A stretch of DNA of 47,705 bases, taken from NCBI GenBank assembly GCA_009377715.1, contig WHTN01000009.1:1-47705 (forward strand). The letters run 5' to 3'. Origin of the DNA: Dehalococcoidia bacterium (lineage in GTDB: Bacteria; Chloroflexota; Dehalococcoidia; SM23-28-2; WHTN01). Both the position numbers and the translations under genes were made by a program. Below the pieces are notes generated by a model. It ran no database searches. It was not told where the DNA came from and saw only the letters and a program-made list of their open reading frames with translations. Every line of letters starts with the position of its first letter. The first letter of the stretch is position 1. Shown here piece after piece: positions 1-47,705 of the stretch.

Positions 1-19
1 ATACGCGTCGGAGAGGTGA

Positions 20-484
20 AACGAGATTACGGCGACCGCTCGTTCAGCATCGGGTAGCGGCAGACTTGACGGCGATACCACCTCTTTTGTAGTGGCCGAC
101 CGCCGGGGCAACGTAGTGAGCTTCATTCAAAGCGTCTTCATCCCCTTTGGCTCGGGCGTCGTGGCCGGAGGCACTCCAGGTGCGGACCTGCAAGTTCAAA
201 CCAACGCTCAGATACTCATCAACATATTGGAGCTTGGAAAGAACGTCCAAGATGCGATCGATGCCCCGCGCTGGTCGTACTCCGCAAGCGAAGGGGTGCA
301 GTTGGAGAGCCGCTTTCCACAGTCGATAGCCGATGAGCTACGGCTGATGGGCCATAAAGCATCCCTGGTGGAACCGTGGTCGGGCCGTTTTGGACGAGCG
401 CAGGTTGTCGTGCGAGACCCGGATTTGGGCACCTATGCGGGCGGTTCGGACCCGCGCGGCGAGGGTTGCGCATTAGGGATATAG
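20..484 (+). pseudogene. gamma-glutamyltransferase C-terminal remnant
   Basis: Remnant of the small (catalytic) subunit of a gamma-glutamyltransferase-family Ntn hydrolase. The reading frame opens after an in-frame TGA at 17-19. It begins with a GDTTSFVVADRRGNVVSFIQ stretch matching the family's GDTTH...G(N)AVS block, although the usual His after GDTT is Ser here. It then jumps from FGSGVVA straight to GGTPGADLQVQTN and ends with a normal QDAIDAPRW block. Family members normally have about 45 residues between FGSGVV and the GGxPGGxxQ motif, including the APGKRP/SSMTP loop near the active site, so an internal in-frame deletion is likely. With the upstream stop and the missing loop it is probably non-functional. 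Part of the gene lies outside the window. Confidence 0.6.
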
Positions 485-499
485 GCTCGCACAAAAAAT

Positions 500-635
500 G
501 TCATTCTGAGCGACCCTTTCGGCAAGCTCAAGGTAAACTCCGGGAGCGAAGAATCTTACGAAGCGACGAAGTACACGTTTGACTGTAAGACCCTCGCGGA
601 GTTTATGCTGAGCGGAGCGAAGTGCTCAGGATGAC
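500..635. repeat. dispersed intergenic repeat, copy 1
   Basis: Noncoding stretch built of GTCATTCTGAGCG... and ...GAGCGAAGAATCT-like units. It ends with a block (about 585-635) that is nearly identical to 7508-7553 between gcvPA and gcvPB. No ORF in it looks real. Such short stem-forming repeats are typical intergenic filler in some Chloroflexota and related genomes. Confidence 0.65.
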
Positions 636-711
636 AAAACTTGCTCCTCGCAGCACTTTTTTTGTGCAAAGCAAGGGATATAGCGGCGTCATGAACATCA
701 AGGAGCGTCAG

Positions 712-1029
712 ATGGAATACGAGTACTACACTTTAGGCACGTGGAAGGTCAAGCCGGGGCACCAGGAGGAATTCATCGCAGCCTGGAAAGAGTTGAACCG
801 CTTTTTCTTCAGCCTGCCCAATCCGCCCGTGGAAAACGTAATGGTCCAGCACACTCAGGACGAAACGGTCTTCTACTCGGTGGGGCCGTGGCGCAGCCTG
901 GACGACATTAAAGCGATGCGCGCCACTTCCGACCCGCGCCGGACCGCCTGGTCTGAACTAACGAAAGTCATCTGCGATGAGGCAACCCCAGGAGACTTCC
1001 GAGTGGTGGAGCGGTTTCCGGAGCAGTAA
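712..1029 (+). CDS. ABM-domain (antibiotic biosynthesis monooxygenase-like) protein
   Basis: Protein of 105 aa with the ferredoxin-like alpha/beta pattern of the ABM superfamily. It opens with a strand (YYTLGTWKVKPG), followed by a helix (HQEEFIAAWKELNRFF), a central VMVQHTQDETVFYSVGPW strand pair and a closing DFRVVERF strand. A start at 622 would put repeat-derived residues on the protein. The ATG at 712 is preceded by GGAG at 702-705 and begins the conserved part, so it was chosen. Members act as small monooxygenases or haem/quinone-binding proteins and as stress proteins of unknown role. No catalytic residue can be assigned and the neighbours give no pathway. Confidence 0.7.
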   Translation: MEYEYYTLGTWKVKPGHQEEFIAAWKELNRFFFSLPNPPVENVMVQHTQDETVFYSVGPWRSLDDIKAMRATSDPRRTAWSELTKVICDEATPGDFRVVERFPEQ

Positions 1030-1050
1030 ACGCCAGTTCGCTTGGCATAT

Positions 1051-1168
1051 CATTCTGAGCGCAGTGAAGAATTTAGTCGTCGCCCTTGGACAAGTACATC
1101 CTGAGCTTGCCGAAGGGCTCAGGGTGAGCGGGATCCGTTCGTGGTGAGCTTGTCGAACCATGAGCGGA
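1051..1168. repeat. dispersed intergenic repeat, copy 2
   Basis: Gene-free stretch between two convergent genes. It contains CATTCTGAGCGCAGTGAAGA, GAGCTTGCCGAAGGGCTCAG and GAGCTTGTCGAACCATGAGC. The last two are imperfect inverted units able to fold into short stems. It belongs to the same family as copies at 500 and 7467 but is more diverged. Confidence 0.55.
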
Positions 1169-1215
1169 AAGTTACGGGTCTGCAGAGAACACTTTTGCAT
1201 AGGGTACATTTAAGA

Positions 1216-3261
1216 CTAGGCGCCTAACTGTTCTGCTAACGCGTCTGGCTCCGCCACGGGAAGCTGACAAGTGTAGTTCTCGCAGACGTACGCCGTAGGC
1301 CGGTCGGCGATTGTGCCTTTATCTTGAAGTAGGGGTATGCCTGTCACGGCCTCTAGATCGTCCGGGCGGTATCCGGCCACTACCTTGTTCGGTAAGTAGC
1401 GGCTGAATAGCGTACGCAACATATCAGCCATGGCCGGGTCTTCTCGCACACCGACGATAGCGACCTCTTTCGGCGTCGAAAGGTAGAAATCCGCTGCGCA
1501 CAGCCAGCGACCGAAGCCATTCGGATAGCGTTCGAAGACGTTCCCCAGCGCGCGCAACAGCGAGGCGGCCTTAGTTTTGTAATCGTTGTTATCGAACAAG
1601 ACCGCAAGCCCGAGCAGCACATCGACGGCCACCGAGCTTCCGCTAGGCGTGGCGTTATCGAACAGATCGCGTGGCCGCACCACCAGCGATTCGTGATCGC
1701 GCCCGGTATCGTAGAAGGAGTCACTCGCCTCATCCCAAAACAGTTCGAGCATCGAGTCGGCAAGCGAGCGCGCCTCGTCCAGCCAGCGCCGCTCGAAGGT
1801 CGCTTCGTAAAGGGCAATTAGACCGTCAACGAAGAACGAGTAGTCCTCAAGATAGCCGAGCACCTTCGCCTGGTCATCCTTATAGCTGCGAAGCAACCTG
1901 CCGTTCGAGCGCAATCGCTCAAGAACGAAGGTCGCGTTGCGTTCGGCGACCTCGCGATAGTCATCGCGATTGAGAACAGCCGCAGCCTCAGCGAAGCTGC
2001 GCAGCATGAGGCCGTTCCAGCAGGTCAGTACCTTCTCGTCGCGTCCCGGCCAGACGCGCTTCGAGCGCACTTCGTACAACTTCTCGCGAGAGCGACGAAC
2101 TATCGCTTCGAGTTCTTCATCGCTTAGGCCTATTTCCTGCGCTATTACGTCTGGGCTTTCCTGAAGATGTAAAATGTTACGTCCCTCGAAGTTCCCTTCG
2201 TCGGTTACGCCAAAGTACCGGCGAACGACTCCCCCGTCCTCAGCGCTGAGCACGTCGTCGATCTCTTGGGGCGTCCAGACGTAGAACTTGCCCTCCTCGC
2301 CTTCGCTATCGGCATCTTGCGTAGAGTAGAAGCCGCCGTCGGGCCTCGTCATCTCGCGCTGCACGTAGTCCAGCGTCTCTTCAACTACGCGACGGTATAG
2401 CGCGTTGTTTGTAGCCTGATAGGCGTGTAGATAGAGACTGCTAAGAAGCGCGTTGTCGTACAGCATCTTCTCGAAGTGCGGCACCAGCCAGAAGGTATCG
2501 GTCGAGTAGCGATGAAAACCGCCACCGACGTGGTCGTAGATCCCACCGCATGCCATCGCGATCAACGTCGTCTCGACCATTTTCAGCGCTTGAGCGTCGC
2601 CGGAGCGGTGATGGTAACGCAGGAGAAAATCGTAGACCATCGCCTGGGGGAACTTCGGCGCTGGTGCGTAGCCCCCGCACTGCCAGTCGAACTCGGCCAT
2701 AAGAAGGCTGTAGCCATTTCTGAGGACATCTTCCGTTAGGTCCTCCTCGCCAGCGCCAAGCGCTGAGGTCTGTATACGGCCCACAAGCTGCTGGGCGGAC
2801 TGCACGAGTTCATCCCTTCGCGTCCTGTACGCGGAAGTGACCGCGCCCAACACCTTCGGGAAGCCCGGTATGCCGTGGCGGTCGTCGGGCGGATAATACG
2901 TGCCACCGTAAAACGGCTCTCCGTCCGGCGTCAGGAAGACGGTCATCGGCCAGCCGCCACGTCCGGTCAGCGCCTGGACCGCCTGCATGTAGATCGCGTC
3001 GATGTCTGGGCGCTCTTCGCGATCGACCTTTATGTTGACGAAGTTCTCGTTCATGATAGCCGCGATCTCGGCGTTCTCGAAGCTCTCATGCGCCATCACG
3101 TGGCACCAGTGGCAGGCGGAATAACCGACGCTCAACAGGATCGGCTTATCATCTTGCTTCGCGCGTGACAACGCCTCCTCACCCCAGGGGTACCATTCGA
3201 CGGGATTATCGGCGTGCTGAAGTAGATACGGGCTCGTTTCGTCCTTCAGCCGGTTAGCCAT
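1216..3261 (-). CDS. DUF255 thioredoxin-domain protein (YyaL/SPATA20 family)
   Basis: 681-aa protein of the YyaL/SSP411 family. It has an N-terminal thioredoxin-like DUF255 domain starting [20 protein letters not shown], with a CHWC motif (C50, C53) and then MAHESFE. A long alpha/alpha-toroid region like N-acylglucosamine 2-epimerases follows. The start at 3261 follows a GGAAGAGG ribosome site and matches the conserved family N terminus; an in-frame ATG at 3333 would add 24 unconserved residues. The length is normal for the family. The biochemical role is not established; a redox or carbohydrate-related function is only suggested by the fold. The gene is divergent from the dehydrogenase at 3400. 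Confidence 0.88.
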
Positions 3262-3352
3262 AACTAAACCTCTTCCTTCGTCGCATAAGCCACCTTCTAT
3301 ACCATTTTCAGGCATCGGCTCGAAAATCGCCAACGCCGGCCCTACTTTCAGG

Positions 3353-3380
3353 TTGACTTACCCGATGCGTAAGCTATGAT
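3353..3380 (+). promoter_or_regulatory. sigma70-type promoter for the hydroxyacid dehydrogenase
   Basis: TTGACT at 3353-3358 and TATGAT at 3375-3380 with a 16-bp spacer, directly upstream of the ribosome site (GAGAGG, 3385-3390) and ATG at 3400. The predicted leader is very short. Confidence 0.55.
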
Positions 3381-3399
3381 CTCGGAGAGGTAATTGACG

Positions 3400-4449
3400 A
3401 TGGACGAAGTTAATCTCGCGGTCGCCTTACCGCTCTCTCTGGAGCAACAGGAAAAGATAAAAAGCGTGGACGCCCGTGCGCAGGTAACGCTCTTGCCGTT
3501 GACGCAGCGCTACCTCTTCCGTAACGGGCGCGGAATGCCCCTCTTCTATCGAGAAGCGCCGGCGGTAGAGTTAACCCCGGCAGAAGAAGTGGTCGAACGG
3601 CAGAAGCTTGACGAGACGCTCTCGAAGACAGAGATCGTTTTCGCCCAGTCCGCTATCCCCGGCGATCTGCCCGGTAGGGCGCCTAACTTGCGCTGGATCC
3701 AAATATCGAGCGCCGGCATCGACAGGCTTCCCGACGACGTGCTTACGAGTGGAATAACGATCACGTCGGCAAGCGGCATTCACGCTGTGCCGATCGCCGA
3801 GTACGTTCTCGCCTACATGCTCTACTTCGCGAAATCGCTGCCGACGGCTCTAGAAAACAAGCAGGCGAACCGCTGGCAGTCCTTCGTAGCACAAGAGTTG
3901 TATGGCGCCACGCTCGGCATCGTGGGCATCGGCTCGATCGGGCAGAACGTCGCCCGCATAGCGAAGACTTTCGGCATGCGGGTCATCGCTATCAAGCGCT
4001 CGGCCAACGGCGAGCACTCCGAACTAGCAGACGAAGTTTTGCCCCCTACGGGACTGCCGTACTTGCTCTCCGAAAGCGACTATGTGCTGCTTTCTCTGCC
4101 CGCCACCGAGCAGACCCGCGGGCTGATCGGCGAGGCAGAACTACAGGCAATGAAGCCGACAGCGTACCTTATCAATATCGCTCGAGGCAGCATCATCGAT
4201 CCCGACGCCTTGCTCACCGCGCTCAAGGAGAACTGGATCGCCGGCGCAGCCCTGGACGTGACCTCGCCGGAGCCTTTGCCACTGAACAGCGAATTGTGGG
4301 GGCTGCCGAACGTGCTCATCACGCCGCACATTACCCCGGCTACTTACCGATACGTCGACCGGCTGGTCGACCTCTTTTGCGATAACCTCCGGCGCTATTT
4401 GGACGGCAAGCCGCTCCTGAACGTCTTCGACCCAACCAAAGGCTATTAA
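3400..4449 (+). CDS. D-2-hydroxyacid dehydrogenase, NAD-binding
   Basis: 349-aa member of the D-isomer-specific 2-hydroxyacid dehydrogenase family, which reduces 2-keto acids with NAD(P)H. The Rossmann motif GIVGIGSIG lies near residue 175. The catalytic set is present: Arg in INIARGS, Glu in DVTSPEPLP and His in ITPHITP. The ATG at 3400 is preferred over the TTG at 3394 because GAGAGG at 3385-3390 is then 9 bases away instead of 3. The substrate cannot be told from sequence; the family covers glyoxylate/hydroxypyruvate, lactate and phosphoglycerate. The glycine cleavage genes follow about 190 bp downstream, so a glyoxylate/hydroxypyruvate role linked to C1 and glycine metabolism is plausible but inferred. 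Confidence 0.85.
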   Translation: MDEVNLAVALPLSLEQQEKIKSVDARAQVTLLPLTQRYLFRNGRGMPLFYREAPAVELTPAEEVVERQKLDETLSKTEIVFAQSAIPGDLPGRAPNLRWIQISSAGIDRLPDDVLTSGITITSASGIHAVPIAEYVLAYMLYFAKSLPTALENKQANRWQSFVAQELYGATLGIVGIGSIGQNVARIAKTFGMRVIAIKRSANGEHSELADEVLPPTGLPYLLSESDYVLLSLPATEQTRGLIGEAELQAMKPTAYLINIARGSIIDPDALLTALKENWIAGAALDVTSPEPLPLNSELWGLPNVLITPHITPATYRYVDRLVDLFCDNLRRYLDGKPLLNVFDPTKGY

Positions 4450-4527
4450 TTCCTTACCCCTTCTGCCCGTTCTATTACGCTGGCTAGTCGCGGCCACCTT
4501 AGCTGTCGTTATCGCTATTGAGAGATT

Positions 4528-4563
4528 GCCGCGGCCGTCTTCGGCGGCCTCGCTATGACATGA
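4528..4563. repeat. short intergenic GC-rich repeat-like stem
   Basis: GAGATTGCCGCGGCCGTCTT followed by a GGCGGC arm and CTCGCTATGACAT. It resembles common dispersed intergenic elements rather than coding sequence. GCCGC and GCGGC can pair. The flanks between the dehydrogenase and gcvT hold nothing else I can support. Confidence 0.3.
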
Positions 4564-4636
4564 ACCCTAAATTTCTCTTGCTTCCTCCTTCCCGCTTCCC
4601 ACTTTCTTCGTTTTACGCTATCTTGAAGTCAGACCC

Positions 4637-5740
4637 ATGAGTTCCACTACTCTCCGGCGCACCACCCTCTACTCCCAGCACAAGGCTTTAGGCGCCAAGA
4701 TGGTGCCTTTCGCCGATTGGGAAATGCCTATCCAGTACACAGGCATCATCGAGGAGCACCACGCCGTCCGGGAGCGAGCCGGCATCTTCGACGTCTCGCA
4801 TATGGGACGGCTCGACGTGAGCGGGCCCGACGCGGCCCGGCTGCTGCGCCACGTCAGTACCTACGACATCGCAAGACTCTCGACCGGCGAAGGCCACTAC
4901 TCGCTGCTCTGCAATGAAGAAGGCGGCATCTTAGACGACATCTACGTCTTCAGCGTCGAAGATGGCTGCTTCATCGTGGTGACTAACGCCGCCAACGCCG
5001 AAAAGGATCGCGATTGGATAATCGAGCACACGCTGGCGGGCTTGGATGTAAACGTTAAAGACATACAAACGGTTACAGCCATGATCGCCATCCAGGGGCC
5101 GGAGGCTAGAGAACGCGTCGCCTCCCTGAGCCCTGCTCCTTTATCTGAGGTCAAGCCGCGGAACTGCCTCGACGACATCGAGATCGCCGGACGGCGGGCC
5201 TTTATCTCACGAACGGGCTACACGGGGGAAGGCGGCTTCGAGATCGTTACTATGGCCTCTGACGGTCCGGCTGTATGGGATGCTTTGCTGAACGGCGGCG
5301 CGCTGGCGTGCGGCCTGGGCGCACGGGATACATTGCGCCTAGAGGCGGCGCTGCTCCTCTACGGCAACGACATCGACCGAACGGTCGATCCGTTTGAGGC
5401 CGGCCTGGGCTGGGTCGTTAGCCTCGACGACGGCGCTGATTTCATCGGACGGCAAGCCTTGCTTCGGGCGAAAGAGCGAGGGCCGGAGCGATCGCTGGTT
5501 TGCCTGCTCACGGAGGAGAACGGCATACCGCGCGCTGGCTGCGCTATTCTCCACGAGGATAAGCAGGTTGGAAAGGTAAGCAGCGGCGGCTTTTCGCCGA
5601 GCCTGCGTCGCGGCATAGCGATGGGCTACGTGCCGTCCGGCTTGCGAACGGAAGGCACCGAACTTACCGTAGACGTGCGCGGAAAACCCCTGCCGATGCG
5701 GATCGTAAAGCGTCCCTTCTATTCACGAAAGAGCGCATAA
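4637..5740 (+). CDS. gcvT: glycine cleavage system aminomethyltransferase (T protein)
   Basis: 367-aa T protein. It transfers the methylene group from aminomethyl-lipoyl GcvH to tetrahydrofolate, releasing ammonia and 5,10-methylene-THF. Visible family blocks are the N-terminal TTLYSQHKALGAKMVPFADW segment, GIFDVSHMG, SRTGYTGEGGFEI and the C-terminal OB/beta-barrel part with GMGYV-like IAMGYVPSG. The length is normal. The ATG at 4637 gives the standard N terminus; the ribosome site (GAAG) is weak. It is the first gene of gcvT-gcvH-gcvPA-gcvPB. gcvH follows after 11 bases, so they are cotranscribed. The lipoamide dehydrogenase (L protein) is not in the window. Confidence 0.95.
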   Translation: MSSTTLRRTTLYSQHKALGAKMVPFADWEMPIQYTGIIEEHHAVRERAGIFDVSHMGRLDVSGPDAARLLRHVSTYDIARLSTGEGHYSLLCNEEGGILDDIYVFSVEDGCFIVVTNAANAEKDRDWIIEHTLAGLDVNVKDIQTVTAMIAIQGPEARERVASLSPAPLSEVKPRNCLDDIEIAGRRAFISRTGYTGEGGFEIVTMASDGPAVWDALLNGGALACGLGARDTLRLEAALLLYGNDIDRTVDPFEAGLGWVVSLDDGADFIGRQALLRAKERGPERSLVCLLTEENGIPRAGCAILHEDKQVGKVSSGGFSPSLRRGIAMGYVPSGLRTEGTELTVDVRGKPLPMRIVKRPFYSRKSA

Positions 5741-5751
5741 CCGGAGGAGCG

Positions 5752-6141
5752 ATGGAGTACCCTGACGACCTAAGATACAGTCGTGAACACGAGTGGGTGC
5801 GCCTCGATGGCGATGCCGGCGTTATCGGCATCAGCGACTTCGCGCAGGACCAGCTCGGCGACATCGTTTACGTCGCGCTGCCAGCTGTAGGCTCCGAAGT
5901 GAAGTTTATGGAGAAGTGCGGCGAGATCGAGTCCGTGAAGGCAGTCTCCGATCTCTATTCGCCGGTCAGCGGCGAAGTGCTCGCCCGCAACGATAGCCTC
6001 ATCGAGCAGCCGGAGCTTGTGAACAGCGCCCCTTACGGCGACGGCTGGCTGCTTCAGGTGCGCCTGATTGACCCGTCCGAACTCGAGCGGCTGCTCGGCA
6101 CGCAAGAGTACAAAGACCTCACGGCGCGAGCCGAGGAGTGA
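5752..6141 (+). CDS. gcvH: glycine cleavage system H protein
   Basis: 129-aa lipoyl carrier protein that shuttles the aminomethyl group between the P, T and L proteins. It has the typical start (YSREHEWV), GISDFAQDQLGDIVYVALP, and the lipoylation block ESVKAVSDLYSPVSGEV with acceptor Lys63. A good GGAGGAG site lies right after the gcvT stop. The stop overlaps the gcvPA start (GTGA at 6138-6141), so gcvPA is translationally coupled. Confidence 0.97.
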   Translation: MEYPDDLRYSREHEWVRLDGDAGVIGISDFAQDQLGDIVYVALPAVGSEVKFMEKCGEIESVKAVSDLYSPVSGEVLARNDSLIEQPELVNSAPYGDGWLLQVRLIDPSELERLLGTQEYKDLTARAEE

Positions 6142-7457
6142 GCGCCACGCGAGTCCCCTACATCCCCAACACCGATGACGACCGCCGAGCGATGCTGGAA
6201 GCTATCGGCGTTGCCTCCGAAGAAGAGTTATTCGCCGATATACCATCTGCAGGACGCGTCCGAGGCCTCGATTTGCCGCCCGCTTTGTCGGAACTCGAAC
6301 TCGTTCAACAGCTAGGCAAGCTAGCAGACTTCAATCGCACTCCCGGGCAGATGCCGTCGTTCCTGGGCGCGGGCGCGTATCGACATTTCATCCCGAGCGT
6401 CGTCAATCACGTGATCAGCCGCAGCGAATTCGCCACCGCTTATACGCCGTACCAGGCTGAAATCAGCCAGGGCACGCTTCAGGCGGCCTTCGAATTTCAG
6501 TCGATGGTCTGCGAACTGACCGGCATGGATGTCGCTAACGCCGGCATGTACGACGGCGCGAGCGCTCTGGCAGAAGCCTGCCTCATGGCCACGAGCATCA
6601 CCGGCCGCCGACGAATCGCTTTGCTTTCCACCGTGCATCCCAACTGGCAAGAAGTGGTGAAGACTTACGCTTACGGGCGCGGCTTAGCAGTGGACGTGAT
6701 AACCAGCGAAGAAAGCGCCCTGACGGAAGAACACGCCTGTCTTGCGGTACAACAGCCAAACTTCTTCGGCTATCTGGAGGATGTTGCGTCGCTGGGCGAC
6801 TCCATCCACGAAACTGGAGCCTTGTACATCGCGGCGGTCGATCCGATATCGCTCGGCATGTTCAAACCGCCGAGCGATTATGGCGCCGACATCGTCGTCG
6901 CCGAAGGGCAGAGCCTAGGCTGGGCGCCGAACTTCGGCGGACCGAACGTCGGCCTATTCGCCTGTCGCCAGCAGTTCATCCGCAATATGCCAGGCCGGAT
7001 CGTGGGTCGTACGACCGATGCGCAAGGTCGTATCGGTTATGTACTCACACTTCAGACGCGCGAGCAGCACATCCGGCGCGAGAACGCGACCTCTAATATC
7101 TGCACCAGCCAGCAGCTCGTGGCGCTGGCGGCGACTGTATATCTCGCAACGCTAGGCAAGACTGGCGTAAGACGGGTGGCGGAGCTCTGTTACCACAAGG
7201 CCAACTACGCTGCGGCACGTATCTCCGAAATCCCGGGATACAGCCTGCCGCTTCAAGGCTTCTTCTTTAAAGAATTCCTCGTGCGCTGCCCGCTACCACC
7301 TTCAGAGCTAAACCGCCGTCTGCTCGACGAAGGCATCATCGGTGGCCTGGACGTCAGCGATCTGATCGATAACGGTATGCTCTTTTGCGTAACGGAAATG
7401 AACACGCGCGAGGAGATCGACCACCTGGTAGCGGCGTTGGGATCGGTCAACGGATAG
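6138..7457 (+). CDS. gcvPA: glycine dehydrogenase (decarboxylating) subunit 1
   Basis: 439-aa N-terminal half of the P protein in its two-subunit form, which decarboxylates glycine and loads the aminomethyl group onto GcvH together with gcvPB. Typical blocks are YIPNTDDDRRAMLEAIGV, FLGAGAYRHFIPS, YTPYQAEISQGTLQ and GMYDGASALAEA. The PLP lysine is on the other subunit, as expected. The start is a GTG within a GTGA overlap with gcvH. The length is standard. Confidence 0.96.
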   Translation: MSATRVPYIPNTDDDRRAMLEAIGVASEEELFADIPSAGRVRGLDLPPALSELELVQQLGKLADFNRTPGQMPSFLGAGAYRHFIPSVVNHVISRSEFATAYTPYQAEISQGTLQAAFEFQSMVCELTGMDVANAGMYDGASALAEACLMATSITGRRRIALLSTVHPNWQEVVKTYAYGRGLAVDVITSEESALTEEHACLAVQQPNFFGYLEDVASLGDSIHETGALYIAAVDPISLGMFKPPSDYGADIVVAEGQSLGWAPNFGGPNVGLFACRQQFIRNMPGRIVGRTTDAQGRIGYVLTLQTREQHIRRENATSNICTSQQLVALAATVYLATLGKTGVRRVAELCYHKANYAAARISEIPGYSLPLQGFFFKEFLVRCPLPPSELNRRLLDEGIIGGLDVSDLIDNGMLFCVTEMNTREEIDHLVAALGSVNG

Positions 7458-7466
7458 GACCTTAAT

Positions 7467-7553
7467 GTCATTCGAGCAGAGCGAAGAATCTACTTCTAAC
7501 CTAGACCCTTCGCGGAGTTTATGCTGAGCGAAGCGAAGTGCTCAGGGTGACAT
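7467..7553. repeat. dispersed intergenic repeat, copy 3, inside the gcv operon
   Basis: GTCATTCGAGCAGAGCGAAG followed by ...CGCGGAGTTTATGCTGAGCG AAGCGAAG and CTCAGGGTGACAT. The last ~46 bases are almost identical to 588-635. It fills nearly the whole gap between gcvPA and gcvPB, so the repeat is probably transcribed within the operon mRNA. Confidence 0.65.
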
Positions 7554-7569
7554 AGGCTATAGGCAAGCC

Positions 7570-9051
7570 ATGGATAACGAACGGATGAACGACGAGCAGC
7601 ATACAAATATCGGCGCAACGCTGACGTTTGACCTGAGCCGGCCCGGCCGCGTCGGTTGTTCACTGCCGGAATGCGACGTGCCGGAGGCAGAGATCCCACC
7701 CGCCGAGCTTCTGCGCGATGACCTTCGCCTGCCAGAGCTATCGCAGCCAGACGTTGTGCGATACTTTCTGGCGCTCAGCCGGTTGAACTATAGCGTCGAT
7801 ACCGGCTTTTATCCTCTCGGTTCCTGCACTATGAAGCACAACCCCAAAGTGCACGAAGACCTCGCCCGCCGGCCCGGCTTCGCAGATATCCATCCGCTTC
7901 AGCCGCCCGAGACCGTCCAGGGCGCTCTCGCAGTTATGCACAACCTCCAGCGCTGCCTGGCCGAGATCACTGGTATGGACGCGGCCACGCTCGCTCCCGC
8001 CGCGGGCGCGCAGGGTGAGCTTACGGGCATTTTGATAATCAAGGCCTATCTCGCCGACGCCGGCCAGAGCCATAGGCGTAAAATCCTCGTTCCAGATTCA
8101 GCGCACGGCACAAACCCGGCGACGGCGGCTATGGCCGGTTTCGAGGTCGTGACCGTCGCCTCCGATAAAGACGGCGATACCGATATGCAAGCGCTTCAAG
8201 TCGCGCTCGACGACGATGTTGCAGCGATGATGCTGACACTGCCCAACACGCTGGGGATCTTCGATAGAGATATTCTAACGATCGCCGAAATGCTGCATGC
8301 CAAAGGCGCTCTACTCTACGGCGACGGCGCTAACCTCAACGCGATCGTCGGACGGGCGCGCTTCGGTGATCTCGGTTTCGATGTAGTACACCTCAACCTG
8401 CACAAGACCTTCAGCACGCCGCACGGCGGGGGAGGGCCCGGCGCGGGGCCAGTGTGCGTTAAAGCGCCACTCGCCACTTACCTGCCCACACCGGTCATCG
8501 AACAGACCGATGGCGGCTACCGTACCCTCCGCCCGCCACACAGCATCGGCAAGCTGCAAGCGTTCCACGGCAACTTCGGCGTGCTGCTGCGCGCTTACGC
8601 TTATCTGAGATCGCTGGGCGCAGACGGTTTTCGTGAAGTGAGCGCCAATGCGGTGCTAAACGCCAATTACGTAAGGGAGCGGCTGCGGGGCGCTTACCAA
8701 TTGCCGTACGGCCGTTGTGCTATGCACGAAGTCATCGCTTCGGCGAGCAAGCAGCGGGCTAAGGGCGTCCGAGCTTGGGACGTGGCGAAGCGTCTCATCG
8801 ATTACGGCTTCCACCCACCGACCGTGTACTTCCCGTTGATCGTCGAAGAGGCGATGCTAATTGAGCCTACGGAGACCGAAAGCAAAGAGGCGCTCGACGC
8901 TTTCTGCGAAGCGCTCCTCGCCATCGCGCGCGAAGTTGAAGAGACGCCAGAAGTCGTAAAGAGCGCGCCGCACGACACGCCAGTCGGCCGGTTGGACGAG
9001 GCGACGGCTGCCCGGCGCCCCGTGTTGCGCTGGCAGCCACGAAACGACTAA
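7570..9051 (+). CDS. gcvPB: glycine dehydrogenase (decarboxylating) subunit 2
   Basis: 493-aa C-terminal half of the two-subunit P protein, carrying the PLP cofactor. The Schiff-base lysine is Lys279 in LHKTFSTPHGGGGPG. Other family blocks are FYPLGSCTMKHNPK, PAAGAQGELTGI and SAHGTNPATAAMAG. The first ATG (7570) has a poor ribosome site; the ATG at 7585 is an alternative start. A dispersed repeat occupies the gap to gcvPA. With gcvPA, gcvH and gcvT it makes the glycine cleavage complex complete except for the L protein. Confidence 0.96.
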   Translation: MDNERMNDEQHTNIGATLTFDLSRPGRVGCSLPECDVPEAEIPPAELLRDDLRLPELSQPDVVRYFLALSRLNYSVDTGFYPLGSCTMKHNPKVHEDLARRPGFADIHPLQPPETVQGALAVMHNLQRCLAEITGMDAATLAPAAGAQGELTGILIIKAYLADAGQSHRRKILVPDSAHGTNPATAAMAGFEVVTVASDKDGDTDMQALQVALDDDVAAMMLTLPNTLGIFDRDILTIAEMLHAKGALLYGDGANLNAIVGRARFGDLGFDVVHLNLHKTFSTPHGGGGPGAGPVCVKAPLATYLPTPVIEQTDGGYRTLRPPHSIGKLQAFHGNFGVLLRAYAYLRSLGADGFREVSANAVLNANYVRERLRGAYQLPYGRCAMHEVIASASKQRAKGVRAWDVAKRLIDYGFHPPTVYFPLIVEEAMLIEPTETESKEALDAFCEALLAIAREVEETPEVVKSAPHDTPVGRLDEATAARRPVLRWQPRND

Positions 9052-9069
9052 CTCTTTTGGCGTAGAAGT

Positions 9070-9876
9070 ATGGCGCGCGGCAGCCTCTGGGAACACCTGG
9101 ATGAGATCGAGCAGATCGTTCGCCGGCAGCCCTTAGGCCTGATCAGCGACTTCGATGGCGTCTTGTCGGAGATCGCGCCCACGCCCGCCACAGCCCGTAT
9201 CCACCCCGAGTGCCAAACCCAGATCGCCCAGCTATCGCAGCGGTTGCCATTCGTGGCGATACTTTCCGGCCGACCCGTGGATAACACGAAAGCGCTCGTC
9301 GCGCTGGAGGGCGTGACCTACTACGGCAACCACGGCCTGGAACGCTGGTCGGGGAACCAGATCACTCTTGTCCCAGAAGCGACCGCCTATCGAGAAGTGA
9401 TCTCCAGAATAATTCGGGAGGTTGGGCCAGCCATGCCAGCCGGCGTGATCATAGAGGACAAGCGTGTCGGTCTGACTTTGCATTATCGCCAGTCCCCCGA
9501 TCAAGCCTCTGCCCGTGAAGCTATTTTGGCCGCTCTAGATAGCATGCCTACGGCCCAGGAACTGAAGGTCAGCTTTCCCAAAGGGGCGGTCGAACTGCGA
9601 GTCCCCATCGACATCGATAAAGGGACTGTTGTCCTTAACGCTGCGAAGGAATACGCCCTGCGAAGCTGCATTTACCTAGGCGATGACCGCACCGATCTGG
9701 ACGCGTTCTGGGCGATGTCCGAACTCGCTAGAAGGGTGGACTTTCGTGGCGTTTCGATCGGCGTTGGCGGACCGGAGACGCCCGCGGAAATAATTGCGAT
9801 GGCCGACTACACGTTGGATGGCGTCCCGGATGTCGCGAAGTTTCTCGCATGGCTTGCCGAAGCCGTAGCCGCCTGA
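9070..9876 (+). CDS. otsB: trehalose-6-phosphate phosphatase
   Basis: 268-aa HAD-superfamily phosphatase of the trehalose-phosphatase family, which dephosphorylates trehalose 6-phosphate to trehalose. HAD motif I is LISDFDGVLSEIAPTP, motif II is in VAILSGRP, the cap block is YYGNHGLE, and the late block GDDRTDLDAFWA holds the Mg-binding acidic residues. The length fits. It begins 18 bases after gcvPB, so it may be cotranscribed. No trehalose-6-phosphate synthase is in the window. Confidence 0.88.
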   Translation: MARGSLWEHLDEIEQIVRRQPLGLISDFDGVLSEIAPTPATARIHPECQTQIAQLSQRLPFVAILSGRPVDNTKALVALEGVTYYGNHGLERWSGNQITLVPEATAYREVISRIIREVGPAMPAGVIIEDKRVGLTLHYRQSPDQASAREAILAALDSMPTAQELKVSFPKGAVELRVPIDIDKGTVVLNAAKEYALRSCIYLGDDRTDLDAFWAMSELARRVDFRGVSIGVGGPETPAEIIAMADYTLDGVPDVAKFLAWLAEAVAA

Positions 9877-9910
9877 CGAGCATGGATGTTGGGCGGCGGC
9901 GAAACAAGCG

Positions 9911-10144
9911 ATGGATTTTAGAAAGACAAGGCACACCCGTCGGCGGATGATGCAACGGAATATTACGGATGAAATGATATCATGGGTTTTGGAAAACTAT
10001 CATACTTCTCGATCAGCATCCTTTCGCCCAAGAGCAGAACCTGCGACAATCTATATCGGAGACTACCAGAACCGACAGATAAAGATATACGTGCGAGACG
10101 GTAGTAACCCGCCGTTAGTCACCAGCGTCGCTGGAAGGGACTAA
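9911..10144 (+). CDS. DUF4258-domain protein, possible toxin
   Basis: 77-aa basic protein resembling DUF4258: an N-terminal TRHTRRRMMQRNITDEMI helix, WVLENYH, then strands with YIGDYQNRQIKIYVRDG and LVTSVAG. In other genomes DUF4258 proteins are commonly encoded beside DUF2283 proteins, as here: the next gene starts 3 bases after this stop. A toxin-antitoxin role is predicted for such pairs, with an RNase-like fold for DUF4258. Nothing in this sequence proves activity. Confidence 0.7.
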   Translation: MDFRKTRHTRRRMMQRNITDEMISWVLENYHTSRSASFRPRAEPATIYIGDYQNRQIKIYVRDGSNPPLVTSVAGRD

Positions 10145-10147
10145 CCT

Positions 10148-10408
10148 ATGGGGACTAAGAAATTCAAGCCACACGCCACTTTTGATGCCGGATCCGACGC
10201 CATCTACGTCTATTTAGTAGATGCGCCGGTCGATCATACTGCATCGCCGGGCGATGTACGCGTCATCGATTATTCAAAGGATGGCCGAATTGTCGGCATA
10301 GAGTTCCTAGGGGTAGCCGGTGGCGTAGATCTCTCCGATCTTCCTTCACGGTCAACGATCGAGAAGTTGATTAGCGACCTTGCACGCAACATAGAAATCT
10401 TCGCTTAA
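10148..10408 (+). CDS. DUF2283-domain protein, possible antitoxin
   Basis: 86-aa acidic protein of the DUF2283 family. The pattern is a short AxYDxxxDaxYvyL unit (FDAGSDAIYVYLVDAP), then DVRVIDYSKDGRIVGIEFLGV and a C-terminal helix. It follows the DUF4258 gene by 3 bases and is surely cotranscribed. The likely role is antitoxin or chaperone of the upstream protein; this is inferred from pairing only. Confidence 0.72.
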   Translation: MGTKKFKPHATFDAGSDAIYVYLVDAPVDHTASPGDVRVIDYSKDGRIVGIEFLGVAGGVDLSDLPSRSTIEKLISDLARNIEIFA

Positions 10409-10430
10409 TCGTCTTTTTAAGGCCTCGACA

Positions 10431-10459
10431 TTGACAGCAACGCTTTGCGTTACTATAAA
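10431..10459 (+). promoter_or_regulatory. strong sigma70-type promoter upstream of the ureohydrolase
   Basis: Perfect TTGACA (10431-10436), 17-bp spacer, TATAAA (10454-10459). The spacer contains the short dyad AACGC-TTT-GCGTT, a possible operator. The predicted leader to the ATG at 10531 is about 65 nt. Confidence 0.65.
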
Positions 10460-10530
10460 GCCTGGCTAACGGACGCTGGCACACGGCGCAAGTCCAGGAT
10501 GACGCAAATGCCCTGGCCGGACTGCCTGAT

Positions 10531-11478
10531 ATGAACGATTACTATCCGCTCGACGCCTTTCAGTCGCCTCGCTTCGGCCAACCAGCGACTTTCATGCGTC
10601 TGCCGCTGGAAAGAGACGCCGGCAAGCTCGACGTCGCGCTTATAGGCGTGCCTTTCGATGGTGGGACTACATATAGGCCAGGCGCGCGCTTTGGGCCGCG
10701 CGAGATACGCAACCAGTCAGCCCTGATACGACCCTATAACCCCGTGCTTAAAGTCGACCCGTTCCTTATTCGGAGAATAGCCAACTACGGCGACATCGAT
10801 ATCAACCCACTTTCGCTCGACGACACCTACCGCCGAGTGCAAGAGGCCATCGCAACTGTTGTACGAAACGCTGCCATACCGATATGCGTTGGTGGCGATC
10901 AGTCCATATCGCTGCCGGTAATGCGCGCCCTCGCGGCAGAACACGGGCCGCTGGCGCTCGTCCATTTCGATTCGCATTCCGATACGTGGGACGTGTACTG
11001 GGGTATGCCTCACAGCCACGGCACGCCTTTCCGCCGCGCCACCGAAGAAGGCTTGCTCGATACGGACAAAGCCCTACAAGTTGGCATCCGCGGTCAGCTT
11101 TACAGCGAAGACGATCTCGCTTTCGCGCGGGATCATGGCTTCAGGATCGTCGCGATCGAAGAGATTAAGGCCGGCGGACCGGACCTGCTTCGCCGGGAGA
11201 TAGACCGTATCAGCGAAAGTCCCGTCTACCTCTCGTTCGACATCGATGTCCTCGATCCTTCCATCGCACCGGGGACCGGTACTCCACAGATCGGCGGGCT
11301 GGACAGCTTCGAAGCGCTTCAGCTTTTACGCGTCCTGCGCGGCCTTAATATCGTCGGCTGCGACCTCGTGGAGGTCTCGCCGCCTTACGACAGCGCCAAC
11401 GTCACGTCACTGGTCGCCGCGAACATACTGCATGAGATCTTATGCGTCCTGCCGGAGGAGAAGAAAGGTAGGGGGTAG
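10531..11478 (+). CDS. speB: agmatinase-family ureohydrolase
   Basis: 315-aa arginase/agmatinase fold enzyme, expected to hydrolyse a guanidino compound to urea with a binuclear metal centre. The metal-ligand set is D147, H149 and D151 in FDSHSD, and D237 and D239 in SFDIDVLDPSIAPG. The first family motif, usually GGDHS, reads GGDQS here, so the His ligand is Gln124. VPFDGGTTYRPGARFGPREIR is typical of agmatinases. The substrate could be agmatine, guanidinobutyrate or another guanidine; the Gln makes the gene name provisional. It has its own promoter upstream. The ribosome site is weak. Confidence 0.82.
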   Translation: MNDYYPLDAFQSPRFGQPATFMRLPLERDAGKLDVALIGVPFDGGTTYRPGARFGPREIRNQSALIRPYNPVLKVDPFLIRRIANYGDIDINPLSLDDTYRRVQEAIATVVRNAAIPICVGGDQSISLPVMRALAAEHGPLALVHFDSHSDTWDVYWGMPHSHGTPFRRATEEGLLDTDKALQVGIRGQLYSEDDLAFARDHGFRIVAIEEIKAGGPDLLRREIDRISESPVYLSFDIDVLDPSIAPGTGTPQIGGLDSFEALQLLRVLRGLNIVGCDLVEVSPPYDSANVTSLVAANILHEILCVLPEEKKGRG

Positions 11479-11553
11479 GGCATAAGTAGAGCTTGTTATA
11501 CCTCTTCCTTCTACCATCTTCCTCTTTCCGTCCCCTGTATGGTTAATATCCGT

Positions 11554-11582
11554 TTAACACACCCTCGCAAATCTGCTATAAT
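11554..11582 (+). promoter_or_regulatory. extended -10 promoter, near-leaderless
   Basis: TTAACA (11554-11559), 17-bp spacer, TATAAT (11577-11582) with an extended TGC directly before it. The predicted transcription start is near 11589, only a couple of bases before the ATG at 11591. Confidence 0.6.
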
Positions 11583-11590
11583 TATACTTT

Positions 11591-12028
11591 ATGGTACATT
11601 CCAGCCCTGGCGACCCTCATGGTAGGCGTATCGCACGCCGCAAGGCTGCAATGCTGGCTGAGGCGGCACGCGTCGCTCATGCCTTAAGGATTCTTCTGAA
11701 GCGAGCAGGTCACGCACCAGACGCTTGCGACGATCTCTTAAAGGCATTGTCCAAGCAAGAATCTGCCGAGTTACAGCGCAGTCATGGACGCATTGAGTCG
11801 CGAAAGCGGTTCAAGGCTGGCTTCTCACAACCGCTTCTGCAAAAGTTGTCGCGCAGTCTGCTTTTCATCGATGAAGGCGGGAAGTCTAACCCTGAGCCGC
11901 TTCTCTACGGCCCTAGATATTTTTCGGTTGGGGCAGTCGCACTTGGTGAGCGAGACGCTCGAAACTATAAGCACGCCGCGGATGCTCTGAAGATTCAGTT
12001 TTGGCACGACAGACATGACATTTCATGA
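11591..12028 (+). CDS. DUF3800-like protein, N-terminal part (frameshifted)
   Basis: 145-aa N-terminal piece of a DUF3800-family protein. After a basic helical leader comes LLFIDEGGKSN, matching the conserved YIDESG motif of DUF3800, then FSVGAVALGERDARNYKHAADALKIQFW. The frame ends at 12028, but the protein continues without loss of similarity in the next frame from about 12015. One extra T in the TTT at 12021-12023 would explain this; removing it reads HDIHEPGMRFHEG. DUF3800 has an RNase H-like fold and often occurs in accessory regions. If the promoter at 11554 is used the mRNA is almost leaderless; an ATG at 11651 behind AAGG is an alternative start. Confidence 0.6.
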   Translation: MVHSSPGDPHGRRIARRKAAMLAEAARVAHALRILLKRAGHAPDACDDLLKALSKQESAELQRSHGRIESRKRFKAGFSQPLLQKLSRSLLFIDEGGKSNPEPLLYGPRYFSVGAVALGERDARNYKHAADALKIQFWHDRHDIS

Positions 12029-12497
12029 ACCTGGCATGAGATTTCACGAAGGGCCTTACTACTTTAGTGGAGACTTGGAACGACAGGCAGAGTTCGATGC
12101 AGCTTTAAGGAACCTCATTGAAGAAACGCCCTTCTTGGTTTTCGGCGTTGGTGTCCGGAAGAATGGGTTTGAGAGCGACTTCGTTGGCACTGGCATCGAT
12201 CCGTATTTGCCAACCGATGCTTACGCTCTCGCCATCACGATGTTAATGGAGCGATACCTAGACTATCTTTCTACGTCGCGAGTCAAGAGGATAGGGCAGA
12301 TAACTTTTGAAAGTCAGGGCCCTCTAGAGGATGCCACTCACCAACTAGAGTTTGCTCGGCTGTTTCTGGAAGGGTCACAGTGGGTGCCAGACGCCGCCTT
12401 CCGAGCTTGGCTGGAAACAGGGTGTCGTTTTACTCCTAAGCAAGGCTCAGACCCAATGGAGTTAGCGGATATTGTCTCGCGTGAGATTTATGAGTGA
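12015..12497 (+). CDS. DUF3800-like protein, C-terminal part (frameshifted)
   Basis: 160-aa continuation of the upstream DUF3800 gene in the +1 frame. It has FHEGPYYFSGDLERQAEFDAAL, VFGVGVRKNGF, DAYALAITMLMERYLDYL and a C-terminal EFARLFLEGSQWVPD block, all in the order expected for the family's second half. It has no ribosome site of its own, so the two ORFs are best read as one gene broken by an indel, a sequencing error or, less likely, recoding. Confidence 0.6.
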   Translation: MTFHEPGMRFHEGPYYFSGDLERQAEFDAALRNLIEETPFLVFGVGVRKNGFESDFVGTGIDPYLPTDAYALAITMLMERYLDYLSTSRVKRIGQITFESQGPLEDATHQLEFARLFLEGSQWVPDAAFRAWLETGCRFTPKQGSDPMELADIVSREIYE

Positions 12498-12656
12498 CTG
12501 GCAACTGACTGCCTCGGTGCCCCACTTTATTGGGACGTGATCAGCCGCAAGATATATTGTCGTGGTGATGGCCAGATGGGGAAATTCGGACTCAAAGTCT
12601 TTCCCGATTCCGACATTCGTGACAGAATCGAGGCTCATAGGGCAAAGTTCTGTGAT

Positions 12657-12691
12657 AATTAAAAGCGCCTCATCTCAGGGAGTTGAGGCGC
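12657..12691 (-). terminator. rho-independent terminator, minus strand
   Basis: Perfect 8-bp arms GCGCCTCA (12665-12672) and TGAGGCGC (12684-12691). Read on the minus strand, the stem is followed by TTTTAATT. It lies downstream of the IS1595 transposase. A second perfect hairpin (GATAGCGG-GAAT-CCGCTATC, 12693-12712) is stacked next to it. Confidence 0.55.
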
Positions 12692-12745
12692 CGATAGCGG
12701 GAATCCGCTATCCACTACGAGTATGTTATACTAGATCATCGTAAA

Positions 12746-12970
12746 ATGCAACATTTGTCACATTCGAAGCATCACATGCCTAACCGCAAGCGAGACCACA
12801 AAGACACTAGCATTTCTCTCTATGGCACATCCTTAGAGGATGCTCTAAAGAAGGCGCTAGAGACCCCTATACCAGAGAAGGATCGTCCTTCAGATACCAA
12901 GCAAGACGCCCCTCAATCTGCCCCAAAAGAGCGTAAAAGCGGTCGGCGTCGGTTATCTTCCGACGATTAA
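12746..12970 (+). CDS. small conserved-looking protein convergent with IS1595 transposase
   Basis: 74-aa hydrophilic protein; the ATG at 12776 (MPNRKRDHKD) is an alternative start. The core TSISLYGTSLEDALKKALET followed by a Pro/Glu/Lys-rich tail resembles small proteins encoded beside IS1595-type transposases, recalled from similar loci and not checked here. Its 3' end overlaps the 3' end of the transposase by about 100 bases, tail to tail. Function unknown. Could be a chance ORF, since half of it lies opposite the transposase. Confidence 0.4.
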   Translation: MQHLSHSKHHMPNRKRDHKDTSISLYGTSLEDALKKALETPIPEKDRPSDTKQDAPQSAPKERKSGRRRLSSDD

Positions 12971-13880
12971 AGCGATACTCAAACTCGCTTAGATACTGCC
13001 CTAGATGGTTCTCGCCTACATGGTGGAACGTCCCGAACAGTCCCCGCTTTAGCGTAGACCAATAGCTTTCGATGTTCTGTGTATGAACATCGCCTCTCAC
13101 GTATTCAAGCTCGTGCTTGATAACATCGTGCGGGAGATGATGCCTTATCAGACGGTATGAAGGATGGGCGTCCGTAATCAGCCGCGATTCCTTAAGGTCG
13201 ATGTTCTTAATCAAGATTGGATTGATTTCATCTTTCGTCGCATCCTTAATGTGCATAGTGCGGGCCTTACCCCCGCGCTCTACTATCCCGAATACGATTT
13301 GCTTCCCTTCTCGCCAGTCTCGGACTGGTTGAGGCCGCAGGCCCATCTCTTGCTCATCCTTGATCCGTTCGCGGGTAGTAGGACTACCGCGCCGCCTACG
13401 TGGGCCGATGTAAGTTTCGTCTGCTTCGATGGTGCCGGACAGGAGCAAAGGATTTTTGTCTTGCATCGCGTAGCGGATGCGGTGACACATAAACCAAGCG
13501 CTTTCGTATTTGATGCCAAACTCACGGTGAATCTGATGGGCACTTACACCCTTCTTAGAAGAACACATGCGGTACATGACCATTATCCACGTCCGCAAGG
13601 GAATCTTGCTGTCCTCAAAGATAGTGCCCTTAGTGACCGAGAATTGTCTGCGACAAGCTTTGCACTTAAACAAGTGTCGCGGACCGACGAAGCGCCCATC
13701 GTTACGCTTGCCCGCCTTAACCTCAATCTTGTAGGCTTCTGCGCCGCCACAATCGGCGAAGACGCAATGCACGCCGTTAGGCCACCTTATACGTTCCAGC
13801 ATGGCCCTAGCATCGGCCTCGGTTAGAGTGCCATCACTTACGCTGAGGATTTCACTTTTAGACTTGGGTTCGCCGTGCAT
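12867..13880 (-). CDS. IS1595-family (ISXO2-like) transposase
   Basis: 337-aa transposase. The N-terminal zinc ribbon has CxxC-like pairs around VHCVFADCGG and FKCKACRRQFS. The ISXO2-like DDE domain has GTIEADETYIG (first Asp), LITDAHPSYR (second Asp) and NIESYWSTLKRGLFGTFHHV (late acidic residue). The ATG at 13880 follows GGAG at a good distance. The ORF is uninterrupted, so the element may be active. Confidence 0.9.
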   Translation of the reverse strand: MHGEPKSKSEILSVSDGTLTEADARAMLERIRWPNGVHCVFADCGGAEAYKIEVKAGKRNDGRFVGPRHLFKCKACRRQFSVTKGTIFEDSKIPLRTWIMVMYRMCSSKKGVSAHQIHREFGIKYESAWFMCHRIRYAMQDKNPLLLSGTIEADETYIGPRRRRGSPTTRERIKDEQEMGLRPQPVRDWREGKQIVFGIVERGGKARTMHIKDATKDEINPILIKNIDLKESRLITDAHPSYRLIRHHLPHDVIKHELEYVRGDVHTQNIESYWSTLKRGLFGTFHHVGENHLGQYLSEFEYRFNRRKITDADRFYALLGQIEGRLAWYLKDDPSLV

Positions 13881-13907
13881 TGCTCTATCTCCAAACTTGA
13901 TAAAGCA

Positions 13908-13936
13908 ATCGTAGCAGGTTTATTTGGGTGTGTCAA
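13908..13936 (-). promoter_or_regulatory. promoter of the IS1595 transposase
   Basis: On the minus strand, TTGACA (complement of 13931-13936), 17-bp spacer and TACGAT (complement of 13908-13913). The -35 lies inside the presumed terminal inverted repeat. Confidence 0.55.
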
Positions 13937-13964
13937 GCGGATAATTGCCATATAGCATATGCAG

Positions 13965-15323
13965 TTAAAGGCCCGGCCGCCGAGTGTGCCAGTCGGTCTG
14001 CTGTTGGTACGCATGAGCCATCCTCAGGAGAGTCCCTTCCTCGAAAGGCCTGCCGACCAGTTGCAGGCCAATAGGCAGGCCTTTTTCGTCGAAGCCGCAC
14101 GGGACGGATATCGCGGGATGACCGCTAAGGTTAAACGGCCTGGTGTACCAGTTCAACAATCGCGTTTCCGGCAGCAGGTCGCTCTGCTCGCTAAGCTCGA
14201 GAGCCGTGAAAGGCGTAGTCGGCATAGCTAGAAAGTCTACGCTTTCAAACGTCGCAGCCATCTCCTCTATAACGACTGTTCGCACTCTCTGTGCTTGCAG
14301 ATAGTGGGCGGCAGTATATAGAAGGCCGGTCTCCAAACGCAAGCGCACTCCTGTGGTATAGTCCTCCGTGTTTTCGCGTAATAATGGCAAATGGTAGGCA
14401 AGGGCCTCCGTCGCTATGATGGCAGCCAAGGCGGGATAGACATACGACAAGCTCGGCACCTTGACCTCTCGGACCCTTGCTCCGAGTTCGGTTAGCGTTT
14501 GCAGCGCTGCGTCGAAAGCTCGAAGCACCGCCGGCTGCGTCGCTTCGTGAAAGTAATGTCTCGGAACGCCAATACGAAGGCCGTCCACTCCCTTCCCTAT
14601 CCCATCCGTATGGTCGGCGCTCGTATCGGCGAGAACGCCAAGCATGAGCGCCGCGTCGAGTGTTGTCCGCGTCATCGGCCCGCAATGATCGAGGCTCCAG
14701 GCTAACGGAATGACGCCCTTTCGGCTTACGAGGTCATAGGTCGGCTTTAATCCAACAATTCCGCAAAGCGCCGCGGGCAGACGGATCGAGGCGGCTGTAT
14801 CTGTGCCGAGCGCGCCAAGACATTCGCCCGCAGCCACGGCGGCCGCAGAGCCACCGGACGACCCTCCAGGGATGCGCTGAAGGTCCCACGGATTATGAGT
14901 TGGGCCGTAGTACGAAGTGGCCGTGGTAACGCCATAGGCGAATTCGTGCATATTAAGCTTGCCGATGATCACGGCCCCTGCTACCCTGAGCCGCCTTACC
15001 GCCTCCGCGTCGGTAGATGGCACTCGCTCGGCGAAGACCTTTGACGCCGCGGTTGTTCGGACGCCGGCCATGTCGAAGATGTCCTTTGCACCGATGGGGA
15101 TGCCATGCAGCGGCCCGCAATATTCGCCCTTCGCTATTGCATATTCCGCTTTTCGAGCGTCTTCCAGTGCGCTATCAGGAAGGACAGTGATAAATGCATT
15201 CAGCCGACCCTCCACTTGTTCTACACGTTCCATACAGGCGCGCGTAAGCTCCACCGGGGAAAGGTCGCGTCGCTCGATTAAAACAGCCGCTTCCGCAATA
15301 GTTAGATCGTAGAGTTCAGGCAT
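13965..15323 (-). CDS. GatA-like amidase-signature hydrolase
   Basis: 452-aa amidase-signature enzyme. The Ser-cisSer-Lys triad is visible: Lys80 in IPIGAKD, Ser155/156 in GGSSGGSAAAVAAG and the nucleophile Ser179. The usual DTGGSIR motif reads DTAASIR here, replacing both glycines by alanines. It follows a short GatC-like gene by 7 bases on the same strand, like GatCA or AtzG-AtzE pairs. No gatB is nearby, so a tRNA-amidotransferase role cannot be assumed. A small-molecule amidase with a GatC-type accessory subunit is at least as likely. Confidence 0.82.
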   Translation of the reverse strand: MPELYDLTIAEAAVLIERRDLSPVELTRACMERVEQVEGRLNAFITVLPDSALEDARKAEYAIAKGEYCGPLHGIPIGAKDIFDMAGVRTTAASKVFAERVPSTDAEAVRRLRVAGAVIIGKLNMHEFAYGVTTATSYYGPTHNPWDLQRIPGGSSGGSAAAVAAGECLGALGTDTAASIRLPAALCGIVGLKPTYDLVSRKGVIPLAWSLDHCGPMTRTTLDAALMLGVLADTSADHTDGIGKGVDGLRIGVPRHYFHEATQPAVLRAFDAALQTLTELGARVREVKVPSLSYVYPALAAIIATEALAYHLPLLRENTEDYTTGVRLRLETGLLYTAAHYLQAQRVRTVVIEEMAATFESVDFLAMPTTPFTALELSEQSDLLPETRLLNWYTRPFNLSGHPAISVPCGFDEKGLPIGLQLVGRPFEEGTLLRMAHAYQQQTDWHTRRPGL

Positions 15324-15330
15324 TTTAGCC

Positions 15331-15519
15331 CTATCGAGAATACTCGGGCTGGTACGTAGGCCTAACGTCTTTGAGATCGACTGACATCATCTCGTCAAGC
15401 GCCGGCAGCACCCTGTTGAAGGCAACGGCAACGACTTCTAAATCCTTTTCTGGAATCGACACACCCGCCAGCCGCGCCATAGCGCGCACAAACTCTTTGT
15501 TTACCTCAGCTTCACTCAT
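15331..15519 (-). CDS. short GatC-like accessory subunit
   Basis: 62-aa protein with the GatC pattern: EFVRAMARLAGVSIPEKDLEVVAVAFNRVLPALDEM, then the extended VDLKDVRPTYQPEYSR tail, which in GatC wraps the amidase. It is shorter than GatC of the tRNA amidotransferase (about 95 aa) and nearer the size of AtzG-type partners of hydrolases such as AtzE. It is the first gene of the two-gene unit with the amidase. Confidence 0.68.
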   Translation of the reverse strand: MSEAEVNKEFVRAMARLAGVSIPEKDLEVVAVAFNRVLPALDEMMSVDLKDVRPTYQPEYSR

Positions 15520-15575
15520 ATTCGGTACCGTCCTTGAGGTGTGTTCGGGCTTAGCCTATAATTTTTTCGAAGGCA

Positions 15576-16331
15576 ATGGAACTCAACAGCAACGAGAGAG
15601 AAAGCCAATCGGCTTCCAAAAGGCAGAACGGCGTATTCCGTCTTCTGGAGCAAGGCGAGATCACGTCCTTCACGCTGTTGCCGCGCGGCTCAAATTATAC
15701 CTTCATAACGACCATCGAAGATGGGGCCGGTGCGAGTTGCCGCGCCATTTACAAGCCCGGCGACGGCGAGCGACCGCTCTGGGACTTCCCGCATGGCAGT
15801 TTGGGCGCCCGGGAACGCGCTTCTTACCTTTTGGCAGAGTCGCTGGGCTGGCACTTCGTGCCGCCTACTGTCGTTCGTGAGGGGCCACACGGCCCCGGCT
15901 CCGTACAGCTCTTCGTGGAACACGACCCACAGCAGCACTATTTTACGCTTAAAGAGCTATACCCCGAAGAATTCCAACGAATGTGCCTTTTCGACTGGCT
16001 AGCGAACAACGCCGACCGCAAGGCCGGGCACTGCCTGCTGTCGGTGGACGGCTCGATCTGGGGCATCGACCATGGTCTCACGTTTCATTCGGAGCACAAG
16101 TTGCGGACGGTCATCTGGGACTTCGCAGGCGCGCCTCTGCCGGATGTCCTGCTAAGAGACGTAGAGGCGTTGGGCGACAAACTCCAGCGGCTCGAAGGCC
16201 CGCTCGCCGAACTCGCAGAGTTGATCGAGCCGGCGGAGTTGTCGGCGCTCAAGAAGCGAAGGGCGGCCATTTTGGAGCGCCGCGAGTTTCTTACCCGTCA
16301 CGAAGGCGGCGTACCCTGGCCGCTGCTTTAA
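15576..16331 (+). CDS. SCO1664-family protein (PI3/4-kinase-like fold)
   Basis: 251-aa protein matching the SCO1664 family. The N-terminal LLEQGEITSFTLLPRGSNYTF leads to AIYKPGDGERPLWDFP with a kinase-like lysine. Then come LFDWLANNADRKAGHCLL and WGIDHGLTFH, which fit the catalytic and metal-binding loops of the HipA/PI3-kinase-like fold. In actinobacteria the family is encoded beside a DUF3090 protein; none is present here. Function unknown. It is divergent from the gatC-like gene. Confidence 0.8.
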   Translation: MELNSNERESQSASKRQNGVFRLLEQGEITSFTLLPRGSNYTFITTIEDGAGASCRAIYKPGDGERPLWDFPHGSLGARERASYLLAESLGWHFVPPTVVREGPHGPGSVQLFVEHDPQQHYFTLKELYPEEFQRMCLFDWLANNADRKAGHCLLSVDGSIWGIDHGLTFHSEHKLRTVIWDFAGAPLPDVLLRDVEALGDKLQRLEGPLAELAELIEPAELSALKKRRAAILERREFLTRHEGGVPWPLL

Positions 16332-16349
16332 TTAACCGGATATGTAGGA

Positions 16350-16367
16350 ACAGGGCTTAAGCCCTGT
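16350..16367. repeat. 18-bp perfect palindrome
   Basis: ACAGGGCTTAAGCCCTGT, immediately outside the left end of the IS481 element and just after the SCO1664-family gene. It resembles dispersed palindromic intergenic elements (compare 33332-33359) and could also serve as a transcription stop. Confidence 0.5.
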
Positions 16368-16369
16368 CC

Positions 16370-16400
16370 TGTAGTGGTTCACGAGGATGTTAACACTCCT
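16370..16400. repeat. IS481 left terminal inverted repeat
   Basis: Begins TGTAGTGGTTCACGAGG and ends TAACACTCCT. It pairs with 17363-17393. Confidence 0.75.
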
Positions 16401-16615
16401 TGAGCCAAGAAATAAGCGTTCTGGCCTTTGCACTGGGGTCTGTCCACCTAACGCGGTATGGCTTCTGTGATGGTTATAGTAGTTAAGATAGTTCCGTAAG
16501 GCCTCCTCTCGCTCCTCCTCATGGCGGAAGAGAGAGTGAGGCCGGTACAACTCCTCCTGAATAGTTCGGTGAAATCGCTCGACCTTCCCGTTGGTCTGGG
16601 GCCTTCGGATCCGGG

Positions 16616-16945
16616 TCAGGCTATGTCGTATGCCCCACTCCTTAAGAGTCCGACTGAAACGGGAGACTCCTCCTGATTGCATCCGCCAGCGAGGTTTTGG
16701 CCTCCAGGCGAAGGTGACATCGTTATCAGTGAGCACTCGCTCTTGATAGGAAAGCCGAAAGCGGTCTGGGCCTGCTGAAGGGCCGTTAGTGCCGCATCTG
16801 TTGTCCGCTTGGGAGCGATGACTGCATAGGCCATGCGGGTATAGCCGTCGACCACGGTGAACTCGTAGGTAGGCTTTTGGCCCTTAAGAGCGAAAAGGTG
16901 CAGCACGTCTAGATGGACCAATTCCCCCCGGTGCTGCCACCTCAT
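16616..16945 (-). pseudogene. IS481 transposase, middle part (frameshifted)
   Basis: Middle part of the transposase with LVHLDVLHL (first catalytic Asp) and TYEFTVVDGYTRMAYAVIAP. It is separated from the N-terminal piece by a shift in a run of six G (minus strand) near 16925-16930, where five G would restore the frame. The frame runs on after the second shift without similarity. Confidence 0.75.
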
Positions 16946-17324
16946 ACCGGACGACCGCTGGCTGGGGCGGCTTGGGAAGTCGGCCTAGCCCATGGCGACG
17001 TAGACAGCGATAAAGGGTATTAGAAGGAGCCCCAAGCAGGGGAGCCAGACGGGCAGGCCCCCACCGACGCAGATGCCGGAGTTGCACTAACTCGTCCTCC
17101 TGGTCGGGGCGAAGCCGATAGTGAATGCGGTATGGCCGGGAAGTGCGGTTTTTCAGGCCTTCTTTACCTAAGGCCTGAAAGCGTCTCAGCCAACGGTAGA
17201 AGCTAGTACGACTGATGCCATATCGCTCAACCAGAGCCACTATCCGCATGCCTTGCTGATACTCCTGCAACATCCTTTCCCTACTATATGGGGTCAGCCT
17301 CGTGTTACGATGCATAGGTAACAC
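16884..17324 (-). pseudogene. IS481 transposase, N-terminal part (frameshifted)
   Basis: N-terminal helix-turn-helix part. LTPYSRERMLQEYQQGMRIV and RYGISRTSFYRWLRRFQALG form the DNA-binding domain; the second HTH contains LRRWGPARLAPLLG. The similarity stops at the six-G run, after which the tail is out of frame. Confidence 0.75.
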
Positions 17325-17362
17325 TCCTTACCCTACTGATTCCTACTCGTTCAGTATACGGG

Positions 17363-17393
17363 AGGAGTGTTATTAACCTCATGGCATAGTACA
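17363..17393. repeat. IS481 right terminal inverted repeat
   Basis: Complement of TGTACTATGCCATGAGG...TAACACTCCT; pairs with 16370-16400. The transposase ATG lies 39 bases inside it. Confidence 0.75.
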
Positions 17394-17766
17394 CCTTTCG
17401 CCTAACTATCATCCGATGGAATTGCTCAGGGGTAGGCTGCACGAAGGCATAATGTCGAGCCGTATGTTGGAAGCTGCTACTGACGGTGCTCCGGTCACAG
17501 TCGCAGGGCTTGTCGCCTGCCGTCAGAGACCGGGGACCGCGGCGGGGATTGTCTTCATCACGCTAGAAGATGAATTTGGTCTAATGAATCTCATTGTCTG
17601 GCCCGATCTCTCCGAGGCTCAGCGAGGTCAGGTTAAGACGAATCCCTTCCTCGTCGTGAAGGGCCAGCTTCAAAAGCGGGATGGGACTGTAAATGTGGTG
17701 GCGCAGCGCATTGACGCTTTGGACGCTAGGGAGTTCTTAGCCCTCAAAGCCCACAATTTCCGCTAG
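17394..17766 (+). pseudogene. C-terminal fragment of error-prone DNA polymerase III alpha (DnaE2 type)
   Basis: About 123 codons forming the C-terminal OB-fold of a DnaE2-type polymerase: HPMELLRGRL, then TVAGLVACRQRPGTAAGIVF, ITLEDEFGLMNLIVWPD, FLVVKGQLQKRDGTVNVVAQ. The frame is open right up to the IS481 end (reading HLSPNYHPMELL), so the IS interrupted it or was the edge of a deletion. The preceding ~900-1000 codons, including the polymerase active site, are not on the other side of the IS; an SCO1664-family gene is there instead. The fragment cannot encode an active polymerase. The ATG at 17416 could only start a truncated OB-fold protein. Confidence 0.78.
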
Positions 17767-18214
17767 CCGCCTATAGAAATCACTATGGTCTCCGAAGACG
17801 TAAGCGAAGAGGCGACCGTTCACATCAGGAGGCTATAGTGCTCAATGATGCCCGATGATCCCGCCTTGAGAGTTCGCCGAGGGTCGTACCAGGTGGTGAC
17901 GCCTCGGCCTGCTCAGCCGCAACAGATATCTAGTTGAACCCGTCATGGGAATTTCCGTCCTCTGCCGTCCCACAGCGTAGCACGCAGAATGGCCACAAAA
18001 TGGCCACAGCGAGATTCATATTCTCCCCGGCTGTGGTGCTGCCAAACGGCTGCGGCGAGGTACCAGCGTAGCGCGCCTCGCGGCAGGTGGCAGAAAGGGT
18101 GCCACTCGCTGTTTGTTGCCTCAGCATGAAGCCCGCAAGTCGGTGACAGCTTTTTATGGCCAACCGCCAGGAGCGTGAGTCGAGTATGCCCTTGATTATA
18201 GGTCACGGTTAAGG
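17767..18214. other. 448-bp gene-poor stretch
   Basis: No ORF here looks like a real protein. The minus-strand ORFs (17930-18206) have no recognisable motifs. There is a direct repeat TGGCCAC-AAAA-TGGCCAC near 17990-18010. It lies between the dnaE2 fragment and the end of the catabolic operon and may be recombination debris. Confidence 0.4.
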
Positions 18215-18520
18215 CTACGGTGTGCCGTTGGCATCGCTGTGGTCTTCCGGCCCAGCTCCGAAGCCTTCTATTGGCTCCATGAAGCTCGGCATGGATTGAT
18301 CATCGTGACTACGCCAGCGTGAAAAAGCGGGATTAACTAACCACGCTAGGCTCTCATGCGGCGTCCATGCGAGCATTTCGAGTTCGAGCGCATCGAGATA
18401 ACCTACCCTACCAGTGCGCATATCTTGGATCAGGAGCCTTGGCCCCAGGCCGCTATCGTCCACCTGCACCTTTACCCAAGCGAACTCGCTGGAGATGTCA
18501 AAAGCATTTTTATCTTGCAT
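18215..18520 (-). CDS. small protein of unknown function, last gene of the oxygenase operon
   Basis: 101-aa acidic soluble protein with a plausible beta-rich core: FAWVKVQVDDSGLGPRLLIQ, then DMRTGRVGYLDALELEMLAW and TPHESLAWLVNPAFSRW, followed by a low-complexity tail. It starts 3 bases after the stop of the oxygenase beta subunit, so it is cotranscribed with it. I do not recognise a family. The location suggests an accessory factor for the oxygenase; this is inference only. Confidence 0.6.
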   Translation of the reverse strand: MQDKNAFDISSEFAWVKVQVDDSGLGPRLLIQDMRTGRVGYLDALELEMLAWTPHESLAWLVNPAFSRWRSHDDQSMPSFMEPIEGFGAGPEDHSDANGTP

Positions 18521-18523
18521 CGT

Positions 18524-19006
18524 CTACACTAGAAACCAAAGGCTAGGAACCTCCACATCGTTATTTACGAGCATCACCTTCTTTGAGGCAATTCTCAAGG
18601 CCTCGTTCTCCCGGCGCAGCTTGTGGATCGTGCGACCAGACCAGATATTCTGCCAACTTTCGACACTACGACGCCGCACCTCAGTTAGCACGAAGTTGGA
18701 GTAAACTGTTATCGTTCCGTTCCCGTCTTCCGTTATCTGCACATTGGAGACCACTCTGCGCAGGCCCGACCGCGGGTCCTGAGCCCAAGCAGCGTCGGTC
18801 TTCAGTCTGGCAATGCGGCGGGCGATCTCCTGACGATCGGCGTAAATTATTGATACGTGAGCAGTTGGATCCTCCGCATTGTCTGTAGGCACCCAGTACA
18901 CGCCGTCGTCCGCCCACAAGGCCTCCCATTCATCGTAACGATGTTCATCCATGAGGTTGGCCTCGTTGTATAAAAAGTTCTCAATCTCGTCGCGACTAAA
19001 TCCCAC
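18524..19006 (-). CDS. aromatic-ring-hydroxylating dioxygenase beta subunit
   Basis: 160-aa small subunit of a Rieske non-haem-iron oxygenase, with the SnoaL/NTF2-like fold. Typical features are the N-terminal IENFLYNEANLMDEHRYDEWEALWADDGVYWVP, then HVSIIYADRQEIARRIARL, SNVQI and YSNFVLTEVRRR, and a C-terminal IASKKVMLVNND strand. The start is GTG behind AGGAG. It is the only beta subunit in the window, while four alpha subunits lie upstream in the same operon, so it may partner one or several of them. Confidence 0.88.
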   Translation of the reverse strand: MGFSRDEIENFLYNEANLMDEHRYDEWEALWADDGVYWVPTDNAEDPTAHVSIIYADRQEIARRIARLKTDAAWAQDPRSGLRRVVSNVQITEDGNGTITVYSNFVLTEVRRRSVESWQNIWSGRTIHKLRRENEALRIASKKVMLVNNDVEVPSLWFLV

Positions 19007-19047
19007 TACCTGCTCCTATTCCCATTCTTAGAATCGGACGTCCGAAA

Positions 19048-19272
19048 TTAGCCACCAGCGATCGCGGGAAATATGTATAAGATGTCGCCATCAGCCAAGG
19101 TCTGGTTTTCATCGGCCTGCTCAAAATTCAGAATCGTGGCAGCGTACTCCAATTCATGAAGACTGAGGCTCCGAAGAGCTTCACTCACGGTTGCTCCCTC
19201 GCAAAGTTCCAGGTCGATGTTTTTGCCACCAAGTGACTCAAGCCATGCCAGGAGAACCACCGTGACCTTCAC
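19048..19272 (-). CDS. MoaD/ThiS-family sulfur-carrier-like protein
   Basis: 74-aa beta-grasp protein. It has an N-terminal strand (MKVTVVLLAWLESLGG), TVSEALRSL, the late NENQTLADGDILYIFPAIAGG block and the essential C-terminal Gly-Gly, which would be adenylated and thiocarboxylated. GTG start behind AAGGA. It begins 19 bases after the molybdopterin subunit of the hydroxylase. It could supply sulfur for molybdopterin dithiolene or for the sulfido ligand of the Mo enzyme. A thiamine role (ThiS) is less likely in this context. Confidence 0.78.
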   Translation of the reverse strand: MKVTVVLLAWLESLGGKNIDLELCEGATVSEALRSLSLHELEYAATILNFEQADENQTLADGDILYIFPAIAGG

Positions 19273-19291
19273 AGAGTTGTCCTTCCTTATG

Positions 19292-21586
19292 CTAGTGGGC
19301 TTCTTCCTTGTCCTTTAAAGCTCTCAAGACGCGTTCTGGTGTTAGGGCTAGTTTACTCAGCCTTACGCCAATAGCATCATGAATCGCATTTGCTACAACG
19401 GCCGGAGGCGGCAAACATGTCACCTCACCGATGCCTTTGGCTCCGTAGGGACCCGTGCCCATATACCCCTCCACAAGAACCGTCTGGATCTCCGGGGAAA
19501 TATTAGCCGTCGGCATCAAGTAATCAACGAAAGTTGGATTGATAGTCCTGCCGTTTTCATCGAAAATGAACTGCTCACAGAGCGCCTGGCCGAGGCCCTG
19601 AACTACGCCGCCCTCGACTTGTCCCTCAACTCCATCTGGGTGAATGGCGAATCCAACGTCGTGAACGGCGACATATTTCAAGACGTCTACGCGACCAGTG
19701 TCAACGTCGACCTCCACTAATGCGGCGTGCGTAGCACAACCGGGCGATGTACCTTTCTCCTTCTCCTCGGCAGCGTCAGCTTCGGGATTATAGTAGCCGC
19801 GGCCGATTACCTCGCCGAAGATGAAATGGACCATACTGGCCGCGGCTGCGATCGGCAGCATTTTGTCAGGGGATGCCCTTACCCGGATCTGTTTATCCTT
19901 TGCCTCCAACTCATCCGCACCAACTCCCAGCCTCCGGGCCACGACCTCGAACAGCTGGTTGCGGGCATCTACGGCCGCTAGTCTCACAGCGTTTCCGCAC
20001 GCCATCGTCGTGCGGCTACCCACGGTGCCGAAATCCCATGGGCTGTTGTCTGTGTCCACGCCTAGAACGCTGACATCATCCAGCATAATGCCAAGCTCCT
20101 CGGCCACTATCATGGGCAGGGCAGACTTTATAGCAGTGCCATAATCTACCTTGCCGATCATGACAGTCGTGCTACCATCCTCATTGACCTTGACCAGAGC
20201 GCTTCCTCCCGGTCCGGCACCCTCGCCCCACATGGTGCAAGCGAACCCGATACCTTGGTTTGCTTTCAATGGTCGCTTTCGCCAACCAATTTCTTCCGCG
20301 GCTCGTACGAGCGTCTCTTCTAGCGGCACATCCCGCAGGAGATGGCCAGTGGGTGTTCTGTCTCCAGGTTTCAGCATGTTTTTGAGCCGGAATTCCACGG
20401 GATCCATGCCCAACCGAGACGCGATGGTATCCGTATGGGACTCAACCGAGAACGTCGCCTGAAGCCCACCGGGGCCCCGCACGGAGCCACAGGTTTGCTT
20501 GTTCGTATAGACCATATAACCGTCGATGTGAACGTTTGGTAATCGATACCAACCAGCGAGCATGTTCGTCGCCATCATACCGGCAAGGGAGCTCATCCCT
20601 GCGTAGCCTCCGGCGTCAAAAATGAGCCTTGCCTTGCGTGCCAAAATCCGCCCGTCTCGCGTGACTCCGGTCTGAATCCAGGTCTTTGTGGCTGCCCGAA
20701 CAGTTGTCGCGATGGATTCCTCTGCTTTATCTAAAACGATGGTGACAGGCCTCCTGGCTTTTATCGCCAGCAACCCGACGATGGGCTCAAGGCTCCCCCC
20801 TGAAACTATGCCGCCAGACTTACCACCAAATCCGCCCCCCATATTAGGAACGATAATCCTCACCTTGCTGACAGCGATTTGAAGCAGCCGAGCGACTTCC
20901 GTTCGCACGGGAAATGGGCTCTGAGCACTTGTCCAAATTGTCAATTTACCTTGTGCCTCGTCATATTCAGCACTCGCGACTTTCGGCTCAAGGTATTGGG
21001 CGTGAACCATCTGCGTTTCGTAGGTCTCTTCGATGACTACGGCTGCTTCAGCCATAGCCGAGTCGGCATCCCCAGTATGAACGGCTGCATAATGACAAAC
21101 GTTTTTGAAGTTCGCATCTTCCGGCAGGTTCGCCGGTATTGGGACCTCCTCATGTATTATCGGTGCGTCGGGCAACATGGCTTCCTCAGGATCCAGAAGA
21201 GGAGCCAGAGGCTCGTATTCCACTTTGATCTTGCTTAGCGCCAATCTGACAGTTTCTTGAGAGTCCGCGGCTACCGCCGCTACCGGGTCACCAAGGAAAT
21301 ACACCTTATCCCGAGCTAATATGTACTTATCATTCACCTGCCGCCCATAGCGGATATCCGGGGCATCGCGCGCAGTTATTACGGCATACACGCCGGGCAC
21401 GGTTTCGGCCTCAGCAGTGTCAATCCCGAGTATGCGGGCATGCGCATGCCGGCTTCGCAAGATACCGCCCTTTAGGGCATTTGGGATAATCAAGTCTATT
21501 GCATAGATACCCTGTCCTGTTACCCGCTCGACACCGCCCTGACGAGTCACGTTCTTACCGAGGTGAATATACTCTTTAGTCGCCAT
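19292..21586 (-). CDS. xanthine dehydrogenase-family hydroxylase, molybdopterin-binding subunit
   Basis: 764-aa large subunit of a molybdenum hydroxylase, which inserts water-derived oxygen into electron-poor C-H bonds of N-heterocycles, aldehydes or CO. Seen are the N-terminal a/b hammerhead (GIYAIDL...GGILRSRHAHARIL), the cofactor-binding NMGGGFGGK, SVRGPGGLQATF, and the catalytic Glu in GAKGIGEVTCLPPPAVVANAI. No CoxL-type AYXCSFR loop was seen, so it is not a form I CO dehydrogenase. The start is ATG at 21586, overlapping the 2Fe-2S gene by 11 bases. Together with the two genes upstream it forms an S-M-L type enzyme. Confidence 0.9.
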   Translation of the reverse strand: MATKEYIHLGKNVTRQGGVERVTGQGIYAIDLIIPNALKGGILRSRHAHARILGIDTAEAETVPGVYAVITARDAPDIRYGRQVNDKYILARDKVYFLGDPVAAVAADSQETVRLALSKIKVEYEPLAPLLDPEEAMLPDAPIIHEEVPIPANLPEDANFKNVCHYAAVHTGDADSAMAEAAVVIEETYETQMVHAQYLEPKVASAEYDEAQGKLTIWTSAQSPFPVRTEVARLLQIAVSKVRIIVPNMGGGFGGKSGGIVSGGSLEPIVGLLAIKARRPVTIVLDKAEESIATTVRAATKTWIQTGVTRDGRILARKARLIFDAGGYAGMSSLAGMMATNMLAGWYRLPNVHIDGYMVYTNKQTCGSVRGPGGLQATFSVESHTDTIASRLGMDPVEFRLKNMLKPGDRTPTGHLLRDVPLEETLVRAAEEIGWRKRPLKANQGIGFACTMWGEGAGPGGSALVKVNEDGSTTVMIGKVDYGTAIKSALPMIVAEELGIMLDDVSVLGVDTDNSPWDFGTVGSRTTMACGNAVRLAAVDARNQLFEVVARRLGVGADELEAKDKQIRVRASPDKMLPIAAAASMVHFIFGEVIGRGYYNPEADAAEEKEKGTSPGCATHAALVEVDVDTGRVDVLKYVAVHDVGFAIHPDGVEGQVEGGVVQGLGQALCEQFIFDENGRTINPTFVDYLMPTANISPEIQTVLVEGYMGTGPYGAKGIGEVTCLPPPAVVANAIHDAIGVRLSKLALTPERVLRALKDKEEAH

Positions 21587-22082
21587 AAACCTGCTCCGCC
21601 AGTTGGATTGAGGCTGCAAGCTGAATCGCTTCAATTATTTTTGTGTAACCCGTGCAGCGGCAGATGTTCCCAGATATTACATCTTTTATGTCATCGACCG
21701 TAGGATTCGGATGCTCATCAAGCAGAACCTTAGCGGACATAATAAAGCCCGGCGTGCAATAACCACATTGCGAGGCGCCCGTCTCTATGAAGGCGATCTG
21801 CACGGGATGAAGCTTGCCGTTCGAGGCCAGCCCTTCCACGGTGGTTATTTCACCGCTGTCAGCAGCGGCAGCGAGCGTGACACAGGAATTGACCAATTTA
21901 CCGTTCATGTACACCGTGCAGGCTCCGCATTCGCCAGTGCTGCAACAGACCTTCACTCCCTTGTAACCTAGCATGTCCCTTAAGAAATCCATCAGGGAAA
22001 GGTAAGGCTGAAGGCTTGCGTGATGTTCTTTACCGTTGACATTAAGGGCGATCTCTATCATCGGATGTTCATCCTTAGACAT
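21576..22082 (-). CDS. molybdenum hydroxylase 2Fe-2S subunit
   Basis: 168-aa small subunit carrying two [2Fe-2S] clusters that pass electrons from the Mo centre to FAD. First cluster: VCCSTGECGACTVYMNGKLV with a following NSC. Second, in the helical domain: SQCGYCTPGFIM and NICRCTGY. The start ATG (22082, MSKDEHPMIEI) overlaps the end of the FAD-subunit gene by 8 bases. Upstream in-frame codons belong to that gene. Confidence 0.92.
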   Translation of the reverse strand: MSKDEHPMIEIALNVNGKEHHASLQPYLSLMDFLRDMLGYKGVKVCCSTGECGACTVYMNGKLVNSCVTLAAAADSGEITTVEGLASNGKLHPVQIAFIETGASQCGYCTPGFIMSAKVLLDEHPNPTVDDIKDVISGNICRCTGYTKIIEAIQLAASIQLAEQVYGD

Positions 22083-22923
22083 TTTGCCACGCTTGCGTAA
22101 GAGCGCGCCTGGTGAGCGACTCAACTATCCAGCGGCGGTACTCTGCGCTAGCCCGGTGATCTGAGATGGGTTTCGCTTCTTCCGCCGCTCCACGAGCCGC
22201 CTCCTCGATTAACGGCAAATCAAGGTGCTTGCCCTGTAACAGCTGTTCCGAGCCACGAGCGCGCATAGGCGTTGGCCCCACTGCGGCAAGCCCAATGCGC
22301 GCCTCGTTCACCGCGGACCTACCATCGAATGTTATCGTCGTTGCCACACCAACCACGACGATGTCCATTGGTCCGCGCACCGCGTGCTTTAGATAGACGC
22401 CACGCGCCCCGTCATCCGGGTACGGCACCTCGATCCCGGTGAGTAACCCTCCCGCCCCTAGAGCTGTGCGACCTGGGCCCAAGAAGAAACGCTCCAACGG
22501 TAAGAGTTGCTCTCCATCGGCTGTCACGAATCGCGCCTTTGCTTCCAAGGTCAGCAACGGCGCCAGCGTCTCGCCAGCGGGCGACGCCCTAGCGATGTTA
22601 CCCCCAATTGTCGCGGCGTTACGAATTTGCAATGAGGCGAACTGGTGTGCCGCGTTCCACAAAACGCGAAACCTTGTCTTGATAAGATGATTAGCCTCCA
22701 GCTCTCGTATCGTGGTCAAGGCGCCGATGCGAAGGCAGTCCTCATCAGGTTTGATAAAGCTCAGGTTCGAAAGCCTATTAATGTTCACCAGGCAGTCCGG
22801 CTGGTCCTTAAACCTCATGTCTACCATAAGGTCAGTCCCACCCGCGATGAGCCTAGATCGCTCACCATATTTGTGGAGGATGGAGACTGCATCTTCAACT
22901 GATGTAGGACTAAAGTATTCCAT
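22075..22923 (-). CDS. molybdenum hydroxylase FAD-binding subunit
   Basis: 282-aa medium subunit (CoxM/CutM type). FAD-binding motifs are RLIAGGTDLMVDMR and NAATIGGNIARASPAGETLAPLL, with a C-terminal CO-dehydrogenase flavoprotein domain. Length normal. The ribosome site is poor. It follows Rieske alpha A by 31 bases and overlaps the 2Fe-2S gene, so the three subunits are translated together. Confidence 0.92.
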   Translation of the reverse strand: MEYFSPTSVEDAVSILHKYGERSRLIAGGTDLMVDMRFKDQPDCLVNINRLSNLSFIKPDEDCLRIGALTTIRELEANHLIKTRFRVLWNAAHQFASLQIRNAATIGGNIARASPAGETLAPLLTLEAKARFVTADGEQLLPLERFFLGPGRTALGAGGLLTGIEVPYPDDGARGVYLKHAVRGPMDIVVVGVATTITFDGRSAVNEARIGLAAVGPTPMRARGSEQLLQGKHLDLPLIEEAARGAAEEAKPISDHRASAEYRRWIVESLTRRALTQAWQNV

Positions 22924-22954
22924 TTCGCGTTACTATTTGGATCCAGGCGTAAGC

Positions 22955-24238
22955 TTAGGGCATTGATTTGATGCCCGTCCAAGTTGGGGTCGTCATCATG
23001 TTACGCCACATGTTATAAAACGCTCGCTGGTTTACTTCTCCCACTCTGGGACCTAACTGACCCGGGAACTCCTCGCTCCGACGTTCTTGCCCTAAACCCA
23101 TCTGGTAATTAAATGGGTACCGCTTAGCGACCGTACCGCTGCTGGCACTTGTGCACTGATTCCAATTCTCCCCATCGTCTTGCTCCAGCATCCCAGCCGG
23201 GCTGAAGGACTGCAGGTAAGTGGTACGTAGATCGTCTTTAACATCGGGCGGAGCCATTTTATCGACGAGGCACCAAGCCCACACCTCTGTTTTCTGTGGA
23301 CCGCGAGGTTGCCAAACTCGGATCGTCATAGTCCCGTTTAGAATAGAAAAGTTCGGGAAGATTGTACCCGCCGACGATGTGAGATGGGCACGCGTCGCAC
23401 CAAGGTGCTGCTCCATACTCGTGAGGGTTTCCTGTTTGTAACGTTGTATGAAATCAGCATCAACCGTTACTTGGGATATTGAGCGCGCGAGCGGATCCGT
23501 GTACACGATTGTGCCATGCCCGTATCTGGAAGACGTTGTAAATCCTTCCCGGTTAAGCGAAACCGGGCCCCTAACTTTTTGGGCGGAGATGTGACTAACA
23601 GGAATGTGGTACGAATCGCCGATGAAGTTGTCCGCGGCAAGCTTCCAATTGCAGGGCATGATCCACCGGTGGACACCGCCTACAGTTTCCATTCCACCGG
23701 GAAGCGGATCCACTACCCTATCAAGATACCAGGCGAAATCGCCTAGGTATTCGGTCAACGGAGGAGCCGTAAGGTCAAACGTTCCAAAGATCAGCCCCTT
23801 GTACGATTCCACCTGGGCCACAGGCACCAAGCCCCACTGCTCCACATCCAGCTCTTCGTAGTAGTACTCTTTGTACCCGGGGACGCCGACCAGTTTGCCG
23901 TCGTTGCCGTACGTCCAGCCGTGGTACGTACATGTAAAGGCAGCCGCGTTCCCTTCGTCCGCCCTGCACACACGCATACCACGATGGCGGCAGGTATTGA
24001 GGAAAGCGCCGATGTTCCCCCGCGAATCGCGCACAACCAGGATGGGGTCCTCACCCATATACGCGGAGACGAAGTCCCCTGGGTTCGGTATCTGCGATTC
24101 ATGAGCTAGGTACAGCCAGCAGCGGGCAAAAATCTGCTCTAGCTCTTGTTCATACACTCCCTGGTCCACGATTAGCTTTCGACTTATGAGACCGCGTTTC
24201 ATATCCACTAGGCCTTCGATATTCTCGACATCTAGCAC
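22955..24238 (-). CDS. Rieske ring-hydroxylating oxygenase alpha subunit (A)
   Basis: 427-aa alpha subunit. The Rieske [2Fe-2S] ligands are C83/H85 and C103/H106 (CRHRG and CTYHGWTY). The catalytic mononuclear iron site is in DNFIGDSYHIPVSH: H211 and H216, with Asp208 as the likely electron-transfer bridge; a later Asp completes the triad. Residues about 29-155 are nearly identical to subunits C and D in this operon, whereas the rest of the catalytic domain differs. It probably forms an oxygenase with the lone beta subunit at 18524. No ferredoxin or reductase gene is in the operon. The substrate is unknown. Confidence 0.9.
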   Translation of the reverse strand: MLDVENIEGLVDMKRGLISRKLIVDQGVYEQELEQIFARCWLYLAHESQIPNPGDFVSAYMGEDPILVVRDSRGNIGAFLNTCRHRGMRVCRADEGNAAAFTCTYHGWTYGNDGKLVGVPGYKEYYYEELDVEQWGLVPVAQVESYKGLIFGTFDLTAPPLTEYLGDFAWYLDRVVDPLPGGMETVGGVHRWIMPCNWKLAADNFIGDSYHIPVSHISAQKVRGPVSLNREGFTTSSRYGHGTIVYTDPLARSISQVTVDADFIQRYKQETLTSMEQHLGATRAHLTSSAGTIFPNFSILNGTMTIRVWQPRGPQKTEVWAWCLVDKMAPPDVKDDLRTTYLQSFSPAGMLEQDDGENWNQCTSASSGTVAKRYPFNYQMGLGQERRSEEFPGQLGPRVGEVNQRAFYNMWRNMMTTPTWTGIKSMP

Positions 24239-24310
24239 GATCGTACCTCCTACCGCTTAAAGTATTCCTTATCATCTACTTCATAGCAAATCCGAACACC
24301 AAAACCGGAT

Positions 24311-25069
24311 TTAATGGAAAACTCTGCCGCCATCCACTACCAACATCTGGCCGGTAATAAAGGCGCTGTCATCCGACGCCAGGAAGAGAACGGTGCCGAC
24401 TAGGTCTTCTGGCGTCTCGACTCGCTTGATGGAGCCCATGACCGAACGGCTCTCAATCTGGGCTGGATCGGTCTTCTTCACTATCTCCTCACTCGCTGTC
24501 AACCCGGGGCCGATCGAGTTGACCCTAATGCCGAACTCGCCCAGCTCGCGACACAAGGCGCGCGTAAGGCCCATGACGGCAGCTTTAGAGGCGATGTAGT
24601 GGATAAGGCCGCCGCCACCAGGGCTCAGGAAGATGGCAGAAGCGATATTAATAATGCTACCGCCTCCCTGCGAACACATGTGGGGCACGACGGCTTTCGA
24701 ACATAGGTACACGCCTCGCACGTTCACCGACATCACTTTGTCCCATTCCTCGAGCGGTATCTCATCCCATTTATGGCGAGGCAGGGCTGCAAAGAGAGCA
24801 GCGTTGTTTACCAAGACGTCGACGCGTCCGAAGCGATCAATGGTTTGCTGCACCATGCGGTTAATGCTTGCGTCATCCGATACATCTACGGTGACAGCCA
24901 ACGCCTCTCCGCCTTTGTCTTCGATCTCCCGCTGAGCGTTAACCGTGGCAGTCTCGTCGATATCCGCCGCCACGACCTTCGCCCCCTCCGCTGCCAGGCC
25001 GCGGACATACGCCCGGCCGATACCTTTCCCGCCGCCTGTGACGATAGCTACTTTTCCCGCGAGTCGCAT
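24311..25069 (-). CDS. short-chain dehydrogenase/reductase
   Basis: 252-aa classical SDR. The cofactor motif TGGGKGIGRA is at residues 11-20, then VLVNNAA, catalytic Ser in IINIAS and Tyr-Lys in HYIASKAA, and the C-terminal GQMLVVDGGR. An acidic ADIDE after beta2 favours NAD over NADP. AAGGAGG precedes the ATG. In an oxygenase operon it could act as a cis-dihydrodiol or alcohol dehydrogenase; this follows from context, not from any substrate motif. Confidence 0.88.
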   Translation of the reverse strand: MRLAGKVAIVTGGGKGIGRAYVRGLAAEGAKVVAADIDETATVNAQREIEDKGGEALAVTVDVSDDASINRMVQQTIDRFGRVDVLVNNAALFAALPRHKWDEIPLEEWDKVMSVNVRGVYLCSKAVVPHMCSQGGGSIINIASAIFLSPGGGGLIHYIASKAAVMGLTRALCRELGEFGIRVNSIGPGLTASEEIVKKTDPAQIESRSVMGSIKRVETPEDLVGTVLFLASDDSAFITGQMLVVDGGRVFH

Positions 25070-25191
25070 AGCCTGTCCTCCTTAAGACCTTAGGTACATA
25101 ATCCTATGCTACTGTCCCCTCTGGCAGTGGAGCTTAATAGAGACGGTAGAAATGGTTTAGCGAGGCTCTGCCTAGCCGGTAAGATACCAGC

Positions 25192-26502
25192 TTAAGCCTC
25201 TGCCATCACATGTTTGTAATGCCGCCAGACGCCGCGCTGGCCGACCTCGGCTGTATACTGTGTGGTGAGGGCGGGTCTTCCGAAGTCGTCTAGCTCCATC
25301 GCCTCGCTGTGACGCCCGCGGTTTAGGACAGACCAGTCGTATACCTTGGCGCGCGTGCCCAGTTGGATGCGGGTGAACATGTCCATGTCGTCCGGCGAGA
25401 TGAACCCCGCCGGCCCAAAGCCGCTCTGGAGCGACCTGAGGCGCGCGAAATTGACATCGTCAGGAGCCCCCTTCAAGGCCGTTGGATAGTAGTAGAGATG
25501 CGTTCTGTTTACGGACACCGGCTGAATCATGCGGTAGGCGTCGTGCAGAATCATTAGGTTCGGAAAGACCATGATATGGGGAGGTCCACCCTTCGCTAGC
25601 CACTCGGCCTTCTCACGCCCCAGCCTCTTGGCTACCCCCTCTATCACTCTGGGATCAAGCGTGCCGGTGGCGCTAGTGGCCCGTACGCTATCGTCCATAC
25701 CTCGATAAGCCCGGAAGTTGTCCAGTATCGTATGACCTCCGCCCAGGTCTCGCTGCACCTTGTTGTCATCCTCCTGCTGCATGGGAGCTACTTGGCGGAA
25801 AGGCCTAGCAGCGCCGAGAGCGGTCTGATGGGTGAAAGGGGCGTGGTAGCCATCCGTAAGGTTCTCCAATTGGAGCTTCCAATTGGCGTGCACCAGTACC
25901 CTTTGCCGACCTGCCCTGGCGATGATCTCTCCTTCCGGCGCCATATCGCAGAAGCGATCGATGTAGTCCTTCGCCCCTCCGATGTACTCATCAAAGCTCT
26001 GGTCTGTCGGGCTGAGGCTGGCGAAGATGAAACCGCGGTGGACGACGACTCTGGGCACTTTCATGAGGCTCCAGTCCTCCTCACGGAAGTTCGTGGGATC
26101 GTAGCCTCCGCGGCCGCCCTGGAAAGTCGCCCCTACGTTGCGCCCGGTATTGGCGTAGCTCCAGCCGTGATAGGCGCAGCGGAAATAGAAGGAATTGCCA
26201 CTCTCCTCCTGACAAACTGTTGCCGAGCGGTGGCGACAGCGGTTCATGAGGACGTGAATCTGGAGGTTCTCATCCCGGCTGATGATGATGGGCTGTAGGC
26301 CGATGAGCCGGGTGATATAATCCCCCGGTTCGCCCACCTCGCTTTCGTGCGCTATGAAGACCCAGCCGCGATGGAAAATCTTGTCCATCTCGTCCTGAAA
26401 GATGGCAAGGTCTTGGTAAAGTCGGCCGTTTATCCTAAAGCCGTCGTCATCCTCAGCGACAAGTTCCTCATAATTGATGGCAGGTGGTGAGACGATGCTC
26501 AT
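25192..26502 (-). CDS. Rieske ring-hydroxylating oxygenase alpha subunit (B)
   Basis: 436-aa alpha subunit of a different subfamily from A, C and D. The Rieske ligands are C89/H91 (CRHRS) and C109/H112 (CAYHGWSY). The catalytic iron site is in LENLTDGYHAPFTH. It has HVLMNRCRHR and NWKLQLENL in the usual places and a longer Gly-rich insert (TFQGGRGGYDPTNF) after the Rieske domain. A strong AGGAGGG precedes the ATG. It probably acts on a different intermediate from its neighbours. Confidence 0.9.
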   Translation of the reverse strand: MSIVSPPAINYEELVAEDDDGFRINGRLYQDLAIFQDEMDKIFHRGWVFIAHESEVGEPGDYITRLIGLQPIIISRDENLQIHVLMNRCRHRSATVCQEESGNSFYFRCAYHGWSYANTGRNVGATFQGGRGGYDPTNFREEDWSLMKVPRVVVHRGFIFASLSPTDQSFDEYIGGAKDYIDRFCDMAPEGEIIARAGRQRVLVHANWKLQLENLTDGYHAPFTHQTALGAARPFRQVAPMQQEDDNKVQRDLGGGHTILDNFRAYRGMDDSVRATSATGTLDPRVIEGVAKRLGREKAEWLAKGGPPHIMVFPNLMILHDAYRMIQPVSVNRTHLYYYPTALKGAPDDVNFARLRSLQSGFGPAGFISPDDMDMFTRIQLGTRAKVYDWSVLNRGRHSEAMELDDFGRPALTTQYTAEVGQRGVWRHYKHVMAEA

Positions 26503-26553
26503 ATTAAATCCCTCCTATAATTTGTGCTTCAATTGTAAGCAGCCTCGCGGAAC

Positions 26554-27867
26554 TTAACAATGACTCTGCAATCTTTCAGCGAGGCCATCAACTCCCGCCC
26601 CAGTTTCCTCCCCCATTAGCTGGGCCCAGCGTCCGTAGAATCCACGCTGATTGTGCTCGTTTACATTAGGCGCGAGCGACCCTGGGTACTCCTCATCATG
26701 CCGCTCGCGCCCTCGGCCCATCTGATAGTTGAATGGATAGCGCCGGGCTAGCAATCCTTGACTGGTCTTGGTGCATTCGTTCCAATTCTCGCCATCGTCC
26801 TGCTCGAACATGCCGGCCATGCTGAAGGACCGCAGATAGTTCACGCGCATGGCTTCCTTTACCTCTGCTGGGGCTGCCTTATCAACGATGCACCATGCCC
26901 ACACCTCTGCTCGATCAGGCCCGCGGGGGTGCCACACACGGATTGTATTCAGCGGCGCCAGGAGCGAGAAATTAGGGAAGACAGTGTTTGCGCTCGTCGC
27001 AAGACGCGACCGCTGCGGCCCAAGCCGGCCTTGTGCCTCCGTGGCTATAGATGTCATGTAGTTACCGAGCAATCCGCCACCGGCTAAGCTCAAACCTTCT
27101 CCTCGGTTCAAAATCAAGAGGATCCCATGCCCGTTGCCGCCGTTCGCGGACAGCCGCTCGAAGCGTAACGGGTCTGGCCTAGGCTCACCTTCTCCAGCCA
27201 AAGAACCCACCTTGTGGGCCGAGATGTGGCTCACTGGCACGTGGTAGGCATCGCCGGCGAAGTTGTCCGCAGCGAACTTCCAATTGCACTTCATCGTCCA
27301 TTTTTGGACGCCGCCGATGACTTCTGTGCCGCCCTCGCGTCGATCCAAGAGAATATCCAAGTAATAGGCCATGTCGCCCAGATACTCCGTTAGCGACGGC
27401 GCCTGCGGGTCGAAGGTGCCGAATATCAGCCCCTTGTACGATTCCACCTGGGCCACAGGCACCAGCCCCCACCGCTCCATATCGAGCTCTTCGTAGTAGT
27501 ACTCCTTGTACCCCGGTACCCCTACCAGCTTGCCATCATTCCCATACGTCCAGCCGTGGTATGTACATGTAAAGGCAGCAGCGTTGCCTTCGTCCGCCCG
27601 GCAGACGCGCATACCACGGTGACGGCAGGTGTTGAGAAAGGCGCCTATCTGGCCGCGGGAATCCCGGACTACCAGTATCGGGTCTTCGCCCATATAGGCG
27701 GAGACGAAGTCTCCTGGATTGGGGATCTGCGACTCATGGGCCAGGTATAGCCAGCAGCGAGCGAATATGCGCTCCAACTCTTGCTCATAAACTTCGCCGT
27801 CAACGAAGAGGCGCCTGTCGACCAGACCGCTTTCGGTATCCACAAGACTCTGGGTAGATATAGCCAT
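26554..27867 (-). CDS. Rieske ring-hydroxylating oxygenase alpha subunit (C)
   Basis: 437-aa alpha subunit, paralogue of A and D. Rieske ligands are C81/H83 and C101/H104; the catalytic site is DNFAGDAYHVPVSH with H209 and H214. The first ~150 residues differ from A at only a few positions; the segment after the iron site (GEGEPRPDPLRFERLSANGG...) is unique. AAAGGAG precedes the ATG. It lies between the DapA-family gene and alpha subunit B. Confidence 0.9.
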   Translation of the reverse strand: MAISTQSLVDTESGLVDRRLFVDGEVYEQELERIFARCWLYLAHESQIPNPGDFVSAYMGEDPILVVRDSRGQIGAFLNTCRHRGMRVCRADEGNAAAFTCTYHGWTYGNDGKLVGVPGYKEYYYEELDMERWGLVPVAQVESYKGLIFGTFDPQAPSLTEYLGDMAYYLDILLDRREGGTEVIGGVQKWTMKCNWKFAADNFAGDAYHVPVSHISAHKVGSLAGEGEPRPDPLRFERLSANGGNGHGILLILNRGEGLSLAGGGLLGNYMTSIATEAQGRLGPQRSRLATSANTVFPNFSLLAPLNTIRVWHPRGPDRAEVWAWCIVDKAAPAEVKEAMRVNYLRSFSMAGMFEQDDGENWNECTKTSQGLLARRYPFNYQMGRGRERHDEEYPGSLAPNVNEHNQRGFYGRWAQLMGEETGAGVDGLAERLQSHC

Positions 27868-27905
27868 AACCGAGGTTCTCCTTTCCCGTTTTGGCTTCTC
27901 GAATC

Positions 27906-28895
27906 CTAGGGCTTCGGCGCCGGCGCCTTTATGTATTTCTTCCGCAGCTCAGCCCAAGCCTTGCCGTGGGCCTCTGCCATCCTCTGCCAGTGCTCGGGCA
28001 GATCGAAATACGGCGATCGAGAGGGCCCAGCCTTGACATAACCAGCGGCGTTCATTCGCCACTTCTCAGACTGAATATTGTAATTATCGAAGCCAGCCCG
28101 CTCGTCTGGAGGGTACATAGGCGGTATTGAATGGATATCCGCCTCTATCTCCTGCATCTTCTTTTCGTCGCCCCGCAAAATGGCGTCCGCCAAGGCTACT
28201 AACGGCTCAGGACCTAGCGCGGCAGTAGTGGCCCAGGTCGCTATCATCTTCAGGCCGGCCTCTTTGTAGGTACTGTACACGCTGTGCGTGAAAGCGTAAG
28301 GCGCCAGGAAGTTAATTTGGTGGCCTGCCACTCGAAGGTCGTCCGCCAAATGATCGATACCGTAGGAGATCTTCGTGGCGATTACGGTCGGAGCCTCCCT
28401 GGCCAAGCCCTCCCAAAACTCAGCAGGGAAGGAAAACTTGAAGAAGCGGGCATTCGCATAGATAGTGATGGGCATGTCCGGAACGACTTCACTCAGCTCA
28501 GCGTAGAAGCCGATGGCATTCTTCATAGTGGGTGTCTGCCACATAGGAAGGCCCACGAAGGCGCCATCAGCGCCCAACTCTTTGAGGCCGCGCATCTGGC
28601 GGACCACTTCCTTGCTGCCCAGGGCAGTGGCGCCGGCGAAGATGGGCACACGTTGGCGGGCTACTTGCACAACTGTGTCGACAAAGTCTTTCTTCTCCTC
28701 CCATAAGAGGGTGGCGCACTCGCCGGTGGTGCCGCAGAGGCCTATGGCGCCAATGCCAGCCTGGATCAGGTTTTCGGTCATGCGTGCCGACTCTTCTAGG
28801 TCTACCGAATCAGTGGCGCCTGCGCCCCCCGCTCCGTCTTTACAAGGTGTGGGCGGGAGGGCAACAAGCCCTCTAATGTCGCTTGCTGTAAGCAT
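27906..28895 (-). CDS. DapA-family aldolase/lyase
   Basis: 329-aa class I (Schiff-base) aldolase of the dihydrodipicolinate synthase/N-acetylneuraminate lyase family. Features are GIGAIGLCGTTGECATL, PIFAGATALGSKEVVRQM, ITIYANARFF and VIATKISYG with the probable Schiff-base Lys. The Tyr of the usual YN/YG segment appears in YANARF. The second ATG (28895) is chosen because AAGGAGG ends right at the first ATG (28901) but lies 6 bases from the second. In degradation operons such enzymes act as hydratase-aldolases, for example releasing pyruvate from aromatic side chains. True lysine biosynthesis is unlikely here. Confidence 0.82.
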   Translation of the reverse strand: MLTASDIRGLVALPPTPCKDGAGGAGATDSVDLEESARMTENLIQAGIGAIGLCGTTGECATLLWEEKKDFVDTVVQVARQRVPIFAGATALGSKEVVRQMRGLKELGADGAFVGLPMWQTPTMKNAIGFYAELSEVVPDMPITIYANARFFKFSFPAEFWEGLAREAPTVIATKISYGIDHLADDLRVAGHQINFLAPYAFTHSVYSTYKEAGLKMIATWATTAALGPEPLVALADAILRGDEKKMQEIEADIHSIPPMYPPDERAGFDNYNIQSEKWRMNAAGYVKAGPSRSPYFDLPEHWQRMAEAHGKAWAELRKKYIKAPAPKP

Positions 28896-28939
28896 TCGCA
28901 TCCTCCTTCATCGTTTCTGATGTGGCAAGTACGGCTATT

Positions 28940-30625
28940 TTAGCTCTTCAGCCACATCTCGTCATATCGATGGGGCTCTTCCGAAAGGGTCTTGAAACCT
29001 TGAAGGCGCGGATTGATCGCGACCTCGCCATTTGAAGAGTACATAGGGAGCATGACCGCTTGGTCGATCAGACGCTTTTGGAGCTCCAGCAGGATCGACT
29101 TCCGCCGCTCGGGGTTGTCCAAGATGACAGCCTGTTGCTCCACAAGTTCGTCGAAGCGCTTGTCCCCTAGCAACCTGTATACACCGGCCTCGGCCCCCCT
29201 CGTATGAACCCAGGTATATAGGTAAGAGTTGATACTCGGGCTGGTCCCCTTCTGAGAACCGTAGTAGAACTCCATGTCGCCCCGCCCCCATATCCTTTCG
29301 GTGATCTCCGTCTTATCAGTGGCCTTCAACGATGCCGTGACGCCCAATTCTTTGAAGCAGCTGACTACTAACTCGGCTCCTGCCTGACTTTCGGGTATAG
29401 TGAAATAGTCTGCGGTAGGCTTCCAAGCCGACAGGTCTACCCCCGCTGCGGAGAGCAACTGCTTAGCCATCTGCACGTCGCGGCTGAGCGTGCTCTTAAT
29501 ATCCCCTTCCGGTAGGACCCAGTCGATGGCGGGCACGAAGATACCTCCATTGATCCAGCCGCTGCCGAACACTACGTCGCGGACCAGGGCTTCACGGTCG
29601 ACGAGCCTGCTAATTGCCTGTCGTACCCTTTGATCCTTGTAAATAGGCGTAGCGGTGGATATCCAGAGCTTCTGGCCTCCGCTTGAGCCAACAAGCTTGG
29701 CATCGTCCACCCGCAGATCGGGAACGCTCTGGCGAAGAAGCCTCGTAACCTGACCATTGGTACCGATATCAAGTATCTGGCTTGTCCTGAAAGCGGCCTG
29801 GGCGGTCTGAGGATCGAGAATGGCATTGAGCTCGTAGGAGTCAGCGTAGGGCGCGGGCCCGGCGAAGTAGCCAGGATTACGCTTCATCTTCGCCCGCTGG
29901 TCCGGCACCCATTCCTCAAGGATCCAGGCGCTCGTGCCTATGGTAGGACCGTTCTTGAGATCGCCATTGACGGACACAGCCTCCAACGCGACGATCTTAG
30001 ATCGTGAGTCCCCAACCGCGTTCAAGAAGTCTGCATCCGGGGTCTTTAGGGTAATGCGCACTGTGCTATCGTCCACAGCCTCCACTTTGTCCATGGAAGC
30101 CAAAATCCCGGCGTTAGCCCTCTCCGCGATTTGGCGCTGGTAGCTTAAGATAACGTCTTGAGCCGTGAACTGGCGGCCGTTAACGGGCGAAAGGTTCTGG
30201 AACTTGACGCCCTGGCGCAGCTTAAATATGTAGACTGTTGGCTCAGGGGTTTGCCAGCTCTCAGCGAGATCGCCAGTCTGCGTCAGTTGTTGTGGGTACT
30301 TAGTGAGGTCCCATTTCATGAGGCGGCTATAGGCCATTGCCGGCCCTTGATTGTGGAGGCCAGCGAAGGAGTTTTGGTGCGGATCCATATGTGGCGCGAT
30401 GCTTGCCTGGGAGACAAAACTCAGATTACCGCCGGCTTTAGGTTGCTCGGCCGTGACCCCCGGGGAAGCCGTGGCGCTTGGCGTAGCCGCCTCTTCATCC
30501 TCGCTACAACCGATAACCGCGGCGACGGCAAGGCCTGCGCTGCCAAGCACCGTGCCTTGCAGCACGCGCCGGCGGCTTAGGCGCCTCTGCCAGAAGTGAT
30601 CCCAGTAGCTATTCTCTTGTGTCAT
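28940..30625 (-). CDS. ABC transporter family-5 solute-binding lipoprotein, Tat-exported
   Basis: 561-aa extracytoplasmic solute-binding protein of the DppA/OppA type. The N terminus has a twin-arginine signal (RRLSRRRVLQG), a hydrophobic stretch (LGSAGLAVAAVIG) and a lipobox ending at Cys40 (VIGC), followed by an Ala/Thr/Pro/Glu linker. The binding domain has AESWQTPEPTVYIFKLRQGVKF and NPGYF blocks typical of the family. It should be a membrane-anchored lipoprotein delivering the substrate. No permease or ATPase genes are in the operon, so it must use components encoded elsewhere or act as a receptor. A relic of a similar gene lies at 47100-47287. Confidence 0.88.
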   Translation of the reverse strand: MTQENSYWDHFWQRRLSRRRVLQGTVLGSAGLAVAAVIGCSEDEEAATPSATASPGVTAEQPKAGGNLSFVSQASIAPHMDPHQNSFAGLHNQGPAMAYSRLMKWDLTKYPQQLTQTGDLAESWQTPEPTVYIFKLRQGVKFQNLSPVNGRQFTAQDVILSYQRQIAERANAGILASMDKVEAVDDSTVRITLKTPDADFLNAVGDSRSKIVALEAVSVNGDLKNGPTIGTSAWILEEWVPDQRAKMKRNPGYFAGPAPYADSYELNAILDPQTAQAAFRTSQILDIGTNGQVTRLLRQSVPDLRVDDAKLVGSSGGQKLWISTATPIYKDQRVRQAISRLVDREALVRDVVFGSGWINGGIFVPAIDWVLPEGDIKSTLSRDVQMAKQLLSAAGVDLSAWKPTADYFTIPESQAGAELVVSCFKELGVTASLKATDKTEITERIWGRGDMEFYYGSQKGTSPSINSYLYTWVHTRGAEAGVYRLLGDKRFDELVEQQAVILDNPERRKSILLELQKRLIDQAVMLPMYSSNGEVAINPRLQGFKTLSEEPHRYDEMWLKS

Positions 30626-30734
30626 GTTGACCTACCTCCATGCTGCTGTGAATTTGAGGTTCGGCGACAAGGCTGCGTCCGCCAACCTTTAAGGAACGCT
30701 ATTGCCCTTAGGCCTTCAGCCATCTTGTAGGTTT

Positions 30735-32021
30735 TCACCCAGGCTGGCCGGGCAACATCCCTGACCAGCTCTTGCCGCTCATTACCTCCGCCCAACGGCG
30801 ATAGAAGCCTCTTTGGTTGTGCTCGCTCACCCTCGGCCCGAGCCATCCTGGAAACTCTTCACTCACTCGCTCATGGCCCAGCCCCATCTCATAATTGAAG
30901 GTGTAGCTACGGGCGACGTGGCCGCGGGTGGAAGCCGTCACCTGGCTCCAGTTCTCGCCGTCCGCCTCCTCGGTTATCCCGCCCGGGCTGAACGTCTGGA
31001 GGCACTGGACTCGCGTATCGTTTTTAATCTCCGCGGGCGCAGCCTTGTCGACAATGCACCACGACCAGACCTCCATCTTGTCCGGTCCACGCGGGTGCCA
31101 GACACGGATGGTGCTGGTGCCCCAAAGGGTAGAGAAGTTCGGAAAAACTGTCCCTGCCGATGCGGATAAGCGGGCTCGTGCCGGCCCCAGATGTCTTTCC
31201 ATCTCTGGAAGAATCTCCGAAAGATAGCTGCCCGGAGGGTCTTCGCGGTCCGGATTCATCATCATTCCGTGTCCGTTGCCGGGGCTGGCAGAGAAATCCT
31301 TGGGGTCATTTCGACCTATCCTCGTTTGGCCCGTCGCGCTGCCAGTAAAGGGCCTCACTTTAGTCGATGAAGCATGGGTAATGGGGAAGTGGTAAGAATC
31401 ACCGATGAAATTCTCCGAAGCGAGCTTCCAGTTGCCTGGGATAATCCACTTGTGCACCCCGCCTATTATCTCAGAGCCACCATCCCGCCGGTCCACAAAA
31501 ATATCGAGGTAGTAGGCCATGTCGCCCAAATATTCCAGCAGCGATGGCGCAGTAGGGTCGAACGTGCCGAAGATCAGGCCTTTGTAGGAATCGACCTGGG
31601 CCACTGGGACAAGCCCCCATTGCTCCATGTCTAACTCTTCGTAGTAGTACTCCTTGTAGCCCGGCACCCCCACCAGCTTGCCATCGTTGCCGTAAGTCCA
31701 GCCGTGATAGGTGCAGGTGAAAGCCGCGGCGTTGCCTTGGTCGGCGCGGCAGACGCGCATGCCACGGTGGCGGCAGGTGTTAAGGAAAGCGCCTATCTTG
31801 CCGCGGGAGTCGCGGACCACCAGTATCGGGTCTTCGCCGATGTAGGCCGAGACGAAGTCGCCCGGGTTCGGTATTTGCGACTCGTGGGCCAGGTAGAGCC
31901 AGCAGCGGGCGAAAATGCGCTCTAGCTCTAACTCGTATAGGCCCTTGTCTATGAAGACCGCCCGATCAATTGAACCGCGTTCCGCGTTCACCAGATTACC
32001 GACATCTACAGACAATGACAT
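30735..32021 (-). CDS. Rieske ring-hydroxylating oxygenase alpha subunit (D)
   Basis: 428-aa alpha subunit, first gene of the operon. Rieske ligands are C83/H85 and C103/H106; the catalytic site is ENFIGDSYHFPITH with H211 and H216. Its Rieske half is nearly identical to A and C; the C-terminal half is its own, with NDPKDFSASPGNGHGMM. The ATG at 32021 follows GGAAGGAAGG. An upstream in-frame start (32111) would add 30 unconserved residues. Confidence 0.9.
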   Translation of the reverse strand: MSLSVDVGNLVNAERGSIDRAVFIDKGLYELELERIFARCWLYLAHESQIPNPGDFVSAYIGEDPILVVRDSRGKIGAFLNTCRHRGMRVCRADQGNAAAFTCTYHGWTYGNDGKLVGVPGYKEYYYEELDMEQWGLVPVAQVDSYKGLIFGTFDPTAPSLLEYLGDMAYYLDIFVDRRDGGSEIIGGVHKWIIPGNWKLASENFIGDSYHFPITHASSTKVRPFTGSATGQTRIGRNDPKDFSASPGNGHGMMMNPDREDPPGSYLSEILPEMERHLGPARARLSASAGTVFPNFSTLWGTSTIRVWHPRGPDKMEVWSWCIVDKAAPAEIKNDTRVQCLQTFSPGGITEEADGENWSQVTASTRGHVARSYTFNYEMGLGHERVSEEFPGWLGPRVSEHNQRGFYRRWAEVMSGKSWSGMLPGQPG

Positions 32022-32454
32022 GCCTTCCTTCCGCCATCTGCGTTCCGCCCCTATCGATGGCCGCCACGCAGACCGCTCATGTTTTTCCCATTTCGCACAG
32101 CAGACTTGCACACTTCACTAGTGTGCGGATGAACCACACAGCCGAATGGCAATACCAATCGAGTTATAACCTTCCATGCTTAATATGGCGGGGATTTCCT
32201 CTCAAATCAACCGACAAATGTAGTCGATTGTTGCTTTTAGCAACTCACGGCGACGACTGTCGGCCTGTACAGAAGAGTGCCGTCGTCAGGAGCGGCGAGA
32301 TAACAGCAAATTGAGCATATACCGGACCACGCTAGGCACCGATGCTAAAGCTGCGAACTCTCGGAGCGTCTGCCAGCCTACGCGTCTAATCGATGGTGGA
32401 CGAACTTGAGATCATCCTAACTCGGCCTCGGCGAAGGCAGTACGAACAGGGTTC
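32022..32454. promoter_or_regulatory. operator-promoter region of the oxygenase operon
   Basis: Gene-free control region between the TetR terminator and alpha subunit D. It holds a perfect dyad GCACACT-TCACT-AGTGTGC (32108-32126) and a second one GTTGCT-TTT-AGCAAC (32230-32244). Both are candidate sites for the TetR-family protein encoded next door. Minus-strand -10-like elements (TATTAA, TATAAC) lie between them, but I cannot fix a promoter. The rest holds nothing I can support. Confidence 0.45.
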
Positions 32455-32475
32455 AAAAAACCGGATCTCATCCGG
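32455..32475 (-). terminator. rho-independent terminator of the tetR gene
   Basis: On the minus strand CCGGAT-GAG-ATCCGG is followed by TTTTTT. It lies 127 bp beyond the tetR stop and separates tetR from the oxygenase operon. Confidence 0.75.
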
Positions 32476-32601
32476 GAAACCCATGGAGCGTACATCCTGC
32501 TAATAGATGTTGTGACCGGAGCGTAGAACTCTGTCCTAATTGAAGCGAGCAGGTCGGCGACTTCGGGGGTAGGTCACTGCCACCGGAATCTTGTCCCTCT
32601 T

Positions 32602-33183
32602 TCATTTTGGATGCGTCAAGTCCCCATAGCCGTCTGCAATGAGAGAGAGTAGACTCGCTGCGACCTCGTCAGCACTAAGTACCTGATCCGACTCGCTCCA
32701 CTCCCGTGCAACTCCATAGATCGCCCAGCTATAGAAAACAGCCGCCATCTCTCTGGTGATCCCATGGGCGGTTTGCACTGGAGCGAGCCAATCAAACATA
32801 ATCGCATTAAGTTCTTCTCTTGCGAGAATATAATAGGCTGACTTTGCTGTCTTTTTGCCGCCCGGCTTGGCCTGTATCATGCTAAATGCCTTTAGCGTGC
32901 CAACAAGAAGTAAACCAAGGCTATGCAAATCTAATGGCGTTGGCTCCACAATCTCTCCCAACACCACCGTTCGGAACTTGTCCCTTGCCACGGTGTCAAT
33001 TAAGGCGAACTTATCTTCAAAGTGTGCGTAAAAAGTCGACCTATTAACCCCGGCCCGCTCGCTAATATCCTGAACGCTTATGTCGCCGAAGCTCTTCTCC
33101 GCCATTAATTCAGTGAAGGCTTGCACCAATAGCCGGCGTGTCCTTTTACGGCGAGCGCTAAGTTCTCCAGTGAGCCTCAACAT
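32602..33183 (-). CDS. TetR/AcrR-family transcriptional regulator
   Basis: 193-aa regulator. The N-terminal HTH is typical: RRLLVQAFTELMAEKSFGDI, then VQDISERAGVNRSTFYAHFE (about residues 34-57) and DKFALID. The C-terminal ligand domain resembles the AcrR/YsiA class (ILAREELNAIMFDWL). It lies directly upstream of the catabolic operon on the same strand but ends at its own terminator, so it probably controls the operon from its own transcript, with a pathway compound as the likely inducer. The ATG start has only a weak GGAA site. Confidence 0.88.
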   Translation of the reverse strand: MLRLTGELSARRKRTRRLLVQAFTELMAEKSFGDISVQDISERAGVNRSTFYAHFEDKFALIDTVARDKFRTVVLGEIVEPTPLDLHSLGLLLVGTLKAFSMIQAKPGGKKTAKSAYYILAREELNAIMFDWLAPVQTAHGITREMAAVFYSWAIYGVAREWSESDQVLSADEVAASLLSLIADGYGDLTHPK

Positions 33184-33331
33184 ATTCCATGCCTCTTATG
33201 ATTATTAACGAGTTCTTCGCCTAAAGAGAACCCGTCTAGCCATGGTTATTTAGCGATTAACACGCATTCGCATAGCTAGAAAGCAGATTATTATTAATAT
33301 AATACGCGCATCCAATCTCCAGCCCTTTACT

Positions 33332-33359
33332 GTAGGGGCGACGCATGCGTCGCCCCTAC
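33332..33359. repeat. 28-bp perfect palindrome (dispersed REP-like element)
   Basis: Perfect 14-bp arms reading GTAGGGGCGACGCA and its complement, with no loop. Sequences of this GTAGGGGCG...CGCCCCTAC type are scattered in many bacterial genomes. It sits in the gap downstream of the alpha/beta hydrolase. Confidence 0.7.
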
Positions 33360-33403
33360 TTAACTTCATCACTGGGCGTAAGCCCGTAAGAGTCTATGCC
33401 GCC

Positions 33404-33447
33404 CGACAAGTACATCGGGGATCGCCAAAGGGCTCCTCAGAATGACC
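33404..33447. repeat. dispersed intergenic repeat, partial copy 4
   Basis: GACAAGTACATCGGGGATCG followed by CCAAAGGGCTC...CAGAATGAC. It resembles the GGACAAGTACATCCTGAGC part of copy 2 (about 1087-1110) and the CATTCTGA end in inverse orientation. Confidence 0.4.
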
Positions 33448-33454
33448 GCGTAGA

Positions 33455-34330
33455 TTAAACCCTTGCCGGCGCCTTGAGGAAATTCAGGACGGCTGCGTTG
33501 TGCTGATCGGGAACTTCCCACTCCGGCCAGTGCCCGGCATCCTTAACGCAGTGATATTCCGACCCATTGATCAGGCTTGCGAGCCGCAGGCCGGCGTCTT
33601 CTTTCTCGCGCGGGTTCTTATCGCTCCACAGGACGAGTGTCGGCACGTTTATCTGCGACACCTGATCCTCGCTAAGGCGGTACGAGGCTGCGCCTCCGCC
33701 GTCGAGGGTCATTCGCACGTACTTAAGCGATTCGTTGATCTCAGGGTTTTTGAAGATCTTGTAACGAATCTCAGACAGCTCATCCGTTATGCATTCGGGA
33801 TGAGCGACGAGGCTTTCCATATAGGCCCGCGCCGTTTCGGGCGTCGGGTTATCGACGGCCGCCCGACCGGCAGCGACGATCTTCGCGTTCTCGTCCAGCG
33901 GGTCGTGCTGTACCGCCTGCAGGTCGAAATCCACGCCGGCCGCTGTATCGAGGATGATCTTGTTGAGGCGTTCCGGCTGCTTGAGCGCGAGCAGCATCGC
34001 TGTCCAGCCACCCATCGACTCGCCCTCGACGTGCGCTTTCGACACGCCGATGACGTCCATGACGTCGATAACCTGCGCGACGTAGTGGTCGAACAGCTTG
34101 CCATCGCGTGGCTCCTTCTGCGAGAAACCGTGGTACACGAGATCAATGGCGATACAGCGAAAGTGCTCGGCGAGGCCTGGCATCACCCGGCTCCAGGTCT
34201 CGGCGTGGCCGGTGAGACCGTGGATCAGGATGAACGGCTCACCCTTGCCCATCTCGATGACGCGTGTGCGGTATTTGCCTTCGTAGAACTTAACCTCTGC
34301 TCCAACCAGATCCGACCAGACTGTGCTCAT
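33455..34330 (-). CDS. alpha/beta-fold hydrolase (meta-cleavage-product hydrolase-like)
   Basis: 291-aa alpha/beta hydrolase. The oxyanion region is LIHGLTGH. The nucleophile elbow is GESMGG with Ser105. The acid is probably in VLWSDKNP and the catalytic His is in DAGHWPEWEVP. This motif set resembles C-C bond hydrolases such as BphD/XylF, as well as many esterases. Beside an oxygenase operon a meta-cleavage hydrolase is plausible but unproven. A GGGGGAAGGG site precedes the ATG. It is separated from tetR by about 270 bp of repeats. Confidence 0.82.
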   Translation of the reverse strand: MSTVWSDLVGAEVKFYEGKYRTRVIEMGKGEPFILIHGLTGHAETWSRVMPGLAEHFRCIAIDLVYHGFSQKEPRDGKLFDHYVAQVIDVMDVIGVSKAHVEGESMGGWTAMLLALKQPERLNKIILDTAAGVDFDLQAVQHDPLDENAKIVAAGRAAVDNPTPETARAYMESLVAHPECITDELSEIRYKIFKNPEINESLKYVRMTLDGGGAASYRLSEDQVSQINVPTLVLWSDKNPREKEDAGLRLASLINGSEYHCVKDAGHWPEWEVPDQHNAAVLNFLKAPARV

Positions 34331-34477
34331 CCCTTCCCCCTTCTTTAGACAATTCGCGATGGTTGAAAACTACTACTGAGGAACGAAGGTGTCAATGGAT
34401 TCTGTCAACGGATATATAACGGATTAGCGGATGAATACATCCAATAACTAGTAAGCATAGCAGTGACGATAGCTTCA

Positions 34478-35095
34478 TCACTGTGCCACCTCCAAAAAGA
34501 ACCAGAGGGAGACCAGGCCAGGCTCTACCCTCAGTCCTCCGTCGCCATTTGATCCTATGACGATCTTTTCCATCGGCCAGCCGTCGGCCGCCAATTCAAG
34601 AACATAAAGCCCAGGCTGAAGATTCATAGGTAAGGAAAAACGATCTGTAGATCCTAAATCCGCTTCCATAGCTGAACCACCGGGCGGGAAATTTCTATCG
34701 TTTGGTCGCCAGATAAGGAATACTGGGAAGCTTGATAAAAGTGCGGGATTCCTCTCGTCAAAAAGTTCTTGTGAAGATACCGGCCAAGCTGTCAGATTTA
34801 ACTCTGTGGGCGTAAAACCTATCTCGAAGTTGACCGACTCACCGGTATTGACTTTAATCGGCTCTTTCGGTACTAGGAAACCAGGCTCTGCATCTACAGG
34901 CGGAAGTATGGTAGATGGCCGGCTTAGCATGCCCATCTGCTCCTCACCATTGATTATAAGTTGAGCATTGGCTAGCCCTTGTGGCGGCGGAGTCGGTCGT
35001 TCTGCTGGTCGTTGTTCATCCGCTACTTGATTGGCATACCCGATGGCGGCAGCCGCAATACCAGCAGCAAGCATTATCCCCACTGCTGGCAACAA
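34478..35095 (-). CDS. exported or membrane-anchored protein of unknown function
   Basis: 205-aa protein with a hydrophobic N-terminal segment (VGIMLAAGIAAAAIGYA), a Pro-rich linker (PAERPTPPPQG) and a likely beta-sandwich domain (VNTGESVNFEIGFTP, FSLPMNLQPGLYVLELAADG). The TTG at 35095 is the first start. An ATG at 35074 behind GTGGGG is an alternative and leaves an equally good membrane anchor. No family recognised. It has no operon partner: the PEPCK-like gene upstream ends 177 bp away. Confidence 0.6.
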   Translation of the reverse strand: MLPAVGIMLAAGIAAAAIGYANQVADEQRPAERPTPPPQGLANAQLIINGEEQMGMLSRPSTILPPVDAEPGFLVPKEPIKVNTGESVNFEIGFTPTELNLTAWPVSSQELFDERNPALLSSFPVFLIWRPNDRNFPPGGSAMEADLGSTDRFSLPMNLQPGLYVLELAADGWPMEKIVIGSNGDGGLRVEPGLVSLWFFLEVAQ

Positions 35096-35272
35096 GATTT
35101 AGATCTTATCACATCCACCTCCTCGCACCCATTTTACCCCCTTACCCCAAAAGGGGCTGTCAAGGGGATGCCGAAAGAGATTATTGATTTATTTTGTATG
35201 AACTTAAGCCGTTAAGGCAGAAATGGCGAAGCGATGATCGCTCCACCATTTCGTGACCGGCACTGATTACTG

Positions 35273-37540
35273 CTATTTAAGGCCGAGGGCGCTGAGTGTA
35301 CTGCGGCCTTCGGAAGATAGCTGGATGCCCTGCGCAGTATCGTACATGCGTTGGAGGGCACGAAGTACATATTCCGCCGGGCGCATACCTTCGCTAGTGC
35401 TGTGGGCAGCCAGCTCGACCAGCGTGCTGTAGGCGGAATCGACATGCCAGAAGTAGGAGAGCAGCCAGGCCAGTTCGCGCTCATCGCTCGGCACAGGTAT
35501 GTCCGCGATGTCGATTATCGAATCGGTCACTTTAGTGTAGCGCAGGATGCCCGCCTTGTCGCTCGCATCCTTGCCGTAGTACCGCCTTCGCAGCAGCTCG
35601 TCGACCCGCTGCTCGTACTCGGCGGCGCCATAAATATTCTGCGGCAGCCACTCCCGTAGGTCGCGGACTTCTTTGCCGTCCTTATCGATAATCGCCACGG
35701 CCACGTCCGAGCCGAGGATAGAGTCGTGCTCGAACTTGACGGCTTTGCGCATAAGCGCTTCTTGCAGCATCAGCGTCACTTCGCGAGCGATCTTCTTGTA
35801 GCGTGGGCCGCTAGCTTCGTCGTTGGTCTCTGCGCCCAGGCCACCCGTGTTGAAGGTGTAAAACTCCTGCTCCAGGCCATCCCGTTCGAGTTGTTGGAGG
35901 ATGTAGTACATCAGATTAGCGTTCTCGTCCTCCAGCCCCATGATGAACGGGTCGGAGAAGTACTCCACGTACGGCCGCCCGATGGCCCCAGTCGCCGCGC
36001 CCATCTGCACTGCCTCGCCGTACATCAACACACGCACGTACTGCTTCATCGTCAGGCGACGCAGCGGCGGCACAACGGTGTTTTGGCGCATTACGGCCTG
36101 CCAGAGCACCCGGTCCATGTCCTCCATCGGCACGTGGACAGATTCCTTAAGCCGGCCGCCCGAAAGGGAAGAGAGCAAGGGCTGGGCGCCCTTCCGTTCC
36201 AGCAGGCGGGTACGGGATAAGATCATACGCATATTCCGCGTAGGGTTCTGCATGAAGTCCGGCCTGCCGCTTCGGGGGTCGACCGGCACGTTCTCCAATG
36301 TCTCTTGAGGATTCGGCGAATCCGGCGTGCCTCGCAGCGCATCGTACTGGATCGCGTCATCTTCGCGCGTTAAGCCAGTCGGCACGGCGTAGAAGTTGTT
36401 TTCCGTGCCATCGATGCTATAAGCGATGCGCAGGCTCGGGTCGCGGTTGCTTCGCACAGGTTTCGCTAGCGGCTGAATGAGAATGATATCGTCGTTCATC
36501 GGGTAAATGCCCTCTTGCGGGTCGTCCTGTAATCCGAGCGCCTTAGCCAGATCACTATCGGTCAGTTCGATCATGATCGTGATCGTACTCTTGCCGTGCA
36601 GCGAAGGGCCCGCGGTCACAGTAGCCACATGGTTCATCTTCCCATCGAGCGTTTTGACGCGAGCCACGCTCAGTGCCGCCTGTAGAGCAAGGCCGTTAGC
36701 CTCCTTGACCTTATACATCGCTATAGTGAGCGGACCCATTTTGTGCTCGCCAACGTAATCGAAACCTAGGTGCAGCGAAAGCCCTTTGGTGGGCGCTTTA
36801 AAGATAAGTTGAGTTATGCCAATATCCATTAGCCGGGTCTTCAGATTTTCCGGAAGGCCAAGTATCTCCAACCAGGTCGGTATGGATACCTCCAGAATAT
36901 CGGGTTCGCCCGACCGCTGGTTTTCTGGCAGGTCGAACGTTAGCTGTCGCCAGCAGTACGGCATTTGAAGATAGCGAGTGCCAAAGACCAGTTGTCGCGC
37001 GTGGTAGGAGCGATCGGCAGCATCGCAGATCTGGCGGTCGGACTGCACGATCGTGTCGCCCCGGTCGAAGCTCTTCTGCATGAAGTCCGTTATGTAAGGC
37101 AAGACCTCGGCGAACAGTGCTTGGTTCTCCTCGCTGAAGGCGATGGCATCGCGATTTCGGATGAAACCGTCGATGAAGTACTGCGTAAGGTCCGGGCGAC
37201 GAGTAACGCCGTTTTGGCTGTAAAAGGCCAGGCCACCGCTGTCGAGCTTGAACACTGCTTCGGGGCCAGCCCTGCGGGCGGCTTTGCCCTCGGCGTTCAC
37301 TTTGGCGCCTTCTTGGTTGATCTGGTCGAACTCGTTCAACAACGCTTCTTGCTGGTCGCCGGGCAAGTCTTGAAACACCTCCATGTGGTCGACCAGCCAC
37401 TGGTCGCTCGGGTTGAAGAACTCGCTGCCGGGCTTATGTCCCTTCCTGGCTGTCGCGACGAGTTCGTCAAGGGCAGACTTGAAGGTTGGATCGATGTCAG
37501 GGCCCTCAAGCGACGACCGCGTCTTGGATTCGTTCACCAT
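35273..37540 (-). CDS. divergent phosphoenolpyruvate carboxykinase (ATP)-like protein
   Basis: 755-aa protein. From residue ~270 on it follows the order of ATP-dependent PEP carboxykinase: GEHKMGPLTIAMY (PEPCK: GEMKKGMF), AGPSLHGKSTITI with Lys317 (PEPCK P-loop GLSGTGKTTL), NDDIILIQP (GDDE), TLENVPVD with a later NPTRNMR (LLENV, TENTR), NTVVPPLRRLTMKQYV (GVLPPVSRLT), MGAATGAIGRPYVEYFSDPF (AGTERG..P.PTFS..F) and EFYTFNTGG (LVNTGW). Compared with my memory of E. coli PckA, K212 and the Arg of PPVSRLT are kept. The K213 equivalent is Met, the P-loop glycines are altered, and I see no H232 equivalent. It is 200 residues longer than PckA. Function as a true PEPCK is therefore doubtful. GGGAG precedes the ATG. 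Confidence 0.72.
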   Translation of the reverse strand: MVNESKTRSSLEGPDIDPTFKSALDELVATARKGHKPGSEFFNPSDQWLVDHMEVFQDLPGDQQEALLNEFDQINQEGAKVNAEGKAARRAGPEAVFKLDSGGLAFYSQNGVTRRPDLTQYFIDGFIRNRDAIAFSEENQALFAEVLPYITDFMQKSFDRGDTIVQSDRQICDAADRSYHARQLVFGTRYLQMPYCWRQLTFDLPENQRSGEPDILEVSIPTWLEILGLPENLKTRLMDIGITQLIFKAPTKGLSLHLGFDYVGEHKMGPLTIAMYKVKEANGLALQAALSVARVKTLDGKMNHVATVTAGPSLHGKSTITIMIELTDSDLAKALGLQDDPQEGIYPMNDDIILIQPLAKPVRSNRDPSLRIAYSIDGTENNFYAVPTGLTREDDAIQYDALRGTPDSPNPQETLENVPVDPRSGRPDFMQNPTRNMRMILSRTRLLERKGAQPLLSSLSGGRLKESVHVPMEDMDRVLWQAVMRQNTVVPPLRRLTMKQYVRVLMYGEAVQMGAATGAIGRPYVEYFSDPFIMGLEDENANLMYYILQQLERDGLEQEFYTFNTGGLGAETNDEASGPRYKKIAREVTLMLQEALMRKAVKFEHDSILGSDVAVAIIDKDGKEVRDLREWLPQNIYGAAEYEQRVDELLRRRYYGKDASDKAGILRYTKVTDSIIDIADIPVPSDERELAWLLSYFWHVDSAYSTLVELAAHSTSEGMRPAEYVLRALQRMYDTAQGIQLSSEGRSTLSALGLK

Positions 37541-37602
37541 TTACTTATCTCCCACCTAATCTACTTTTCGTAATGTCTGAGGCATTTGAAGGCGCGGATT
37601 GT

Positions 37603-37631
37603 ATCCTACGAGATAGCGTTTCTGGTGTCAA
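37603..37631 (-). promoter_or_regulatory. promoter of the PEPCK-like gene
   Basis: Minus strand: TTGACA (complement of 37626-37631), 17-bp spacer, TAGGAT (complement of 37603-37608), about 65 bp before the ATG. Confidence 0.6.
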
Positions 37632-37734
37632 TCTGAGAAATAAATCACTAATCTATCCTATTACCTTCTAAGAACGGACGGGGGGAACAATACACGCTCG
37701 ATAGCGTTATATACTGGAGAATGGAGAGTGGGAC

Positions 37735-38211
37735 GTGAACGGAAAAAGGTTAAACTTTGCGATAGCTCTAATCCTCGCGATGGCAGTTTTGTCCGCGGTA
37801 AGCTGCACCGTGTTCCGCGGCGACGCGGACCAGTCCGTATCGCCCGACAACAACGACGGCGGGTCGCAGCAGACCGACGACCCGCAGCCCGATGGAGACA
37901 CGCAGGTGGTAATAGCGCCAATCGAAAGCGTCGAAGTTGCCATCGCGGAGTCATTCCCACCGCAATACTTCCTGCACGTCGTATCGGGCTTGCCGAGCGG
38001 CTGCGCCCGCTTCAACGATTACACAGTCGAGCGCGCCGGTGATGTGATAACGGTGACTATCACCAATCTGATGCCGGCCGATAACAACGCCATCTGCACG
38101 GCGATATACGGCTTCAAGGAGCACAATATCGCCCTCGGCAGCGACTTCACCTCTGGCTCCACTTATACGCTTTTGGTGAATGGCGCGTCCTCAGAGTTCG
38201 TGGCGCAATAA
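37735..38211 (+). CDS. small lipoprotein of unknown function
   Basis: 158-aa secreted lipoprotein. The signal peptide (LNFAIALILAMAVLSAV) ends in the lipobox SAVSC (Cys24), followed by an Asp/Gln/Gly-rich linker to about residue 58. The C-terminal domain is beta-rich, with Cys residues in LPSGCARFNDY and NAICTAIYGF that could form a disulfide. GTG start at 37735 behind GGAGAG. A TATACT at 37710 is a possible -10. No family recognised with confidence. Confidence 0.68.
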   Translation: MNGKRLNFAIALILAMAVLSAVSCTVFRGDADQSVSPDNNDGGSQQTDDPQPDGDTQVVIAPIESVEVAIAESFPPQYFLHVVSGLPSGCARFNDYTVERAGDVITVTITNLMPADNNAICTAIYGFKEHNIALGSDFTSGSTYTLLVNGASSEFVAQ

Positions 38212-38233
38212 TTCTCGTTCCCGCTTAAAGCCG

Positions 38234-38270
38234 TTGCATTTTGCTAAATTAAACTTTATAATTTAGCAAA
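38234..38270 (+). promoter_or_regulatory. promoter overlapped by a large perfect dyad (operator)
   Basis: TTGCAT (38234-38239), 17-bp spacer, TATAAT (38257-38262). A perfect inverted repeat with 12-bp arms, TTTGCTAAATTA (38240-38251) and TAATTTAGCAAA (38259-38270), fills the spacer and covers the -10. A repressor bound there would block the MFS gene at 38281. The predicted leader is only about 12 nt. Confidence 0.65.
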
Positions 38271-38280
38271 GCTAATCTGA

Positions 38281-39648
38281 TTGTACGGCTGGACGGAGGC
38301 TAATACGGACACTCGAAGACTCCTGCAAAGAAATAAACGCGAGACGACTTGGGACGAGTTCCCGCAGGACACCCCCGCGTTAGAAAACACGAACGGCGGG
38401 GCGCAGACCGCCACTCTGGAACAGGCTCCGCCACGCCGTTTTCGCCTACAGACGTTTGCATCGCTGCGTCATCGCGACTTCCGCTACCTATGGTTCGCTC
38501 AGCTGTTCACTACGGCGGCGATGTGGATCCAGATGCTTACAACAGGCTGGATGGTATATGACATGACCGGCTCCGCTTTGCTGCTAGGCGCTGTCTCCGG
38601 TTTGCGCGCAATACCATCGCTGATAACATCGCCGATAGCGGGCGTCGTCACAGACCGAATGGACCGTCGAGTGCTGATGATGATCACCCAGGTCATCATG
38701 CTGGTGGCCGTTTTGGCTATGGCGGCACTGATCCTGACAGACGTCATAGCGGTCTGGCACGTGTTCACCTTCTCTCTAGTTAGCGGCATCGTTTGGACGT
38801 TCAACACGCCGAGCCGTCAGTCCCTCGTCCCAAACCTCGTGCCGAAGGAAGACCTATTGAACGCGTATTCGCTGAATGCGGCCGCGTTCCAGTCCATGGC
38901 TATCGCCGGCCCGGCGATAGGCGGATTTATGATCGCCTGGTTCGGCACGGGCGGAAACTTCCTCATGCAGGCGGCCGCCATCCTAGGCGTTATCGGGATG
39001 GTCTGGATCATGCGAGTGCCACCCCGTACGGCGCCGCTACGTAAAGCCTCAATGCGCGAAGACTTGGCCGAGGGCCTTAAGTACGTGCGAAACGATAAAG
39101 TAGTTTTCGGGCTGGTGCTGATCGGCATCATACCGGCGTTTTTGTCTATGCCATTGCGGTCGCTCATGCCGATATTCGCCATCGATATCCTGGACGTCGG
39201 CTCCGTAGGCCTGGGCATCCTGATGTCGGCCAGCGGCGCTGGCGCCTTGGCAGGCGCGATTACGCTAGCCTCTCTCGGCAGCTTACAACGCAAAGGGATG
39301 TTTATGCTCGGCGCCATCGTATTGACAGGAACTACGATGGTCGTATTCTCGTTATCGCACTGGCTGGCTTTGTCGCTCGTTTTCATGCTCTTCCTCGGCC
39401 TCGGCGAGATGACTTACTGGTCGATGAACAACACGATCCTGCAAACGGTTGTGAAGGACGAGCTGCGAGGGCGCGTGATGAGCATCTACATGCTCAACCA
39501 GGGGATGGCTCCACTCGGAACGCTTGTCGCTGGCGCCCTCGCAGCCGCAATAGGCGCGCCGATCGTCATCGTGTTGATGGGTGCGACCACCGTCGCCTTT
39601 GCTCTCGCAGCGGCGTGGCGCCTGCCGCATATGCGACGCCTGACCTAA
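38281..39648 (+). CDS. MFS transporter, EntS/MFS_3-like exporter
   Basis: 455-aa integral membrane protein with about 12 predicted segments. It begins FASLRHRDFRYLWFAQLFTT, followed by WMVYDMTGSALLLGAVSGLRAIPSLI, the MFS loop GVVTDRMDRR, and later GEMTYWSMNNTILQTVVKDELRGRVMSIY, which is typical of EntS-like exporters. The start is TTG, giving a ~55-residue hydrophilic N-terminal extension; no ATG exists before the first membrane segment. The dyad-covered promoter implies regulated expression. The substrate is unknown; such proteins export siderophores or drugs. Confidence 0.85.
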   Translation: MYGWTEANTDTRRLLQRNKRETTWDEFPQDTPALENTNGGAQTATLEQAPPRRFRLQTFASLRHRDFRYLWFAQLFTTAAMWIQMLTTGWMVYDMTGSALLLGAVSGLRAIPSLITSPIAGVVTDRMDRRVLMMITQVIMLVAVLAMAALILTDVIAVWHVFTFSLVSGIVWTFNTPSRQSLVPNLVPKEDLLNAYSLNAAAFQSMAIAGPAIGGFMIAWFGTGGNFLMQAAAILGVIGMVWIMRVPPRTAPLRKASMREDLAEGLKYVRNDKVVFGLVLIGIIPAFLSMPLRSLMPIFAIDILDVGSVGLGILMSASGAGALAGAITLASLGSLQRKGMFMLGAIVLTGTTMVVFSLSHWLALSLVFMLFLGLGEMTYWSMNNTILQTVVKDELRGRVMSIYMLNQGMAPLGTLVAGALAAAIGAPIVIVLMGATTVAFALAAAWRLPHMRRLT

Positions 39649-39669
39649 GATCCATCTCCAAGAACATAT

Positions 39670-39703
39670 AGAATAGCGGCGCCACTAGTGGTGCCGCTAT
39701 TCT
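39670..39703. terminator. bidirectional terminator-like hairpin
   Basis: Two 17-base arms, AGAATAGCGGCGCCACT and AGTGGTGCCGCTATTCT, pair with a single G-T wobble. It lies 21 bases after the MFS stop and before the CDF promoter. Confidence 0.65.
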
Positions 39704-39738
39704 TATGAAGCCATGGGCGTCGGCGAGTCGCGCTAATT

Positions 39739-39770
39739 TTGACTAAACTCGCGGAATATTCGAGAATATT
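39739..39770 (+). promoter_or_regulatory. candidate promoter with metal-operator-like palindrome
   Basis: TTGACT (39739-39744) followed by the perfect palindrome AATATTC-GA-GAATATT (39755-39770), which overlaps the expected -10 position. The size and AT-rich dyad resemble ArsR/SmtB- or MerR-type operators before metal exporters. No regulator gene is adjacent. Confidence 0.5.
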
Positions 39771-39797
39771 AAGAGCAAACTAACGCAAGAAGATAGC

Positions 39798-40754
39798 ATG
39801 ACAGCAGACTTTGGTATCCACGAACACGGAACTATAGCCCCGCACTCGCATGATCAGCGGAACGCTAGCAGAAAAAGCCTCTGGCTTGTGCTGGTTCTCA
39901 TCGTTTCGTTTATAGCCGCAGAAGCGATCGGAGGGATCTTCGCCAACAGCCTTGCCCTGCTCGCCGACGCCGGCCATATGGTCACCGACGCCTTCGCTAT
40001 CGCTCTAGCGCTCGCAGCAATCTGGCTCGCATCGCGACCGGCTTCGGCCCCACGCACTTTCGGCTTCCGCCGGGCCGAGGTTCTCGCAGCTTTCCTTAAT
40101 GGCCTGAGCCTGTGGCTTATCACTGCCTGGATCTTCATCGAGGCGTTCAGGCGTTTCCAGAACCCGCCGGAAGTGCAAGCGCCACTTATGCTGGGCATCG
40201 GCTTCGGCGGTCTGGTCATCAACTCTGTCGCTGTTTTGATCCTGATGCGTTCTTCCAGAGAAAACGTGAATACAGAGGGCGCCTTCCTCCACGTCCTCTC
40301 AGACCTACTCGGCTCTATAGTCGTAGTTGCGGGCGGTATCGTTATAATCGCGCTCGGCTGGCAGATCGTCGATCCGATTTTGAGCGTCATCATTGGTATA
40401 TTGATCCTCGCCAGCTCTACGCGACTGCTCTGGAAAGTAATGCACGTCTTGCTCGAAGGCACGCCGGCCCACCTAAACCTAGACCTGCTTTGCCGCAGGT
40501 TGGAGCAGGTCGATGGCGTAACAGGCGTCCACGATCTCCACGTTTGGTCGGTGACCTCTGGCTACGAGGTGCTGACCGCGCACATCACCTCCGGCTTCCA
40601 GACCGCAGAGGAGCGCGACCACCTTCTCCAGCACCTGCACGAGATCGCGTCCCAAGACTTCGGGGTATCGCATGTGACGATCCAATTAGAAGCGTCAGAA
40701 GAGGATTGTGTCGAGGACCATCACGTCTCGCATCCCAACGTCCTCCACAGCTAA
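39798..40754 (+). CDS. cation diffusion facilitator (CzcD/ZitB-type) metal exporter
   Basis: 318-aa CDF protein that exports Zn2+, Co2+, Cd2+ or similar ions by proton antiport. It has a His-rich N terminus (HEHGTIAPHSHD), six expected membrane segments, the metal site in SLALLADAGHMVTDAFA (segment 2; HxxxD pattern) and FLHVLSDLLGS (segment 5), and the cytoplasmic domain with VTGVHDLHVWSVTSG. A His/Asp-rich tail (EDCVEDHHVSHPNVLHS) may bind metal. It is convergent with the HAD gene, whose stop is 3 bases away. Confidence 0.92.
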   Translation: MTADFGIHEHGTIAPHSHDQRNASRKSLWLVLVLIVSFIAAEAIGGIFANSLALLADAGHMVTDAFAIALALAAIWLASRPASAPRTFGFRRAEVLAAFLNGLSLWLITAWIFIEAFRRFQNPPEVQAPLMLGIGFGGLVINSVAVLILMRSSRENVNTEGAFLHVLSDLLGSIVVVAGGIVIIALGWQIVDPILSVIIGILILASSTRLLWKVMHVLLEGTPAHLNLDLLCRRLEQVDGVTGVHDLHVWSVTSGYEVLTAHITSGFQTAEERDHLLQHLHEIASQDFGVSHVTIQLEASEEDCVEDHHVSHPNVLHS

Positions 40755-40757
40755 CTC

Positions 40758-41399
40758 TTAAGTGCTGTCCACCCGCAGCCAAACCAGCTCCAACTCCGCG
40801 AAGCTCGTAACGAAGGCATGGCCGTTCGTGCTCTCTGCGCCGCCTTTGCCATCGCTCGCTGGGCGGAAAAGCGCCGTCCGGAACCCCAGCGTATGGGCTG
40901 CGTCTAGCATCACGGTGCGGTCATCGACGAGAAGGCATTCTTCAGCACTAAGACGAGTTCGGGACAGCAAGAGTTCGAATATAGCCGGCTCCGGCTTCAC
41001 TAGACCAACCTCCCCGCTGATGATCCACGGTGAGATGAGCGATTCGAGGGCATATCGCTGGCGGTGTACCAGCGAGAAGTCAGCGCCATCGTTCGAAAGG
41101 CAGGCCACGCGCAGACCGAGCGCCTGCATCGAGGCGAGGAAGTCCAGCAGCCCCGGCATCAGCGAATAGAAGCCGCAATTACGTTCGAAGAGCTCGTCGG
41201 CGGGGCCGTTCAGGCCGATGCGCTCCCAAAACTCCGGCGAGGAGCACGCCCGCGCATTACTTCGGCGTATTGCTGCCAGATTTTCCGCCTCAGTCAGAAG
41301 GCATCCTTCTTCGCGCACGAAATGCAGCAGTGGCTCTACGATGCCATGCTCGTCGTAGATCACGCCGTACGCGTCGAGAACAACCATTTGCAAAGGCAT
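40758..41399 (-). CDS. HAD-superfamily hydrolase
   Basis: 213-aa HAD hydrolase, IA subfamily. Motif I is VLDAYGVIYD; the first Asp is the nucleophile, but the usual second Asp is Tyr, as in 2-haloacid dehalogenase-type members. Motif II is CLSNDG, the motif III Lys is in GLVKPEP, and motif IV is LLVDDRTVML. The DAYG motif leaves open whether it is a phosphatase or a dehalogenase-like enzyme. The substrate is not predictable. Confidence 0.8.
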   Translation of the reverse strand: MPLQMVVLDAYGVIYDEHGIVEPLLHFVREEGCLLTEAENLAAIRRSNARACSSPEFWERIGLNGPADELFERNCGFYSLMPGLLDFLASMQALGLRVACLSNDGADFSLVHRQRYALESLISPWIISGEVGLVKPEPAIFELLLSRTRLSAEECLLVDDRTVMLDAAHTLGFRTALFRPASDGKGGAESTNGHAFVTSFAELELVWLRVDST

Positions 41400-41562
41400 G
41401 CCTACGCTCTAAAGTCGCAAGTTGAAATTACGGCTAGTTTATCACCTCGGAACGAACATCTGCGCCTCCCAATGCACTTGTATTCCGTCCACGGGTTAGA
41501 GACACTGGGTGTCGATGCCTCAGGATTGGCGCAGGAGCTGGTGAGTACGAACGATCCGCTTG

Positions 41563-41745
41563 TTAGCCGAGGCGATGCAGCTTAATGAAGTTGGACCATC
41601 CATCGCCCCCGACAGACGACAAACGTGCCACTACGATATCGTCACCCTTTTGTAGTTGATGCGCCAAAAGGTATCGGTTTGCGATAAGGATCATATCCTC
41701 GGCGGCCTGGGTAGATCTGTTAACACTGGTTGAACACCCCACCAC
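41563..41745 (-). pseudogene. pyk: pyruvate kinase, C-terminal end (third frame)
   Basis: Carries the last ~55 residues of pyruvate kinase: RSTQAAEDMILIANRYLLAH, then QKGDDIVVARLSSVGGDGWS and NFIKLHRLG, matching the usual GD.vv...G....G.TN.IKIH ending. It joins the main piece through a frameshift near 41715-41725 (AACAGATCT). Confidence 0.72.
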
Positions 41746-42626
41746 AGATTTAGATTGCGGTATACGGCCGACGACTCGGTAAAAGCGAAGATAGGAACGT
41801 TAGGTCTTCCCTTAGAGAGCAGTTGCGCCGAGTACCCGGATTTCGTCAAGGCCACGATCGCGGCCACGCCAGCCTCACGAGCAAGATCGCAGGCCGCAAC
41901 GCTCAAGGCATGAGCGTAGGTTCGACGAACCGGCGCAGGGACACGACCTAGCGCAGTTTCCGCCTCTCGTGCGATTCTGGCCATCATCTCTACCGACCGC
42001 AGCGGATAACGGCCAATGGCTGTCTCCGCTGAGAGCATTACTGCATCCGTCCCATCCAGAACCGCATTTGCCACGTCAGATGCTTCAGCACGCGTCGGAC
42101 GCGGACTTGTCACCATCGACTCCAGCATCTGAGTGGCGGTAATCACGAGTACCCCTCGTTCGTTCGCGCTGCGGATGATCTCCTTTTGTAGGAGGGGCAC
42201 TCTTTCGAGCGGCAACTCCAAACCAAGGTCACCGCGAGCGACCATTACGCCGTCGGCAGCGGCAAGTATGTCATCGAGGGACTGGATGGCCTCGTGCTTT
42301 TCGAGTTTGGCAATTACGGGTATCATAGCGCCCTGCGCTTCGATAAACTTCTTAATTCGCAGAACGTCATCGCCAGTCCGCACGAAGGACAGCGCGACGT
42401 AATCGACGCCAAGCCGAATTCCTAGGCTTAGGTCACGTCGGTCTTTTTCAGTGATCGGTTCCGCTTCGATAGTCACGCCTGGAAAGTGAACGCCCTGCTC
42501 ATCCTTGAGCAAACCCGCGAAAGCAACCCTGCCCCGGACATCTCTGTTCGAGACCGATTCGATCTCTATCTCGATTTCTCCGTCACCGAGTACCAAACGC
42601 TGTCCTTGGCGGGCGGTCTTGATCAA
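41691..42626 (-). pseudogene. pyk: pyruvate kinase, central part (second frame)
   Basis: About 300 residues of pyruvate kinase, which transfers phosphate from PEP to ADP in glycolysis. They cover the end of the B domain (QRLVLGDGEIEIEI), then LSLGIRLGVDYVALSFVR, PVIAKLEKHEAI with the catalytic Lys, GVMVARGDLGLELPLE with the Mg-binding acids, ITATQMLESM, SDVANAVLDGTDAVMLSAET, and into the C domain. All active-site blocks are intact. Both ends run out of frame through small indels. Confidence 0.78.
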
Positions 42627-43002
42627 GGCTGGGTATCTGATAGGAATACGACTGGCGTCTCCCTCTACGTCTTCTGTTGTCAGATACTTCTTGTCCAGGC
42701 TCGAGCAGAAATGGGCCGTCTTTGAGCTTTCCGACGCGAATTTTAGCCCCCTGCAGATCCTGCATGACGGCGATGGGACGGCTCATCTCGTTCTCAAGCT
42801 TACGGATTGTGCTTAGATTTCGCTCATGCTCATCAGGGGTGCCAAAAGAGAAGTTCAGGCGAAAAGTGTCCACGCCCGTCTCGATCAGCGCTCGCAGACT
42901 GGCTTCATCAGCAGAGGCCGGCCCGACAGTCGCAATGATTTTCGTCTGACGCGGGGACGTTCTGTATCCTATGGCTTGCAAAATGGACTGAGTCATTTCC
43001 AA
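42583..43002 (-). pseudogene. pyk: pyruvate kinase, N-terminal part (first frame)
   Basis: N terminus of pyruvate kinase: RQTKIIATVGPASADEASLR, GVDTFRLNFSFGTPDEHERN, then PIAVMQDLQGAKIRVG. The N-terminal Ser/Arg/Asn substrate residues are in place. After LEPGQEV the frame is lost near 42680; two missing bases (GTATATCTG reduced to GTATCTG) would explain it, restoring EVYLTTEDVEGDASR. The three pieces add up to a normal ~470-aa enzyme, so the indels are recent or are sequencing errors. Confidence 0.75.
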
Positions 43003-43233
43003 AGATAGAGCTTGTGTGCTAGCTAAATGATAGCATGGCTGGCAGCACGTTCAACAAGGACATTTTGAGCCCATCCGCTCTAACTGGGCCGTCCAGCTGC
43101 ACAAGGAGGCTCAGTTGACAGCGCTCTACGTTAGTAGTAATCGTTTGGCATGCATGAGAACACCAGTGCCCTAAGAGTCTTCTGAAAGCTGATAGCCGGC
43201 AACAGCGTGAGTAAGACATGAGAGTTCCTCGAA

Positions 43234-44562
43234 GTGATTGACACCGTCGGCCGGGCTATTAGATCGCGTCCACGCCTATCCGAGACTTACCACGGCTGGT
43301 GGATCGTGGCCGCAGTCACCCTCTTACTCACGCTCGGCTCTGGCATTACGTTTTGGACGTTCACCGTCTACATCCCGCCATTGGAGGACGAGCTAGGCTG
43401 GTCGCGGGCGGAGATCTCGGTTGCGTTCAGCCTTGGTATTCTCATCAGCGGGCTCATCGGACCGTTCGTTGGGATATGGATCGATAGCCACGGCGGCCGG
43501 TCATCGATCTTGATCGGGTCCGTATTGACGGGCGCGTGCTACTTACTTCTTGGGACGGTAGACTCTCTCTGGCAATTCTACCTGATCTACGGCCTGTCAG
43601 CCGTTTTTCGCACTTTCATGTTCTTCATACCGCTTCAGTCACTGCTTATGCGCTGGTTTGACCGCCGTCGCGGCCTGGCCATGTCCATAGCAACGAGCGG
43701 TTTCAGCTTGGGTGGAGTCATCTTCCTGCCGCTCATCAGCCTTCTGGTCGACGCCGCTGGCTGGCGCGCTACCCACGTTATCTCCGGCGTCCTGCTTATC
43801 GCGATCTTTGTGCCTCTAACGTTCCTAGTCCTCTGCAACGGCCCTGAAGGAGAAGCTGCGAATATCGAGAGGCCTATCCGCGATGAGACGAAGCCCGGAT
43901 CCCAGAACTCTAACGAGTCGTCCAAACCTGTACGAAATTGGAGTCTAGAAGAAGCGCTTCATAGCCGGGCTTTTTGGCTACTGTCTGTCGCTTTCATGAT
44001 GTTCTTCATGGGCCGTGTTTCCTTCTCCGTGCACTCGGTGCCTTTCTTCGAGTCCCGCGACATCTCCGCGGGCACAGCAGCAGCGCTGATCAGCTATTCA
44101 GCCGTCGTTTCGCTCGTCACCCGCGTTTTCTTCGGTGTGCTGGCGGATCGCGCTCGTGACGTACGCGCCCTGACCGTAGGCGTTTCCCTCCTCCAGGTCG
44201 CCGCTATGGCTATCGTCCTGGCGCCGACCTCGCCGCTCGTGCTGACCTCTTTTGTTTTGCTTTGGGGCACCGCGGCAGGAGGCGGGCCGCTTCTTGAGCC
44301 GCTGCTAATATCGAGGACCTTCGGCGCGCGGGCCTTCGGCAGCTTACTCGGCGCTTTGATCGCCGTAGAGACGGCGGGCGACTTCATCGGCCCGATCCTG
44401 GGCGGCCTGATCTTTGATGCGACCGGCAGCTATACGACCGCGTTCATTGTCTACATCGCGGGCTTCGTTATAGCAGCGATCGCTTTCGCGTCCTTTCGCC
44501 CCGAGCACGACGAGTCTAAACTTCGCAGTCCGACCAAATCTTCTATCTTGCGACGGCATTAA
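43234..44562 (+). CDS. MFS transporter (OFA/monocarboxylate-like)
   Basis: 442-aa major facilitator with 12 likely membrane segments. It opens YHGWWIVAAVTLLLTLGSGI and FWTFTVYIPPLEDELGWSRAEIS, typical of oxalate/formate-antiporter-like and monocarboxylate transporters. GIWIDSHGGRSSILIG is the loop 2-3 motif. A hydrophilic central loop (about residues 205-235) separates the halves. The start is GTG at 43234 with a weak site. The substrate is probably an organic acid, by family resemblance only. Confidence 0.82.
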   Translation: MIDTVGRAIRSRPRLSETYHGWWIVAAVTLLLTLGSGITFWTFTVYIPPLEDELGWSRAEISVAFSLGILISGLIGPFVGIWIDSHGGRSSILIGSVLTGACYLLLGTVDSLWQFYLIYGLSAVFRTFMFFIPLQSLLMRWFDRRRGLAMSIATSGFSLGGVIFLPLISLLVDAAGWRATHVISGVLLIAIFVPLTFLVLCNGPEGEAANIERPIRDETKPGSQNSNESSKPVRNWSLEEALHSRAFWLLSVAFMMFFMGRVSFSVHSVPFFESRDISAGTAAALISYSAVVSLVTRVFFGVLADRARDVRALTVGVSLLQVAAMAIVLAPTSPLVLTSFVLLWGTAAGGGPLLEPLLISRTFGARAFGSLLGALIAVETAGDFIGPILGGLIFDATGSYTTAFIVYIAGFVIAAIAFASFRPEHDESKLRSPTKSSILRRH

Positions 44563-44570
44563 CTCATCCA

Positions 44571-44916
44571 ACTCGCGCCCACCTTTGCTGGATCCTGGGC
44601 GGGGATACGGTCCTCGACCAGCGTATCTCCTCGCTCTGCTCGACGCGCTCAATAAGGGCGACTGGGTTAGGACCAAGGATATCCAGAAGGACATCGAGTG
44701 GTCTGGCAAGACCCAGAACCCGCCGCTAAGCCGGGAGGTATTCGGTCAGTACAACATCCAGCTGGAAAAGATCAGGCAGGAGGCCACTGGCTACGTCAAG
44801 GCTGGCCTATGCGGCTGCCGTACACCTACATGCCCGAGAACATGATCGAAGGGGCGAAGGAGGCCGGCCGCCGCTGGGCGCAACTGGTAGAAAAGTACAC
44901 TAAAGTAGCCGCCTAG
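44571..44916 (+). pseudogene. fragment of a DapA-family aldolase gene
   Basis: C-terminal third of a DapA-family protein resembling the last part of the gene at 27906-28895: LLALLDALNKGDWVRTKDIQ, VFGQYNIQLEKIRQEATGYVKAG, then PMRLPYTYMPENMIEGAKEAGRRWAQLVEKY in another frame. One missing C near 44809 (GGCCT for GGCCCT) breaks the frame. The N-terminal two thirds with the Schiff-base Lys are absent. Clearly a relic. Confidence 0.7.
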
Positions 44917-44982
44917 CGTAGCACGAAAGAAACAAAGCAGCGAAGCCCGTAAAAGCGGCCTAATGTCACTCTGATCACTTCG

Positions 44983-45017
44983 AGCGCCAAGAGCAATGAT
45001 TCATCGCTCTTGGCGCT
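44983..45017. terminator. terminator-like hairpin
   Basis: Perfect 12-bp arms AGCGCCAAGAGC and GCTCTTGGCGCT around an 11-base loop, between the aldolase fragment and the methyltransferase. Confidence 0.55.
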
Positions 45018-45071
45018 TAGTGCCCACCCTTATTTAAAGTCAATTCCTGACTCCGTAGGAGACAGGGCATC

Positions 45072-45707
45072 ATGAAGCAGAATATCTACGACGACCCCGG
45101 GTTCTTCGCCAATTACAGCAGTATGGAACGCTCCATCCACGGTCTAGACGCCGCCGGGGAATGGCAGGCATTCCGCGCCTTGCTACCCGATCTTCGCGAC
45201 AAGCGTGTGCTCGATCTCTGCTGCGGCTTCGGCTGGCACTGCCGATACGCACGCCAGCAACAGGCGCGCTCGGTCGTCGGCGTAGACATTTCGGAGAAGA
45301 TGCTGGCCCGAGCCAGAGAGACCACGGACGATCCGGGCATCGAATATCGCCGGGAGGCGATCGAGGACATTGATTTTGCGACAGAGGAATTCGACGTCGT
45401 GATCACTTCTCTAGCGTTACACTATGTGAAGCATTTCGATCTCGTATGCCAAAAGGTGTTCCGATGCCTTGCCACTGGCGGCGCTTTTGTGCTCTCGGTC
45501 GAACACCCGGTTTTCACGGCGCTGGAGACCCAGGACTGGCACTACGGTCCAAACGACGTGCGATTGCACTGGCCGGTTGATAACTATCAGCAGGAAGGTA
45601 TCGGCACGCCCGTTGGATGGCTGACGACGTCGTCAAATATCACCGAACTCTCGCGACTTACGTCAACACGTTGCTCGATGCAGGCTTCTTCATCACCAGA
45701 GTCTTAG
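45072..45707 (+). CDS. class I SAM-dependent methyltransferase (frameshifted near its 3' end)
   Basis: Methyltransferase that starts MKQNIYDDPGFFANYSSMER. SAM motif I is VLDLCCGFGWHCRYA, then VVGVDISEKMLARAR, DFATEEFDVVITSLALHYV and a CLATGGAFVLSVEHPVF strand. AGGAGA precedes the ATG. After about DNYQQEGI (45600) this frame loses similarity and the protein continues in another frame as MADDVVKYHRTLATY up to 45805. A one-base indel at 45601-45620 would join them into a normal ~245-aa enzyme. The methyl acceptor is unknown. Confidence 0.75.
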   Translation: MKQNIYDDPGFFANYSSMERSIHGLDAAGEWQAFRALLPDLRDKRVLDLCCGFGWHCRYARQQQARSVVGVDISEKMLARARETTDDPGIEYRREAIEDIDFATEEFDVVITSLALHYVKHFDLVCQKVFRCLATGGAFVLSVEHPVFTALETQDWHYGPNDVRLHWPVDNYQQEGIGTPVGWLTTSSNITELSRLTSTRCSMQASSSPES

Positions 45708-45805
45708 AGCCGGGGCCGCCCTCGGAGATGTTGGCTGAGCGGCCCGACTTCAAGGACGAACTCCGCCGCCCCATGTTCCTACTTATAGCGGCAGTCAAAA
45801 TCTAA
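45617..45805 (+). pseudogene. methyltransferase C-terminal part in shifted frame
   Basis: WMADDVVKYHRTLATYVNTL, GFFITRVLEPGPPSEML, RRPMFLLIAAVK is the usual C terminus of this methyltransferase type and belongs to the gene at 45072. It has no ribosome site of its own. Confidence 0.7.
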
Positions 45806-45832
45806 CACACCACAAGCGTGGAGGCGAGTGAC

Positions 45833-45895
45833 ATGCAGCTCGGTTATGTATTCGCCTCTGGCACCAACATCGCGGCTTCATCATTGCCGCTATAG
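45833..45895 (+). other. 20-codon ORF with a perfect ribosome site
   Basis: ATG at 45833 preceded by GGAGG (45820-45824) at 8 bases; reads MQLGYVFASGTNIAASSLPL and stops. Either a truncated gene start or a leader peptide; no attenuator structure is evident. The rest of 45806-46017 holds nothing I can support. Confidence 0.3.
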
Positions 45896-46017
45896 CCCTC
45901 ACGTGTTTCCGGCCATCGGATTCGTGCCGATAACCGTCTGCCCTCGGGATCGCCATTCTTTCGCTGCAGTATCGTTACAAAAGTTCGATGCAAACTCCTA
46001 AACGGATAAGCCAATGA

Positions 46018-46573
46018 CTACTCCTGCGATCCGTCATCGACTCCATAAGGGTGAACGGCGGTCGACGAATTGTCGAAGGTCTTGAACCACTCGTCGAAAA
46101 ATGCAAATATGACATACCCCTCTCTGTGCCAAGCTCAGTATCTTCAACTCCATCCAGCGCAGGCTCGTACATCAGTTGGTAATCCAAATCCTGAAAAGCC
46201 ACGTCATAAAAGGCTTCAAGGTCAAACTCCTCGTTATCCATTTCCAGAATTTCTTCTGCTTTTTTGATCAAAGCATGAAGCGCTACTTCTTCCGCTGTGC
46301 AAGAGAGCAGCGGCACCGGTGGGCTTGACTGAGCCAGCTTCCAAGCGACAGTTAGAAAGGATACAAAGAAACGCTTTACAAAGAGCCCGTTATAGCGAGG
46401 TGCATATTTCTGCGGAAGAAAGCTACCTAGTTGCGATTCTATGAAATGTTTTCGACCAGCTTGATCTCAGGATATTCATCAAAGAATGTGTCTACGATAA
46501 CATCTGCGGCCATATGCAACGCATCGCGTTGCGTTTCTGATAGAACGTCTGACCAAGCGTTAGCAATAGCAAT
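46018..46573 (-). pseudogene. broken gene of an unrecognised conserved-looking family
   Basis: Three overlapping minus-strand frames read as one protein. The first is AWSDVLSETQRDALHMAADV to LVEN, ending at a TAG near 46436. The second, open from there with no stop, is FLPQKYAPRYNGLFVKRFFV, then TVAWKLAQSSPPVPLLSCTA, then EEVALHALIKKAEEILEMDN and DLDYQLMYEPALDGVED. The third is VIFAFFDEWFKTFDNSS to a stop at 46018. Two small indels separate them. The acidic, helical CTAEEVALHALI core looks like a real family but I cannot name it. The N-terminal start is missing. Confidence 0.5.
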
Positions 46574-46689
46574 TTACGTTACCGTACGTAGGAGGAGTTC
46601 GATGAAGTCAAACCAAGTTGTTATATTTACCACTGAACGAACATCGGCATGTATGTTAAATAGCAACCAAAAGGGCATCTCTCTGCCCT

Positions 46690-46932
46690 TCTCCATCAGA
46701 GCTTCGCTCCATTGAAGACAGTGTCCCATTAGGCCATTCTCCCGTCCGTTCCCGGAGAGCCGGCTTTGCCCGGATGTTGATGAGCAACAGTGCGCCCCAC
46801 GCAATCGCCGAATACCGAAGGAGGCTGACGAGGAATGATTGATGCCAGCGAAGCGTGAGCGTGCCGAAGGTCGTGGAACCGGAGCTTCCCAATGTCGGCG
46901 TCCTTCGTTATCTCGCTGAACGTACCGGGCAA
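46690..46932 (-). pseudogene. tyrosine recombinase (phage integrase) C-terminal relic
   Basis: FSEITKDADIGKLRFHDLRHAHASL is the box II region of tyrosine recombinases (HDLRHTHAS, with catalytic His and Arg). Beyond it the frame breaks. SAIAWGALLLINIRAKPAL in another frame may be the decayed GHSSI...TldtY.H block. Non-functional. It suggests a former integrated element here. Confidence 0.55.
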
Positions 46933-47099
46933 TTCTTCGTCCCGCCGCTCTTGGTTGAGACATCATCAGCACTTTAAGGGAAAGAAGGGTCCAGCGCCAG
47001 TATCTCTTTGCCACTCGAAACTCCACCGTGCTAGCCTCCGGGGATGCAGAACAAGTAATCGTTCTCGATGGTGATGCGAGCGCTGGACACGTAATAAAA

Positions 47100-47287
47100 G
47101 TGCCGCCGCTGCGGGGTTGCTCAACGGTTTGCCCCCCTCCGCTCAGCGAAGCGACGGGCCCTTGTCGAGGTTCGTCTTCGCCGCAGCCGACTACAGAGGC
47201 CGCGGCCAAACCAACTCCGCCCAAGGTAGCGCTCTGCAAAACACGACGGCGACTGAGGCGCCTTTCCCAATAACTTGTAGTACCCAC
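47100..47287 (-). pseudogene. 5' relic of a Tat-type solute-binding lipoprotein gene
   Basis: The GTG at 47287, behind GGGAGG, starts a Tat signal and lipobox: SYWERRLSRRRVLQSATLGG, then LAAASVVGCGEDEP. This is closely similar to the beginning of the solute-binding protein at 30625 (SYWDHFWQRRLSRRRVLQG, VIGCSEDEE). After EQPRSGGT the similarity stops and the frame runs into unrelated sequence. Confidence 0.6.
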
Positions 47288-47516
47288 GGCATTCTACCTC
47301 CCGGGTTTGTTTCCTGCTATTACGACGTTTGGGTATCTTTCTTAAGAAGTTGTGAAAGGAACAAAAGCAAGAACTCTTTACGCCCTCAATGTTTGGAGCC
47401 TAGCCGGTCATTAGTCCCCAAGCACTTGGGCCGAGTAAGGAGCCATCATCTCGACCTCCCATTTGAGAAGAGGCCGCATCCCATTTTTGACTTAACTAGA
47501 GGAGTTAGCGATCTGG

Positions 47517-47705
47517 TTACGGGGCTGCCGAATCAAGGCGTTCCTGAGATGCGGCGCGAGCGGGAAGCTTAGGCGTGCGGGTCAGGTAGATGAGAAACGC
47601 GGAAAGAGCGTAGGAGAGGACAAATAGTGCATAAAGGGGCCGGTAACTTCCGGTAGTGTCTCGCACGAGAGCGCCCAGAGTAGGGCCCAATCCTAGCATA
47701 ATGGT
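47517..47705 (-). CDS. MFS transporter, C-terminal end (partial)
   Basis: Last ~60 residues of a major-facilitator protein that enters from the right edge: GLGPTLGALVRDTTGSYRPL, then ALFVLSYALSAFLIYLTRTP and a short hydrophilic tail. The GP..G...D.TGSY block and final membrane segment are like the end of the MFS protein at 43234. The start lies outside the window. The 229 bp between this and the relic at 47287 hold nothing I can support. Confidence 0.65.
   Translation of the reverse strand, partial: TIMLGLGPTLGALVRDTTGSYRPLYALFVLSYALSAFLIYLTRTPKLPARAASQERLDSAAP

Follow-up and report, generated by a model that had tools for sequence, protein, structure and literature searches.

The window, a stretch of 47,705 nucleotides from a Dehalococcoidia bacterium, encodes a long protein that resembles phosphoenolpyruvate carboxykinase (PEPCK) and seems to have lost part of its active site, which raises the question of whether it is a PEPCK at all and, if so, how it might work. 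The open reading frame of 755 codons with an ATG start is present as claimed (Table 1), and the motifs AGPSLHGKST, NDD, LENV, VVPPLRRLT and FNTGG, from whose order the preliminary description had recognised a PEPCK-like protein, were all found in it. The protein had also been described as about 200 residues longer than usual, which agrees with 755 aa against the 540 aa of E. coli PckA. This extra length consists of an N-terminal and a C-terminal helical part and several inserts, nearly all of which were confidently modelled.

A genome-contig scan uncovered 71 loci that encode relatives, here called family D; most of these align almost end to end at 57-67% identity. Its carriers are about 70 metagenome-assembled genomes (MAGs) of SAR202, Dehalococcoidia or Chloroflexi, the sole exception (L055, 53% identity) being labelled Planctomycetales. 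The Pfam scan of the window protein gave PF01293 (PEPCK_ATP; 41 bits against a gathering score of 26.5, E 1.3e-10) and no match to PF00821 (PEPCK_GTP). Among NCBIfam models only the PEPCK subfamily NF006821 was matched, below its cut-off (146 bits vs 369), and TIGR00224 was not. Searching PDB sequences with the single protein by phmmer returned only chance antibody matches, and a profile built from family D returned none, so the family is truly remote; PEPCK was reached only via a mixed alignment and a fold search. An AlphaFold2 model based on 65 family D sequences (mean pLDDT 90.2, pTM 0.91) was compared with the PDB using Foldseek, and matches 1-35 were all ATP-PEPCKs (E 5e-22 to 2e-19, TM by target ~0.7, best 0.70), followed by GTP-PEPCKs with E 2e-16 and weaker. 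The predicted fold of the family D protein is that of PEPCK, and the PEPCK-like identity first read from motifs thus holds at the level of modelled structure.

Table 1. Features of the family D gene in the window, with E. coli PckA equivalents
Feature	Position	Strand	Basis
Family D PEPCK-fold protein (755 aa)	35273..37540	-	ORF, Pfam, AlphaFold2, Foldseek, 65-member alignment
N-terminal extension, ~residues 1-97, mostly helical, beyond E. coli length	37250..37540	-	alignments and model secondary structure
R114-R115 codons; R114 = E. coli R65, substrate carboxylate site, kept	37196..37201	-	alignment columns
Y262-V-G-E-H-K-M-G269 = E. coli Y207-G-G-E-M-K-K-G214	36734..36757	-	alignment
Q287 codon = E. 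coli metal ligand H232, replaced; Gln in 65/65	36680..36682	-	alignment
P-loop G311-PSLHGKS-T319 = E. coli G248-LSGTGKT-T256	36584..36610	-	alignment
N349-D350-D351, kinase-2 motif = E. coli G267-D268-D269; both Asp kept	36488..36496	-	alignment
V386 codon = E. coli K288, replaced	36383..36385	-	alignment
R438 codon = E. coli R333, kept	36227..36229	-	alignment
N564-T565-G566 (NTG; N440 = N564), kept in every PEPCK_ATP group	35843..35851	-	alignment
C-terminal extension, ~residues 656-755, mostly helical, confidently modelled	35273..35575	-	alignment, AlphaFold2

Active-site residues were then read from an alignment of 65 family D members with E. coli PckA as the reference, whose numbering is given first. 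In the E. coli enzyme, K213, H232 and D269 are the substrate-side metal ligands. All 65 family D proteins have Met, Gln and Asp at these positions (K213 is M268 in the window protein), and only the Asp remains. The loss of one of the two metal-site lysines and of the metal-binding His, suspected in the preliminary description, is therefore real; of the six residues singled out there (K212, K213, H232, K254, D269 and R333), the other four are kept. In GTP-PEPCK, the Lys, His and Asp at the corresponding positions have been named as metal ligands (PMC4370629). Since K213 and H232 belong to the PEPCK metal site and both are replaced, ordinary catalysis cannot be assumed.

Much of the remaining active site is unchanged: R65 (R114), Y207 (Y262), G209 (G264), E210 (E265), K212 (K267), S250 (S313), K254 (K317), T255 (S318), D268/D269 (D350/D351), R333 (R438) and the NTG motif are invariant in the 65 proteins, and F413 (F532) is also kept. 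The ATP-PEPCK substrate-site set of R65, Y207, G209, K212, S250 and R333 is thereby complete. Two further changes were found, namely a new and invariant His in place of M211 (H266), and the replacement of K288, which had gone unlisted in the preliminary description: this position holds Val in 41 and Met in 24 of the 65 proteins, and Lys in all other groups examined. Two shorter PEPCK_ATP proteins of the order to which the window belongs (L075:1009-2628 (+) and L076:1009-2526 (+)) also have Met for K213 while keeping His232, and the tree suggests that this change arose independently of family D.

The P-loop GPSLHGKS is invariant in family D; the canonical kinase-1a sequence GLSGTGKT is absent, while the generic pattern GxxxxGK[ST] is intact. 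G251 has become L314 and T252 has become H315, so that the reported change of the P-loop glycines is correct for one glycine only. I considered and rejected the reading of this loss as a sign of inactivity, because GTP-PEPCKs and a group of Chloroflexota proteins termed group C also lack that glycine; the GTP-PEPCKs of Chloroflexota (FPSACGKTN, GKKC, EHM) do so with both metal residues kept. Group C (e.g. L087:499-2091 (+), which scores 356 bits to NF006821, slightly below the cut-off) is a further divergent PEPCK group of Dehalococcoidia with the P-loop [SA]L[ST]ANGKT in place of GLSGTGKT.

The PEPCK_ATP proteins of Dehalococcoidia fall into groups with very different Pfam scores: 650-730 bits for the canonical group A, 155-270 for B0, B1 and B2, 113-150 for C and 18-44 for D. 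Within the PEPCK_ATP tree, family D forms one clade (support 100/100) whose stem is 2.1 changes per column long, and the placement of family D beside group C is weakly supported (80/70) and carries a long-branch warning. NF006821 (PRK09344.1-3 PEPCK subfamily) is the nearest curated model and takes in group B Chloroflexota proteins above its cut-off of 369 bits, with group C slightly below and family D at 133-158 bits. The tree places family D with these groups, with N or Q rather than G preceding the DD motif. The equivalents of both K213 and H232 are present in groups B1, B2 and C, and B0 lost only K213, whereas family D lost both. The proposal of a new branch is supported by a single clade, a long stem and scores that do not reach the threshold of NF006821, the one NCBIfam PEPCK model matched.

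Family D is patchily distributed, since a search of 400 Chloroflexota genomes with its profile recovered a full-length member in the window's own genome only; among 245 Dehalococcoidia genomes that are 80% or more complete it occurs in 6, and 79 of the 245 have any PEPCK_ATP member, of one type only in all except one genome (G204). Ratios of dN/dS between 0.045 and 0.105 in eight close pairs indicate strong purifying selection.

Most carriers appear to have no other PEPCK. A second PEPCK_ATP gene was found in none of the 69 D-carrying Chloroflexota genomes reached through the loci (49 plus 20 further distinct ones), nor in the window's own genome, which brings the total tested to 70. By comparison, 73 of 239 D-free genomes have a PEPCK_ATP gene, and the deficit in the first 49 carriers is significant (Fisher p 2.6e-7), with the reservation that this ignores shared ancestry and that the MAGs are incomplete. 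GTP-PEPCK was absent from all 50 genomes tested. Only the L055 genome, 1 of 50 reached through D loci, carries a second PEPCK_ATP gene, a canonical PckA (719 bits), and family D is thus not a simple replacement there. A PPDK-type gene is present in the window's genome, where PEP could therefore also be made from pyruvate.

The genes next to family D differ between lineages, and most score below equivalog cut-offs, so that their identity holds at family level only. Enzymes that act on malate, oxaloacetate or glyoxylate are frequent among them. At 12 loci the next gene downstream, in the same orientation, encodes malate synthase (gap 27-1271 bases). I weighed this as evidence of a conserved operon and downgraded it, as all 12 loci belong to one clade and represent a single inherited event. 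Elsewhere family D adjoins an RraA-type aldolase (L007, and likewise L014 and L037) or lies near a class-V aminotransferase closest to the aspartate-glyoxylate aminotransferase BhcA (L012 and L054; L048 by resemblance), a DHDPS-family aldolase (L029 and L052), an amidohydrolase-2 protein (L003 and L004) or, on the opposite strand, a pyruvate-carboxylase/oxaloacetate-decarboxylase-like subunit (L022). In L055 (4920-10403 (+)), a single ORF of 1828 aa joins a type I GAPDH (with SCASCTTN) and a triosephosphate isomerase (TPI) to a C-terminal family D domain, behind a hydrophobic, signal-peptide-like N-terminus. This fusion was likewise downgraded as strong proof of gluconeogenesis given this start, the canonical PckA and a second, ordinary TPI in the same genome. 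Overall, the genomic context speaks for a function at the oxaloacetate/PEP step or close to it.

The Lys-His-Asp Mn site is treated as essential in PEPCK chemistry, where oxaloacetate binds Mn directly, and in yeast PEPCK exchanges of the equivalent Lys and His reportedly cut activity severely, which makes the metal site the crux. I propose, with moderate confidence and from sequence comparison, that family D is an active P-loop phosphotransferase occupying the PEPCK slot (oxaloacetate/PEP) whose Mn site was rebuilt or lost. Being the sole PEPCK-family gene in the 70 Chloroflexota carriers tested, it probably does the same or a closely related job in a new way. It would interconvert oxaloacetate and PEP (+ CO2), with reaction, direction and phosphate donor all predicted, and would feed gluconeogenesis with carbon of the TCA/glyoxylate pool. 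The alignment shows that both the nucleotide-phosphate/Mg site (K317, S318, D350/D351) and the residues anchoring the substrate (R114, Y262, G264, K267, S313, R438) are kept. The metal may be held by D351 with Q287 or M268, perhaps with H266 or the P-loop H315; alternatively, catalysis may dispense with a substrate-side metal. More tentatively, family D could be a PEPCK that works without the Lys-His-Asp Mn site (with Met/Gln/Asp, with or without His266/His315, or with no substrate-side metal) and that serves an abundant lineage of the deep ocean as its only carboxykinase.

The main rival is a kinase or carboxykinase of PEPCK fold whose substrate has become a different small carboxylate, e.g. 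a 2-oxo or hydroxy acid from aromatic or glyoxylate breakdown, in which case the losses of K213, H232 and K288 would reflect the new substrate. The preliminary description had likewise held that losing at least two of the residues it listed supports a new function; the loss stands, but the context favours the oxaloacetate/PEP step. The exceptionless replacement of two metal ligands and K288, the very long stem, the ring-hydroxylating oxygenases near the window gene, the varying neighbours and the retention of canonical PckA in L055 speak for such a shift, but all PEPCK substrate anchors are kept, no other PEPCK was found in the 70 genomes, and both the GAPDH-TPI fusion and the malate synthase neighbours indicate C3/C4 central metabolism; on balance I consider it somewhat doubtful. 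It is unlikely that family D converts oxaloacetate or PEP with PPi or GTP in place of ATP: the P-loop sequence PSLHGKS resembles PSACGKT of the GTP type more than LSGTGKT of the ATP type, K288 is lost and PPi-dependent PEPCKs exist (PMC8100219), but the P-loop Lys/Ser and the DD motif are kept as in NTP users and Pfam gave no PEPCK_GTP match. The suggestion of a non-catalytic or regulatory relative, to which the loss of two of three metal ligands might point, did not hold up and is very improbable, given that the P-loop Lys, both Asp, R65, S250 and R333 are invariant in 65 proteins, that purifying selection is strong (dN/dS 0.05-0.1) and that this is the sole PEPCK-family gene in 70 genomes. 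That family D is an ordinary PEPCK whose changes are an alignment artefact is scarcely credible: the first reading was made by eye and the family D profile alone finds no PDB sequence, but the metal-site stretches GE-x-K-x-G and L-A-x-[HQ]-A align gaplessly through intermediates (L075 GEVKMG...AIHAG; window GEHKMG...ALQAA), which already contradicts it.

In comparison with known systems, family D shares with ATP-PEPCK PckA (EC 4.1.1.49, PF01293; E. coli 1AYL/2PXZ) the fold, the motif order, the P-loop Lys, Asp268/269, R65, Y207, K212, S250, R333, F413 and NTG. It differs in being 18-21% identical and ~215 residues longer, in K213M, H232Q, K288V/M and GPSLHGKS, and in falling below, or failing to match, the curated PckA models. 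GTP-PEPCK (PF00821) has the same fold and a P-loop without the same glycine (FPSACGKT), but keeps the Lys-Lys and His metal residues, and family D has no match to its model. The PPi-type PEPCK, reported to be unrelated to the ATP and GTP enzymes (PMC8100219), offers a further link between oxaloacetate and PEP that uses neither ATP nor GTP, but family D has a P-loop. Family D shares its fold and superfamily with ATP-PEPCK while lacking active-site features that define that enzyme, and its function is putative.

SAR202 are among the most widespread bacteria of the dark ocean and live in deep water. A conserved family that lacks two of the three metal ligands and yet stands alone at their oxaloacetate/PEP step would mean either that enolates can be stabilised in a second way or that a new small-molecule kinase exists. 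I found no description of family D in the literature, and gluconeogenesis genes of SAR202 were stated to be present in general terms only (PMC5864207). As curated models miss or under-score family D, gluconeogenesis in SAR202 may be misjudged from annotation.

Several other observations were made at these loci. In the TPI domain of the L055 fusion, the N-terminal stretch (IAGNQKTYPV...) seems by eye to come after the C-terminal part, a possible circular permutation; BLAST confirmed the C-terminal part only. The adjoining 1199-aa ORF (L055:1196-4795 (+)) is a class I fructose-bisphosphate aldolase, extended at the N-terminus by a hydrophobic stretch; its long C-terminal half was named by no Pfam or NCBIfam model and, by eye, is possibly related to GlpX-type FBPase. 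In the window, positions 22955-32111 (-) hold four genes for Rieske ring-hydroxylating oxygenase alpha subunits (at 22955, 25192, 26554 and 30735), alongside a family-5 solute-binding protein and a gene of the DHDPS family, and this region looks like an aromatic-compound degradation cluster. A molybdopterin-binding subunit of the xanthine-dehydrogenase type lies at 19292-21634, and a 493-aa gene of the glycine dehydrogenase P-protein C-terminal type at 7570-9051 (+).
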